Source: Herminiimonas sp. (GTDB taxonomy: Bacteria > Pseudomonadota > Gammaproteobacteria > Burkholderiales > Burkholderiaceae_D). Taken from it: a stretch of DNA of 46,960 nucleotides. The notes below the pieces were generated by a model. That model did no database searches and was not told the DNA's origin. It worked only from the letters and a program-made list of their open reading frames with translations. The translations under genes and the position numbers were made by a program. Positions 1-46,960 of this stretch are shown here, piece after piece. Each line of letters opens with the position of its first letter. The stretch's first letter is position 1. The DNA lies in NCBI GenBank assembly GCA_014376645.1, contig JACMRD010000042.1:1-46960 (forward strand). Reading direction: 5' to 3'.

Positions 1-71
1 AGGAACGCTAGAAACCGCGCGGTGGTCTGCGCGGCCGGCTCGTTGAGCAGTGGGGTGTCTTTCGTATCCAT
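1..71 (-). CDS. N-terminus of an unidentified protein, cut by the left window edge (MDTKDTPLLNEPAAQTTARFLAF...)
   Basis: Open frame from ATG at 71 to the edge; AGGAG ribosome-binding site about 7 nt upstream on the minus strand. Confidence 0.4.
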   Translation of the reverse strand, partial: MDTKDTPLLNEPAAQTTARFLAF

Positions 72-610
72 GGGATGCTCCTGTTTGCCGTGGCGCCATT
101 GCCGCGGTAAAACGTATAGGCACCACACCTACAGATAACTCCAGAGTTATTGCGTTAAGGCAATAAATGGCCATCGTTTAACACGCCGATAAATGATTTT
201 CTAGGAATTTGAACGGAAAACGGCTGGCAGAAAATTTATTGGTTGGCAGATGTTACTTATTAGGTCTATCGACCATAAGGGCCGATGACTGCGAGGGAGC
301 CTTAGCTGCGATGCGTCGCGCATCGCGTGAAATCCCGGCTGCGTTGAGCCTTGTGGGGGGCTGATTAATGACGCGGCGCGGTGGGTGGTCATAGGCTCCC
401 GCCGCACACATACAAACCTGCGTGTCAAGGTAGTTGCCGCGCACGTTTTGCGTGCTGGTACCTAAATTTCCTTGGGAGGTTGAGCCTGAGTGGCTGGCGT
501 TGGCGAAGGTTGATATGCGAGTAAGTTGGCTGCTCGGTGCTACCCCGATTGTGATAAGCTTCTGCTACACCGTGATAGGAAAAAAGCTTACTTATCAACG
601 GCTTACAGCG

Positions 611-638
611 GCGGGGGGAACTCCCTTCGTCTCCGCCA
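611..638 (+). other. tRNA 3'-end-like fragment (T-arm/acceptor remnant ending in CCA)
   Basis: GCGGGGGGAACTCCCTTCGTCTCCGCCA resembles the 3' half of a tRNA with a GGAGACG acceptor (tRNA-Ser-like); no 5' half found nearby. Confidence 0.4.
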
Positions 639-670
639 AGAAACATCGTTTCAAGTGTCAAGGAAGTGCC

Positions 671-709
671 AAAAACCTGTCTCTAGCCCTGTGCTGATGC
701 GGGTTTTTT
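671..709 (+). terminator. Intrinsic-terminator-like hairpin downstream of the tRNA-like fragment
   Basis: AAAAACCTG ... CGGGTTTTTT: 9-bp stem with one G-U pair and a T-run. Confidence 0.45.
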
Positions 710-734
710 GTATTGAGCGGTATCGAAATGGAGA

Positions 735-1045
735 CCCATGTCCTGGCGGTTCCTCCGCGAGCGCCGATACCAGAAAGTCGACAAAAGTACGTGCTTTGGC
801 TGAGAGGTGTTTGCGGTTGGGATATGCCGCGTAGACGCCCAATTCCGCAGACTGGGCTATTACGGCAATACCCGCACCAGCCGGCTAACGGCGATTTCGC
901 CATCGACCATGAATTGCGGCTGAAAAATGATGCCGGCGCCGCTTAGCGCCGCCAGGCAGATAATGTCGCCGTTGCCAGCCTTGATCGGCCCGAGGATGGG
1001 TATGGCGACCGTACCCTCCTTTATCACCCATACATGTACGGCCAT
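735..1045 (-). pseudogene. Degraded LysR-family regulator, C-terminal part only
   Basis: Minus-strand frames give GDIICLAALSGAGIIFQPQFMVDGEIAVSRLVRVLP then, after in-frame stops and a frameshift, ELGVYAAYPNRKHLSAKARTFVDFLVSAL: typical LysR effector-domain C-terminus; HTH domain missing. Confidence 0.65.
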
Positions 1046-1074
1046 GATGAGTGCTTCTTGATTCGAGTTGCACC

Positions 1075-1662
1075 ATGTCCTTACTGCCCACCCTGTTCGT
1101 TTCCCATGGCTCCCCATGATCGCCTTGCAGGACAGCCCCGCGCACCGCTTCCTGCAAGGACTCGGCGCGAGCCCGTTCCGCCCGCAGGTCATCGCAGCGT
1201 TTCCGCCCACTGGGAAACCCGTGGCGCACCTGCTGTATCACTCGCTGCCGACCCGGTCACTGTTCACGATTTTGGAGGGTTTCCGCAGGCGCTGTTCGAT
1301 CTCGTCTATCCGGCTCCCGGTGATCCTGACAGTGCTGAGCAGGCCGCGCGCTTGTTCGAGGCCGCCGGTATTCGAGTCCAACGGGTTGCGGATCGCGGAC
1401 TCGATCATGGCGCCTGGGTACCGCTGCGACTGATGTACCCACAGGCCGATGTGCCGGTGTTTCAGATTTCGCTGATGCACGGCGCCGGTTCGGCTGCGCA
1501 TCATCAGTTCGGCCGGGCGCCGTCAGGAACCATCCAAGCGAAGAGCACCTGTTGCCGGTGTTTGTGGCAATGGGCGCCGCTGGCCCGGGTGCGAAGGCGC
1601 AACTCTTGCACAGCAGCTTCGAACACGGGGTGCTCGCCATGGACGCCTATGCATTTCACTGA
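1075..1662 (+). pseudogene. Degraded DODA/LigB-type extradiol dioxygenase (YgiD-like)
   Basis: MSLLPTLFVSHGSP / MIALQDSPAHRFLQGLGA / VSAHWETRGAPAVS..HDFGGFPQALFDLVYPAPGDP..RGLDHGAWVPLRLMYPQADVPVFQISL / NHPSEEHLLPVFVAMGAAG..LLHSSFEHGVLAMDAYAFH lie in different frames with a central segment missing. Confidence 0.75.
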
Positions 1663-1846
1663 AACATGAAGGCACTGCGCTCTGGACCGCGCCAGCCTCA
1701 GCCATCTCCACCCGCAATTTTCGTTCGACGTCATTAACACGGTAGCTGGACGCTGCGAAATGCAGCGCATTTATTTCTGCACCGCCGTCGCGATGCTGGG
1801 TGCGCGCCGCCCCAGGATCAGCGACACCGGCGGTCGATACAGTCAA

Positions 1847-1889
1847 ACAACAAACCCGCACAACCACCAAGGGTGTGCGGGTTTGTTGT
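1847..1889. terminator. Strong hairpin, probable terminator of the nitroreductase gene (bidirectional shape)
   Basis: 16-bp perfect stem ACAACAAACCCGCACA / TGTGCGGGTTTGTTGT. Confidence 0.7.
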
Positions 1890-1917
1890 GGGCCGAACAG
1901 ATAGGAACGTGAGGCGA

Positions 1918-2553
1918 CTACTTGACTTCGGTAACGAATTTGTCCATCGGCCTGCGGACCTTCTTTAGGTTGGCCAGCCAGTCGCCTTCGACCTGGCGGT
2001 AGCCCAGCGGCAGAATGACCACGCTGCGCAGACCATGCGCACGCAGGTCCAGGATCTTGTCGAGCGCGTCCGGATCGAAGCCTTCCATCGGCGTGCAGTC
2101 GACTTCTTCAAAAGCAGCCGCAATCATGGCGGCGCTCAGGCCGATATATGCCTGGCGTGCCGCGTGCTGGAAGTTCACTTCGGCACCGCGCTGTGGATAG
2201 CTGCCCAACAACATCTTGCGGTAGTTTTCCCAACCTTCGTTCTTTGTCCCACGTTCTTCGTTGGTCAGATCGAACATCATGTTGATGCGTTCGACCGTAT
2301 AGTCATCCCACGCAGCAAAAACGAGGAGATGCGAACCATCCGTGATCTGTGCCTGGTTCCAGGCGATCGGCTTGATTTCCGCACGGACCGGCTGGCTGGT
2401 AACGACAAAAATCTCGAACGGCTGGAGGCCGCTCGATGTCGGCGCCAGTCGCGCTGCTTCGAGAATGCGCTCGACTTTTTCCGGCGGCACGGTCTTGGCC
2501 GGGTCCATCTTCTTGGTCGCATAACGCCATTCGAGGTGTTGAATCAAATCCAT
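1918..2553 (-). CDS. Nitroreductase-family NAD(P)H-dependent oxidoreductase
   Basis: 211 aa ORF; WRYATKKMDP..ILEAARLAPTSSGLQPFEIFVV N-terminal FMN-binding motifs. Confidence 0.85.
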   Translation of the reverse strand: MDLIQHLEWRYATKKMDPAKTVPPEKVERILEAARLAPTSSGLQPFEIFVVTSQPVRAEIKPIAWNQAQITDGSHLLVFAAWDDYTVERINMMFDLTNEERGTKNEGWENYRKMLLGSYPQRGAEVNFQHAARQAYIGLSAAMIAAAFEEVDCTPMEGFDPDALDKILDLRAHGLRSVVILPLGYRQVEGDWLANLKKVRRPMDKFVTEVK

Positions 2554-2841
2554 TCCAAATTCCTTCTGGTCTATAGGTTAAAAATGCCGGGCCGCCGTGT
2601 CGGCAAGCCGCGGTATTGATGTGATGCGTCCGTGGAGGTACGAAAACAGGCGGGCCGACTATAAAGCAATATAAAAAATCATGCTTGCAGCGACTGGAAA
2701 GGGACGACATGGGGAGTAGTCCAAAACTGCCGGGGGATGGTCGATTCGGCTGGCGGACGTCAAAGCTGCGCAGGACTCGATGAAGTACCGCTTTATCAGG
2801 AATTTTTGCGCAAAACCTTAGCCTTTAGGCAGGAGAGGACG

Positions 2842-3738
2842 TCAACGGACAAGCTCTTGCGAGATGGCATCGGCCACGCGATCCAGATCCGTGATGATGA
2901 CCACGCCGGCCATCGTGTCTTGTAATCGCAGGGCGCCTGCGCCGCCGGCCCACATCGAGGTCGTGACAGGCAATGCCTGGCGAAGCTGTGTCAAGAATGT
3001 CGCGGCATTCTTGAGCGCGAAGCGGTCACTGAGCGACAGCGCCACGATGTCCACCTGGTACTGCGCCGCTGCCAGAACAATTTCATCGACGTCGAGTTGA
3101 GCACCCAGCGACACGCACCGTGCGCCTTCAAGACAAAGAATCGCCTCTACCATCAGCAAGCCGAGGGTATGCAGTTCGCCTTGCGGCGTCGTCAGGAGTA
3201 CCCGCAGCCCAGTACGCGGGCCTTCGATCGCGGTAATTTCGCGCCTCAGAAGCGTCTTGATGCTCTCGGTGTAGAGGTGTTCGTTGCGAATGCCGATCCG
3301 GCCATCGGCCCACGCGGCACCGACCAACACATTAAGTGCAGGTACGAGGTGCACCACGAATCCGCGCAGGCCCAGGCGACCCAGGTGACGGTACAGGAAG
3401 TCGTCGATATGCAGCGGATCGTTCGCGTGCAAGGCCGTGATCACATCCTCGATGGTTGGGTTGCTCAGGACGATCGTTTGCGACGTGACCATCGACGCAT
3501 GCATCTCCCTGAGAACATCCATCTCCGCCGGGACCACGTGGCGCGGCGGCAACCCGGCATCGAGGAGCAATTTGACGAGCTGCAGACGCTCGACCTGATC
3601 CTGGTTGAAGCGGCGGTGTCCAAGGGCATTCCGTTCGGGAATGGGGAAGCCATAACGCACCTCCCATTTGCGTATCACTTCCTTGGCTAATCCCGTCATT
3701 GCAGCGACGGTAGCGATTGAAAATTTATCGGTGGTCAA
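2842..3738 (-). CDS. MerR-family regulator with cobalamin-binding domain, CarH/LitR-like
   Basis: 298 aa; MerR HTH (VIRKWEVRYGFPIPERNALGHRRF), W143-x9-E153-H154, and E-x-H-x2-G-x41-S-x-S-x27-GG B12-binding pattern counted directly in the translation. Confidence 0.85.
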   Translation of the reverse strand: MTTDKFSIATVAAMTGLAKEVIRKWEVRYGFPIPERNALGHRRFNQDQVERLQLVKLLLDAGLPPRHVVPAEMDVLREMHASMVTSQTIVLSNPTIEDVITALHANDPLHIDDFLYRHLGRLGLRGFVVHLVPALNVLVGAAWADGRIGIRNEHLYTESIKTLLRREITAIEGPRTGLRVLLTTPQGELHTLGLLMVEAILCLEGARCVSLGAQLDVDEIVLAAAQYQVDIVALSLSDRFALKNAATFLTQLRQALPVTTSMWAGGAGALRLQDTMAGVVIITDLDRVADAISQELVR

Positions 3739-3805
3739 AATAATTCTGTCTTAGACAAAAATGCTGTGATACAGTTGGTTACAGTAATCTTTACAGGAAA
3801 ATAAC

Positions 3806-4153
3806 TTGTCGACTGCTCAGACTCCTGCGAATTTCCCGATGAATTCCAAAGTTTGGGCAGGTACTGGCGTCGAACCAAGTACTCAAACGTGTCCAGATGG
3901 AGAGTCGATGATAATGCCGACCAAGGTTATTTTTCGTTCAGATGATGCCGATGTACATGATGAAATCTACAAGATGCTCAGTCATTTGCATGCACAAACA
4001 CTGCTGATTTGCGGCGAGGGCATGGAAAATTTTCTCTGCCACAGCGACGAAGTCAAGAGCAACTATCTGTGGTCGCTGTGCGATCTCGCCGAGCGTTCCC
4101 TCTCACAGCTCGCTAAACTCGGCCGCAAAGCCGAGGTCATCACCGATGAGTGA
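3806..4153 (+). CDS. Small hypothetical protein divergent from the CarH-like regulator
   Basis: 115 aa ORF with TTG start preceded by AGGA; later ATG starts (3839) also possible. Confidence 0.5.
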   Translation: MSTAQTPANFPMNSKVWAGTGVEPSTQTCPDGESMIMPTKVIFRSDDADVHDEIYKMLSHLHAQTLLICGEGMENFLCHSDEVKSNYLWSLCDLAERSLSQLAKLGRKAEVITDE

Positions 4154-4619
4154 TGCTCACCAGACCGCTGGTCGCCCGATTCTCGTTCCTCTGACGACTT
4201 TTCGATACCAGCATTCCTACGAAATCACGGGCAATTTCCCGTTCCCTAGCGGGAAGCGTCAAATACAGGCGAACCAGACTGTCTTGCGGGGAGGCGACGT
4301 CGTTGGCGGCGTCGCGATTCGGAAGCACCCGAGCCACCCCTCCGAAGCGCAACCATTCCACTGATACCCCCAGCCAGCCGGCCAGTGAGCGAAGCTTGTC
4401 CTGGGTCGGAATCGATTCGCTGACCAGCCACTTGCGGGCTGCGTGAACGGTGATTGGTTTGCCGCTGAAATGCGCATTGAATTCCCGCGCCAGGATCGTC
4501 GGACTGGCTGGCAGGCCTCGGTGCGACCCCATCGTGTCCATTAGACGCTTGCTGAAGCTTAAGCGTTCCGGCGAAGTGTTCGGATGTGGGGTCATGGGGT
4601 ATCTTTTTAGAGTCGGCAT
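4140..4619 (-). CDS. Putative helix-turn-helix regulator
   Basis: SKRLMDTMGSHRGLPASPTILAREFNAHFSGKPITVHAARKWLVSESIPTQDKLRSLAGWLGVSVEWLRFG resembles phage-repressor-type HTH; start could be the internal MTPHPN. Confidence 0.6.
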   Translation of the reverse strand: MPTLKRYPMTPHPNTSPERLSFSKRLMDTMGSHRGLPASPTILAREFNAHFSGKPITVHAARKWLVSESIPTQDKLRSLAGWLGVSVEWLRFGGVARVLPNRDAANDVASPQDSLVRLYLTLPAREREIARDFVGMLVSKSRQRNENRATSGLVSITHR

Positions 4620-4695
4620 TACTCGAAAGGATACGCTAAAGTGTTAAAAGTTGGTTTTTTATTTTTTACCGGAAAGTATCGTTTACGGTCTGCCT

Positions 4696-5208
4696 TCACC
4701 AATCTCCGGAACCGCCATTGCCTTTGAAAGGTCCGACCAGTTCCGAGGTGATCCAGCCGCCATAAAAACCACCTGGCTGCGGTGCGACCCGTTCACCATC
4801 GACCACGCATGCGAGGCTGCCGGGATAGAATCCAACGTGTCGTGCAATCCTTGAAAAGTCCTGGTTTGGGATGTCATAGCTCCATCCGACGGCGCCAGCC
4901 TGCGGTTGGCGTGCCAATGCCCAGTACCGGGCGACGCCTTTCCACTCGCAAAACGATTGACCGGGGATCGCAACCAGAAGCGACCACTCGATGGCTTCCG
5001 GCGGCAGGTAGAAGGTCGGCGGACTTGCAGTTTCGAGAATACGTAAGGCCGCCCCCGATTTTGCGACTAACAGATCGCCATCGCTTACCGTGACTAGCCG
5101 ATGATCAACAACGATCGCTGGCGGGCGCGGATAGTCCCACACCGATTCCTGGCCAGGCTTTGGAATGACGGCAAAAGAGGGCCGTTCGCGACCGTCGAAT
5201 TGCCACAT
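4696..5208 (-). CDS. DUF427-family protein
   Basis: MWQFDGRERPSF...TFYLPPEAIEWSLL...CEWKGVARYWAL...GFYGGWITSELVGPFKG; start chosen at internal ATG 5208. Confidence 0.75.
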   Translation of the reverse strand: MWQFDGRERPSFAVIPKPGQESVWDYPRPPAIVVDHRLVTVSDGDLLVAKSGAALRILETASPPTFYLPPEAIEWSLLVAIPGQSFCEWKGVARYWALARQPQAGAVGWSYDIPNQDFSRIARHVGFYPGSLACVVDGERVAPQPGGFYGGWITSELVGPFKGNGGSGDW

Positions 5209-5344
5209 GGTCTGAGTTGTCAAAGGGTGTACTCCGATCGTTGTGTTAAGAGAAGAGTCAACTTCCGGCAGCAGCGGCAAACGCGATTTCATTGCGTTGA
5301 CCGCGGCGTCGTCCAGTACCATCCACGCTTTCCAGGAGGCCGGC

Positions 5345-5569
5345 ATGCCAATCGAACAAATCGGGAAATACGAAATCGAATACGAATCGGAAGCACTGCC
5401 CGACGATGCGGGATGGGCAGCGTTCGTTGCAGTGTACGGTGAGTCGGAAAATCCTGCGCATCGCAAGGAAATCGTCGCCCGGAAACGGGTGGCACTGGAG
5501 GCATCGTTCAATAACGAAGCCGCGGCCCTCGACGAAGCCCGGCGCATTGCCCGGTCGATGCTGGAATAG
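5345..5569 (+). CDS. Small hypothetical protein
   Basis: 74 aa, MPIEQIGKYEIEYESEALPDDAGWAAFVAVYGESENPAHRKEIVARKRVALEASFNNEAAALDEARRIARSMLE; GGAGG upstream. Confidence 0.55.
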   Translation: MPIEQIGKYEIEYESEALPDDAGWAAFVAVYGESENPAHRKEIVARKRVALEASFNNEAAALDEARRIARSMLE

Positions 5570-5622
5570 TCCGGCTATCGAGCCCATTTTGCAGCGCACG
5601 ATCTGCGATCCGCAGGCGTCGT

Positions 5623-6018
5623 TCAGATTCCCCTGAGGGGGCGTTTGTCTCCCCGTGCCTTCGGAAGATCCCCCCAGCCGGCGAGGTGATTTACATCGCC
5701 GACCTTGCGCAGGTTGACGCCGAACTCTTCGCGCAAACGTAGCACGGCGTCGTCGATTGCGGTGTGTGCCAGTTGAAAGCCGTGTTGCGGCAGGCTGATT
5801 ACGAGCCGTTCAATCGCATTGAAGACGCGAATGTCACCCAGTGCGGCTGCTTCCTGTGGCTCACCTGATTAGGGCGCCAGTCGCATGCCCAGCCATTTTG
5901 CAAACGTGGGAGGCAAGGATTGATGGCCCAGTCGCGGCCAGGCGCTGACCAGATCCGCATGCTCCTGCTCCAGTTGCTGATGGTCGACTTCACTGATGAC
6001 GACGTTAATCACGGGCAT
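5623..6018 (-). pseudogene. Short ORF interrupted by one in-frame TAA
   Basis: MPVINVVISEVDHQQLEQEHADLVSAWPRLGHQSLPPTFAKWLGMRLAP*SGEPQEAAALGDIRVFNAIERLVISLPQHGFQLAHTAIDDAVLRLREEFGVNLRKVGDVNHLAGWGDLPKARGDKRPLRGI*; both halves in one frame. Confidence 0.45.
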
Positions 6019-6403
6019 TGATTGCCTTTCGGGTAGGGCCACGCCCCGGCCAGTCCTGATATCTTATCGGGATCATCCTGCATGACCAATGCAATTTGCC
6101 TGAAATCGGAAACCGTCTGGCGAAACCATCTCACGATACAACTCAACCGGATTTTCGAACCCGTCAGACTGAAAAAAATCCTTAAAAAATGTAAAAAATG
6201 CAGAGTCGTTTCCTGCTCACCAGTCCCTGCAATGTGACTGGGCAGCAGCCGTCTCACCGATTCGACCACCAGGGCCGTTCCCGTACGACTGGCATGCTTT
6301 TCGCAAGCATGACAAGTTGATGACGCCGCTCGACGATACGGCGCCGGTCGACCTTGCGGCTTTTCCAGCGTCCGCTTTACGTTTGACATCCACTGTATTC
6401 GCC

Positions 6404-6796
6404 ATGGCCGCCTTGACAAAAAAACAGCTCGACCAACTGAAGCAGTTGCTCGACGAACGAGAACAGGTATTGCGCTCGCATCTGCAAAGGGATACCGCAG
6501 CGCGGGAGGAGTTCGTGCAAGTTGCCAGCGAGGCGCCCGACTCTGGCGATGCTTCCTTTGCAACGCTGTCGATGGACCTTGGTAATGCGGCGGTGGAGCG
6601 CGACCTGGTCGAGTTGCGTCATATCGCTAGCGCGCGGTGCCGGATTGGGCGCGGCGATTACGGCGTGTGCGCCCTGTGCGGTTACGAGATTCCTTATGCC
6701 CGCCTGGTTGCCCAGCCCACCGCTGCGCGGTGCGCCCCATGCCAGAATAACTTCGAACGCACGCATGCAGATGGCGTTAGCCGAAGTTCACTCTGA
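6404..6796 (+). CDS. TraR/DksA-family zinc-finger protein
   Basis: Coiled-coil N-terminus and CALCGYEIPYARLVAQPTAARCAPC zinc finger; start at ATG 6404. Confidence 0.85.
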   Translation: MAALTKKQLDQLKQLLDEREQVLRSHLQRDTAAREEFVQVASEAPDSGDASFATLSMDLGNAAVERDLVELRHIASARCRIGRGDYGVCALCGYEIPYARLVAQPTAARCAPCQNNFERTHADGVSRSSL

Positions 6797-6834
6797 GCGA
6801 TGGCGCGCTGCGCGGGATGGTCGTAAAATCATGA

Positions 6835-7908
<1,074 letters not shown>

Positions 7909-8055
7909 GCTTCTTTCCGATCGGACAGGGCACTCCTGCATTGCTTCGCCAGGCGTGCAACTGATGTCAGCGTAGCCCGCCCGATAACCCTTGTCATCGG
8001 TTCGTGCCGGTGGCGCCCTCGTGGTTCGAACCGGCTTCCTGACAGGCGCACCTCA

Positions 8056-10557
8056 ATGCTGCTGCAATCCCTCCGCATGACCCGACGCGACTGGCGCGCT
8101 GGCGAACTGCGCTTCCTCATACTGGCGCTGGTCGTCGCCGTGGCGTCGCTGTCCTCGGTCGGTTTTTTTGTCGATCGTCTGCGCACCGGCCTGAACCGCG
8201 ATGCCCACCAATTGCTGGGTGCCGATCTGGTCATCAGCGCCGACCAGCCGGTCTCGTCCGACTGGTCGCGCCAGGCCCGGGAACGCGGCCTGGAGGTAGC
8301 GCAGACCGTGGTTTTTCCAAGCATGGCCATCGCCGGCAGCGGCGACAGCGCGCTCTCGCAACTCGTGGCAGTCAAGGCGGTCAGCAGCGGTTATCCGTTG
8401 CGCGGCAATCTGAAACTGGCGACACCGGAGGCGCCCGACGGGCTAACGACACGCCAGATCCCGCGTGCAGGGACAGTCTGGCTGGACCCGGCGGTGATGA
8501 TGGCATTGCGTCTGCGGCCGGGACAGTCGCTCAAGCTGGGCGACAAGACGCTCACCGTTGACGGCATCATCGCAGCCGAACCGGATCGCGGCGCGTCATT
8601 CATGAATTTTGCACCCCGGGCCATGCTGGCCGCCGACGACCTGGCGGCCACCAACCTGGTCCAGGCAGGCTCCCGCGTGACTTATCGGTTGCTGGTCGCC
8701 GGCCCGCCCGGGCAGGTGGCCCCGTTCGAGAAAATGATCAGCGCCGACATCCAGCGTAACAACATCAAGGGAATCCGGATCGAGTCGCTGGAATCGGGCC
8801 GGCCGGAAATGCGCGCAACGCTCGATCGCGCCGAGCGCTTCCTGTCGCTCGTCGGCCTGCTCTCGGCGATGCTGGCGGCGGTCGCCATCGCCATGGCGGC
8901 ACGCCGCTTCATGCTGCGCCACGTCGATGCCTGCGCCATGCTGCGCTGCCTCGGCCTGACCCAGAATCAGGTCACCGCACTGTACCTGATCGAATTCCTG
9001 TTGGTCGGCCTGGTTGGCAGCATCATCGGTGCGGCAGTCGGCTTTGCCGCCCATTACGTGCTGCTGGAATGGTTGGGCAAACTGGTCTCGAACGACCTGC
9101 CGGCGGCCAGCATGTTGCCGGCGTTCCAGGCCGTCGCCACCGGGCTGATCCTGCTGGTCGGATTTGCGATCCCGCCGATCCTGCAATTGCGCAATGTTCC
9201 GCATAACCGCATGGTGCGACGCGAGCAGGATGCGCCCCAGGCGGCGACCGTGGCGACTTACGGGCTGGGGATGGCGAGTTTCGTCGGCTTGCTGCTCTGG
9301 CAGGCCGGCAACGTCAAGCTCGGCTTGCTGACGGCTGCGGGATTCCTTGGTGGACTGGCCGTGTTCGCGCTGGCCGGCTGGCTCAGCCTAAAGTCGCTGC
9401 GGCACCTGCGCGGCGCGCTCGATCATGCCGGCTGGCGCTTTGCCCTGACGGCGCTGCAACGGCGCCCGGGCGCGACCCTGGTGCAGATCGTCGCCCTGGC
9501 ACTAGGCCTGATGGCGCTCTTACTGCTGACCGTCGTGCGCGGCGACCTGGTACAAGCCTGGCGCCAGGCAACCCCGGCGGACGCGCCGAACCAGTTCGTC
9601 ATCAATATCCAGCCCGATCAGAAGCGCGCCATCGAAGAGCGTCTGAAGGCGCGCGGTATCGCCGCAGCCCAGCTCTATCCGATGATTCGGGGCCGGCTGG
9701 TGCAGATCAACGACAAGCCGGTGACGGCGACCACGTTCGTCGAGGATCGCGCCAAGCGGCTGGTCGAGCGGGAATTCAATCTGTCGACCATGACCGCGCT
9801 GCCACCGCAGAACGACATCACCGGAGGCCGTTGGTTCGACGATCAACGACCGGAAGCATCGGTGGAGGAGGGCCTGGCGAAGACGCTCGGCCTGAAGCTC
9901 GGCGACCGCCTGGTCTTCGACATGGGAGGACAACAGGTCACGGCGCCAGTGACCAGCCTGCGCAAGCTGGACTGGGGCTCGATGCGGGTGAATTTTTTCG
10001 TCATCATCAACCCGAAGGCGATGGTCGATACGCCGCAGACCTGGATCACGGCGTTTCATTTGCCGCCGCAGGATCACACATTCGTCAACACGCTAACCAG
10101 CGAATTTCCGAATCTGACCATCCTCGACGTCGGCAGCCTGCTGCGCCAGATCCAGGCGGTGGTCGATCAGGTCGTGACGGCGGTCGAATTCCTGTTCTTG
10201 TTTACGCTCGCCTCGGGAGGGCTGGTGCTGTATGCCGCCTTGCTGGGCTCGCAGCATGAGCGCACCCGCGAAGCCGGACTGCTGCGGGCACTGGGCGCGA
10301 CACGGCGCCAGTTGTCAACCGCGCAGTGGATCGAGTTCGCGTTGGTGGGCAGCGTCGCCGGCATCCTCGCCGCCAGCGGTGCGGCGATTGTTGGCTGGGC
10401 ACTGGCGCATTTCGTCTTCGATTTTGCCTGGGTGTTCAGTCCGGTGGTCTGGCTTGCGGGCGTGCTCGCCGGTGCGATCTGCGCTCTGCTCGGTGGCTGG
10501 CTCGGCTTGCGCAACGTCCTGCTGCAACCGCCGTTGCAAACACTGCGCGAGGCCTGA
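8056..10557 (+). CDS. FtsX-family ABC transporter permease (YbbP-like)
   Basis: 833 aa with N-terminal TM and two FtsX-like blocks (ACAMLRCLGLTQNQVTALYLIEFLLVG; REAGLLRALGATRRQLSTAQWIEFALVG). Confidence 0.88.
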   Translation: MLLQSLRMTRRDWRAGELRFLILALVVAVASLSSVGFFVDRLRTGLNRDAHQLLGADLVISADQPVSSDWSRQARERGLEVAQTVVFPSMAIAGSGDSALSQLVAVKAVSSGYPLRGNLKLATPEAPDGLTTRQIPRAGTVWLDPAVMMALRLRPGQSLKLGDKTLTVDGIIAAEPDRGASFMNFAPRAMLAADDLAATNLVQAGSRVTYRLLVAGPPGQVAPFEKMISADIQRNNIKGIRIESLESGRPEMRATLDRAERFLSLVGLLSAMLAAVAIAMAARRFMLRHVDACAMLRCLGLTQNQVTALYLIEFLLVGLVGSIIGAAVGFAAHYVLLEWLGKLVSNDLPAASMLPAFQAVATGLILLVGFAIPPILQLRNVPHNRMVRREQDAPQAATVATYGLGMASFVGLLLWQAGNVKLGLLTAAGFLGGLAVFALAGWLSLKSLRHLRGALDHAGWRFALTALQRRPGATLVQIVALALGLMALLLLTVVRGDLVQAWRQATPADAPNQFVINIQPDQKRAIEERLKARGIAAAQLYPMIRGRLVQINDKPVTATTFVEDRAKRLVEREFNLSTMTALPPQNDITGGRWFDDQRPEASVEEGLAKTLGLKLGDRLVFDMGGQQVTAPVTSLRKLDWGSMRVNFFVIINPKAMVDTPQTWITAFHLPPQDHTFVNTLTSEFPNLTILDVGSLLRQIQAVVDQVVTAVEFLFLFTLASGGLVLYAALLGSQHERTREAGLLRALGATRRQLSTAQWIEFALVGSVAGILAASGAAIVGWALAHFVFDFAWVFSPVVWLAGVLAGAICALLGGWLGLRNVLLQPPLQTLREA

Positions 10558-10693
10558 GCATCCACTGATCCCGACTGATCCCTCGCAATATCCCACTGGT
10601 TCAAGCGCGTACGCTTTCACCGGTGGAACAGGGATCGGCACTTGGTATCCCGCCGACTGACGCCTGTTCCCCGACCCCCTGAAGGGAGCGTGG

Positions 10694-11686
10694 ATGAATG
10701 TGCTGGTCGTCGGCGGCGCGGGTTATATCGGTTCGCACATGGTCAAGATGCTGCTGGGTGAGCGCCAGCATGTCATCACGCTAGACAACCTCTCGGGCGG
10801 CTATCGTGATGCCGTGCTGGGCGGTGAATTCGTCGAAGGCAGCCTCGCCGACCGCGGGCTGCTCCATTCGCTTTTTGCCTTGCGCCGAATCGATGCGGTG
10901 ATGCATTTCGCTTCATTCATCCAGGTCGGTGAATCGATGCGGGAACCCGCTCTCTATTATCAGAACAATCTGGCGAACAGCCTCAATCTGCTTGACGCGA
11001 TGCGCAGCCATGGCTGCAACAGGTTGATTTTCTCATCGACGGCGGCCATCTTCGGCGAACCTGATTACGTGCCGATCGACGAGGCCCATCCGCAGTTGCC
11101 GATCAATCCCTACGGCGTGAGCAAATGGATGGTGGAGCGAATCCTGCGCGACTACGACAGCGCGTATGGGCTGAAGTCGGTCTGCCTGCGTTATTTCAAT
11201 GCCTGCGGCGCTGACCCGGAGGGTTTGCTGGGTGAGCGGCATGTACCGGAAACTCACCTGATACCGCTGGTGTTGCAGGCGGCATCCGGCCGGGTCGATG
11301 CGATCCGCATCTTCGGTGACGATTATCCGACGCCTGACGGCACCTGCGTGCGCGACTACGTGCATGTCGAAGATCTCTGCAGTGCGCACTGGCTGGCACT
11401 GAACGCGCTGCAGAAGAGCAGCCGCTCCGCTGCGTTCAATCTCGGCAACGGACAAGGCTATTCCGTGCGGCAGGTGATCGACACCGCGCACGAAGTGACC
11501 GGGCGGCCGATCGAGGTCATCGTCGAACCGCGCCGTAGTGGCGACCCGGCACGGCTGGTGGCGGACGCGAGGCATGCAGTCGACCGACTGAACTGGAAAC
11601 CGCAGCATGCAGACCTGCAAACCATTATCGAACATGCCTGGCAGTGGGAACAAAAAATGGTCCGGATCGCTGCCTCGCCAGCCTGA
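10694..11686 (+). CDS. galE: UDP-glucose 4-epimerase
   Basis: MNVLVVGGAGYIGSHMVKMLL; YGVSKWMVERIL; TCVRDYVHVEDLCSAH. Confidence 0.93.
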   Translation: MNVLVVGGAGYIGSHMVKMLLGERQHVITLDNLSGGYRDAVLGGEFVEGSLADRGLLHSLFALRRIDAVMHFASFIQVGESMREPALYYQNNLANSLNLLDAMRSHGCNRLIFSSTAAIFGEPDYVPIDEAHPQLPINPYGVSKWMVERILRDYDSAYGLKSVCLRYFNACGADPEGLLGERHVPETHLIPLVLQAASGRVDAIRIFGDDYPTPDGTCVRDYVHVEDLCSAHWLALNALQKSSRSAAFNLGNGQGYSVRQVIDTAHEVTGRPIEVIVEPRRSGDPARLVADARHAVDRLNWKPQHADLQTIIEHAWQWEQKMVRIAASPA

Positions 11687-11752
11687 TGCGCGATAGCGCG
11701 CTGGCATCGTTGCACGGCTGCCAGTCCGGCATTCAATGCGCTATGATATCGG

Positions 11753-12154
11753 ATGACTTTTCCTGCCATCGAACCACCTTCCATTTTCGAGTTGATCGGT
11801 GGCGCGCTTCCGCTGCGCGCCATGGTCGATCGCTTTTACGACCTGATGGATCTGGAGCCGGAATTTGCCGAATTGCGTGCGATGCACCCCACGGTGCTGG
11901 ATGGCTCGCGCGACAAGCTGTACTGGTTCCTGTCCGGCTGGAGCGGCGGGCCGAACCTGTATATCGAGCAGTTCGGCCACCCCCGGCTGCGGGCGCGGCA
12001 CCTGCCGTATCCGATCGCCAGCGTCGAGCGCGACCAGTGGCTGCGCTGCATGGCGTACGCGATGCAGGAGACTGGCGTCGACGAGGCGTTGCAGCTGCGG
12101 CTGATGCAATCGTTTTATGAAACCGCCGACTGGATGCGCAACCGTCCTGGCTGA
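11753..12154 (+). CDS. Group II truncated hemoglobin
   Basis: LIGGALPLRAMVDRFYDLMD..KLYWFLSGWSGGPNLYIEQFGHPRLRARHLPYPI. Confidence 0.9.
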   Translation: MTFPAIEPPSIFELIGGALPLRAMVDRFYDLMDLEPEFAELRAMHPTVLDGSRDKLYWFLSGWSGGPNLYIEQFGHPRLRARHLPYPIASVERDQWLRCMAYAMQETGVDEALQLRLMQSFYETADWMRNRPG

Positions 12155-12248
12155 TCGCCTCAGGTTTGTGCTGCACCTGTCATGCTCTCGCGGGTGAACC
12201 GGTCGCTCGTCCCGTCTTTCTTTCTCCCAGCCTTCATTTAGAGTGTTC

Positions 12249-13715
12249 ATGAGCCTTATCGAAGCCATTCTCCTGTTTTTTCTGCTCCTGGTCCTCGGTT
12301 TGCAGATCGTGATTTTTCTGAAATCGGGCAGCGCCGGCGTGGCGACGCAGTTGGGCGAGTTGCGCGCTGCCCTGGAGCGGCATCAGAGCGATACCGGTGA
12401 GCGCATGGAGCGCGAATTGCGCAGCCAGATACAGGCCACCGCCCAGGGTACCCGGCAGGAACTCAACGCCAGCCTGGGATTGTTCCAGCAAGCCGTCGGC
12501 GCGCAATTGACCGGTATCGCCAGCCTGCAGAACGGCCAGTTCAAAGCCTTCGGTCTGCAACTGGCCAAACTCAATGAAGTCAATGCGGTGCAGCTCGACG
12601 CCATGCGCGCGGCCATCATGCAGCAGGGCCAGCATGGGCGCGAAGAACAGGCGAGTTCGCTCAAGCGCTTTGGCGACACATTAAATCAGAGCCTGGCGTT
12701 GCTGACCGAGTCGAATGCCCAGCGCATGCTCGAAATCCGCGCCACGCTGGAACAGAAGATCAAGGAACTGCAGACCGACAACGGCGCCCGCCTGGAAGAG
12801 ATGCGCAAGACCGTCGATGAGAAGCTGCATGCTACATTGGAACAGCGTCTGGGTGAATCCTTCAAGCTGGTGTCGGACCGGCTGGAGAAGGTACATCACG
12901 GCCTCGGCGAGATGCAGCAACTGGCCATCGGCGTGGGTGACCTCAAACGTGTTCTCACCAACGTCAAGACGCGTGGCACCTGGGGCGAAGTGCAGCTGGA
13001 ACTGTTGCTCGAGCAAGTCCTGACGATCGATCAGTATGCGAAGAATGTCGAGACCGTGCCCGGCACCGGCGAGCGCGTCGAGTTTGCCATCAAGCTGCCA
13101 GGGCAGATCGATGGTGGTACGCCGGTGTGGATGCCGATCGATGCAAAATTCCCGAAAGAGCAATACGAACGTCTGGCCGAAGCAGCCGAACGCGCCGATG
13201 CCGAGGGCGTCGCGACTGCCGGAAAAGAACTGGAGCGGGCGATTCGCGGCGAGGCCAAGACCATCGCGGAAAAATATCTGTCGCCCCCTCTCACGACCGA
13301 TTTCGCGATCCTGTTCCTGCCGACCGAAGGGCTGTATGCGGAAGTCATGCGGCGACCAGGTCTGGCCGATGAATTGCAACGGGTCTGGCGTGTCAGCATT
13401 GCCGGACCGTCGACCCTGTCGGCGCTGCTCAACAGCCTGCAGATGGGGTTCCGTACGCTGGCGCTGGAAAAACGATCTTCCGAAGTGTGGCAGGTGCTCG
13501 GCGCGGTCAAGACCGAATTCGGCAAGTTCGGCGACGTGCTGGCCGCCACCAAACTGACGCTTGAGCGGGCCGCGAAGAACATCGAAAGCGCCGAGACCCG
13601 CAGCCGTCAGATGGCGCGCAAGTTGAAGACCGTCGAAGCGCTGCCGACCGATGTCGCACAGGCCTTGCTGGGGCCGGAGATGCGTGATCCTGTGGACGGG
13701 AAGGACGGCGACTAG
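12249..13715 (+). CDS. rmuC: DNA recombination protein RmuC
   Basis: N-terminal TM, coiled coil, GTWGEVQLELLLEQVL, PIDAKFPKEQYERL, FLPTEGLYAEV. Confidence 0.9.
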   Translation: MSLIEAILLFFLLLVLGLQIVIFLKSGSAGVATQLGELRAALERHQSDTGERMERELRSQIQATAQGTRQELNASLGLFQQAVGAQLTGIASLQNGQFKAFGLQLAKLNEVNAVQLDAMRAAIMQQGQHGREEQASSLKRFGDTLNQSLALLTESNAQRMLEIRATLEQKIKELQTDNGARLEEMRKTVDEKLHATLEQRLGESFKLVSDRLEKVHHGLGEMQQLAIGVGDLKRVLTNVKTRGTWGEVQLELLLEQVLTIDQYAKNVETVPGTGERVEFAIKLPGQIDGGTPVWMPIDAKFPKEQYERLAEAAERADAEGVATAGKELERAIRGEAKTIAEKYLSPPLTTDFAILFLPTEGLYAEVMRRPGLADELQRVWRVSIAGPSTLSALLNSLQMGFRTLALEKRSSEVWQVLGAVKTEFGKFGDVLAATKLTLERAAKNIESAETRSRQMARKLKTVEALPTDVAQALLGPEMRDPVDGKDGD

Positions 13716-13748
13716 AGCACGTATGCCATTTCGCCATCTGCTCTAGGA

Positions 13749-13770
13749 CGCCGAAAGGTCGGCGCATTTT
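13749..13770 (+). terminator. Short terminator between convergent rmuC and moeA
   Basis: CGCCGA AAGG TCGGCG followed by CATTTT. Confidence 0.5.
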
Positions 13771-13787
13771 ATTGACACGTCGCAGCC

Positions 13788-15077
13788 CTACTCGAGCCCG
13801 TCGAACAGCACCACGTCCACCATGTCGCCGGCATTCACATTACCCTGCGCATCATGCAGCACCACCATGCAGTTGGCTTCCGTCATCGAGCGCAGGATGC
13901 CCGAACCCTGGGCGCCCGTGATGCGGACCTGCATGCGACCGGCGTCATTGCGCGAGACGATGCCACGCTGGTATTCGGTGCGGCCGGGTTTCTTGCGGAT
14001 CGGCGCCTGCGAGCTTGCCTGCAGCATCGGCAGCGGCGTGTCTGTAGCGCCCATCATGCGCAGCAGGGCGGCGCGGGCGATGAAATAGAACGTCACCATG
14101 ACCGCCACCGGATTGCCCGGCAGTCCGAACAGGTACGCGCTCTTGCCGTTCGACGTCACTTGTCCGAACGCCATCGGCCGGCCGGGCCGCATGCCGATTT
14201 TCCAGAAACCGACGTCACCCAGGCGCGCCATGATCTGGCGCGTGTAGTCTGCCGCCCCGACCGAGACGCCGCCCGAGGTAATGATGGCGTCGGCGCTTTC
14301 GCAGGCCATGCGCATGGCCGCTTCCAGCGATGCCTCATCGTCCTTGACCACGCCCATGTCGATCAGGTCGCACCCAAGGCGCGAGAGCATGCCGAACAGG
14401 GTGTAGCGGTTGCTGTCGTAGACGCAGCCGGGATCGAGTACTTCACCGATCGAGCGCAGCTCGTTGCCAGTTGAAAAAAATGCTACCCGCAGCCGGCGCC
14501 GCACCGGCACTTCCGCCACGCCAAGCGAGGCCAGCAGGCCCAGGTCGGCAGGCCGGATGATGGTGCCAGCAGCCAGGGCGACCGAGCCTGCCTGCAAATC
14601 TTCGCCGGCAAAGCGGCGGTTGTCACCAGGGCGCACGATGCCGGCGGCGATGGTGATGCGTTTGTCGCCGACATCGGTAAATTCCTGCGGGATGACAGTG
14701 TCGCAATCGGTTGGCATGACCGCGCCGGTCATGATCCGCAGGCACTGGCCAGACAGTACCGTTACCCTGTCGGTGCCGCCTGCGAAAGCGGTACCGACTA
14801 CCTCCAGCGTGACTGCCTGATCCGCTCGCAGATCGCTGCCGCGCAGGGCATAGCCATCCATGGCCGAGTTGTCGTGCGACGGTACGCTGATGGGCGAGAC
14901 GATGTCACGCGCCAGGATCCGGTCCAGCGCGCTGCGCAAGGCGACTTGTTCGATGGCCTGTACCGGCGTGACGAAGGCGTTGATGATTGCCTGCGCCCGA
15001 TCGACCGGCAGTGCTTCAGGATCGAAGGTGGCGAGGTTGCGGGTCAGGTCGTGCAGGGTACGGTTTGGCTGGGTCAT
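13788..15077 (-). CDS. moeA: Molybdopterin molybdenumtransferase
   Basis: HDNSAMDGYALR, IMTGAVMPTDCDTVIPQE, TSGGVSVGAADY, GLPGNPVAVMVTF. Confidence 0.93.
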   Translation of the reverse strand: MTQPNRTLHDLTRNLATFDPEALPVDRAQAIINAFVTPVQAIEQVALRSALDRILARDIVSPISVPSHDNSAMDGYALRGSDLRADQAVTLEVVGTAFAGGTDRVTVLSGQCLRIMTGAVMPTDCDTVIPQEFTDVGDKRITIAAGIVRPGDNRRFAGEDLQAGSVALAAGTIIRPADLGLLASLGVAEVPVRRRLRVAFFSTGNELRSIGEVLDPGCVYDSNRYTLFGMLSRLGCDLIDMGVVKDDEASLEAAMRMACESADAIITSGGVSVGAADYTRQIMARLGDVGFWKIGMRPGRPMAFGQVTSNGKSAYLFGLPGNPVAVMVTFYFIARAALLRMMGATDTPLPMLQASSQAPIRKKPGRTEYQRGIVSRNDAGRMQVRITGAQGSGILRSMTEANCMVVLHDAQGNVNAGDMVDVVLFDGLE

Positions 15078-15149
15078 GGCAATCGGTAAAAATCAGGAGT
15101 CGTGCAGGACGTTGCGCGGCCGGAAGCCAGATGGCCCGCTCAGTGGACC

Positions 15150-15764
15150 TTAGCGGGCGTCGAGCAGCCGCAGTTCTTCCAGGGTGTTGATGTTGCGAAA
15201 AGCGGCTTCGTCGTCGAAATGAACTCGCGCTACCGCCAGCGAGGCGAACCATGCATCGATCTTGCGCCCCCCTTCCTGCAGGTAGGTAGAGAGGTGCGGC
15301 AACAGCATGGTCTTGAGCAGGCAGAACACGGGGTGCGGTTGCAGCGTGGCGCCGTCGCCCGTGACTGCCATTGCCACATCCGCATCCTCGGCCTGCAGGC
15401 CCTGCAGCAGACGCGCCACCAGGTCTGTCGGCATGAACGGCGAGTCGCACGGCGCGGTCACCAGCAGCGGCGTCTCGCAATGCATCAGCCCGGTCTGCAA
15501 GCCCGCCAGCGGACCGGCGAAACCGGTCATCGCATCGGGCCACACTTGCAGGCCGAAGGCTTCATAGGCCGCCAGATTCTGGTTGGCGTTGATCAGGACG
15601 TCATCGACCTGGGGTTGCAACCGGTGCAGCACGTGCAGCGCCATAGGCATGCCGCGAAACGACTGCAGGCCCTTGTCCACCGTGCCCATGCGTGAGCCGC
15701 GGCCACCTGCCAGGATCAGGCCGGTAATCGCAATTGATTCGATACCGGTAGGTTCGCTCGTCAT
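15150..15764 (-). CDS. mobA: Molybdenum cofactor guanylyltransferase
   Basis: ITGLILAGGRGSRMGTVDKGLQ; ADVAMAVTGDGATLQPHPVFCLL. Confidence 0.92.
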   Translation of the reverse strand: MTSEPTGIESIAITGLILAGGRGSRMGTVDKGLQSFRGMPMALHVLHRLQPQVDDVLINANQNLAAYEAFGLQVWPDAMTGFAGPLAGLQTGLMHCETPLLVTAPCDSPFMPTDLVARLLQGLQAEDADVAMAVTGDGATLQPHPVFCLLKTMLLPHLSTYLQEGGRKIDAWFASLAVARVHFDDEAAFRNINTLEELRLLDAR

Positions 15765-15767
15765 CCG

Positions 15768-16886
15768 TCAGCCTCCGATGTAAGACATTTCGACCTTGCG
15801 GTTTGTCGCGGACGAAAGGCCTTCAGTATTGATGGTCCGCAGTTCGGAGTAGCGGTCGGTACGGGCGCGCCATAGGTGCGCGACGACGGTCAAGATCTCG
15901 GCGTCGCTGTGTCCGGCGCGCATCAGGGCGCGCAGGTCGTGGCCGGCATCGGCAAACAAGCACGTATAGAGCTTGCCCTCGGTCGAGAGTCTGGCGCGCG
16001 AGCAATCTCCGCAGAAGGACTGGGTGACGCTGGAGATCACGCCGATCTCGCCACCGCCATCCTGGTAGCGCCAGCGCTGCGCCGTCTCGCCGGCATAATT
16101 CGCCGGGATGGCGATGAGGGGCATGCTCTCGCCGATGCGGCGCACCACCTCCGCGGAGGGGATGACCTCGTCCATTTTCCAGCCGTTGCTGGCGCCCACG
16201 TCCATGTACTCGATGAAGCGAAGGATGAACGGCGAGTCCTTGAAGTGGCGGGCCATCGGCACGATCTGGTCGTCGTTCATTCCGCCCTTGACCACCATGT
16301 TGACCTTGATCGGGCCGAGCCCGACCTGATGCGCGATCTCCAGCCCGTGGAGCACGTCCGCTACCGGAAAATCCACATCGTTCATGCGCTGGAAAGTGGT
16401 CTCGTCGAGCGCATCGAGCGACACCGTCACGCGCTTGAGACCCGCGTCTTTGAGCGACTGCGCCTTCTTCGCCAGCAGGGAGCCGTTGGTGGTCAGCGTC
16501 AGGTCCAGCGGCTGGCCGGAGACCGTGGTCAGCGAGGCGAGCATCTCGACCAGCTTTTCCAGGTGCTTGCGCAGCAACGGTTCGCCGCCGGTCAGGCGAA
16601 TCTTTTCAACGCCGTGGGCGACGAACAGTTTCGCGACGCGCGTGATTTCCTCGAATGACAGCAGCGACGTTTGCGGCAGGAAGGCGTAGTCCTTGTCGAA
16701 GACGTCTTTCGGCATGCAATAGACGCAGCGGAAGTTGCAGCGATCGGTGACCGAAATGCGCAGGTCGTGCAGTGGTCGTCCGAGCGTGTCGCCCAACAGG
16801 CCGGTCGCTGCTTCGAGCTGTGACGGAATGACGGGAACGCGTTGCAGATAACGGTGGTCGGCCAGGGGGATTACTTTGTCAGTCAT
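15768..16886 (-). CDS. moaA: GTP 3',8-cyclase
   Basis: Radical [11 protein letters not shown] and C-terminal cluster [20 protein letters not shown]; start at internal ATG 16886. Confidence 0.94.
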
Positions 16887-16907
16887 GGGTTGCTTCCGTG
16901 CGGCCAA

Positions 16908-18254
16908 TCAGATGCCAGTGGAATACGATACCACGAGCCCTGCAAGGCCACAGGCGAACAGCACCTTGATGGTGCCCTCCTTGAAGCGCAGCATTGCGAT
17001 AGCGGCGCCAACCGCGACGGCAACACCGATCCAGTCCCATTGCGCCAGCGCGGCATCGGTGCGAAAGGTATGCCGCGCAAAGAATACGGCAAGGCTTACG
17101 ATGACGCCGACGACCGCAGCCGAAATGCCGGTCAGCGGCGCGGTCAGCCGAAGATCGTCGCGGCTGGCTTCGACCACCGGACCGCCGGCCAGGATGAAGA
17201 TGAACGAAGGCAGGAACGTGAAGTACGTCGCCACGCAGGCGCCGGTAATGGCGGCCACGGCCGCACCGCCAGCGCTGTTCCAGCCGCCCAGGAAACCGAC
17301 GAAGGTGACGATCATGATCAGCGGGCCGGGCGTTGTTTCGCCAAGTGCCAGTCCATCGATCATCTGCGCCGCGCTCAGCCAGTGGAAATGATCGACCGCC
17401 CCCTGATACACATAGGGCAGCACCGCATACGCGCCGCCGAAGGTCAGCAAGGCGGCCTTGGTAAAGAACCAGGCGATCTGCGCCATCGTACCCTGCACTC
17501 CACCCACCCAGGCAATGAGTAGCCAGGCAGAGACGCCCATGATGATGCCGACCCCGATTACCCGCAGCATCCGGGCCCAGGAAAATTGCGCATGCGTTGG
17601 CGTCGGTGTGGTGTCGTCGATCAGGGCCGGTCCGGCCGGTTTGCTGCCCTTGGCATGGCTGCCTCCGATCCTGAAATGCAGCGGCAGGAATCGCCCGCCG
17701 AGCGCGCCCAGACCTGCCGCCGCCAGTACGATCAGGGGGAAGGGCACATGCAGGACGGCGATCGCAACAAACGCCGCGACGGCGATGGCGATCAGCCAGC
17801 CGTTCTTCAGCGATCGGGTACCGATGCGCCAGGCTGCCGCCAGCACGATGGCCACCACCGCCGGCTTGACGCCGTACAGGATGGCAGCGATGGCTGGGAC
17901 GGACCCGAAGACCAGGTAGATCCACGACAGCCCGATCAGGATCAGCAGCGAGGGCAGGACAAACAGCACGCCAGCCATGATGCCGCCCCGGGTGCGATGC
18001 AACAGCCAGCCGATATAAATTGCCAACTGCGTTGCTTCAGGCCCTGGCAACAGCATGCAGTAGTTCAGAGCATGCAGAAAGCGTTGCTCGGAAATCCAGC
18101 GGCGCTTCTTGACGAGTTCCTCATGCATCAGGGCGATTTGTCCGGCCGGACCGCCGAAGCTGATGCACCCGAGCTTGAGCCAGTAGCGAAAGGCTTCACC
18201 GAAGCTGACGGACGCTGGCGCGGATGGCGGGGCCGGGGGAAGGGGAAGGGGCAT
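16908..18254 (-). CDS. chrA: Chromate transporter, two-domain ChrA
   Basis: [52 protein letters not shown]; second half [14 protein letters not shown]; start at internal ATG 18254. Confidence 0.9.
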
Positions 18255-18292
18255 GGTTGCAGTCCTGCCTTGAAATGGAAGATCGGACGACG

Positions 18293-18322
18293 AAAAAACG
18301 GGAAGCCGAAGCTTCCCGTTTG
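18293..18322 (-). terminator. rne terminator
   Basis: Minus strand ACGGGAAGC TTCG GCTTCCCGT followed by a T-run; UUCG tetraloop. Confidence 0.85.
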
Positions 18323-18371
18323 GGTTCCAGAGTTTAACCCGGAGCATGGTGCTGTCGCTAGAGGCCGTCGC

Positions 18372-21300
18372 TTAGCGGGTCTCGATCTGCACCAGCGGCT
18401 CGGCCGGTGGCGGTGGCGCCTGTTTCGGCTCACGACCCAGGCGCACCGGTACACTGGTGCTTTCGGCAGCTTGCTGTGCAGCGCGCAGCTTCTCAGGATC
18501 GGTCGATGCCAGGACCAGACCGGCCGAACCCAGCACCTGCTGCAATTCCTCGACCGGCATCGGTGCCGGAGCAATCACAACCGGGGCAGCGGCCACAACC
18601 GGAGCAGTGGCCACAACCGGAGCGGGCGCCACCGGAGCGTGTACAACTGGCTCAGGTACAACCGGGATAGCGGCTTCCGCGACCGGAGCGGGCTCGGGTG
18701 CTGGTGCCGATACGAACACAGGCGCAGGGACGGCAAATGGCGCTTCAGCCGGGGCTGCTGCGAGCACTGCCGGGGTCTCGATGACGACTGGCACGGCAAC
18801 AGGCGTTGCTGCCGGCGCGATTGGCTGCACCGCTTCGGGAACGGCTGCTCCAACTTCCATTGCTGGTGCTACTGCAACAACCGGAGCAACTGGAGCAACC
18901 GCTTCGACTTTCGCGATGGCTGGCGCCGGGTCCTCGGCATGGACCGGCGCTACTGCTGCCGGCTCCGGCAGGCGATCCGTAACCCGCGCCACTTCTTGCG
19001 GAATCAACGGTGCCGCCATTGCATTGCTCAAGGCCGACGGTGTCGCAGAAACGCGGGAGACTTGCGGTTCTGCGTTGTCATCAGCGCTGACAATCGCTTC
19101 GGCAAACGGCATCGGTACCATGCTTGGACGGACGGCCGGTACGTCGGCGGCTGCTTCCAGCGTGGTCGAGTCGATCGATTCACTCTCCGCTACCGATGCT
19201 TCATCGGATGCAGCCCCGCCTTCGACTGCTTCACCACCATCACGTTCGCGGCGGTTACGGTTGCGACCGCCACGACGACGACGACGGCGACGCTGCTCCT
19301 CAGTCTGCGCACCACCTTCACCATCGATACCATCGGCGCCAGCACCATCCTCTGCCAGATCGAGATCTGCATTGGTAGCGGCATCAGACTGAACCGTCAA
19401 TCCGGCATTCGCCATTCCGGCTGCGACGGCAGCACCGCCCAGTGTAACGGCAGCACCGCTCAGTGCAATGGCGGTCGTTCCTGCCAGTACATCCGTGTCT
19501 TGCAGCAGCTCGTCTCGTTCGCCCTTGGCAACCACATCCTTACGATCTTCACGCGGTGGACGGGGGGTGCGCTCGCGGCGGGCTTCCGACGGTTCACGTG
19601 CTTCGCGCGGCTCGCGCGGTTCACGCGGCTCGCGTGCTTCCTTAGGCTCACGCGGTTCACGCGGTGGGCGTGGCGCCCGCGGTTGCGGCGCCTCGGTTGC
19701 GGTACCGGTCATTGGACCAGCCTTGGCGGTCTCGTCACGACCCGGGGCGGCAGCGCCGTCCCGCTCTTCACGTTCACGTCCTCCACGTCCGCCACGGCTG
19801 CGGCCACGCGGGCCTCGGCTACTGCGCTCGCCACGATCGCGCATCTGCGCCGGACGATCGGCAACGACTGGCGCCGTCACGACCGCCGCCGGTACTACTA
19901 CCGGCTTCTTGATGAAGAAATTCAGGATCTTGGTGAAAAATCCTTCTTCGGCTGGCGCCATCTGCACGGGCGTAACCGGTGCCACCACGACTTCAACCGG
20001 GGTGCGGTCGACGATCGGTGCCGGCTGATCCGGCGTGATGCCCTTGACCATGGCTTCCTGGCGTGGCTTGGCTTCTTCCTTCTGGCGCTTGCTGTAGCTG
20101 ATGTCGGTTTCGGCTTCTTCGGCCATCAGGTAACTGGCCTGCACTTCTTCCAGTCGGGCATCGTCATGCTTGATGCGCTCGAGCTTGTAATGCGGTGTTT
20201 CCAGATGCTTGTTCGGGATCATGATGATGCCGACCCGATGACGGGTCTCGATCTTCAGAATCTCGCCGCGCTTTTCATTGAGCAGGAACGCAGCGACATC
20301 GACCGGCGCCTGAATGTGGATGGCGGCCGAATTTTCCTTCATCGCTTCTTCCTGAATGATCCGCAACACTTGTAGCGCGGAAGACTCTGTATCGCGGATG
20401 TGTCCGGTGCCGTTGCAGCGCGGGCAGGTCACATGACTGCCTTCGGACAGCGACGGGCGCAGGCGCTGACGCGACAGTTCCATCAGGCCGAAGCGCGAGA
20501 TTTTGCCCATCTGGACGCGGGCGCGGTCGAAGTGCAGCGCGTCCTTCAGGCGGGTTTCGACTTCGCGCTGGTTCTTGGCGACTTCCATGTCGATGAAGTC
20601 GATGACGATGAGGCCACCCAGATCGCGCAGGCGCAACTGACGGGCGACTTCTTCGGCGGCTTCGCAATTGGTGTTGAAGGCCGTGGTCTCGATGTCGCTG
20701 CCACGAGTGGCGCGGGCCGAGTTGACGTCCACCGACACCAGGGCTTCGGTGTGATCAATCACGATGGCGCCACCGGACGGCAACGGTACGGTGCGAGAGT
20801 ACGCGGTTTCAATCTGATGCTCGATCTGGAAACGCGAAAACAGCGGCACATCGTCGCGGTATCGCTTGACCCGGTGCACCATGTCCGGCATCACGTGGCT
20901 CATGAACTGCTGAGCCTGCTCATAGATGTCGTCAGTATCGATCAGGATTTCGCCGATGTCAGGCTGGAAGTAGTCGCGGATCGCGCGGATCACCAACGAC
21001 GATTCCTGATAGATCAGGAATGCGCCGGAAGCCGATGAACCGGCGCCTTCGATGGCGCGCCACAATTGCATCAGGTAGTTCAGATCCCACTGCAGTTCAT
21101 CGACGTTGCGGCCGATGCCAGCGGTACGTGCAATGACCGACATGCCGGTCGGCAAGTCGAGCTTGTCCATGGTCTCGCGCAATTCCTGGCGATCTTCACC
21201 TTCAACCCGGCGCGATACACCGCCACCGCGTGGATTGTTCGGCATCAGGACGAGATAGCGACCGGCCAGCGAGACGAACGAGGTCAGGGCAGCGCCCTTG

Positions 21301-21629
21301 TTGCCGCGTTCTTCCTTTTCGACCTGGACCATGATTTCCTGGCCTTCGAGCAGGGCATCCTTGATCGACGCGGTGCGGACATCGACGCCTTCCTTGAAAT
21401 AGGTGCGGGCGACTTCCTTAAAGGGCAGAAAGCCGTGGCGCTCTTCGCCATAACTGACGAAGCAGGCTTCGAGCGAGGGCTCGATGCGGGTGATGACGCC
21501 CTTGTAGATGTTGGACTTGCGTTGTTCGCGTCCGGTGGTTTCGATATCGATATCGATCAGTTTCTGACCGTCGACAATGGCCACGCGCAATTCTTCTTGC
21601 TGCGTCGCGTTAAACAACATGCGTTTCAT
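18372..21629 (-). CDS. rne: Ribonuclease E
   Basis: [43 protein letters not shown]; Zn-link CPRCNGTG; long low-complexity C-terminus. Confidence 0.95.
19560..19690. repeat. Repetitive segment in rne encoding RE-P/A repeats ([31 protein letters not shown])
   Basis: Imperfect short repeats such as ggctcgcgcggttcacgcggctcgcg. Confidence 0.8.
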
Positions 21630-22393
21630 TTTTTTGACTCCGTGGCTCGTAGACCATCTTTAATGCCAGATCAGCGCAGGTCGATGCCCGCTTGGAACGA
21701 TGAGCATGCAATCGGTCATGCCGCCAGCTAACGTGTGCTGCCGTGGCGAAGCGCCATGGCAGCAATCAACGGTTGTGGTCAGTGTGACCGGTACATATCC
21801 GATCCAGGCGATGACAGGACCACCGCTGGTGCAGCAAAAGTACAGGGATGTACGCGAGGGCGAGATGCCTGGGGAGGGAATTGCCTTGGCGGGCGGGCTC
21901 AATGTACGACCCTTGAGCACACCACGGGGCGCGGATGCGATCGAACTCGGGCCGAGTGCGCGCCGGTTTTGCCGCACACGGATCGAACGACTCGCGGGTG
22001 CCGCACAACGGGTGACCATCTTTGTCGAAGCGAGCCACCTTGGGCTTCGCGCCGAATCGGCATAGAGGTCCTACCACATCAACCGGCAAGCTCCCGAAAG
22101 CCGTGAGCTTGCCAGACTTATCCTTACATTCCAGACTGTCAAGTCCACCATCCCTGCGAGCGGCCCGATTACATCACCGGTGCGACCCTGGCCCGCGCGA
22201 GGATGGTGCGTACACATCTTTTCCATCCAATTTGCAACTTGGCGAGGCTGATGGAGGCGCCCCTGTGTAGAATGTGATTTTTATTCTTACACCAGCCGTG
22301 GTTTTGTAACCACTGCGAAACAATTATATATTCAAAATGAAGGACTTAGCGAGATTTTCTGGCAAAGAGGCTCAAAGCTTGCCGCCCCCGATG

Positions 22394-23347
22394 ACGGTGC
22401 CCGTCCCGCTCCAAGTCCAGCTCCTCAAGATTTCCGAGGAAGAGGCCGGTCAACGGATCGATAATTTCCTTCTGAGAATCTGCAAAGGGGTTCCAAAAAG
22501 CCATATCTATCGGGTGTTGCGCTCTGGCGAAGTGCGCGTCAATAAGGGCCGCATCGACCAGACCTATCGCCTGGAAGAAGGCGACGTCGTGCGCGTGCCA
22601 CCTGTACGCGTGGCTGAAAAGGTGGTGTCGATGGCACCGGGCGCCGAATTTGCGATCCTGTTTGAAGATGCTCACCTGCTGATCATCGATAAGCCGGCCG
22701 GCGTCGCCGTTCATGGCGGCTCGGGTGTCAGCTATGGCGTCATCGAACAACTGCGTGCGTCCCGTCCCGACGCAAAATTCCTGGAACTGGTCCATCGCCT
22801 TGACCGCGATACCTCCGGCATCCTCCTGCTGGCGAAAAAGCGCTCGGCATTGACCAATCTGCATGAACAGATGCGCGATGGTGTCACGGACAAGCGTTAC
22901 CTGGTGCTGGTGCATGGAAACTGGCAAAATTCCCGGCAACATATCAAGTTGCCGCTGCATAAATATACCGCTGCCGATGGCGAGCGACGGGTGCGGGTGC
23001 AGGCCGACGGCATGGCCTCGCATACGGTGTTCAGTCTGCTCCGGCGCTATGGTCCCTACGCGCTCCTGGAGGCGGAGCTGAAAACAGGTCGGACCCACCA
23101 GATCCGAGTCCATCTGGCCTCCAGCGGGTTTGCCATCGCCGGCGACGACAAGTATGGCGACTTTGCCCTGAACCGCATATTGCAGAAGGCTGACGGTAAT
23201 CGCATTGCATTCAAGCGCATGTTCCTGCATGCCCACCAGATCACGTTCATCCATCCGGACACGGGCGCACCGACGACGCTGAATGCGCCGCTTCCCGACG
23301 AATGCGAGCGGTTTCTGAAAAGCCTGTCGGCAACTTCGGCCGCGTGA
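22394..23347 (+). CDS. rluC: 23S rRNA pseudouridine synthase RluC
   Basis: S4 domain IDNFLLRICKGVPKSHIYRVLRSGEVRVNKGR; catalytic HRLDRDTSG; start could be upstream at 22337. Confidence 0.92.
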   Translation, partial: TVPVPLQVQLLKISEEEAGQRIDNFLLRICKGVPKSHIYRVLRSGEVRVNKGRIDQTYRLEEGDVVRVPPVRVAEKVVSMAPGAEFAILFEDAHLLIIDKPAGVAVHGGSGVSYGVIEQLRASRPDAKFLELVHRLDRDTSGILLLAKKRSALTNLHEQMRDGVTDKRYLVLVHGNWQNSRQHIKLPLHKYTAADGERRVRVQADGMASHTVFSLLRRYGPYALLEAELKTGRTHQIRVHLASSGFAIAGDDKYGDFALNRILQKADGNRIAFKRMFLHAHQITFIHPDTGAPTTLNAPLPDECERFLKSLSATSAA

Positions 23348-23583
23348 GACACTTCGCGCTGCGTCTGCGCCGCATTTCCATCACAATCGAGTCAGTTCCT
23401 GGATCGACCTGCATGCAGGCGTGTAATTCACACGCCTGCCGCTGGATGGCGACGGCTGCGAATCCCCAGTAAAAAAGAGTGAAGTACGCAAACAACACCG
23501 CTGCTCGTATTCCGAGCTGCTTGGTCGCGACTTCCGTTGACATGACAGAACCGAAGGAGTCGGCAGGAAATCTGCCGTGACAC

Positions 23584-24243
23584 ATGGCAAGAAAGCAATT
23601 TGACCTGATCGTGTTCGATTGGGACGGCACATTGATGGACAGCACGTCAACGATCGTAAAGTGCATACAGGCGGCGGCGCGCGACCTTGGGTTACCCGTG
23701 CCGAATCGCAAGGCCGCATCCTATGTGATCGGACTGGGCTTGCAGGATGCCATGCAGGCGGCCATACCTGACCTTGATCCGATCCACTATCCGCGAATGG
23801 TAGAGCGCTATCGTTATCATTACCTTGGCAAGGATCATGAGCTGACCTTGTTCGATGGCGTGCGCGAGATGTTGACTGACTTGGCGCAGCAGGGTTATTT
23901 CCTTGCCGTGGCGACGGGCAAGAGCAGGGTCGGACTCAACCGGGCCCTGCACGCCGCAAAGCTTCTGTCTGCCTTTGATGCCACCCGATGTGCGGATGAA
24001 ACCTTTTCCAAGCCGAACCCGGCCATGCTGCAGGAACTGACGCGGGAACTGGGACAGGACGTCAAGCGCACGTTGATGATCGGCGATACCACCCACGATC
24101 TGCAGATGGCCATCAATGCCGGCGCGGGCGGGGTGGCGGTGCAATATGGCGCCCACTCGGTGAGCGAACTGACGGCACTGAAGCCATTGTTCTCCGCCGG
24201 TTCGGTGGCAGAGTTGCACGCCTGGCTGATCGGCAATGCCTGA
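23584..24243 (+). CDS. HAD-IA family hydrolase (phosphoglycolate-phosphatase-like)
   Basis: FDWDGTLMDS; ATGKSR; GDTTHDLQMA. Confidence 0.9.
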   Translation: MARKQFDLIVFDWDGTLMDSTSTIVKCIQAAARDLGLPVPNRKAASYVIGLGLQDAMQAAIPDLDPIHYPRMVERYRYHYLGKDHELTLFDGVREMLTDLAQQGYFLAVATGKSRVGLNRALHAAKLLSAFDATRCADETFSKPNPAMLQELTRELGQDVKRTLMIGDTTHDLQMAINAGAGGVAVQYGAHSVSELTALKPLFSAGSVAELHAWLIGNA

Positions 24244-24254
24244 GTATCGACGCC

Positions 24255-24620
24255 ATGACTGACATCGCGATTTGTGACTCGGTTGCAGTGGAGGAGGGTG
24301 GCATGGGAATCCGCTTCCCCGTTACCGCCTTTGGCGGCGACGCGACCGGTTTCGTGGTGCGCTTCCAGGGTGTGGCGCACGCCTACCTGAACCGTTGCGC
24401 CCACATTCCGATCGAGCTCGACTGGGCCCAGGGCGAATTTTTCGAGTCCAGCGGGCTTTACCTGATGTGCGCCACCCACGGAGCAATCTATCTGCCGGAA
24501 TCGGGCCGTTGCGCGGGTGGGCCGTGTCGGGGAGGACGGCTACACAAGATCAGCGTGCAGGAAAAGGATGGACAGATCTTTTGGCAGCCCGATGACCGCG
24601 TCCAGCCGGCGCGCGCGTAA
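24255..24620 (+). CDS. Rieske (2Fe-2S) domain protein
   Basis: CAHIPIEL...CATHGAIY. Confidence 0.85.
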   Translation: MTDIAICDSVAVEEGGMGIRFPVTAFGGDATGFVVRFQGVAHAYLNRCAHIPIELDWAQGEFFESSGLYLMCATHGAIYLPESGRCAGGPCRGGRLHKISVQEKDGQIFWQPDDRVQPARA

Positions 24621-24678
24621 GATGTAAGCCGTAACTATTTTCCCCCTGAATTTTAATCTGAAGCAATGAGCTATTCCC

Positions 24679-25677
24679 ATGAATGAAAACGATCCGATCG
24701 CCCAGCAACCCGTGCCGCCGCAACCTTACCCGACCAGGAAGGACGGCTGGGAGCGCGACTTGCTGGAAAAGCTGGCGTTCGCATCCCTGAAAGAACAGCG
24801 CGCACGTCGCCGTTGGGGTATCTTTTTCAAGCTCGCTACGCTTGCAGTGGTGTGCGTTGGGATCTGGCTGGCTGTTGATTACGGCAACGCCGATACCGAG
24901 ACCGTCGGCGCGCACACGGCGCTGATCGAAATCGACGGCACGATCGAGGCCGGTGGCGGCAGCGGTGCCGCCGACTCCGTCATCCCGGCGCTCAACCGCG
25001 CTTACGCCGATACCGACTCTGTGGGTGTCATTCTGCGCATCAACAGCCCGGGCGGCAGCCCGGTACAAGCCGGCATGATCAACGACGAGATGCAGCGCTT
25101 GCGCAAGGCATTTCCGCAAAAGCCGCTCTACGTGGTGGTCGATGAGATGTGCGCATCGGGCGGCTATTACATCGCCGCCGGCGCTGACAAGATATTCGTC
25201 AACAAGGCGAGCATTGTCGGCTCGATCGGCGTTCTGATGGATGGCTTCGGTTTCACCGGCCTGATGGACAAGGTCGGCGTCGAGCGGCGCCTGCTGACGG
25301 CCGGCGAAAACAAGGGTTTCCTGGATCCGTTCAGTCCGCAGACGGCCAAGCAGAAAGACTATGCGCAGGTGATGCTCAACGAGATCCATCAGCAGTTCAT
25401 TTCGGTGGTCCGCAAGGGACGCGGTACCCGCCTGAAGGAGACGCCGGATACCTTTTCCGGCCTGTTCTGGAGCGGCGCCCAGGCGGTGGAGCTCGGTCTG
25501 GCTGATGGCTTCGGTACGGTCAACAGCGTGGCGCGACTCGAGCTCAAGGCCGAGGACATCGTTGACTACACTCAGCACGAAGGCCTGTCCGAACGCGTCC
25601 TGAAAAAATTTGGCGCCGCCGTGGGCGCCGGTGCGCTCAAGGCCATGAGCGCGGGCGCCACGCCAGCACTCAAATAA
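24679..25677 (+). CDS. sppA: S49 signal peptide peptidase
   Basis: RINSPGGSPVQAGMINDEM; CASGGYYIAAGADKIFVNKASIVGSIGV. Confidence 0.92.
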   Translation: MNENDPIAQQPVPPQPYPTRKDGWERDLLEKLAFASLKEQRARRRWGIFFKLATLAVVCVGIWLAVDYGNADTETVGAHTALIEIDGTIEAGGGSGAADSVIPALNRAYADTDSVGVILRINSPGGSPVQAGMINDEMQRLRKAFPQKPLYVVVDEMCASGGYYIAAGADKIFVNKASIVGSIGVLMDGFGFTGLMDKVGVERRLLTAGENKGFLDPFSPQTAKQKDYAQVMLNEIHQQFISVVRKGRGTRLKETPDTFSGLFWSGAQAVELGLADGFGTVNSVARLELKAEDIVDYTQHEGLSERVLKKFGAAVGAGALKAMSAGATPALK

Positions 25678-25950
25678 TGGCGACCAATCGATTTTTCCTT
25701 GCAACTTAAGAAGTGCGACTTATAGTGAATTGCAAGATGTCGCCTGGTGTGATCGCCACGGCGACCGGATTCCGGGAAAGTGCTCAGTCGTTTTCCTGCG
25801 CCAGGCACGCATCGACGATGCTGCATTGAGGAATTTTCAATTCCTCGTTCACTGCCCTTGCAACGGGCGCACTTGACGGCGGCTGCGGTCGCCGTCTGGC
25901 GCTGTACGGTGCCAAGCCCGTATCCGGTCCATTACATTCCTCACGCCGTT

Positions 25951-26712
25951 CTACTGTCCCAGCAACAGGAACACGCTTGGTTTGCGCTGAAAGTCGGGCC
26001 CCTTGCCGGCCGCTAATGCGGTCTTCCATTGGGACGCTGCTCTGGTGATAATCGATTCCGACTGCAGGGTCAGATCGGTGGCAACGCAGATCAGCGTGGT
26101 CCCCGCGCACTGTTCTGCCAGGGCCATGAGCATGGCGCTGTTTCGGTACGGGGTTTCGATGAAGAGTTGGGTCTGTTTTTCCTGCCGTGAACGCAGCTCC
26201 AGCTCCTTGAGTCGCCGGGCGCGTAGCGCGGCGTCGACCGGCAGGTAGCCGTTGAAGGCAAAGCTCTGGCCGTTCAGGCCGCTGGCCATGACTGCAAGCA
26301 GGAGCGACGACGGTCCGACCAAGGGCCGCACCACGACCCCGTGTGCGTGGGCCAGTCGTACCAGATTTGCGCCCGGGTCCGCCACTGCCGGCACACCGGC
26401 TTCCGAAATCAGGCCGGCATCCCTTCCCGCAAGCAGCGGCGCCAGCAGCCCAGACAATGCTGTGTCGGGCGTGTTGACGTTGAGTTCGGTAATCTGAATT
26501 TCCTGCAGCGGCAGGGCCAGGCCATGAGCTGCCGCAATCAGTTTCAGGAATGCGCGTGTGGTCTTGGCATTTTCGGCAATGAAGTGGGACAGCCTTGCGG
26601 TGACCCGCTGGACTTGCAGCGGGATGACGTGATCGAGCGGCTGGAGAACCTCGGCTGGTTCGGCGCCGAGGGTATTGGGAATAAGGTAAAGGATACCGGA
26701 CATGGCCTGCAA
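25951..26712 (-). CDS. SAM-dependent methyltransferase, RsmI-like tetrapyrrole-methylase fold
   Basis: LYLIPNTLG..FIAENAKTTRAFLK..DAGLISEAGVPAVADPGANLVRLAH..VGPSSLLLAVMASGL..FNGYLP. Confidence 0.88.
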   Translation of the reverse strand: MQAMSGILYLIPNTLGAEPAEVLQPLDHVIPLQVQRVTARLSHFIAENAKTTRAFLKLIAAAHGLALPLQEIQITELNVNTPDTALSGLLAPLLAGRDAGLISEAGVPAVADPGANLVRLAHAHGVVVRPLVGPSSLLLAVMASGLNGQSFAFNGYLPVDAALRARRLKELELRSRQEKQTQLFIETPYRNSAMLMALAEQCAGTTLICVATDLTLQSESIITRAASQWKTALAAGKGPDFQRKPSVFLLLGQ

Positions 26713-26794
26713 TTCTCAGATGGTTGGGTGGTAGGCTGCCTCGCGACGCACGGGCATGTTCCAAACGCGTACGCCAAATACGTGATGGCGACAG

Positions 26795-27421
26795 TCAGAC
26801 AGATGGCAGCTGGAAGAATGATACGCCGGCGCGCTGGAGCATGCCGCAGAGAGAAATAAGCGGCAATCCGGTCAGGGCGGTGGGATCAGTTGATTCGATC
26901 CTGGCGATCAGCGCAATGCCAAGCCCCTCGTTCTTGGCACTGCCGGCGCAATCATAGGGCTGCTCGATACGCAGATAGGCATCCAGGGATGCATCGGGCA
27001 GATCACGAAAGGTTACCGTGGTTGCCACCGAGTCAATCTGTGCCGCTTCGGGGATGGAGCGGCGCGTGTCCCAGAGGCAAAGAGCAGTATGAAAGACCAC
27101 ACTGCGGCCACGCATTTTCTGTAATTGCGCGAGGGCCCTGGCATGCGTGCCGGGTTTCCCGATCTGCTCGCCGTCGAGCGTCGCCACCTGGTCTGACCCT
27201 ATGATCAATGCGTCAACCCTGCCACCCGAGATAGCCGCGGCCTTCTCTTTAGCCAGACGCAATGCCGTCGCTTCCGGCGTTTCCCCCTCGAGCGGACTCT
27301 CGTCGATGTCAGGTACCACGACGTCGAAAGGAAGGCACAGGCGGGAAAGCAGGCTGTGGCGATAACTGGAGCTGGATGCCAGAATCAGGCGGGGTGCAGG
27401 TGTCGCTGGAAAAAGGGGCAT
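26795..27421 (-). CDS. maf: Maf-family nucleoside triphosphate pyrophosphatase
   Basis: LILASSSSYRHSLLSRL; IIGSDQVATLDGEQIGKPG. Confidence 0.92.
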   Translation of the reverse strand: MPLFPATPAPRLILASSSSYRHSLLSRLCLPFDVVVPDIDESPLEGETPEATALRLAKEKAAAISGGRVDALIIGSDQVATLDGEQIGKPGTHARALAQLQKMRGRSVVFHTALCLWDTRRSIPEAAQIDSVATTVTFRDLPDASLDAYLRIEQPYDCAGSAKNEGLGIALIARIESTDPTALTGLPLISLCGMLQRAGVSFFQLPSV

Positions 27422-27512
27422 GGAACGGCGGCGATAAAGTCAACGTATGTGGAATGAAAGACGCGGTTCGCCACCAAAATATCGCGCACGGCATTTGTAG
27501 AGCAGTACTGCT

Positions 27513-27542
27513 TTGACGATTTGCGCAAAAGTCTGCTATTAT
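27513..27542 (+). promoter_or_regulatory. Sigma70-type promoter for yceD-rpmF
   Basis: TTGACG-N18-TATTAT with TSS expected about 20 nt before ATG 27571. Confidence 0.6.
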
Positions 27543-27570
27543 CGCAGGTTTTCCGGATTCGACTTCTGCC

Positions 27571-28068
27571 ATGATCGCTATTGCAATTGATGCGTTCGAT
27601 TTCGGTCGACTCAAGGAGCGCCGCGACGGCGATCTGCCCGTCTCGCAGTTGCCCCGTCTGATGAAGGAATGTGTCGATGGCGAAGGCAGCTTGCGCTGGG
27701 CGCTACGCGGCGGCACGCACGAAAGTGGCTACCCTGAATTGAATTTGCAGGTCAGCGGCGCGGTGAATCTAATCTGCCAGCGTTGTCTCAAGCCGTTCAG
27801 TTTCGAGGTTGCTTCGGAATCGATTCTGGTGCTGGCGCACGACGAAGCGCAGGCAGACCAGATCGAGGCAATGCTGGAAGATGACGATATGGATGTCATC
27901 GTCGGATCCAAAGCGCTCGACATGGTCGCTCTGATCGAGGACGAGGCGCTGCTTGCCATCCCACAGGCGCCCAAACACACGCAGTGCCCGGCCGCGCTAG
28001 TCGTCGCTGAGGAAGCAGTTGCAAGTAATCCATCGCCTTTCGCGATGTTAAAGAATCTCAAGCATTGA
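27571..28068 (+). CDS. yceD: YceD/DUF177 family protein
   Basis: CQRCLKPFSFEV motif and position directly before rpmF. Confidence 0.88.
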   Translation: MIAIAIDAFDFGRLKERRDGDLPVSQLPRLMKECVDGEGSLRWALRGGTHESGYPELNLQVSGAVNLICQRCLKPFSFEVASESILVLAHDEAQADQIEAMLEDDDMDVIVGSKALDMVALIEDEALLAIPQAPKHTQCPAALVVAEEAVASNPSPFAMLKNLKH

Positions 28069-28170
28069 GCGCACGGGAGCGTGCAACCAGGCTTGCAGGA
28101 ATTTTCGGTGCTTCCCAGGATGGGGGTGTCGAATGTGTTAAAATTTCAGAACTTTTGGTTAGGAGTTATC

Positions 28171-28353
28171 ATGGCTGTTCAGCAAAATAAGAAGTCCCCT
28201 TCAAAGCGTGGCATGCACCGTTCGCACGATTTCCTGGTTGCACCGCAATTGGCAGTCGAGCCAGTCACTGGTGAGACGCACATGCGTCACCATATCAGCC
28301 CAAGCGGTTACTACCGCGGCCGCAAAGTCTTGAAGACGAAAAACGACGAGTAA
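28171..28353 (+). CDS. rpmF: 50S ribosomal protein L32
   Basis: [30 protein letters not shown] upstream of ATG 28171 (ribosome-binding site). Confidence 0.95.
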
Positions 28354-28378
28354 CAACGCTTCGTTGCACGACATGAAT

Positions 28379-28416
28379 AAGCGGCGGCCCGAATCTTCAC
28401 TTCGCGCCGCTTTTTC
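28379..28416 (+). terminator. rpmF terminator
   Basis: AAGCGGCG ... CGCCGCTT + TTT. Confidence 0.65.
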
Positions 28417-28541
28417 ATATCCGCTTCAACAGTTCCTGGATTCAACGGCTTTTCGATACTCGCGCGGATCCCCTCGCGTCATTTTGAATCATCCCGACTC
28501 TGGCCCATCATGCGGTTAAGGCAGGGTTCTGAATCAAAACA

Positions 28542-29633
28542 ATGACAATTAAAATTTCCATCGATTGCATGGGCGGGGATCATGGTCCGGCAGTCACGCT
28601 CCCGGCAGCTATTTCATTTCTCGCGCGTGAACCTGACGTCGAGCTGATCCTGGTGGGTCCGGTCGAATTGATCGAGATGCAATTACAACGCCTGGCAGCC
28701 GCACAGCATCCGCGGCTGACAGTCGTTAACGCTACCGAGATCGTGACGATGGACGATTCTCTTGAAGTTGCCTTGCGCCGCAAGAAGGATTCGTCCATGC
28801 GGGTGGCGATCACATTGGTCAAGGAAGGCCGCGCCCATGCCTGCGTATCGGCGGGTAATACCGCGGCCCTGATGGCGGTGTCGCGCTATGTGCTCAAGAC
28901 CATCCCCGGCGTCGATCGCCCCGCGATCTGCACGCTCATTCCCAACCAGAAGGACCGGCCGACCTACATGCTGGACCTGGGTGCGAATGTCGATTGCGAA
29001 CCGCATCACCTGCACCAGTTTGCCCTGATGGGTTCGGCCCTGGTGAGTGCCATCGAAGGCAAGGCCCGGCCCACCGTTGGCTTGCTCAATGTGGGCGAAG
29101 AAGATATCAAAGGCAATGACTTGGTGAAGCAGACGGCGAATCTGCTGCGCGCCGATCATGCCAGAGGCATCCTGAACTTTTACGGCAACGTCGAAGGCAA
29201 CGACATCTTCGAAGGCACCACGGACATCGTCGTCTGCGACGGCTTCGTGGGCAACGTGGTCCTCAAGGCGTCCGAAGGCCTGGGCCGGTTCGTTAAGAAC
29301 GCATTGACAGCTGAATTCAAGCGCACACCGATCAACATGCTCGGCGCCTTGATCGCACGGGGCGCCATCAAGGCTTTCTCGCGCCGTATGAATCCCTCGC
29401 GCTACAATGGCGCCAGCCTTCTTGGCCTGCGCGGCCTGGTGTTCAAAAGCCATGGCGGCGCCGATGCGTATGGCTATGAATGGGCCATCAAACGCGCATT
29501 TGATGCGGCAAAATACGATGTACTGGCCCAGATTTCATTGAGCATCGCTGAATTGATGCCGCTTGTTGATCCCGCGCCGAACCCTGAGAACGGACTGCAT
29601 GCAGCCGAGCTCGACCAAAAGAAAATCGCATGA
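28542..29633 (+). CDS. plsX: Phosphate acyltransferase
   Basis: [45 protein letters not shown]. Confidence 0.94.
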
Positions 29634-30616
29634 ATTCCTACAGTAAAATCATCGGCACCGGCAGTTTCCTGCCACCCCGGCGCGTCACCAATGCCGAACT
29701 GACTGAACTGCTTGGCGCCGACGGCATCGAGACCTCGGATGAGTGGATCTTTTCGCGCAGTGGAATCTTGGCGCGTCATTACGTGGAGCCAGGCGTGCTG
29801 GCCAGCGACCTCGGCGTCCAAGCCGGATTGCGCGCGATCGCCGCCGCCGGACTCGCTGCCAATGACATCGACCTGATCATCGTCGCGACATCGACTTCGG
29901 ACCATGCGGGCGGTTTCCCCAGTACGGCCTGCATCGTCCAGCGCAAGCTTGGCATCACCAACGACGGCGCGGCGCTCGATGTCCAGGCGGTATGCAGCGG
30001 CTTTGTCTATGCTATGGCAGTTGCCGACAGCTTCATCAAATCGGGTGCACACAAGAACGCGCTCATCATCGGCGCGGAAGTGTTTTCCCGAATCCTCGAT
30101 TTCAAGGACCGCGCCACCTGCGTCCTGTTTGGCGATGGCGCCGGCGCAGTCGTCATGACCGCATCGTCCGAGCCCGGCGTTCTGGCTTCGAAGCTGCACG
30201 CCGACGGCCGCTATGCCGACATCCTGTGCGTACCAGGCAACGTCAGCAATGGCGCGCTAGCCGGCAGCGCGTATCTGCACATGGATGGGCCGGCGGTCTT
30301 CAAACTCGCCGTGTCGGTACTGGAAAAAGTAGCGATCGAAACCCTCAATGCAGCCAGGTTGCAGTCGTCCGAGATCGACTGGCTAGTGCCGCACCAGGCC
30401 AACATCCGCATCATGCAGAGCACCGCCCGCAAGTTGGGGCTGCCACCGGAAAAAATGGTGGTGACGGTCGATCAGCACGGCAATACCTCGGCGGCATCGA
30501 TTCCGCTGGCGCTGGACCAGGCCGTGCGCGACGGCCGCATTCGGCCCGGCCACAACGTCCTGATGGAAGGTGTCGGTGGCGGCTTCACCTGGGGCGCCGT
30601 ACTGGTGTGCATGTAA
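29630..30616 (+). CDS. fabH: 3-oxoacyl-ACP synthase III
   Basis: [47 protein letters not shown]; overlaps plsX by ATGA. Confidence 0.95.
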
Positions 30617-30692
30617 TCGACCGGTGAGGTCGGCGGGTCAGTTCGCCCGCAATTGGTTCCCTATCTTTGAATCTTTGAATCGAGTCAGATCC

Positions 30693-31625
30693 ATGATCAA
30701 GTTCGCATTTGTTTTTCCAGGGCAGGGCTCGCAGGCGATCGGCATGCTCAATGCATTCGCTGATAACGCAGCCGTGCGCGAGACGGTCGCCGAAGCATCG
30801 GCGGCATTGCAGTTCGACCTAGGCGCGTTGATTGCAACAGGGCCGAAGGAGGCGCTCGACCTCACCACCAATACCCAGCCCGTCATGCTGACTGCGGCCG
30901 TAGCGTTCTACCGTGCCTGGATCGTGGCCGGCGGCGCCGTACCTGCTCTCGTTGCCGGACATAGCTTGGGCGAATACTCGGCATTGGTCGCCGCCGGTGT
31001 CATCAGCTTTGCCGATGCCGTACCGCTGGTGCGTTTTCGTGCGCAGGCGATGCAGGAAGCGGTGCCGGTCGGCGCGGGCGGCATGGCAGCCATCCTTGGA
31101 CTTGCCGATGAAGACGTGCGCGCGGTCTGCAGGGAGGCGGCACAGGGCGAGGTAGTCGAGGCGGTCAACTACAACGCACCGTTGCAAGTCGTCATTGCCG
31201 GTGCCAGGGATGCGGTCGATCGCGCCTGTGAACTGGCGAAGGCGCGCGGTGCGAAGCGCGCCCTGTTCTTGTCGGTGTCGGCGCCATTCCATTCCACCCT
31301 GCTGCAGCCGGCCTCGTTGCGTCTGAGTGAATACCTGGCGCCACTGAACTTCAACGCACCGTCGATCGACTTGATCAATAACGTCGATGTTGCCATCGTC
31401 AGGGATGTTGAAGGCATCAAGGATGCGCTGGTGCGCCAGGCTGCCAGTCCCGTTCGCTGGGTAGAGACGGTACAAGCCATTGCCCGTGACGGCGTGACCC
31501 ACCTGGTCGAATGCGGTCCCGGAAAAGTCCTGACCGGCTTGACCAAGCGGATCGACCCTGCGTTGACAGGCGAGGCGATCATCGATCCGGCATCGCTTGA
31601 AAAAATCCTGGAGCTGCTGAAATGA
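30693..31625 (+). CDS. fabD: Malonyl-CoA-ACP transacylase
   Basis: FVFPGQGSQ; GHSLGEYSALVAAG; start at ATG 30693 inside the longer ORF. Confidence 0.95.
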   Translation: MIKFAFVFPGQGSQAIGMLNAFADNAAVRETVAEASAALQFDLGALIATGPKEALDLTTNTQPVMLTAAVAFYRAWIVAGGAVPALVAGHSLGEYSALVAAGVISFADAVPLVRFRAQAMQEAVPVGAGGMAAILGLADEDVRAVCREAAQGEVVEAVNYNAPLQVVIAGARDAVDRACELAKARGAKRALFLSVSAPFHSTLLQPASLRLSEYLAPLNFNAPSIDLINNVDVAIVRDVEGIKDALVRQAASPVRWVETVQAIARDGVTHLVECGPGKVLTGLTKRIDPALTGEAIIDPASLEKILELLK

Positions 31626-32395
31626 CCTCGTCTTCAATCCCGACCTCCATGGCGCTCGACAAACACGTAGCGCTCGTGACTGGTGCCTCGCGGGGTATCG
31701 GCCGCGCGATCGCTCTTGAATTTGCGCGCCAGGGTGCCACCGTGATCGGTACCGCGACCTCCGAGGCTGGAGCAGTCGCGATTACCGAAGCATTGCAAGG
31801 CATTCGTCCGGACTTCGGCAAGGGCGTGGTCCTGAACGTCAACGATGTCGCAGCCTGTGCCGCAGTCGTCGATGCCATTCAGAAGGAATATGGTGGGCTG
31901 GCGATCCTCGTCAACAATGCCGGCATCACGCATGACCAGTTGGCCATGCGCATGAAGGAGGAAGAGTGGGATGCCGTCATCGCCACCAACCTGACGGCGG
32001 TTGCACGCCTGTCGCGCGCCGTCCTGCGTGGAATGATGAAGGCAAAGCATGGGCGTATCATCAATATCACATCGGTCGTCGGCTCGGCTGGCAATGCCGG
32101 CCAGATGAACTATGCTGCGGCAAAAGCGGGCGTGGCCGGCATGAGCCGGGCGCTGGCCCGTGAAATTGGCAGCCGTAACATCACGGTGAACTGCATTGCA
32201 CCTGGATTCATCGATACCGACATGACCAAGGCGTTGAACGAACAGCAGATGGCCGGCCTGTTGCAGCAAATTCCGCTCGGGCGCTTCGGTTTGCCTGAAG
32301 ACATCGCAGCCGCCGCCAGTTTCCTGGCATCGGCGCAGGCTGGTTACATCACGGGCACGACCTTGCATGTCAACGGTGGCATGTACATGAGCTGA
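31622..32395 (+). CDS. fabG: 3-oxoacyl-ACP reductase
   Basis: VTGASRGIGRAIALEFARQG; NNAGIT; YAAAKAG; GGMYM. Confidence 0.95.
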   Translation: MTSSSIPTSMALDKHVALVTGASRGIGRAIALEFARQGATVIGTATSEAGAVAITEALQGIRPDFGKGVVLNVNDVAACAAVVDAIQKEYGGLAILVNNAGITHDQLAMRMKEEEWDAVIATNLTAVARLSRAVLRGMMKAKHGRIINITSVVGSAGNAGQMNYAAAKAGVAGMSRALAREIGSRNITVNCIAPGFIDTDMTKALNEQQMAGLLQQIPLGRFGLPEDIAAAASFLASAQAGYITGTTLHVNGGMYMS

Positions 32396-32477
32396 AATCA
32401 AAAGCCAAAAGCTAATTTTTGTCGCGCAAACCTGATAAAATGCGCGCACTTTCTGTAACCACACTGGAGTTCAAACC

Positions 32478-32720
32478 ATGTCCGATATCGAACAACGCGT
32501 TAAAAAAATAGTCGCCGAGCAACTTGGTGTTGCTGAAGCCGACATCAAGATCGAATCGTCATTCGTGGATGATCTGGGTGCCGATTCGCTCGATACCGTT
32601 GAGCTGGTGATGGCGCTGGAAGACGAATTCGAAATGGAAATCCCGGATGAGCAAGCTGAGAAGATCACCACTGTGCTACAAGCGATCGACTATGCAAAGG
32701 CGCACGTAAAAGCAGCGTAA
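32478..32720 (+). CDS. acpP: Acyl carrier protein
   Basis: [36 protein letters not shown]. Confidence 0.97.
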
Positions 32721-32773
32721 TGCATGGCTCTACACAAGTCGTCTCGCGCTTGCACCAGTCCTAGGAGAATTGA

Positions 32774-34021
32774 TTGAGTCGTTCACGTCAACGCCGCGTT
32801 GTCATCACCGGTTTGGGATGCGTTTCACCGGTTGGCAACACATTGTCTGAATCGTGGAACGCGGTCGTCGAAGGTCGCTCGGGAATTGCGACCATCACCA
32901 AATTCGACGCGACCCCGTTCACCACCCACTTCGCGGGCGAAGTCAAAGGGTTCCGCATTGAAGATTATATCCCTGCCAAAGAAGCACGCCACATGGATAC
33001 CTTCATTCATTACGGACTGGCTGCCGGCATGCAGGCGATGCAGGATTGCGGCCTGGAAGTCACCCCTGAAAATGCGACACGTATCGGCGTCATCGTAGGT
33101 TCCGGAATCGGTGGCCTGCCGCTGATCGAGGAAACCCATGCCGAGCTGGTTGCACGCGGTCCGCGCCGGGTCAGCCCGTTTTTCGTGCCGGCCTCGATCA
33201 TCAACATGATTTCCGGTCACCTGTCGATCAAGTATGGTCTCCAAGGTCCGAACCTGGCGATCGTCACGGCCTGCACCACCGGGCTGCACTGCATCGGTGC
33301 GGCAGGCAGGATGATCGAATACGGCGATGCCGACGTAATGATCGCCGGCGGTGCCGAATCGACTGTGTCGCCGCTCGGCCTGGGCGGGTTTGCCTCCGCG
33401 CGTGCACTCTCGACGCGCAACGACGATCCGGCCACGGCCTCGCGGCCATGGGATCGTGACCGGGACGGATTCGTGCTCGGTGAGGGCGCCGGTGTCATGG
33501 TGCTCGAAGAGTACGAGCACGCCAAGGCGCGCGGTGCAAAAATTTATGCGGAGTTGCTGGGCTTCGGCATGAGCGCCGACGCGCACCACATGACCGCGCC
33601 ACTGGAAGACGGCGAAGGCGCGCGGCGCTGCATGGCGACTGCGCTCGACAACGCAGGCGTGAATGTTGATCAGGTAGATTACGTCAACGCGCATGGTACA
33701 TCGACGCCGCTTGGTGATCTGGCCGAAACCATCGCGATCAAGCGTGCACTGGGTGACCATTCGCGCAAGGTCGTGGTCAATTCGACCAAGTCAATGACCG
33801 GTCATCTGCTGGGGGGCGCCGGCGGTCTGGAAGCAGTGTTCACTGTACTGGCGCTGAAAAATCAGATTTCGCCGCCGACGATCAATATCTTCAACCAGGA
33901 TCCGGCATGTGATCTGGACTATTGTGCCAATACCGCGCGATCAATGAAAATCGATGTCGCGGTCAAGAATTCGTTTGGTTTCGGTGGTACCAACGGTACC
34001 TTGGTTTTCGGAAAATATTGA
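32774..34021 (+). CDS. fabF: 3-oxoacyl-ACP synthase II
   Basis: [57 protein letters not shown] start. Confidence 0.95.
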
Positions 34022-34036
34022 AGCTGCTGTCCTGAA

Positions 34037-34071
34037 GTCAACCTCGATGCCATGCCGGCATCGAGGTTGAC
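34037..34071. terminator. Hairpin directly after fabF, terminator-like but without T-tract
   Basis: 15-bp perfect stem GTCAACCTCGATGCC-ATGCC-GGCATCGAGGTTGAC. Confidence 0.55.
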
Positions 34072-34118
34072 CAACCCTCGTATTCTGAAGTCTTCTCCCT
34101 TTTACCTTTCCCCTGCCT

Positions 34119-34625
34119 ATGTCCATTGCGGTCTCAGCCGTAGTGAAGCCATCTCGAATCGTGTTCTGTTCAACGCTTGCGGCATCCGCGGGCAGCGGCG
34201 TTATCGGGGCCTTGCTCTGGTTCGGACAATTCGGATCAATGCCTCTTGCAGCACGTGGAGCAATCGCGATTGCTTGTCTTGCAGCAGGGGTGACTGCTGC
34301 GCGTCAAATACTTCGTAATCGATGTACTCGACGTATTGATATTTCAGGGAATGGCCAAATACGACTAGCAAGAGAGGATCAGGGGTTGCCCACAGAAAGT
34401 CGGAATTTTCTGCACGTGCGAAGCAAACCTGGCCTGACACAGCTTCTGTCGTCGTCGACGCTGTGGTCTCATCTGATGATCCTAAATCTGAAATACGACG
34501 ATGGATCCCGCACGACTTTACTCATCCTTCCAGACTCAATGCCGAAGACAAGCTTTCGTGGATTAGCCGTTGCGTGCCGCTGGATTGCCGCGCACAATAA
34601 TCGCGCCGAGCGTGACCTCAATTGA
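34119..34625 (+). CDS. Hypothetical membrane protein, possibly YgfX-like
   Basis: Two N-terminal hydrophobic segments followed by TTLLILPDSMPKTSFRGLAVACRWI, reminiscent of YgfX. Confidence 0.55.
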   Translation: MSIAVSAVVKPSRIVFCSTLAASAGSGVIGALLWFGQFGSMPLAARGAIAIACLAAGVTAARQILRNRCTRRIDISGNGQIRLAREDQGLPTESRNFLHVRSKPGLTQLLSSSTLWSHLMILNLKYDDGSRTTLLILPDSMPKTSFRGLAVACRWIAAHNNRAERDLN

Positions 34626-34646
34626 GGTTTTACAGCAGAAAATTCT

Positions 34647-34674
34647 GAACTTATCATGTTTCAAATAGTCAATA
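34647..34674 (+). promoter_or_regulatory. Candidate sigma-E-type promoter of rpoE
   Basis: GAACTT-N16-TCAATA about 45 nt upstream of the rpoE start. Confidence 0.6.
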
Positions 34675-34717
34675 GTTCGGATCGCGCGAGAGTTGCTACA
34701 ACACAAGGGAATGTCGA

Positions 34718-35320
34718 TTGACGACCGAACGCGATATTGATCAGTTACTCGTCGAGCGCGTGCAACGCGGCGACAAAAAAGCGTTCGAACTGCTGGTAAC
34801 AAAATATCAGCGGAAATTGATGCGGCTCGTATCGCGGCTTCTTCGCGACCAGGCGGAAGCCGAAGATGTTGTGCAGGAAGCTTTTATCAAGGCTTACCGC
34901 GCGTTACCGCAGTTTCGCGGGGACTCGGCGTTTTATACTTGGCTCTATCGAATCGGCATCAACACCGCAAAAAACTACCTTGTCACCCAGGGCAGGCGGG
35001 CGCCGACCTCGACCGAGGCCGATGCCGAGGAAGCGGAGACCTTCGACGATGGCGAGCACCTCCGGGACATCAACACACCCGAGTCGATGCTTGCCACCAA
35101 ACAGATTGCCGAGACGGTCAATCTTGCGATGGATGCTTTGCCGGAAGAATTAAGAATTGCAATTACGTTGAGGGAAATCGAAGGACTGAGCTACGACGAA
35201 ATCGCCGATGCCATGGGATGTCCGATCGGTACCGTTCGCAGCCGTATATTTCGGGCGCGTGAAGCAATTGCGGAAAAGCTGCGGCCATTGCTGGGTACCG
35301 CGCTCGACAAGCGCTGGTAG
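34718..35320 (+). CDS. rpoE: RNA polymerase sigma-E factor
   Basis: QRGDKKAFELLVTKYQRKL..AEDVVQEAFIKAYRALPQFRGDSAFYTWLYRI..GLSYDEIADAMGCPIGTVRSRIFRARE; TTG start. Confidence 0.94.
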   Translation: MTTERDIDQLLVERVQRGDKKAFELLVTKYQRKLMRLVSRLLRDQAEAEDVVQEAFIKAYRALPQFRGDSAFYTWLYRIGINTAKNYLVTQGRRAPTSTEADAEEAETFDDGEHLRDINTPESMLATKQIAETVNLAMDALPEELRIAITLREIEGLSYDEIADAMGCPIGTVRSRIFRAREAIAEKLRPLLGTALDKRW

Positions 35321-35386
35321 CGCGCCGCATTACCAGTAACAGCAAAACAGAGCGTTGCCGGGGTTGTCCGAGTTATTTTCGAGGTC

Positions 35387-35959
35387 ATGATGAACAGTAA
35401 TAGAGATTTGGAAGAGCAGGTTTCCGCATTCGCCGACGGAGCGCTACCCCTTGCAGCGCACGCCGAGATACTCACGGCGCTGCGCACGCCCGCCGCTCGG
35501 GCTGCTTGGGATGATTTTCACTATATTGGTGATGTCCTGCGCTCGACCGACATGGCCGGTGCGGTTCGGCCCGACTTTGCCGCCCGGATGGCGGCACGGC
35601 TTGCTTCGGAGCCGAGCTACCTGGCGACCTCGGCGCCCGGCTTGCTGGTGACGACATGCAGCCCGGACGGCCTGCAAGCCGCCACCCGTGCCCAGCGCTT
35701 GCAGCGCTTCGTCAGGCCGGCCGCAGCCGCTGCGGCGGTACTGGTTCTGACGGTCGCCACTGTGCCACGGATGGTCGGTAACCCCTTCGGTGACGGTGCG
35801 CCGGTAGTCGCATTGACCAAGCCGGAGACCGCCGCCGTGGTCCTGCGTGACCCGCGGATCGAGGAGTATCTGCTGGCGCATCAACGGTTTTCGCCGTCCG
35901 TGTTCAGTTCGGCGCAATTTGCGCGATCGGCCACATTTGCTACCCAGTCGGTCAAATAG
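35387..35959 (+). CDS. rseA: Anti-sigma-E factor RseA
   Basis: EEQVSAFADGALP..RAAWDDFHYIGDVLRS; position after rpoE. Confidence 0.88.
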   Translation: MMNSNRDLEEQVSAFADGALPLAAHAEILTALRTPAARAAWDDFHYIGDVLRSTDMAGAVRPDFAARMAARLASEPSYLATSAPGLLVTTCSPDGLQAATRAQRLQRFVRPAAAAAAVLVLTVATVPRMVGNPFGDGAPVVALTKPETAAVVLRDPRIEEYLLAHQRFSPSVFSSAQFARSATFATQSVK

Positions 35960-35964
35960 AACCT

Positions 35965-37002
35965 ATGCGACAGACCTTGTTGTGGTTCAAGTTTGTCGTC
36001 GTTCTGTCCAGTTTCATCGCGTTGTCAAGCCACGCCGAGACCAGTTCGCGAGCGGGCGACAAGCAGGATGCACAGGCCTGGCTGCGGCGGATTCATACCG
36101 CTGCACAGACATTGAATTATTCCGGAACGTTCGTCTATCAGCAATCGAACCAGATCCGCACATCACGCATCACGCATCTTCTCGAGGGTCGAAACGAGCG
36201 CGAAAAACTTGAAATTCTCGATGGAAAACCACGAGAGTACGTACGCAACAATGAAGAAATCATTTGCTACGTGCCCGAGCTCAAGACGCTGCTGGTCGAG
36301 AAGCGGGTAACCCAAGACGTCTTCCCGGCGATCCTGGCCGCCAATCCCGCCGATCTCGCCGAGCATTATCACATCCGGAAAGCCGAGACCGGGCGCGTCG
36401 CCGGTTTCGATTGCCAGTCCGTGGTGCTCGAGCCAAAGGATAATTTGCGCTACGGCTATAAGCTGTGGGCGGAAAAAACCACGGGTTTGCTGCTGCGGGC
36501 GCAGACGCTGGACGAGCGCGGCGAGGTCGTGGAGCAGATCGCCTTTACCCAGCTCGCCATCGGAAATGTCGACCGGGCCAAGGTCAAGCCGAGTTTTGCG
36601 AACACCGCCGGTTGGCATGTCGAGTACGCCGAAATGGCGGCCGTCACACTGACCGGCTGGAGTGTAAAGGCGATTCCCTCAGGCTTCCGCAAGATTCGGG
36701 AAATGAAGCGTATCGTGTCCGACACGCCGGCACCGCCCGAGCAGGCCTCGAATCGGGTCGCACCGGTGGCGGCGCGGCCAACGCAACGTGAGGTTTCTCA
36801 AATTGTGTACTCCGATGGCCTCGCTGCAATATCAGTTTTCATCGAGCCGATTTCTCAAAGTCGTACGGAAGGATCGATGCAACAGGGTGCAATGAATATC
36901 ACTGGAAAGCGGCAGGGCGATTTTTGGCTTACCATTGTCGGTGAAGTACCCGCGGCCGCCATTAAACAGGTAGCCAACTCGATTGAATTCAAACCTCGAT
37001 AG
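35965..37002 (+). CDS. rseB: RseB/MucB sigma-E regulator
   Basis: WLRRIHTAAQTLNYSGTFVYQQSNQIRTSRITHLLEGRNEREKLEILDG. Confidence 0.92.
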   Translation: MRQTLLWFKFVVVLSSFIALSSHAETSSRAGDKQDAQAWLRRIHTAAQTLNYSGTFVYQQSNQIRTSRITHLLEGRNEREKLEILDGKPREYVRNNEEIICYVPELKTLLVEKRVTQDVFPAILAANPADLAEHYHIRKAETGRVAGFDCQSVVLEPKDNLRYGYKLWAEKTTGLLLRAQTLDERGEVVEQIAFTQLAIGNVDRAKVKPSFANTAGWHVEYAEMAAVTLTGWSVKAIPSGFRKIREMKRIVSDTPAPPEQASNRVAPVAARPTQREVSQIVYSDGLAAISVFIEPISQSRTEGSMQQGAMNITGKRQGDFWLTIVGEVPAAAIKQVANSIEFKPR

Positions 37003-37021
37003 CGAAGCTCAAAGCGTGTTC

Positions 37022-38509
37022 ATGAAACCAATTTCCTCTACCCGAAATCGACTCGTTTCATTCTTCTTAGGCGCCGCAAGCGCCTTTTTCGTGCCTGCCG
37101 TACTCATGGTTGCCGCTGCCCCGGCAAGTGCCGCCGCCGTGGCCGGCCTGCCCGACTTCACGGACCTGGTCGAACGCACCGGCCCAGCGGTAGTCAACAT
37201 CCGCACCACGGAAAAGGTCAAGCCGGGTCAGCCCGGTAACGGGACTGCCGAAGACGAGGAAATGCAAGAGTTCTTCAAGCGCTTCTTCGGCGTGCCGATG
37301 CCGAAGCAGCCGCAACCGAATGTTCCGACGCCGCGCGGGCGCAAGCCCGTGCCGCAGCCGGACGAGGAAACCCCGCGCGGCGTCGGTTCCGGCTTCATCA
37401 TTTCCGCCGACGGCTACGTGATGACCAATGCCCATGTGGTCGATGGGGCCGACGAAGTCTATGTCACGCTGACTGACAAGCGGGAATTCAAGGCCAGGAT
37501 CATCGGCGCCGACAAACGCTCTGACGTAGCGCTGGTCAAAATCGATGGCAGCAATTTGCCACGGCTGGCGCTGGGTGATTCAAACAAGATCCGGGTCGGC
37601 GAGTGGGTCATCGCCATTGGTTCGCCGTTCGGACTCGACAACACGGTTACGGCCGGCATCGTTTCTGCCAAGGCGCGCGATACCGGTGACTACCTGCCGT
37701 TGATCCAGACCGACGTTGCGGTCAATCCGGGTAACTCCGGCGGTCCGCTGATCAACATGCGCGGGGAAGTCATCGGGATCAATTCCCAGATCTACAGCCG
37801 CTCCGGCGGTTACATGGGGATTTCATTTGCCGTCCCGATCGACGAGGCGATGCGGGTGTCGGACCAGCTCAAGTCATCCGGCCGGGTCACGCGCGGGCGG
37901 ATCGGCGTGCAGATCGGCGAAGTGACGAAGGAAGTTGCCGAGTCGCTTGGCCTGACGAAGGCGCAGGGGGCGCTGGTATCGCGGGTCGAGCCGGGCGGTC
38001 CTGCTGAAAAAGGTGGGGTTGAGGCTGGCGACATCATTCTGAAATTCAACGGTATGGCAATCGAGAAATCGAGCGATCTTCCCCGGATGGTCGGCAGCAT
38101 CAAGCCGGGAACGCGCTCCATTATCACTGTCTGGCGTAAGGGTGCGACCCGCGATCTGCCTCTGACGGTCACCGAGCTGGAGCCGGAAAAGGTAGCGAAG
38201 CGAGATGACAAGAAAGCCAAGCCGGAAGCCTTGGCCAATGCACTGGGCCTGGTAGTCACCGATCTGGCTGAAGCGCAACGCAAGGAATTGCGCGTCGATG
38301 GTGGCGTCGTGGTCGAAACCGCCGAGGGCACCAGTGCCCGTGCCGGTTTTCGCGTCGGCGATGTCATCCTGCGGCTCAACAACATCGACATCAAGGATGC
38401 CAAGCAATTCAACGCATTGGTAGCGAAGCTGGAGTCGAAGAAACTGGCCGTCCTGCTGGTGCGCCGGGGCGACTCCACGCAATTCGTGCCGTTGCGGCCC
38501 GGTAGCTGA
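37022..38509 (+). CDS. degP: DegP/MucD-type periplasmic serine protease
   Basis: Catalytic NAHVVDGA, DVALVKI, GNSGGPL; two PDZ domains; start chosen at ATG 37022. Confidence 0.93.
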   Translation: MKPISSTRNRLVSFFLGAASAFFVPAVLMVAAAPASAAAVAGLPDFTDLVERTGPAVVNIRTTEKVKPGQPGNGTAEDEEMQEFFKRFFGVPMPKQPQPNVPTPRGRKPVPQPDEETPRGVGSGFIISADGYVMTNAHVVDGADEVYVTLTDKREFKARIIGADKRSDVALVKIDGSNLPRLALGDSNKIRVGEWVIAIGSPFGLDNTVTAGIVSAKARDTGDYLPLIQTDVAVNPGNSGGPLINMRGEVIGINSQIYSRSGGYMGISFAVPIDEAMRVSDQLKSSGRVTRGRIGVQIGEVTKEVAESLGLTKAQGALVSRVEPGGPAEKGGVEAGDIILKFNGMAIEKSSDLPRMVGSIKPGTRSIITVWRKGATRDLPLTVTELEPEKVAKRDDKKAKPEALANALGLVVTDLAEAQRKELRVDGGVVVETAEGTSARAGFRVGDVILRLNNIDIKDAKQFNALVAKLESKKLAVLLVRRGDSTQFVPLRPGS

Positions 38510-38582
38510 TCGAGCCGGTCGGCAATCGACAATCGGTCCAGACCGGTTTCGCCTGCCGGTCGAATTCTCGAGGTGCGCGTCG

Positions 38583-38957
38583 ATGCTGATTGCCTTCATC
38601 CTTTACAGCCGGAGCTACTGTCATCTGTGTGACGACATGCATACTGCGCTCGACCAATTTTCGGATCGTTTCCGTTTCACGATCGAGACGCTGGATGTCG
38701 ATGCTGACCCGGTTTTGCTGGAAAGATATGATGAAAAGGTACCAGTCCTGGTGGGGCGTCTATTCGACGGGTCGCTGCAGGAGCTCTGCCATTATTTTCT
38801 CGATATCGCTACCGTCGAGGCTTTTCTCTGTGACGCCAATGCCATGTCCTCCATCGGATCGGCCGTACCGGGGGATCGGCCGGGCGAGCCTCGACCGGGC
38901 GGACATCACGATTTCACGGGCGTTTCCCCCCGGAATCCGTTAAAATGCCCCGACTGA
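38583..38957 (+). CDS. Glutaredoxin-like (DUF836) protein
   Basis: LYSRSYCHLCDDMHTAL CxxC motif; VPVLVGRLFDG. Confidence 0.82.
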   Translation: MLIAFILYSRSYCHLCDDMHTALDQFSDRFRFTIETLDVDADPVLLERYDEKVPVLVGRLFDGSLQELCHYFLDIATVEAFLCDANAMSSIGSAVPGDRPGEPRPGGHHDFTGVSPRNPLKCPD

Positions 38958-39050
38958 ACACCCCTCTTCACAAAGGCGCTCGTCTGGGAGATATTCCCGA
39001 TGTCAGCGCCTTTTTCGCAACCGCAGTGCGCGCAACACGTTGAAACCTCC

Positions 39051-40844
39051 ATGAATAACATCCGCAACTTTTCCATCATCGCGCATATCGACCACGGCAA
39101 ATCGACACTTGCAGATCGAATCATCCAGCTATGCGGCGGGTTATCCGACCGCGAAATGGAGGCCCAGGTGCTCGATTCGATGGACATCGAACGCGAACGC
39201 GGCATCACGATCAAGGCGCAGACAGCTGCTCTGAGCTACAAGGCACGCGATGGTCAGGTCTACAACCTGAACCTGATCGATACGCCGGGCCATGTCGATT
39301 TCAGCTACGAAGTCAGCCGCTCGCTGTCGGCCTGCGAGGGTGCCTTGCTGGTGGTCGATGCTTCCCAGGGCGTCGAAGCCCAAACGGTAGCCAATTGCTA
39401 CACCGCGCTCGACCTCGGGGTCGAGGTGGTCCCGGTCTTGAACAAGATTGATCTGCCTTCCGCCGATCCCGACAATGCGATCGCGGAAATCGAGGAAGTC
39501 ATCGGCATCGATGCCTCGGAAGCGGTGCATTGCTCGGCAAAGACGGGTCTCGGCGTCCAGGATGTGCTGGAGTCGCTGATTGTCAAGGTGCCGCCACCGA
39601 AGGGCGACGCCAGTGCGCCACTGCAGGCATTGATCGTCGACTCCTGGTTCGATAACTATGTCGGCGTGGTCATGCTGGTACGGGTGGTCAACGGCACACT
39701 GCGGCCAAAGGACAAGATTCTGCTCATGGCCAGCGGTACCCAGCATCTGACCGAAAACGTCGGTGTCTTCACGCCAAAGTCGCTGTCGCGCGATGCGCTG
39801 GCTGCAGGCCAGGTCGGATTCATCATTGCCGGCATCAAGGAATTGAAGGCGGCCAAGGTTGGCGACACCGTCACCCTGGCGGCGCGTCCCGCCGCAAAGG
39901 CGTTGCCCGGTTTCAAGGAAGTCCAGCCACAGGTCTTCGCTGGCCTGTTCCCGGTCGAGGCCAATCAATACGATGCCCTGCGCGACTCGCTGGAAAAATT
40001 GAAATTGAACGACGCGGCGCTGCAGTACGAGCCGGAAGTCTCACAGGCACTGGGTTTCGGTTTTCGTTGCGGATTTCTGGGCTTGCTGCACATGGAAATC
40101 GTGCAGGAACGTCTAGAGCGCGAATTCGACATGGACCTGATCACCACTGCGCCTACCGTGATCTATGAAGTGGTGCTGCGTGATGGCAGCATCCTGATGG
40201 TCGATAATCCATCGAAGATGCCAGACCCGTCGAAAATCGAGGAAATCCGCGAGCCGATCGTGACGGTCAATCTTTACATGCCGCAGGAGTATGTCGGCTC
40301 GGTCATCACGCTGTGCACCCAGAAGCGCGGTAACCAGATCGACATGAACTACCACGGCAAGCAGGTCAAGTTGACCTATGAAATGCCGATGGCCGAGATT
40401 GTGCTCGATTTTTTCGACAAGCTGAAATCGACCTCGCGCGGTTACGCGTCGATGGATTATGAATTCAAGGAGTACCGCAGCGCCGACGTGGTCAAGGTCG
40501 ACATGCTGATCAATGCCGAAAAAGTCGATGCCCTGGCGATCATCGTGCACCGTTCCAACAGTCAGTACCGGGGACGTGCCGTGGCCGCCAAAATGCGTGA
40601 GCTGATCCCGCGCCAGATGTTCGACGTCGCTATCCAGGCTGCCATCGGCGCCAACATCATCTCGCGTGAAAACGTAAAGGCCTTGCGCAAGAACGTTCTG
40701 GCCAAATGTTACGGTGGTGATATCAGCCGAAAGCGCAAGCTGCTGGAAAAACAGAAGGCGGGCAAGAAACGGATGAAGCAAGTTGGTTCGGTAGAAATCC
40801 CGCAAGAAGCATTCCTGGCAATTTTACAAGTGGACGACAATTAA
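39051..40844 (+). CDS. lepA: Elongation factor 4
   Basis: [43 protein letters not shown]. Confidence 0.96.
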
Positions 40845-41755
40845 TGAATCTGCAAGCTCTTCTTGGTAACTTTGCTCTCATCCTGTTCGGTCTGACCGTC
40901 GCCACCGGGGTGATCTGGTGCTTGGACGTGTTCTATCTGGCACCGCAACGCCGCGCCAGGGCAAATCTGGCCCTGGCCGAATTCGATGCGCGTACCGTAC
41001 GGTTGCAGACCGACGGTATCAAGACCGAAGACCGGGTGCGTGCAGCCCTGGAGTCGGGCATGCTGCGGCAGCCGACCTGGATCGAATATTCGGGCAGTTT
41101 TTTTCCGGTGTTGCTGTTGGTGTTCATGCTGCGCTCGTTTCTGTATGAGCCGTTCAAGATACCGTCGAGCTCGATGGTGCCGACGTTGGCGGTGGGCGAT
41201 CTAATTCTCGTGAACAAATTTATCTACGGCATACGACTACCGATTCTCAACAAAAAAATCATCCAGATTAACGACCCCCAGCGTGGTGATGTCATGGTAT
41301 TCAAGTATCCGAAAGACATGTCGCTCGATTACATCAAGCGGGTCGTGGGCGTGCCAGGTGACAAAATACTGTATAAAAACAAGCGCTTGACGGTAAATGG
41401 CCAGGCGTTGCCGTACGTTGCTCTTCCGGATTACCTGGATGAAGAGCGCTTGTCTTATTCAAAACAGTTCAGGGAAAACCTGACTGGGCGAGAGCACAAC
41501 ATCCTCAATGACGAGAACGCGCCGTCGTATGTACAAAATCCAGATGCTTTTCCGCAACACGAGTTGTGCAGCTATAACGCCGAGGGGTTTGCCTGCACCG
41601 TCCCCGCTGGACATTACTTCATGATGGGGGATAATCGTGACAACAGCCTCGATAGTCGCTACTGGGGTTTTGTACCAGATAAAAACATTGTGGGAAAAGC
41701 ATTCTTCGTTTGGATGAATTTGAGCAACATCAAACGAATCGGCAGTTTTCAGTAA
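40844..41755 (+). CDS. lepB: Signal peptidase I
   Basis: IPSSSMVPTLAVGD; YIKRVVGVPGD; MGDNRDNSLDSRYWGFV. Confidence 0.95.
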   Translation: MNLQALLGNFALILFGLTVATGVIWCLDVFYLAPQRRARANLALAEFDARTVRLQTDGIKTEDRVRAALESGMLRQPTWIEYSGSFFPVLLLVFMLRSFLYEPFKIPSSSMVPTLAVGDLILVNKFIYGIRLPILNKKIIQINDPQRGDVMVFKYPKDMSLDYIKRVVGVPGDKILYKNKRLTVNGQALPYVALPDYLDEERLSYSKQFRENLTGREHNILNDENAPSYVQNPDAFPQHELCSYNAEGFACTVPAGHYFMMGDNRDNSLDSRYWGFVPDKNIVGKAFFVWMNLSNIKRIGSFQ

Positions 41756-41772
41756 TCGGCTAGGGGGCAGGC

Positions 41773-42159
41773 ATGAGGTTGGCTTCGACAAGGCATGAGC
41801 GTGGCATTACGCTGTTCGGTTTGATCTTCGTGTTGGCGCTCCTGGGTGCGATCGGGGTCATCGCGATGAAAATCGTACCAACCGTGATCGAATACAGTGC
41901 CATCAAAAAAGCCATTCTGGCTGCCCGGGACGGCGCCACGACGCCGCGTGAGGTCCAGTCGGCTTTCGACAAGCGCGCTGAAGTCGGCTACATCGACGCA
42001 ATTGGCGGTAAAGATCTGGTCATCGTGAAAAACGGCTCGACTTTCGACGTTAGCTTTGCGTACGACAAGAAAATCCCTCTCTTCGGTCCTGCCAGCATCC
42101 TGCTCGAATATGAAGGCACCACCGCGAATACGGGCCCGACGAAGAAAGCAATTGAATGA
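41773..42159 (+). CDS. DUF4845 domain protein
   Basis: [31 protein letters not shown]; conserved lepB-rnc position. Confidence 0.85.
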
Positions 42160-42178
42160 GGACTTCACAGTAAATCGC

Positions 42179-43147
42179 ATGGATGTCACGGTACTGCAGA
42201 CCAGGCTTGGCCACACGTTCTTGGATGCTGCGTTGTTGCAGCAGGCCCTGACGCATCGCAGCCACAGCAGCCTGCACAACGAGCGCCTGGAATTCCTCGG
42301 CGACTCGATTCTTAATTGCGTGGTGGCCTCCCTGCTGTTCGATCGCTATGCCAAGATCGACGAAGGCGATCTCTCGCGCCTGCGTGCCAATCTGGTCAAG
42401 CAGCAATCCTTGTACGAGATCGCGCAACGACTGGAACTCTCGCAGTTCCTCAGGCTTGGCGAGGGTGAATTGAAGTCGGGCGGGTTTCGGCGTCCTTCTA
42501 TCCTGGCCGATACGCTCGAGGCGCTTTTCGGCGCCATTTTTTTGGATGCCGGATTCAACGCCGCGCGCGATGTGATCCGCTCGCTCTACATCCCGATCCT
42601 CGATACGGTCGACCCGAAAACGCTGGGTAAGGATGCCAAGACGCTCTTGCAGGAATACTTGCAGGGCAAGAAAATTGCACTACCTCAGTACAACGTGGTG
42701 GCGACCCACGGTGCGGCCCACAACCAGGAGTTCGAAATCGAATGTCTGGTGCCCAAGCTCGGCATCCAGGTATTCGGCACTGGCGGCAGTCGCCGCGCGG
42801 GTGAACAGGTGGCCGCCAAATTGGCATTGGAGGCAGTGCAGCTTGCTCTGGTTAAAAGCCCCGGCGCACCGCGCCGCGCCAAGCCGCGGACTGCGCAGCT
42901 GAAGCTGGCAGGAATCGCCACCATTCAGCCGGACACACCGGGCGATGCCGTGACGCCGCGTACGGTCCGGTCGGGGACAAAAAACGAGGCAAAGCCCGAC
43001 ATCCCCGCGACGTTGCCCGAAGCGCCAGTGTCACCTGAGAGCACCGCAGGCGAATCGAAGCCGGCCATTCCAACCACCGAATCATCCGCAGACACGCTCG
43101 CGGCCGAATCGTCAAAACCAGCTGCACCTCAATCGAAGACCGCATGA
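42179..43147 (+). CDS. rnc: Ribonuclease III
   Basis: [30 protein letters not shown]; dsRBD; extended C-terminal tail. Confidence 0.95.
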
Positions 43148-44073
43148 CCCATATCGCCTTGCCTGCCGTACCCTCCGCCGCGGATTCCCCCGCTGATTTC
43201 CGATGTGGCTACATCGCCATCGTTGGCCGTCCGAACGTGGGCAAATCGACCCTGATGAATGCCCTGATCGGCGCCAAGGTCAGCATCACCTCGCGCAAGG
43301 CGCAGACCACGCGCCATCGCATCACCGGGATCCAGACAATCGATTCGACGCAATTCATCTACGTCGATACGCCCGGCTTTCAGACCCGCCATTCAAATGC
43401 GCTCAACAAGACACTGAACCGAACGGTGACCAACACACTGACGGCCTCGGACGTGATCCTGTTCCTGATCGAGGCCGGCACCTTCGGTGCCGCCGATCAG
43501 CAGGTGCTGGATCTGATTCCGGCGAGCGTACCGTGCATCCTGGTGATTAACAAGGCTGACCGCATCAAGGACAAGGCAGTCCTGCTGCCGTTTGCCCAGC
43601 AGATCGCGGCCAAGCACGATTTCGCAGCCGTCGTGCCGGTATCGGCGACCCTGCGCTTCCAGCTCGATAATTTGCAGGGCGAAATCAAGGGTCGCCTACC
43701 GCTGAATCCGCCGATCTTCGGTGCCGACGACATCACCGACCGCAGCGAAAAATTTCTCGCCGCCGAAATCGTCCGCGAAAAAGTTTTCCGCTTCGTCGGC
43801 GACGAACTGCCTTACACCAGTACGGTCGTGATCGAAAAATTCGAACAAGAGGGCGATCTGCGGCGTGTTTTCGCCGCCATCCTGGTCGAGCGCGACACCC
43901 ACAAATCGATGGTCATCGGTCAGAAGGGCGCGCGGCTGAAAGATATTTCGACCCAGGCCAGGCTGGACATGGCGCGCCTGTTCGGTGGGCCGGTCTATCT
44001 GGAAATCTGGGTCAAGGTCAAGTCCGGCTGGGCCGACAACGAAGCCGGCCTGCGCGCCTACGGGTACGAGTGA
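43144..44073 (+). CDS. era: GTPase Era
   Basis: [35 protein letters not shown] domain. Confidence 0.96.
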
Positions 44074-44951
44074 TCAAAGGATCAATGGCTTTTTCCGAGA
44101 GCGACAACGGCATGCAGCGCGACGGCAGCAAGACGCTCCCGGCGTCGGACGCGCTCGCGTCCCCCCGGATCGAGGAACCAAGTATCTCCAACGCCAAGCC
44201 TGTCCGCCGTCCGATCCGGGCGGCGAAACCCGTGGCGAAGGATCATCGGGTTGCCGGCCAGCCCGGCTTCGTGCTGCATAGTTACCCGTACAAGGAAACC
44301 AGCCTGATCGTCGACGTTTTCACACGTGAGCATGGACGGATCGCTCTGGTGGCCAAGGGCGCCAAGCGGCCGCTTTCCAAATTGCGGGGTGTCCTGCAGA
44401 CCTTCCAGCCGCTGTCGGTCGGCTGGAGCGGCAAATCTGAAATCCGCACGCTGACCGGCGCCGAATGGGTCGGCGGCATGCTGCCGCTGGAAAAAAGTGC
44501 GCTGCTGTGCGGCTTCTATCTGAACGAATTGCTGTTCAAGATGCTGGCCCGTGACGATCCGCATCCGGCACTTTTTGATCACTATGTCGCCACGTTGAAC
44601 CAGTTGGCGCACCAGGAACCCGCGCCGATCGTGCTGCGCAAATTCGAGCGGGCGCTGCTCAAGGAAACCGGTGTCGGCGGCGATTTCACCTTCTGCACCA
44701 GCACCCGCAGCGCCGTGAATCCAGACGGGATGTACGTGATCGAGCCCGAGCGCGGTGTGCGTCTGGCCACGCCATCCGATACGGCGCCGCGGGTATCCGG
44801 CAAGACCTTGCAGGACATGGCGCACGAAGATTACAGTGACACCACCACCCAGACGCAGAGTAAATTCCTGATGCGTTTTTTGCTGGCCCACCACCTTGGC
44901 GGCACCCCGCTCAACACGCGTCAGATTCTGATAGATTTGATGCAGTTATAG
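44070..44951 (+). CDS. recO: DNA repair protein RecO
   Basis: [39 protein letters not shown] 44070 or ATG 44085 start. Confidence 0.92.
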
Positions 44952-44968
44952 ACTTTCCAAGAGCGACC

Positions 44969-45742
44969 ATGAGCTTTCTGCAACCCCAGGGGTCGAGCCT
45001 CGATCTCGGCGTCAACATCGATCACGTTGCCACCTTGCGCAACGCGCGCGGCACCGCTTATCCCGATCCGATCCAGGCAGCGCTGCTGGCTGAAGAGGCC
45101 GGCGCCGATGCGATCACGCTGCATCTGCGCGAAGACCGCCGCCATATCAAGGATGCCGATGTCGAAGCGATCCGGCCGCTGCTGCGCACGCGAATGAATC
45201 TCGAATCGGCGGTCACCGCCGAGATGATCGATTTCGCCTGTCGCATCAAGCCGCAGGATGTCTGCTTGGTGCCGGAGCGGCGCGAAGAAGTCACGACCGA
45301 GGGCGGGCTGGATGTGATCCGCTATTTCAATCAGGTCAAGGCAGCGATCGCCCAGTTAAAGCAACAGGGTATCCGCGTGAGCCTGTTCATCGATCCCGCA
45401 GCAGACCAGATTCAGGCCGCGGCGGAAGCCGGCGCGCCGGTGATCGAGTTGCATACCGGCCAGTATGCCCACGCGGTCGAGCCGGCCGTGCTCGCACGCG
45501 AACTCGAGCGCGTGCGCAGCGCGGCTGCGATCGGCGTGCGGCATGGTTTGAAGGTCAATGCCGGCCATGGCCTGCACTTCACGAATGCGCAGCCGATCGC
45601 CGCCATCGATGACATCACCGAGCTCAATATCGGACACGCGATCGTCGCCCATGCGGTCTTCGTCGGCTGGCAAGCGGCAGTACGCGAGATGAAGGCCTTG
45701 GTGGTCCAGGCGCGCCTTGCCGCCCACGGCCCGGTGAAATGA
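44969..45742 (+). CDS. pdxJ: Pyridoxine 5'-phosphate synthase
   Basis: [37 protein letters not shown]. Confidence 0.95.
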
Positions 45743-46134
45743 TCTACGGTATCGGCACCGACATCATCCGGATTGCCAGGATCGGAGCCGCGCTGGAACG
45801 CAACGGCGATCGCTTCGCCGCGAAGATCCTGGGACCGGAAGAACTGGCGAAATACCATGCACGCAGCGCGCGTGTCAAAGCGCGCGGCATCCGCTTTCTC
45901 GCTACCCGGTTCGCTGCAAAGGAAGCCTTTTCAAAAGCCATCGGGCTAGGCATGCGCATGCCGATGACCTGGCGCGCCATGCAGGTGCTCAACGCACCGA
46001 GTGGCAAGCCGCAAGCCGTCACCAGCGGCGTGCTGCAGGCGTTCATGACGCTGCACGGCCTGAGCGCGCAAGTGACGATTACCGATGAAGACGACTATGC
46101 AGTGGCCTTCGTCATCGTGGAGAAAAAAGAATGA
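45739..46134 (+). CDS. acpS: Holo-ACP synthase
   Basis: [35 protein letters not shown]. Confidence 0.95.
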
Positions 46135-46960
46135 ACGAAGCAGTGGAAGCGTCAAACGCATCTGTCCCGCAGACATCGACGAATCCAGCGGCAGTGTCGC
46201 TCGGTCCGGTGATGCTGGATGTGGTCGGCACCAGCATCGATGCCGATGACCTGCGGCGCATCCGTCATCCGTTGACCGGCGGCGTGATCCTGTTTGCGCG
46301 GAATTACCAGAACCGTCAGCAGTTGGTCAACCTGACCACCGCAATCCACGCGGCCCGGCCAGACATCGTCATCGCGGTCGATCATGAAGGTGGCCGGGTC
46401 CAACGGTTCAAGACCGACGGCTTTACCCGGCTGCCGCCGATGCGAGCGCTCGGCGCCTTGTGGGATCGCGATGTGCTGGCGGCCACGCGGGCTGCGACCG
46501 ACGTCGGTTTCGTTCTGGCGGCCGAACTACGTGCCTGCGGTGTCGACCTGTCGTTCACTCCTGTCCTCGATCTTGTTCACGGCGTATCAGGCGTTATCGG
46601 TGTTCGGGCCTTCCATCGCGGCCCGGCAGTTGTCACGCAACTGGCGAGAAGTTTGAACCATGGCTTGCTGCTTGCAGGGATGGCCAATTGCGGAAAGCAT
46701 TTTCCAGGGCATGGTTACGTCAAGGCAGATTCGTATGTCGCCATACCAGTCGATGACCGCGCTGTTGATGCCATCGTTACTGATGATGCCGAGCCATATC
46801 GTTGGCTTGGGCGGGGCTTGTCAGGTGTGATGCCAGCCCATGTCATTTATCCGCAATTCGATTCCGCACCAGCCGGATTCTCAAAAAAGTGGCTTTCGTT
46901 ATTGCGTAACGAGATCGGTTTCGAGGGTGTCATTTTCAGTGACGACCTGAGTATGGAAGG
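46131..46960 (+). CDS. nagZ: Beta-N-acetylhexosaminidase NagZ, 3' end outside window, with altered motif residues
   Basis: [45 protein letters not shown] overlaps the acpS stop. Confidence 0.88.

Follow-up and report, generated by a model that had tools for sequence, protein, structure and literature searches.

A CarH/LitR-like regulator without the upper axial histidine of Thermus CarH, and its predicted operator, in Herminiimonas sp.

Introduction

In Thermus thermophilus CarH (PDB 5C8D/E/F), Trp131 and Glu141 hold the adenosyl group of adenosylcobalamin (AdoCbl) and His177 is the lower ligand, and after photolysis His132 takes the upper ligand place (PMC10442372). The need for this bis-His state in light signalling is disputed, since the H132A variant was mostly tetrameric in light in that study, in conflict with an earlier report which, as cited there, saw H132A disassembly. 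The Thermus response also integrates oxygen and the redox state of Co (PMC10442372). CtMerR of Chloracidobacterium (PDB 8JBS/8JBT), a MerR-family protein with the photosensor signature, has an Arg in place of His132. Its AdoCbl is still photolysed with Co-C cleavage in green light, and the end state is water-ligated and involves the Glu of the EH pair (PMC11796333). The published criterion for an AdoCbl photoreceptor combines Wx9EH with the classic B12 motif; CarA of Myxococcus has kept this motif but does not need B12 to act (PMC9304148).

The class II LitR proteins of Pseudomonas (PplR/PmlR) combine a MerR domain with a four-helix bundle, and their signal comes from a short LOV protein (PMC9758184). 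In Pseudomonas putida, ufaM, folE, phrB and cryB are, as cited in the same paper, light-inducible under LitR homologs. UfaM, UfaD and UfaO make furan fatty acids (PMC7380195). The blue-light response of Vibrio cholerae includes a MerR-like protein (PMC5241685). Here, a related regulator gene is described from a 46,960 bp stretch of a Herminiimonas sp. genome (the window).

Results

The regulator gene and the features of its product are as follows.

2842-3738, minus strand: MerR-B12 photosensor-type regulator gene, 298 aa, TTG start; putative photosensor
Residues 5-68 of the 298-aa regulator: MerR HTH
Residues ~94-170: four-helix bundle
Residues ~176-298: B12-binding Rossmann domain
3277-3312, minus strand: W143-x9-E153-H154 photosensor motif, with A144 at the position of Thermus CarH His132
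3160-3177, minus strand: E188-L-H190-x2-G193, predicted lower axial cobalamin ligand motif

The reading frame is intact (298 codons), and the open frame is just four codons longer (302 aa). Pfam placed a MerR_1 HTH (PF13411, 5.6e-14) at the N-terminus and a B12-binding domain (PF02310, 3.7e-10) above cut-off further on. The closest solved relatives by PDB sequence match were the Thermus CarH structures (4e-25). These were also the top Foldseek matches (5c8f/5c8d/5c8e, with 5c8f at 6.4e-18) of the AlphaFold2 model, a prediction with a pLDDT of 89.8, and the TM-score by target reached 0.86 for the B12-binding part. The protein is accordingly predicted to have a four-helix bundle and a Rossmann fold resembling CarH. 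The first-pass annotation had proposed a MerR HTH followed by W143-x9-E153-H154, which was exact, and E188-L-H190-x2-G193, S235-x-S237 and G265-G266, all of which were found as described. The structure prediction and Thermus CarH alignment that it called for agreed with it as well, W143 and H190 lying at the structural positions of W131 and H177.

The alignment comprised full-length Thermus CarH (locus L104), the window regulator and 39 other homologs. In addition to the two pairs above, E153 aligned with E141, H154 with H142, E188 with E175, G193 with G180 and S235 with S222. The W/E/H/E/H/G residues were invariant in 36 aligned homologs and present in 40/40 sequences of the wider proteobacterial set, a conservation far beyond chance. 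The third B12 element deviates from S-x-T/V; this S-x-S, earlier taken as a deviation of the window protein, is the norm of the clade (39/40). Wx9EH and the classic B12 motif, the pair given in PMC9304148, thus occur together in the window regulator, as do all the key residues of the PMC11796333 signature (W131, E141, H142, H177).

A point absent from the first-pass annotation is that Thermus His132 is replaced by Ala144. Across the 40 sequences the equivalent position held A (21), M (6), V (4), L (3), S (3), E (2) or Q (1), and His in none. A search of 399 genomes from this phylum gave a further sample, the 29 best CarH-profile matches; the complete W/EH/H177 signature was present in 11 of these 29, and His132 in 0/11. 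The Arg176-Asp201 pair, which forms a dimer salt bridge in Thermus, is also missing (Leu189/Gln214). With A144 in place of His132, this position cannot support the bis-His chemistry of Thermus. All Thermus adenosyl-holding and lower-ligand residues are kept, and with the precedent of CtMerR, photolysis is therefore likely while the bis-His state is excluded here. Light would thus likely be sensed by AdoCbl photolysis and not via the Thermus end state. Five CarH-like proteins from proteobacteria that fall towards Thermus CarH in the tree (L116, L117, L120-L122) also had no His at position 132, carrying Asp or Asn there.

The score against the CarH equivalog (NCBIfam NF052513) was 111.3 bits, against a curated cut-off of 400. 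In the tree, the window regulator grouped with the clade without His132, which a fully supported long branch separated from Thermus CarH. L003 and L002 are closest to it, and all three have an unusual KWEVRY recognition helix. The window regulator itself has a long branch, with 33-40% identity to its relatives, and the exact placement of such branches is unsure. The published sequence criterion places it, as a divergent protein, within the CarH/LitR superfamily of AdoCbl photoreceptors; it is neither a CarH equivalog nor a Thermus-type bis-His switch. The earlier description as CarH/LitR-like holds for the AdoCbl-photosensor signature and the CarH-like fold; it does not extend to the bis-His state (A144), the Arg176-Asp201 pair or the equivalog score.

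Domain order, fold, MerR recognition helix, W131/E141/H142 and E175-x-H177-x2-G are shared with Thermus CarH at ~29% identity, whereas His132 and the Arg176-Asp201 pair are not. Phytoene synthase and photolyase genes neighbour the tandem 11-bp repeats that Thermus CarH uses; the window gene has a palindrome and no such neighbours. CtMerR resembles the window regulator in family, signature and absence of His132, but has Arg where the window has Ala, shows ~22% identity and has a differently built DNA-binding part. The class II LitR proteins share the MerR domain and four-helix bundle, and their regulons (ufaM, folE, phrB, cryB) resemble the neighbours of the window protein's relatives. They differ in having no recognisable B12-binding domain, in their short LOV partners and in their site, given as TGTACA-N12-GGTATA. 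The class III LitR of Burkholderia is a MerR-type light regulator from a related host group, and its C-terminus reportedly shows no similarity to known domains, whereas the window regulator has PF02310; it is set apart by this description.

Upstream of the regulator gene, three features were located.

3745-3759, no strand assigned: predicted operator palindrome TCTGTCTTAGACAAA, 14/15 to TTTGTCYWRGACAAA
3908-4153, plus strand: divergent 81-aa protein gene, ATG start, preceded by a ribosome-site-like GGAGAG; candidate co-regulated target
3717-3744, plus strand: weak match to a sigma-70 promoter (TTGAAA-16-AATAAT) that would serve the divergent ORF; its end adjoins the operator

The operator is centred ~14 bp upstream of the regulator TTG start, between the regulator gene and the divergent ORF. 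TTGTCYWDGACA or its mirror was present upstream of 26 of the 41 clade genes examined against 0.03 expected by shuffling. This figure makes the significance look somewhat too high, since only base composition was preserved in shuffling and the same sequences had prompted the choice of pattern. Strong sites occurred in 26 non-redundant loci, and 15 of these had another palindrome 62-64 bp away (~6 helical turns; chance rate 0.0003 per position). This pairing suggests that one oligomer bridges the two palindromes. Around the window operator no second palindrome was found at this distance, and the site is single. Its half-sites are of the TnnACA type but form a palindrome, in place of the tandem 11-bp TnnACA repeats of Thermus. 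The sigma-70-like matches were not more numerous than the shuffled background. No report of the clade operator was found in the searched literature, which does not prove novelty.

Paired TTTGTCYWRGACAAA palindromes at 62-64 bp were observed upstream of the regulator genes L004, L014, L019, L020, L031, L059, L060, L062 and L108. Relatives with such paired sites are numerous, both within the betaproteobacteria and outside them, and most of their regulator genes adjoin ufa, folE2 or gpx genes.

In the genome (~90% complete) the strict 12-bp core occurred once, at the window gene. Searches with the 15-mer at two mismatches gave no excess over a reversed-pattern control, and of the other near-operator matches all but a weak one on C68 fell within reading frames. 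A target may be missing from this count, because the genome is ~90% complete. The regulon, earlier called unclear, can be narrowed to this one strict operator in the regulator's own divergent promoter region.

The neighbours listed in the first-pass annotation were confirmed for the nitroreductase (PF00881), DUF427 (PF04248) and the small ORF, and the HTH gene was weakly supported by a DicA match (E 0.0015). The small, 81-aa ORF has homologs in two other genomes at 62% and 52% identity and is therefore a real gene. Its family shows conserved HLHAQT-x3-GEG-x2-NF-like and YLW-x3-D-x-AE stretches and no Pfam match. As a conserved partner of the regulator it was rejected, its homologs elsewhere not adjoining CarH genes. 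Nor was the nitroreductase accepted as a B12-related BluB, since it scored 23.7 bits where the cut-off is 150. No linked light-protection gene was found in the window.

The relatives of the regulator are mostly divergent from or adjoining genes for a UfaD-like FAD oxidoreductase, a UfaO-like DUF1365 protein and a UfaM-like CMAS methyltransferase, with chalcone-isomerase-like, MFS, DUF3833 and SDR genes as further neighbours. FolE2, glutathione peroxidase, photolyase-like DPRP and desaturase genes occur as alternatives. The relatives are in this way linked to photo-oxidative-stress genes; one that can be cultured and has the ufa operon linked is that of Azoarcus sp. KH32C. The window gene is an orphan with a single operator; other orphan copies were L002, L003, L018, L030 and L060/L061, together with Comamonas, Caballeronia and Eleftheria plasmid copies. 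A BLUF photoreceptor gene was located less than 4 kb from the orphan copy on a Comamonas endophytica plasmid (L106 2369-2767).

Elsewhere, the Herminiimonas genome encodes MetH and also an AdoCbl-dependent mutase of the IcmF type, matched in part where a contig ends, and AdoCbl is for this reason presumably available in the cell. A complete furan-fatty-acid type operon with glutathione peroxidase was found on C113 (L102 5182-12754). Unlike in related genomes, it has no LitR gene linked to it, and its promoter regions do not contain the palindrome. It was rejected as a target on account of these promoter regions, the match with one mismatch (C113:12323) being inside the gpx gene. A second CarH-like copy on C233 proved to be a MerR HTH only, in a 129-aa open frame with no B12 domain. 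A carotenoid link was dismissed: C215 has two PF00494 genes in tandem, which we take to be the hopanoid/squalene genes HpnC/HpnD, and no CarH lies near them. A photolyase link was dismissed as well, the C66 photolyase contig having no regulator of the CarH/LitR family. The regulator was absent from the single congener examined. A contig scan with a single protein detected one relative only, the multi-genome search being far more sensitive.

Discussion

The gene, its domains and motif residues, the predicted fold and the sequence and conservation of the operator come directly from the analysis; from these we infer AdoCbl binding, a light response, repression and the targets of the window regulator. 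It is most likely a putative autoregulated, light-released local repressor, with itself and the divergent 81-aa ORF as likely targets. In the dark the regulator would bind AdoCbl, with H190 as the lower ligand and with W143 and E153/H154 holding the adenosyl group. The loaded regulator would form an oligomer, occupy the palindrome at 3745-3759 and repress its own gene, probably also the gene of the divergent 81-aa ORF. On exposure to green, blue or UV light the Co-C bond would be cleaved, the adenosyl group would leave and repression would be released. For the light state, water- or hydroxo-cobalamin appears more likely, perhaps stabilised by E153 as in CtMerR. The three TACAG copies at 3770-3796, between the operator and the divergent ORF and with spacings of 10 and 12 bp, are possible extra binding half-sites.

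We consider it probable that the regulator is of the CarH/LitR type, from a distinct proteobacterial branch, and acts as an AdoCbl-loaded dark repressor released by light. It is rather unlikely, with a chance that still deserves attention, that cobalamin is bound and that the signal, instead of light, is redox/oxygen or cobalamin status, with AdoCbl told apart from other forms, photolysis without His132 not being coupled to release. The absence of His132 from all 40 clade members, the block of most light-driven dissociation by H132A in Thermus CarH and the integration of oxygen and Co redox state there (PMC10442372) would fit such a sensor. The strict conservation of the adenosyl-holding W143/E153/H154 and the link of the relatives to photo-oxidative genes speak for light, and CtMerR, with Arg at the His132 position, keeps green-light Co-C photolysis (PMC11796333).

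That the protein works independently of B12 with a fossil B12 domain, light input coming via a short LOV/BLUF partner or an antirepressor, would follow the examples of Myxococcus CarA and the LOV-signalled class II LitR, and the BLUF gene near the Comamonas homolog is in line with it. We find this improbable, as CarA is without the Trp of Wx9EH and class II without a recognisable B12 domain, whereas the window regulator has both, and no partner gene is seen next to its gene. Very improbable, in our judgement, is a decaying orphan that has moved, is losing its regulon and retains little function. The long branch, the lack of a strict remote operator in the genome, the single instead of paired site and the absence from the one congener would suit it, but the frame is intact, the key residues are all kept and the operator is intact at 14/15.

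For the light-released repressor that we favour, the wider setting can be drawn tentatively, at somewhat less than even confidence: proteobacteria would have a large separate branch of AdoCbl photoreceptors which never use His132, with another light state, a distinct operator (typically paired palindromes six turns apart, maybe bridged by one oligomer) and a role in membrane photo-oxidative defence, the window gene being its single-operator orphan. The interest of the window gene alone is modest and that of the clade it exposed is greater. Every clade member examined lacks His132 and keeps all adenosyl-contacting residues, and the bis-His question is thereby directly testable. The clade also offers candidate green-light switches, and its predicted sequence-specific operator allows regulon prediction in betaproteobacteria.

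Two minor observations concern other genes. A distant homolog of the 81-aa protein lies among phage-like genes (L100). At 1034-1669 of the window, a LigB-type dioxygenase match spans only ~110 of the 269 positions in the profile; the gene may be truncated or in decay.
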